A stretch of 7,077 nt of DNA from Promethearchaeota archaeon. GTDB lineage: Archaea; Asgardarchaeota; Lokiarchaeia; Sigyniarchaeales; SOKP01. A program made the position numbers and the translations under genes. Position 1 is the first letter of the stretch; each line of letters begins with the position of its first letter. The notes beneath the pieces were generated by a model. That model made no database searches. It was not told the DNA's origin and was given only the letters and a program-made list of their open reading frames with translations. Positions 1-7,077 of the stretch are shown here, in pieces. The DNA lies in the NCBI GenBank assembly GCA_016840695.1, contig JAEORV010000075.1, positions 1-7,077 of the forward strand, read 5' to 3'.

Positions 1-4
1 ATCA

Positions 5-796
5 ATGAGAACGTTCCCTTCTGATAATAAGAAGATTGTAATTAAAGTAAGCACCCAAATGATAACTGACGGGGTAGCTGAGATTTATCACGATAAAATC
101 AAGGTGCTGGTTATGGAAATAGCCGAATTGATTCGTGAGGGATATATCATAATATTAGTTACTAGTGGTGCGATAGGATGCGGACTTGCCAAGCTTGGAT
201 TAAAAAAACGACCAGATGACTACAAAAAACTTCAAGCTATTGCCTCAGTTGGACAAATTGTTTTAATGAGTCTTTATCAAGAAGAATTTAATAAACAGGG
301 TTTAGATATAGGACAAATTCTCCTCTCTGCTGATGATACTAAAGATTCTGCACGGAGAGCAAACATTAGAAATACTATAGAAGTTCTATTAGAAAAAGGG
401 ATAGTCCCCATTATCAATGAAAATGACACAGTGGCAATTGAAGAATTACGATATGGAGATAACGATAAACTTTCAGGTTTAGTTTCATTGCTCTTATTTG
501 TTGACCTTTTAATAATTTTAACTGATGTTGATGGATTATGCGACAAAAATCCTAATATTCATTCTGATTATCGTGTAATTGGTCAAGTTGATAATATAGA
601 TGATAAATTGGAAGAATTAGTTGAAGATATTGACGGAGGGATAACATTTGGTGGAATGAAGTCCAAAATCGAGACAATTAAAAAATTAACTAATGTAGGA
701 GTCTCGGCTATAATTACTTCGTTCAATAATGATAAGATATTGAGTAAAATATTAAAAGGAGAAGAACTTGGCACGTATTTTGTGGCTCAGAAATAA
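5..796 (+). CDS. proB: Glutamate 5-kinase-like protein (ProB), kinase domain only
   Basis: Predicted cytoplasmic amino-acid kinase that phosphorylates the gamma-carboxyl of glutamate with ATP, the first step of proline synthesis. The 263-residue product carries the family motifs in order: the phosphate-binding Lys14 in IVIKVST, TSGAIG at 53-58, INENDTVA at 137-144, YGDNDKLSG at 150-158, LTDVDGL at 172-178 and GGMKSK at 216-221. It stops just after the GTYF that ends the kinase domain, so the C-terminal PUA domain of the roughly 367-residue E. coli enzyme is absent; kinase-only ProB proteins are known. Two motifs deviate: the usual KVG(T/S) reads KVST, and GTGGM reads TFGGM. The ATG at base 5 leaves nine residues before the first strand, a normal length, but only four bases lie upstream, so an earlier start or a ribosome-binding site cannot be judged. 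The pathway partner proA lies downstream beyond one long gene. The family call is firm; glutamate specificity is less certain. Confidence 0.9.
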   Translation: MRTFPSDNKKIVIKVSTQMITDGVAEIYHDKIKVLVMEIAELIREGYIIILVTSGAIGCGLAKLGLKKRPDDYKKLQAIASVGQIVLMSLYQEEFNKQGLDIGQILLSADDTKDSARRANIRNTIEVLLEKGIVPIINENDTVAIEELRYGDNDKLSGLVSLLLFVDLLIILTDVDGLCDKNPNIHSDYRVIGQVDNIDDKLEELVEDIDGGITFGGMKSKIETIKKLTNVGVSAIITSFNNDKILSKILKGEELGTYFVAQK

Positions 797-882
797 AAAC
801 AAAAAAGAATAATAATTGAAGTAAATAAATACAGAATTAAAGAAACCTAAAAATAATAATTATTAAATCATAAAGTAGCTGG
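797..882 (+). promoter_or_regulatory. Short AT-rich spacer with possible promoter of the giant gene
   Basis: This 86-base spacer separates proB from the giant gene and is almost entirely A/T. A perfect 12-base palindrome, TAATAATTATTA, lies at 854-865, centred about 23 bases before the ATG at 883. That is roughly where an archaeal TATA box would sit for a leaderless transcript starting at or near the ATG. No Shine-Dalgarno sequence precedes 883 and no T-run terminator follows proB. The giant gene could therefore have its own promoter or be read through from proB. The palindrome uses only A and T, so chance occurrence is quite possible. Confidence 0.25.
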
Positions 883-3800
883 ATGTATATGACGTTTTAT
901 CTATCTTGGATGCCTCAATATTCTTATTTTGAAAATAAGATAAAGAATCCTTTTGATTTAGATAACGCAATAGAATATATTCAACAAAAGGTCAAGGAGA
1001 AGGAAATTTTTCAATCTAGTGAAATTTTATTTTGGTCACTATCCTTCTTACATCAGATAGGTAAAATAAAAATAGTCGATAAAAACCTAGTTAAGAAATA
1101 TATATTAACATTACAACACAAGGATGGAGGGTATAAACTTTCAGAGAGTTTTGAAAAACCTGATACTTGGAGCACGTTTTATTGCGTTGCAAGCTTGAAA
1201 ATATTGGAACTCGACGAAATAATTAGCAAAAATGATATAAACTTCGTTTTAAATGCACAAAATCGTGCGTCTGCTAGCGATGGGGGTTTTATTCATTGTC
1301 GACAAAAAGACTGTCATTTCAACTGCAATGCAAAGACTTCCGTAAAATCTAGTTTTTTTGCTCTGTCTACTTTAAAACTTCTCTATAAATTAAATGAGAT
1401 TGAAACGGATCCTTTAATAAAATTCTTGAAAAAAAGCGTCTCAGGACAAAAAGAACAGGTTTTTAAACTTTTCTCACTTGATATTTTAAATCAGCTAGAT
1501 AGCATGGAAAAGAATAAGTTTTTCAAGGAAATTTCTTCATGGCAAATACCTAAAAGTGGTTTTGGCAGCAGTGGAAAATTTCCTTCCATTGATTCTACTT
1601 TTTGGGCACTAATTAGTCTTGGATTATTAGGAGAGTTGAAAAATATTGACTTTGGCGGCGTTATAGAGTTTTTTCAAACAATGCAAAAGAATAATGGAGG
1701 ATTTACTGATCAATATACAAGCATTAGCTCGCAGGAACCAAGTTTATTGAGTACAATTCAAGGGCTCATTTGTATATATTACATATGGGATGTTTTAATT
1801 GATATTATCGAAAGAGAAATATTATCTGAAGCACGTCAATCAGTTAATATCTTTTTCAATCCGATTAGTAAGAAATATGCAGTACCTACTAAATTAGTAG
1901 AAGAGATTGTCAATTGGATGATCACAAACAAGTGGATTGAAGCGGAAATATCAAATAAAAGCGATGTTTTTCAGGAGTATTTTGATCAACAAAACGCTCT
2001 TACTCAAGAAATAATTAGAAAAATCAGAGAAAATGTGAAAAACAATCCAAAACAGAATATCCTTGATATAAATGAATTTAGTAAGCATTTTGAATTTTCT
2101 AACGCATTAGAAAGAGTGAAAATAGTTTTAAATGATTTAATCATAAATAAATTCTTTATTGGCAACATTACCCAATTAAAGAAAAAATTCATACTCGAAA
2201 ACTATTCAATCTTGGATAAACACGTCAAGTTCACTAAACCTGTTTCTTATTCAAAATTAATGAATGAAAAAAAACAGGTAATCGAAGCAAAATCAGAATT
2301 ACTGACCTTAAAAAGCAACATGACCGAATTTCTTCTTAATGCTTCGAGAATTATTCAAAAAATGGTTGTTCAAGAAGAGATCTTTGAAGCAAAAAAGAAA
2401 TTAAACGAATTTCTTGAGTTCACTGCTATCAAGATCCGCAGGTTTGAAGGTTTGATGGAGGAAATTAAATCTTCCCATCAATTTGTTGATTCAAGCAAGT
2501 TAATAAGTAAATTCGAAGAAAAATGGCCTCCGATCAAGGTATTTATAGATGATTCCTTTGCAGATTTCAAAACGAAATACATAGAGCGGATTCAAAAAAA
2601 AGAAAAATTTATCGATGATCGGAATGAGATGGAAAAAGAAAGTGACGACATCAATGTCTTGGAGAATTTATTAGCTACAAATATTGAGAAACTAGAAAGA
2701 TATCAAACTGAAATCCAAAACTTCTTTTTAAAGAATTATACAAATCATAAATCTACTTTAAAATTAATTGAAACTCTTTCAAGCGATATAGAAAAATCTA
2801 ATCTATTAATGAATTCTAATTTTTCTGAAATAGAACCAACCGTGTTATTCGACAAATACAAAAAGGAACTGGAAAAAATAATAATTACATGGACGAATAA
2901 ATGCGAAGAAGCCACCCAATATATTGGTTTTTATAAAAAAAAGGTTGAAAAACGAGAAGAGCTACACAAGAACATCGCTGATAAGGCAGCGGAACTTCAG
3001 AAATTTATCGACATTAATAATGAAAAAATTGCCAAGTTAATAGATAAAAATGAATTTCAAAAAAGTTCGAAATTATTGGATGAAACGACCTCAAAATTTA
3101 ACAATCTCTTAAATAATGAAGATAAAACGCTTAACGAGCAGTTAGATGATATAAATAGGAAAATAATGGAATTTCCTAAGTTTTCTAGCGATATTATAGC
3201 AGATTGGAACCATATGTTAAAAGGAAAAGAAATTAAATGGAACAATGTTGTAGTAGAGCTAAGAAAGAAGCTCCATTCAGATAAAGAGGTAGCTAAGAAA
3301 GAAGAATTGGACTTGAATTTAAAGGATAAAGTGGAAGATATTGGTTGGTTCATGGATAACATGAAAAAAACAGTTCTAAAATTAATTGAAACAAAAAACT
3401 TCTCTGATGCCGAAGATAAAACTAATGACATGTATGCAGAAATTAGTCAAAAAATAAAAGACTGTGATGATGAATTTAAAGAATTCATAAAAAACCAAAA
3501 ACCCGAATTTAAAAAAATTCGAGATACTGTAAAAGATTTAATTGAATTCTGGGACAAGGAGAAAAAACAGTTAAATAATGTATTGAATGACATTAAAAAA
3601 GAATTGGAAAACAAATTAGATATCACGGGATCCATAGATAAAAAAACCGAATTGCATGAATTGATCGAATCTCAAATAGCTGAATTAGAAGAAAGGTTAT
3701 CAAAGTTAGAACCAAAATACGCTAAAATTCTTCATTCTGGAACAAATATTGACGAAATCGAATCAAATTTCCAAGAGGATTTCTCAAAACTCCGTTTATC

Positions 3801-4635
3801 TTTAAAATCACTGGACAATCAAGTAAAAAGCTCAATTAAAACAGTTTCTCGTATATATGAAGAATTTAATAAAATTATCATTGAAGAAGTTGATTTTTGG
3901 AACATATTGAAGCTTGCTACGCAGAAAAAAATAGATGCGGTTCACGATCAAATTGGTGAAGAAATTTTCATCAGGAGAGTTCAGTTCGTTGTCAACGCTT
4001 TTACCGGTAAGAAAATCGAGTTGAGTTATCTGGCAAAAGTAATGAACATGAAACTAAAACCATTAAAATTAAAATTAATTAACCTTATCTCTAATTCTAA
4101 ACTCGTTGGTGAATTAGATTCAAGCACGGATACTTTAATCTTAAAAGAAACCAAAACAGATGACAAATTTATAACCAAAAGGAAAAAAGTTGTAAAAGCT
4201 GAAAGCACTGAAGAAGAAACGGATCCAATTAAAGAAGATCTTTTAAGCTTGCGCTATTTAATGGTCATTCATAATGAAGTAGGGGCAACGGTATATAATA
4301 GAAAACTGGGGACCTGGCAAATGGACTCCGATTTAATTGGCGGATTTTTGACAGCAATGCAAGATTTCAGTTTGGAAATCAAAAAGAAGCGAATACCCAT
4401 CGAGAGAATGGAGTACGAGGAGTTTGAAATCATGTTGGAACAAGGTAAATACATTTTGGTGGCTTTATTTATCGATGGAAAGGGTTCAGATTGGCTGCGT
4501 AAAAAGCAACAGTTATATGTCAAGAAATTTGAGAAATATTTCGAATCAAATTTAAAACACTGGAAAGGAGAGCTTACTTTTTTTAACAACTCTGGCTTCC
4601 TTGTAGATGAAGTTTTTGAATTGTATCGAGTATGA
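883..4635 (+). CDS. Giant multidomain protein: alpha/alpha-toroid, winged helices, spectrin-length helical repeats, longin-like C-terminus
   Basis: Not a recognised family as a whole; 1250 residues, with no signal peptide or clear membrane segment. Residues about 20-305 form prenyltransferase/terpene-cyclase-type toroid repeats, each a helix pair around a Gly-rich turn: QHKDGGY (78-84), ASDGGF (131-136), SGFGSSGKF (225-233) and QKNNGGF (268-274). Catalytic hallmarks are not seen: no DxDD of class II cyclases and no proper Zn triad of protein prenyltransferases. Residues about 306-432 look like two winged helices; 460-1010 are helical, charged and coiled-coil-like with a periodic Trp; 1025-1088 resemble another winged helix; 1090-1118 are a charged linker; 1119-1250 match the longin-like domain common in Asgard proteins. 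A scaffold or trafficking/regulatory role is inferred. The ATG at 883 has no Shine-Dalgarno; in-frame ATGs at 889 and 910 are alternatives. The gene lies between proB and proA, seven bases before the latter. Confidence 0.85.
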   Translation: MYMTFYLSWMPQYSYFENKIKNPFDLDNAIEYIQQKVKEKEIFQSSEILFWSLSFLHQIGKIKIVDKNLVKKYILTLQHKDGGYKLSESFEKPDTWSTFYCVASLKILELDEIISKNDINFVLNAQNRASASDGGFIHCRQKDCHFNCNAKTSVKSSFFALSTLKLLYKLNEIETDPLIKFLKKSVSGQKEQVFKLFSLDILNQLDSMEKNKFFKEISSWQIPKSGFGSSGKFPSIDSTFWALISLGLLGELKNIDFGGVIEFFQTMQKNNGGFTDQYTSISSQEPSLLSTIQGLICIYYIWDVLIDIIEREILSEARQSVNIFFNPISKKYAVPTKLVEEIVNWMITNKWIEAEISNKSDVFQEYFDQQNALTQEIIRKIRENVKNNPKQNILDINEFSKHFEFSNALERVKIVLNDLIINKFFIGNITQLKKKFILENYSILDKHVKFTKPVSYSKLMNEKKQVIEAKSELLTLKSNMTEFLLNASRIIQKMVVQEEIFEAKKKLNEFLEFTAIKIRRFEGLMEEIKSSHQFVDSSKLISKFEEKWPPIKVFIDDSFADFKTKYIERIQKKEKFIDDRNEMEKESDDINVLENLLATNIEKLERYQTEIQNFFLKNYTNHKSTLKLIETLSSDIEKSNLLMNSNFSEIEPTVLFDKYKKELEKIIITWTNKCEEATQYIGFYKKKVEKREELHKNIADKAAELQKFIDINNEKIAKLIDKNEFQKSSKLLDETTSKFNNLLNNEDKTLNEQLDDINRKIMEFPKFSSDIIADWNHMLKGKEIKWNNVVVELRKKLHSDKEVAKKEELDLNLKDKVEDIGWFMDNMKKTVLKLIETKNFSDAEDKTNDMYAEISQKIKDCDDEFKEFIKNQKPEFKKIRDTVKDLIEFWDKEKKQLNNVLNDIKKELENKLDITGSIDKKTELHELIESQIAELEERLSKLEPKYAKILHSGTNIDEIESNFQEDFSKLRLSLKSLDNQVKSSIKTVSRIYEEFNKIIIEEVDFWNILKLATQKKIDAVHDQIGEEIFIRRVQFVVNAFTGKKIELSYLAKVMNMKLKPLKLKLINLISNSKLVGELDSSTDTLILKETKTDDKFITKRKKVVKAESTEEETDPIKEDLLSLRYLMVIHNEVGATVYNRKLGTWQMDSDLIGGFLTAMQDFSLEIKKKRIPIERMEYEEFEIMLEQGKYILVALFIDGKGSDWLRKKQQLYVKKFEKYFESNLKHWKGELTFFNNSGFLVDEVFELYRV
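940..1797 (+). other. Alpha/alpha-toroid (prenyltransferase/squalene-cyclase-like) domain of the giant protein
   Basis: This segment covers residues 20-305. It holds about five to six helix pairs with a Gly-rich loop between helices and an aromatic/small-residue helix after it, for example TWSTFYCVASLKIL at 95-108, KSSFFALSTLKLL at 155-167 and DSTFWALISLGLL at 237-249. This is the pattern of the prenyltransferase beta subunit and squalene/terpene cyclase repeat. In the final repeat the His expected in active protein prenyltransferases (usually near YHT) is replaced by SLLSTIQGL, so catalysis of that type is unlikely. One repeat carries a Cys/His cluster at 138-148. The domain is probably a binding module; its ligand is unknown. 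Confidence 0.7.
2362..3912 (+). repeat. Five degenerate tandem helical repeats of spectrin-like length, protein level
   Basis: Within the helical part of the giant protein, Trp recurs at residues 548, 670, 775, 890 and 1006 (spacings 122, 105, 115 and 116). About 47-51 residues before each Trp lies a related helix with an aromatic or aliphatic residue followed by small and hydrophobic positions: IFEAKKKL (F501), NYTNHKSTL (Y619), EFQKSSKLL (F725), NFSDAEDKT (F840) and NIDEIESNF (I956). Both ladders keep step, which supports a true tandem duplication that has since diverged. The length and the single Trp per unit recall spectrin repeats, but homology is not claimed. Trp786 and Trp822 fall outside the ladder. 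The DNA itself is not visibly repetitive. Confidence 0.5.
3955..4146 (+). other. Probable winged-helix domain of the giant protein
   Basis: Residues about 1025-1088. A helix (RRVQFVVNAFTG) is followed by IELSYLAKVMN, a second helix, then LKLKLINLISNSKLVGELD and a strand-like TLIL. This order (helix, 'i.l..lA', helix, recognition-like helix ending in LI.n.kl.G.ld, wing) is typical of winged helices, including the versions used for protein-protein contact in PCI and cullin proteins. The same signature, ending LIINKFFIGNI, appears at residues 374-430. DNA binding and protein binding cannot be told apart from the sequence. Confidence 0.5.
4237..4632 (+). other. Longin-like domain at the C-terminus of the giant protein
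   Basis: Residues 1119-1250. The segment reads as strand (YLMVIHNEVG), strand (ATVYNRKLG), then a helix beginning DSDLIGGFLTAMQDFSLEI, strands MEYEEFEIMLEQG and YILVALFIDG, a long helix LRKKQQLYVKKFEKYF, and a final amphipathic helix (VDEVFELY). The LIsGFL.A...F.eEI helix, then the 'e...f.i.leegky...al...g' hairpin, is the pattern of longin-like domains repeatedly found in Asgard archaea. In eukaryotes longin and roadblock folds act in vesicle trafficking and small-GTPase regulation. A GTPase-related role here is an inference from that family knowledge. Confidence 0.6.
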
Positions 4636-4638
4636 GGT
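4634..4638 (+). promoter_or_regulatory. Shine-Dalgarno sequence of proA overlapping the stop codon of the giant gene
   Basis: GAGGT, four bases before the ATG at 4643, shares two bases with the TGA stop (4633-4635) of the upstream gene. It is the only convincing ribosome-binding site in the window. It fixes the proA start at 4643 rather than the in-frame ATG at 4607, which lies inside the giant gene. The arrangement implies translation of proA coupled to that of the giant gene. Confidence 0.75.
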
Positions 4639-4642
4639 TATT

Positions 4643-5899
4643 ATGCCAATCGAAGAAGAGATGAAAGAAATTGGAGAAAATGCCCAGAAAGCGGCTTTTA
4701 TTTTAAAAAACGTTGATTCAACTAAAAAAAATAACGCTCTATTGCGAATGGCTGATGATCTAGAAAAAAAAGCAGAGGAAATCGTTGAATCTAACAAAAA
4801 AGATTTAGAAAACGCAAAAGTAAACAATTTAGAGCAAGCTAAAATAGATAGGTTGGTATTAAATCCAGAAAAAATTCATAAAATTGCACAAGGATTGCGT
4901 GATATTGCAGCACTTCCAGACCCAATTAATGAAATAATTTCAAAGTGGCGTAGGCCAAACGGCATGGATATTTGTTTGGTAAGAGTACCATTAGGTGTTA
5001 TTGGAATAATTTACGAATCTCGTCCAAACGTAACTGCTGACGCTGCCGGATTATGTTTAAAGGCAGGCAACGCCATAGTTTTAAGAGGAGGTAGTGAAGC
5101 AATTAATTCTAATGTAATAATTGCGGATATTCTTCATGATGCTGCGGTTAAGGAAGGACTCCCGAAAAATTGTATTCAGATTATAAGGGATACGAATAGA
5201 GAGTATGTTGGTGCAATGCTCAAGTTAAAAGACTATATCGATGTAATTATCCCGAGAGGAGGTGAAGAGTTAATTCAAAGAGTTATTCAAAACTCAATGG
5301 TGCCAACAATAGAGACGGGAATTGGAATTGTTAGCCTCTTTGTGAATCACGACGCCGATTTGGAAATGGCAGAAAAAATAATCATCAATTCTAAATGCTC
5401 CTATCCTGCCGTCTGTAACGCATTAGATAAACTACTTGTTCACGAACAAATTAAAGATTCATTTATTCATTCCATAGTACGATCGTTAAGAAATAATGGG
5501 GTAGAAGTAAGGGGTTGTAGGATCACTCAAGAACTCGTACCTGATGTAATTCCCGCAACAGAAGAAGATTGGGGCGCAGAATATTTATCTTTAAAAATTT
5601 GCCTCCGGGTTGTCAAGGATATAGATGAAGCGATTACCATCATAACTAAATACGATTCTAAACATACGGAATCCATCCTTACTAAAAGTAAAGTAGATTC
5701 AGAAAAGTTCCTATATGAAGTTGACGCTGCTGCTGTTTACGTTAACGCTGCAACTCGATTAACAGATGGTGGTGTTTTTGGTTTAGGTGCCGAGATTGGA
5801 ATATCTACACAAAAATTACACGCAAGAGGTCCAATGGGCGTTAACCAACTCACATCAACGAAATATATTATTCATGGAAGTGGACAAATCCGAGAATAG
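4643..5899 (+). CDS. proA: Gamma-glutamyl phosphate reductase (ProA; glutamate-5-semialdehyde dehydrogenase)
   Basis: NADPH-dependent cytoplasmic enzyme that reduces gamma-glutamyl phosphate, the ProB product, to glutamate 5-semialdehyde, which cyclises towards proline. From the ATG at 4643 the product has 418 residues, matching the usual length (E. coli 417); an in-frame ATG at 4607 would add 12 residues overlapping the giant gene and lacks a ribosome-binding site. Family motifs are clear: YESRPNVTADAA (124-135), LRGGSEA (147-153), IPRGG (203-207), VPTIETG (220-226), the catalytic Cys258 in YPAVCNALDKLLVH, and the signature GAEIGISTQKLHARGPMG (382-399). Near the active site two usual elements differ: the GNCH after VIETGVG reads GIVS (228-231), and the QRP before the catalytic Cys reads SYP (253-255). 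The gene follows the giant gene by seven bases, so co-transcription and coupling are expected. The family call is firm; altered substrate preference is only a possibility. Confidence 0.95.
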   Translation: MPIEEEMKEIGENAQKAAFILKNVDSTKKNNALLRMADDLEKKAEEIVESNKKDLENAKVNNLEQAKIDRLVLNPEKIHKIAQGLRDIAALPDPINEIISKWRRPNGMDICLVRVPLGVIGIIYESRPNVTADAAGLCLKAGNAIVLRGGSEAINSNVIIADILHDAAVKEGLPKNCIQIIRDTNREYVGAMLKLKDYIDVIIPRGGEELIQRVIQNSMVPTIETGIGIVSLFVNHDADLEMAEKIIINSKCSYPAVCNALDKLLVHEQIKDSFIHSIVRSLRNNGVEVRGCRITQELVPDVIPATEEDWGAEYLSLKICLRVVKDIDEAITIITKYDSKHTESILTKSKVDSEKFLYEVDAAAVYVNAATRLTDGGVFGLGAEIGISTQKLHARGPMGVNQLTSTKYIIHGSGQIRE

Positions 5900-5906
5900 A
5901 ATTAAC

Positions 5907-5944
5907 AACCTTCATTATTAAGGTTTTGATGCTTTCGGTTTTTT
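5907..5944 (+). terminator. Probable transcription terminator after proA
   Basis: A perfect 6-base inverted repeat, AACCTT (5907-5912) and AAGGTT (5920-5925) with a 7-base loop, lies in the short gap between the convergent proA and ubiquitin-like genes. It is followed on the plus strand by TTTT (5924-5927) and by a run of six T at 5939-5944. Archaeal termination mainly needs T-tracts, so the plus-strand call is reasonable. No comparable T-run is seen for the minus-strand gene, although the hairpin is symmetrical. The repeat overlaps the last codons of the minus-strand gene. Confidence 0.45.
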
Positions 5945-6871
5945 GTGGAACTCCAACAACACTTTTGAATCCTCGATGTTCTCTTTTAAAACTACATAAT
6001 CAAATGGTTTAAGATATTCAATCATGAAATATTTAAAAAAAACTGAGAAATTCTGTCCTAGTTGATGATCTCCATATAGAATAAACCATCCTGCCATGCT
6101 TAAAGGGATGATTAATACATCCTCTCCATTTTTAATCTTATAATCTTTTAGTTGCCTCATTTCATCTAATGTAACCCCTCCCGCTGAAAGATGGAAATTT
6201 AAAGGATTCAAGCCATATAAATTACCTATAGTTTCTTTAATATCGCTAATTATATTCCCCGTATTGATGGTAAGCTTTTGCTTCTTTTCTCCGGGTCCGA
6301 TTGTTGAAATAAAGTAGAGAATTACTTTTTCTCCCTCTGGGGGGTTTTTTCTTCCAGGAGTTTTGGATTTTATCTTCCACACATTTTCGCTCACTTGCTT
6401 GAACGAGCCTTCGCTTTCATCCTCCCCATCCACAATTACATTTCCTTCAATCAAATCTTCCTGGGTCTCCTCATCCTCTCCTGATTCAACGAAAACTTCA
6501 TCGCTTAATTCAACTCTGTTTAAAAGCCCCTTTAATTCCATATTCTCTTCTTGGAGCACTATGATCTCATTCATTAATTTTTCTGTTATTTCTTTTGCCA
6601 AGTTTTCTGAAAAGATATTACTATTTTCAATTTCAATGATTTCTACAGCGCGAATATCCAAATTTGCATCTATGTATAAAACTGTAAGCAATTCTTCTAA
6701 TTTTTCCTCTAAAGAGTGCAGAAAAACATAAGGAAATGGATATCTTTCTTTGTTCTCACTTAATGATCTTGAAAGCTCTACAGTATGAGTCGTTTGACAT
6801 TTAGGACAGTGATAAATCTTTGATACCGATTCATTTTCTTGACTTTTAGGCTCTTGAGAATCTTCGGACAT
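5918..6871 (-). CDS. Protein with N-terminal CxxC domain, coiled coil and internal ubiquitin-like domain
   Basis: A 317-residue soluble protein of unknown specific function. Residues 18-80 begin with YHCPKC (Cys22, Cys25) and His29, then run through YPFPYVFLHS to LYIDANLDIRAVE; this looks like a zinc-knuckle-like module seen in Asgard proteins, though only one CxxC is present. Residues 88-122 are a predicted coiled coil, 123-157 a strongly acidic linker. Residues 181-258 are a ubiquitin-like beta-grasp: strand VILYFIS, strand QKLTIN, helix ISDIKETIGNLY, then LSAGGVTLDEMRQLKDYKI, which aligns with the ubiquitin segment IFAGKQLEDGRTLSDYNI, and a last strand VLIIPL. The fold ends in SMAGW, not in a free Gly-Gly, and a further 56 residues follow, so this is a ubiquitin-domain protein rather than a conjugated modifier. 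The start at 6871 has no Shine-Dalgarno; a leaderless mRNA is likely. It converges on proA, 18 bases from its end. Confidence 0.85.
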   Translation of the reverse strand: MSEDSQEPKSQENESVSKIYHCPKCQTTHTVELSRSLSENKERYPFPYVFLHSLEEKLEELLTVLYIDANLDIRAVEIIEIENSNIFSENLAKEITEKLMNEIIVLQEENMELKGLLNRVELSDEVFVESGEDEETQEDLIEGNVIVDGEDESEGSFKQVSENVWKIKSKTPGRKNPPEGEKVILYFISTIGPGEKKQKLTINTGNIISDIKETIGNLYGLNPLNFHLSAGGVTLDEMRQLKDYKIKNGEDVLIIPLSMAGWFILYGDHQLGQNFSVFFKYFMIEYLKPFDYVVLKENIEDSKVLLEFHKKPKASKP

Positions 6872-7016
6872 GTTATTTCAAGCAAGTTAATAGTAATGAT
6901 AATTAATAATCTGGGTATAACATAAGTGTGGGTTTGTTATTTAAATTCCTTTGCGTTAACAAGATATATTTGATAATAATAAAATAAAAAACTAAGAATT
7001 CATTTTTCTTGCTTAT
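6872..7016. promoter_or_regulatory. Divergent promoter region between the ubiquitin-like gene and the exporter gene
   Basis: These 145 AT-rich bases must hold promoters for both flanking genes, since they point away from each other. For the minus-strand gene, the minus-strand reading of 6897-6912 gives ATTATTAATTATC, placed about 30 bases before the ATG as a TATA box would be for a nearly leaderless mRNA. For the plus-strand gene, ATATATTT at 6964-6971, after AACAA, is a possible TATA box. A 6-base inverted repeat, ATAACA (6917-6922) and TGTTAT (6935-6940) spaced by 12, could be an operator. Individual sites are weak; the regional assignment follows from gene orientation. Confidence 0.4.
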
Positions 7017-7077
7017 ATGATAGATATTTTTTTTATATCCTTTTTAGTAGCCCTCACTGGAGCCCTATCTCCTGGAC
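7017..7077 (+). CDS. LysE/RhtB-family amino-acid exporter, N-terminal fragment cut by the window edge
   Basis: Only the first 20 codons are present. They begin MIDIFFISFLVALTG and continue to ALSPG, a hydrophobic first membrane helix followed by the small-residue/Ser-Pro-Gly turn that marks the N-terminus of LysE-type transporters (typically 'G...LsPGP'). Members export amino acids or related solutes through the cytoplasmic membrane. No Shine-Dalgarno precedes the ATG, consistent with leaderless initiation or a short leader. The reading frame is open to the end of the window. With so little sequence the family call is tentative and the substrate cannot be inferred; nearness to proline genes is suggestive only. 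Confidence 0.6.
   Translation, partial: MIDIFFISFLVALTGALSPG

What the first reader, a model, noticed from the sequence alone, without database searches (positions are those of the whole stretch)
883..4635. A 1250-residue protein joining a terpene-cyclase-type toroid, winged helices, spectrin-length repeats and a longin-like domain
Read directly: Gly-rich toroid repeats in the first 300 residues, about 550 residues of charged helices, and a C-terminal longin-like pattern. The separate folds are known; I do not recall this combination as a described family. In eukaryotes the longin fold belongs to membrane trafficking and the toroid to prenylation or isoprenoid chemistry, so a large cytoskeletal or membrane scaffold with a prenyl- or lipid-binding head and a GTPase-related tail is an attractive inference for an Asgard cell.
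Basis: partly seen in the sequence, partly recalled or inferred. Interest (0 to 1): 0.75.

Follow-up and report, generated by a model that had tools for sequence, protein, structure and literature searches.

The report
Asgard prenyltransferase-like ring on longin scaffold
One very long protein of a Lokiarchaeia (Asgard) cell joins a predicted ring like the catalytic subunit of the enzyme that puts lipid tails on Rab switches, but without that enzyme's zinc ligands, to a repeat rod and a predicted longin tail, some of whose relatives are fused to Ras-type switches, so it likely works as a switch-docked scaffold and not as a lipid-attaching enzyme.

The parts
883..4635 (+). the whole ORF, 1250 aa
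   Evidence: 21 relatives of similar build (one labelled partial)
940..1833 (+). residues 20-317: RabGGTase-beta-like alpha-alpha toroid
   Evidence: Pfam PF00432, model, Foldseek and VIA-align, sequence matches to solved RabGGTase beta
1294..1326 (+). residues 138-148: HC-x4-C-x3-C loop motif, candidate metal site
   Evidence: H138, C139, C144, C148 invariant in 22 of 22 rows and 10 of 10 divergent rows; HCx4C in 31 of 31 ORFs read mainly from the loci, some of them rows of A4 too, last Cys in 24 of 31; not found in the ORFs of 30 other PF00432 loci
1585..1593 (+). residues 235-237: places aligned with two RabGGTase-beta zinc ligands (D238, C240; numbers recalled), here S and D
   Evidence: gapless stretch of the alignment; columns counted
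1750..1752 (+). residue 290: place aligned with the third zinc ligand (H290; number recalled), here S
   Evidence: register inferred from the end points; column counted
1846..1956 (+). residues 322-358: first winged helix (read from the model)
   Evidence: helix/strand order, pLDDT about 90; no fold match tested it
1996..2232 (+). residues 372-450: second winged helix, with the conserved block FSKxFxFSNALERV
   Evidence: model, conservation, overlap with the family's PCI-type winged-helix profile in relatives L036, L037, L038, E 2e-3 to 1e-4
2260..4002 (+). residues 460-1040: charged helical rod with Trp-anchored repeats of 104-122 residues (W548, W670, W775 or W786, W890, W1006)
   Evidence: the rod fold was not modelled apart from the helix 986-1038
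4012..4152 (+). residues 1044-1090: PCI-type winged helix
4225..4632 (+). residues 1115-1250: longin domain
5..796 (+). proB (glutamate 5-kinase), upstream neighbour; not part of the finding
   Evidence: NCBIfam proB 257.5 bits, cut-off 186
4643..5899 (+). proA, downstream neighbour; start more likely at 4643 than at 4607, so probably no overlap with the ORF
   Evidence: NCBIfam; in-frame ATGs; a relative of 418 aa, recognised by eye

Best explanation
This 1250-residue protein most likely works as a long GTPase-docked scaffold or tether: its C-terminal longin domain (predicted fold) would dock a Ras/Arf-type GTPase or pair with the longin half of a longin-GTPase protein, its rod would span the distance, and its RabGGTase-beta-like ring (predicted fold), which lacks that enzyme's zinc ligands, would hold an isoprenoid lipid or a peptide without transferring it. 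Shown: the intact ORF, the sequence matches of the ring to RabGGTase beta, the lost zinc-ligand places, the conserved HCx4Cx3C motif, the Trp-anchored repeats, the sequence link of the longin to longin-GTPase fusions, and a second ring-longin fusion. Predicted: the folds of ring, winged helices and longin. Inferred, untested: metal at the HCx4Cx3C motif, GTPase docking, the rod as a three-helix-bundle chain, and lipid or peptide binding by the ring. The winged helices would assemble it with itself or with partners.
Against: The longin family has many partners: 18 longin-bearing proteins of other sizes, the window's among them, show no GTPase. The longin model is only fair (mean pLDDT 70.7, pTM 0.44). 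The window's own neighbours are proB and proA; among the listed neighbours of the other copies, which I did not annotate with a tool, I recognised no GTPase. The second fusion is a singleton on a long branch. Longin genes are common (19 to at least 144 matches in each of 6 genomes), so adjacency alone is weak; the more distant longin270 gene lies on the same strand near the paralog in only 6 of 20 loci not picked for it. The paralog's most constant neighbours are a Fe-S protein (17 of those 20) and a FAD oxidase (13 of 20), which points elsewhere. No result shows ligand binding.
Confidence: 0.42

Rival explanations
1. The ring is a peptide- or protein-binding platform, and the whole is a structural scaffold of a large complex (winged helices as in the proteasome lid, COP9 signalosome or UFL1/DDRGK1), with no lipid and no GTPase involved.
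For: PCI-type winged helix by Pfam and fold; long rod; longin domains can be pure assembly modules (AP sigma subunits are the top Foldseek matches); 18 longin-bearing proteins of other sizes show no GTPase.
Against: The same longin family is joined to GTPases in 14 of 14 proteins scanned of 293-347 aa.
Confidence: 0.3
2. The ring is an enzyme after all, with the conserved HCx4Cx3C loop as a new metal centre in place of the lost zinc site.
For: The H138, C139 and C144 places are kept in every superfamily row read (22 of 22, 10 of 10, 31 of 31, sets that overlap); the motif lies in a loop between toroid helices.
Against: The fourth ligand is not found in 7 of 31 ORFs, one of which ends at the contig edge; no alpha subunit over cut-off; no Cys in the last five residues of the GTPases read.
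Confidence: 0.12
3. The superfamily serves a metabolic or envelope role beside the Fe-S protein, GlcD-like FAD oxidase and toroid-ABC genes that accompany the longin-less paralog; the longin-bearing form is a side branch of that.
For: Same-strand Fe-S gene in 29 of 34 and FAD-oxidase gene in 25 of 34 paralog loci.
Against: 11 of the 34 loci were chosen because a toroid-ABC gene was on the same contig; I did not recognise this neighbourhood by eye around the window's gene or its orthologues.
Confidence: 0.13
4. The ORF is a chimera from misassembly or fused neighbours.
For: None found; the assembly is fragmented (558 contigs).
Against: Same build in 21 relatives, some on long contigs (411,772 and 146,710 bases; 1,484,684 bases).
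Confidence: 0.01

Closest known systems
RabGGTase beta subunit (RABGGTB; also in GGTase-III)
   Different: None of the three zinc ligands at the aligned places; extra HCx4Cx3C loop; fused to rod, winged helices and longin; no PPTA partner over cut-off.
Longin/roadblock platforms of GTPase regulation (MglB, TRAPPC1/4, Mon1-Ccz1, Fuzzy-Inturned) and AP sigma subunits
   Different: Carried at the end of a rod with a prenyltransferase-like ring.
Asgard longin-GTPase proteins described from MK-D1 (PMC10933270, passages read)
   Same: The longin family here is also found fused to Ras/Arf GTPases; I did not compare the paper's own sequences.
   Different: The window's longin sits on a ring-rod protein; that paper reports finding no homologue of REP or RabGGTase subunits by BLAST.
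Archaeal prenyltransferase-beta-fold proteins noted by Surkont and Pereira-Leal 2016 (PMC4915359, passages read)
   Different: No ring-rod-longin architecture is described in the passages read.
Spectrin-type repeat rods
   Same: Repeat length 104-122 and an anchoring Trp.
   Different: No Pfam spectrin match at E up to 1; the three-helix fold was not modelled.

Membership tests
Protein prenyltransferase beta subunit (RabGGTase/GGTase-I/FTase) | alpha-alpha toroid fold | tested here: met
   predicted model and its fold matches
Protein prenyltransferase beta subunit (RabGGTase/GGTase-I/FTase) | zinc ligands Asp, Cys, His (D238, C240, H290 in rat RabGGTase beta; recalled numbers) | tested here: not met
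   none of the three aligned places holds the enzyme's residue in 22 of 22 rows; in the divergent set A4 one of 10 rows has D at the first place, none has C or H at the other two
Protein prenyltransferase beta subunit (RabGGTase/GGTase-I/FTase) | PPTA-type alpha subunit partner | tested here: inconclusive
   no match over the curated cut-off in 21 of 21 genomes, weaker matches in 9; assemblies are incomplete and such repeats diverge
Protein prenyltransferase beta subunit (RabGGTase/GGTase-I/FTase) | transfer of a prenyl group to Cys | not testable with these tools
   needs an assay; no Cys in the last five residues of 21 different GTPase ORFs with their own stop
Class II terpene cyclase | DxDD acid motif (recalled) | tested here: not met
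   absent by direct reading of residues 1-317
Longin domain | strand order beta2-alpha-beta3-alpha2 of the longin fold | tested here: met
   (model of fair confidence)
Longin domain | sequence-level kinship with known longin/roadblock proteins | tested here: met
   AP-4 sigma E 5e-4, MglB 5e-3; FUZ/MON1/HPS1 longin over cut-off in relative L109
PCI domain proteins | winged-helix half of PCI | tested here: met
   28.0 bits against cut-off 22; fold matches
PCI domain proteins | helical-repeat half of PCI | tested here: inconclusive
   a helical rod precedes the winged helix but was not modelled
Spectrin repeat | Pfam spectrin profile match | tested here: not met
   not among matches at E up to 1
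Spectrin repeat | tandem units of about 106 residues with a conserved Trp | tested here: met
   for length and Trp; not every pair of repeats is recognisably alike and the third anchor is W775 or W786

The most novel reading that the evidence does not exclude
Asgard archaea had already joined a RabGGTase-beta-type ring to the longin/Ras-GTPase module, twice independently, before any GTPase was lipidated: the ring grips geranylgeranyl-derived archaeal membrane lipid itself, so a scaffold and not a lipid tail brings the GTPase to the membrane. The eukaryotic Rab prenylation enzyme would then be a relative of such a lipid-gripping ring that gained zinc and catalysis.
Probability: 0.15. Interest if true: 0.92.

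Novelty: new variant of a known kind. Interest (0 to 1): 0.76.

Why it matters
How Asgard GTPases reach membranes without lipid tails, and where the Rab prenylation machinery came from, are open questions. One paper lists prenyltransferases as not found in Lokiarchaeum (PMC4917890 Table 1) and another reports finding no REP or RabGGTase homologue by BLAST (PMC10933270). A class-wide family of RabGGTase-beta-like rings, in one branch joined to the longin family that is elsewhere joined to Ras-type GTPases, makes both questions testable on defined proteins.

Tried and rejected
Terpene-cyclase identity: rejected on fold ranking and absence of DxDD (recalled motif; read); that no terpene cyclase is among the 50 VIA-align rows shown is, by that tool's note, no exclusion. 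Active prenyltransferase: lowered, not excluded. Misassembly: rejected. NCBIfam gave no family for the ORF. Neighbourhood of the window's gene: proB and proA relatives, recognised by eye, lie beside the copy of G002 and a proA relative near that of G001, with changed order or strand; uninformative. A wider search for the 440-aa longin-toroid fusion found only its own database copy; only candidates sharing most words were scored, so rarer relatives are not excluded. Zinc site in other Asgard toroids: five ORFs among those of 30 loci match a loose Asp/Glu-x-Cys-aromatic pattern; I did not align them, so this is left open. A first tree kept only 23 rows because of a faulty span filter and had dropped the window's own row; it was rebuilt with 56 rows, one candidate dropped for length, and only the later one is used. 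A BLAST of two longin proteins compared the wrong gene and is not used. Size selection: the 14 longin-GTPase proteins were picked by length from the list; two more longin ORFs fall in that range and were left out, a weak match (L046) and a piece of the 457-aa gene (L003). Literature: asgard+prenyltransferase+longin, asgard+prenyltransferase+small GTPase, lokiarchaeota+PCI domain, Ykt6+geranylgeranyltransferase type-III and asgard+protein prenylation returned 0 papers; asgard+geranylgeranyltransferase 2, asgard archaea+longin 11, two of lokiarchaeota/prenyltransferase/toroid 21, asgard+longin domain+fusion+trafficking 8, asgard archaea+farnesyltransferase 2. Passages of three papers were read; the rest were seen as listings. 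Subscription papers and preprints are not in that library.

Full report
What is there. The window carries proB (5-796), one ORF of 1250 aa (883-4635), proA (ORF 4607-5899, start more likely 4643) and, on the minus strand, a 317-aa protein with a weak ubiquitin-like match. Contigs of the same lengths link two genomes of the window's genus to named Lokiarchaeota records and the genome G054 to a Helarchaeota record, so the window is from a Lokiarchaeia-type Asgard archaeon.

The ORF is real. A search of 5.8 billion proteins gave 23 matches: the window's own cluster (P0001), 21 relatives of similar build, one labelled partial, and P0023, which shares only the C-terminus. Identity of the 21 to P0001 is 42-87% in alignment A1 and 38-87% in the local alignments. 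P0001, the first row of A1, differs from the window at residue 129 (Gly for Ala); numbering is unaffected.

The ring has lost the enzyme's zinc site and has something else. In a gapless stretch of the alignment, and in the register inferred from the end points, the places of the three zinc ligands (recalled as D238, C240 and H290 of the rat enzyme) hold S/T, a mixed set (E, D, K, N, T, H, G, P) and S/T/N/D in 22 rows. In the ten divergent rows one has D at the first place and none has Cys or His at the other two. Instead, H138-C139-x4-C144-x3-C148 is invariant in 22 of 22 rows, and the four places in 10 of 10 rows down to 19% identity. HCx4C is present in 31 of 31 ORFs read from the loci and L003, some of which are rows of A4 too, and the last Cys in 24 of 31; those loci were found with a profile that includes the motif. 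It was not found in the ORFs of 30 loci of other PF00432 families. A metal there is an inference. W51 (20 of 22; one Tyr, one gap) and W241 (22 of 22) align with Trp of the enzyme, which from recall line its lipid pocket; this is a hint only.

Distribution. The ring with the HC loop is a family of this class: of 57 class genomes in a sample of 195 from the phylum, 51 match the family profile, all at 2.3e-24 or better; outside the class 10 of 138 match, all at 1.2e-17 or weaker, which I take for other toroids (one, L083, was read and lacks the motif). Whole copies are mostly 1430-1511 aa; several end at contig edges. In 34 of 34 paralog loci read the ring-rod gene had no longin match, two of them cut short at the C-terminal end by the stretch fetched (L192, L201). 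The longin-bearing form is rarer: among 58 relatives I see it in G000, G001 (cut by the contig end), G002, G052 and G054 (a capped list). On a tree of 56 toroids (57 candidates, one dropped for length) the 25 longin-bearing rod proteins form one clade (100/97). The longin domain itself is widespread: the 440-aa query, in the rows listed through its longin part, matches 190 of 195 genomes, and six genomes hold 19 to at least 144 copies. Toroids of any kind (PF00432) are in 150 of 195 genomes and 0 of 14 control genomes.

Links to GTPases. Fourteen proteins of 293-347 aa with this longin, from Loki, Jord, Sigyn and unnamed records, were scanned; all 14 match Ras- and Arf-type GTPase families; in the first, longin is 6-128 and GTPase 134-261. 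They were picked by size. Of longin-bearing proteins of other sizes that I scanned, none of 18 has a GTPase match: the window's, two of L036 and L039, L005, L083, L040 and L002, nine, and L201. So the GTPase fusion is one architecture among many. The profile built from the window's family reaches three of the fourteen at 2e-17, 1e-16 and 4e-15 (L063, L065, L064). A further relative, L109, passes the Pfam cut-off for the FUZ/MON1/HPS1 longin.

Links between ring and longin. First, the fusion in the window's clade. Second, L083, a 440-aa ORF of another Asgard family with longin (4e-11) followed by a toroid that again has RabGGTase beta as best solved relative (2e-17). On the tree it lies apart from the rod family with 100/97 support, so the label needs two changes, also forced by starred branches; 0 of 500 shuffles are as low. 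It is a long branch, whose place the program calls unsure, and a singleton. Third, in the window's genus a longin gene of 457-460 aa (a TPR match below cut-off in L005) lies directly upstream on the same strand of the longin-less paralog in 3 of 3 genomes (gaps about 196, 305 and 123 bases), and a 168-169 aa longin gene abuts its other end, convergent, in 2 of 2 where the contig goes on; the three are one genus, not independent. Fourth, weaker: a more distant longin gene (longin270) lies on the same strand within the fetched stretch in 10 of 14 loci, 11 of which I had picked because a toroid-ABC gene was on the contig, and in 6 of 20 loci taken whatever their neighbours, though for five of those the toroid-ABC gene was already known. 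Some of the 20 stretches are cut by contig ends. In these loci the Fe-S gene (12 of 14, 17 of 20) and the FAD oxidase (12 of 14, 13 of 20) are more constant, which does not speak for a GTPase role.

No sign of prenylation. No PPTA or GDI match exceeds the curated cut-off in 21 of 21 genomes, though weaker matches exist in 9 and 2; in the controls PPTA rings in 2 of 14, none over cut-off, and GDI in 2 of 14, both over it. Two genomes have 140 Ras-family matches; 30 loci were fetched and 26 rows read by a loose motif filter: 23 different ORFs, two of them running off their locus, so 21 true C-termini, none with Cys in the last five residues. This agrees with the 2016 study, which found no C-terminal Cys in archaeal Rab-like proteins (PMC4915359, passages).

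How it most likely works. I commit to a GTPase-docked scaffold: longin at one end meets a Ras-type GTPase or pairs with a longin-GTPase protein; the rod gives reach; winged helices assemble it; the ring, without its old catalytic zinc site, binds rather than modifies. Architecture and lost ligands are shown or predicted as marked; every step of binding is inferred. The most novel reading, that the ring grips the geranylgeranyl-derived archaeal lipid, is not excluded by any result and not supported directly by any.

Known or new. The parts are known; the combination is not described in what I saw of the literature searched (passages of three papers, the rest listings). One paper lists prenyltransferases as not found in Lokiarchaeum (PMC4917890) and one reports finding no REP or RabGGTase homologue by BLAST (PMC10933270), while PMC4915359 notes beta-subunit-like folds in archaea. 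I therefore file it as a new variant of a known kind.

Noticed in passing
L192-L225 (34 loci); representative L194: The longin-less ring-rod paralog often sits in a same-strand cluster with a Cys-rich Fe-S protein, a GlcD-like FAD oxidase and, less often, a 270-aa longin protein and a toroid-ABC ATPase gene.
   Followed up: partly
L072:583-3615, L089:514-3705: Proteins of 1011 and 1064 aa with several toroid matches and a C-terminal ABC-transporter ATPase domain (PF00005 E 7e-28 and 2.5e-28); many open frames of similar length with PF00432 matches are listed.
   Followed up: partly
L036:10496-12619: Tandem 708-aa copy directly behind the full-length gene in G054, with rod, PCI-type winged helix and longin but no ring.
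   Followed up: no
window 5918-6871 (-): 317-aa protein with an N-terminal Cys-pair stretch (weak zinc-ribbon match) and a weak ubiquitin-fold match at 196-253 (PF00240 E 0.0012, below the cut-off).
   Followed up: no
L040:5573-8929, L053:2-3199, L024:655-2643: Long proteins with Ig-like or macroglobulin-like matches below cut-off (Big_1, MG4) ahead of the same longin.
   Followed up: no
G054: One genome holds at least 144 matches to the longin profile (150 of 199 candidates scored) and 103 to the Ras family, a very large set.
   Followed up: no
G086:C2, G199:C584, G140:C275, G072:C135: Other Asgard families hold open frames of 760-1630 aa with many toroid matches, two or more of them close together on one contig.
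   Followed up: no
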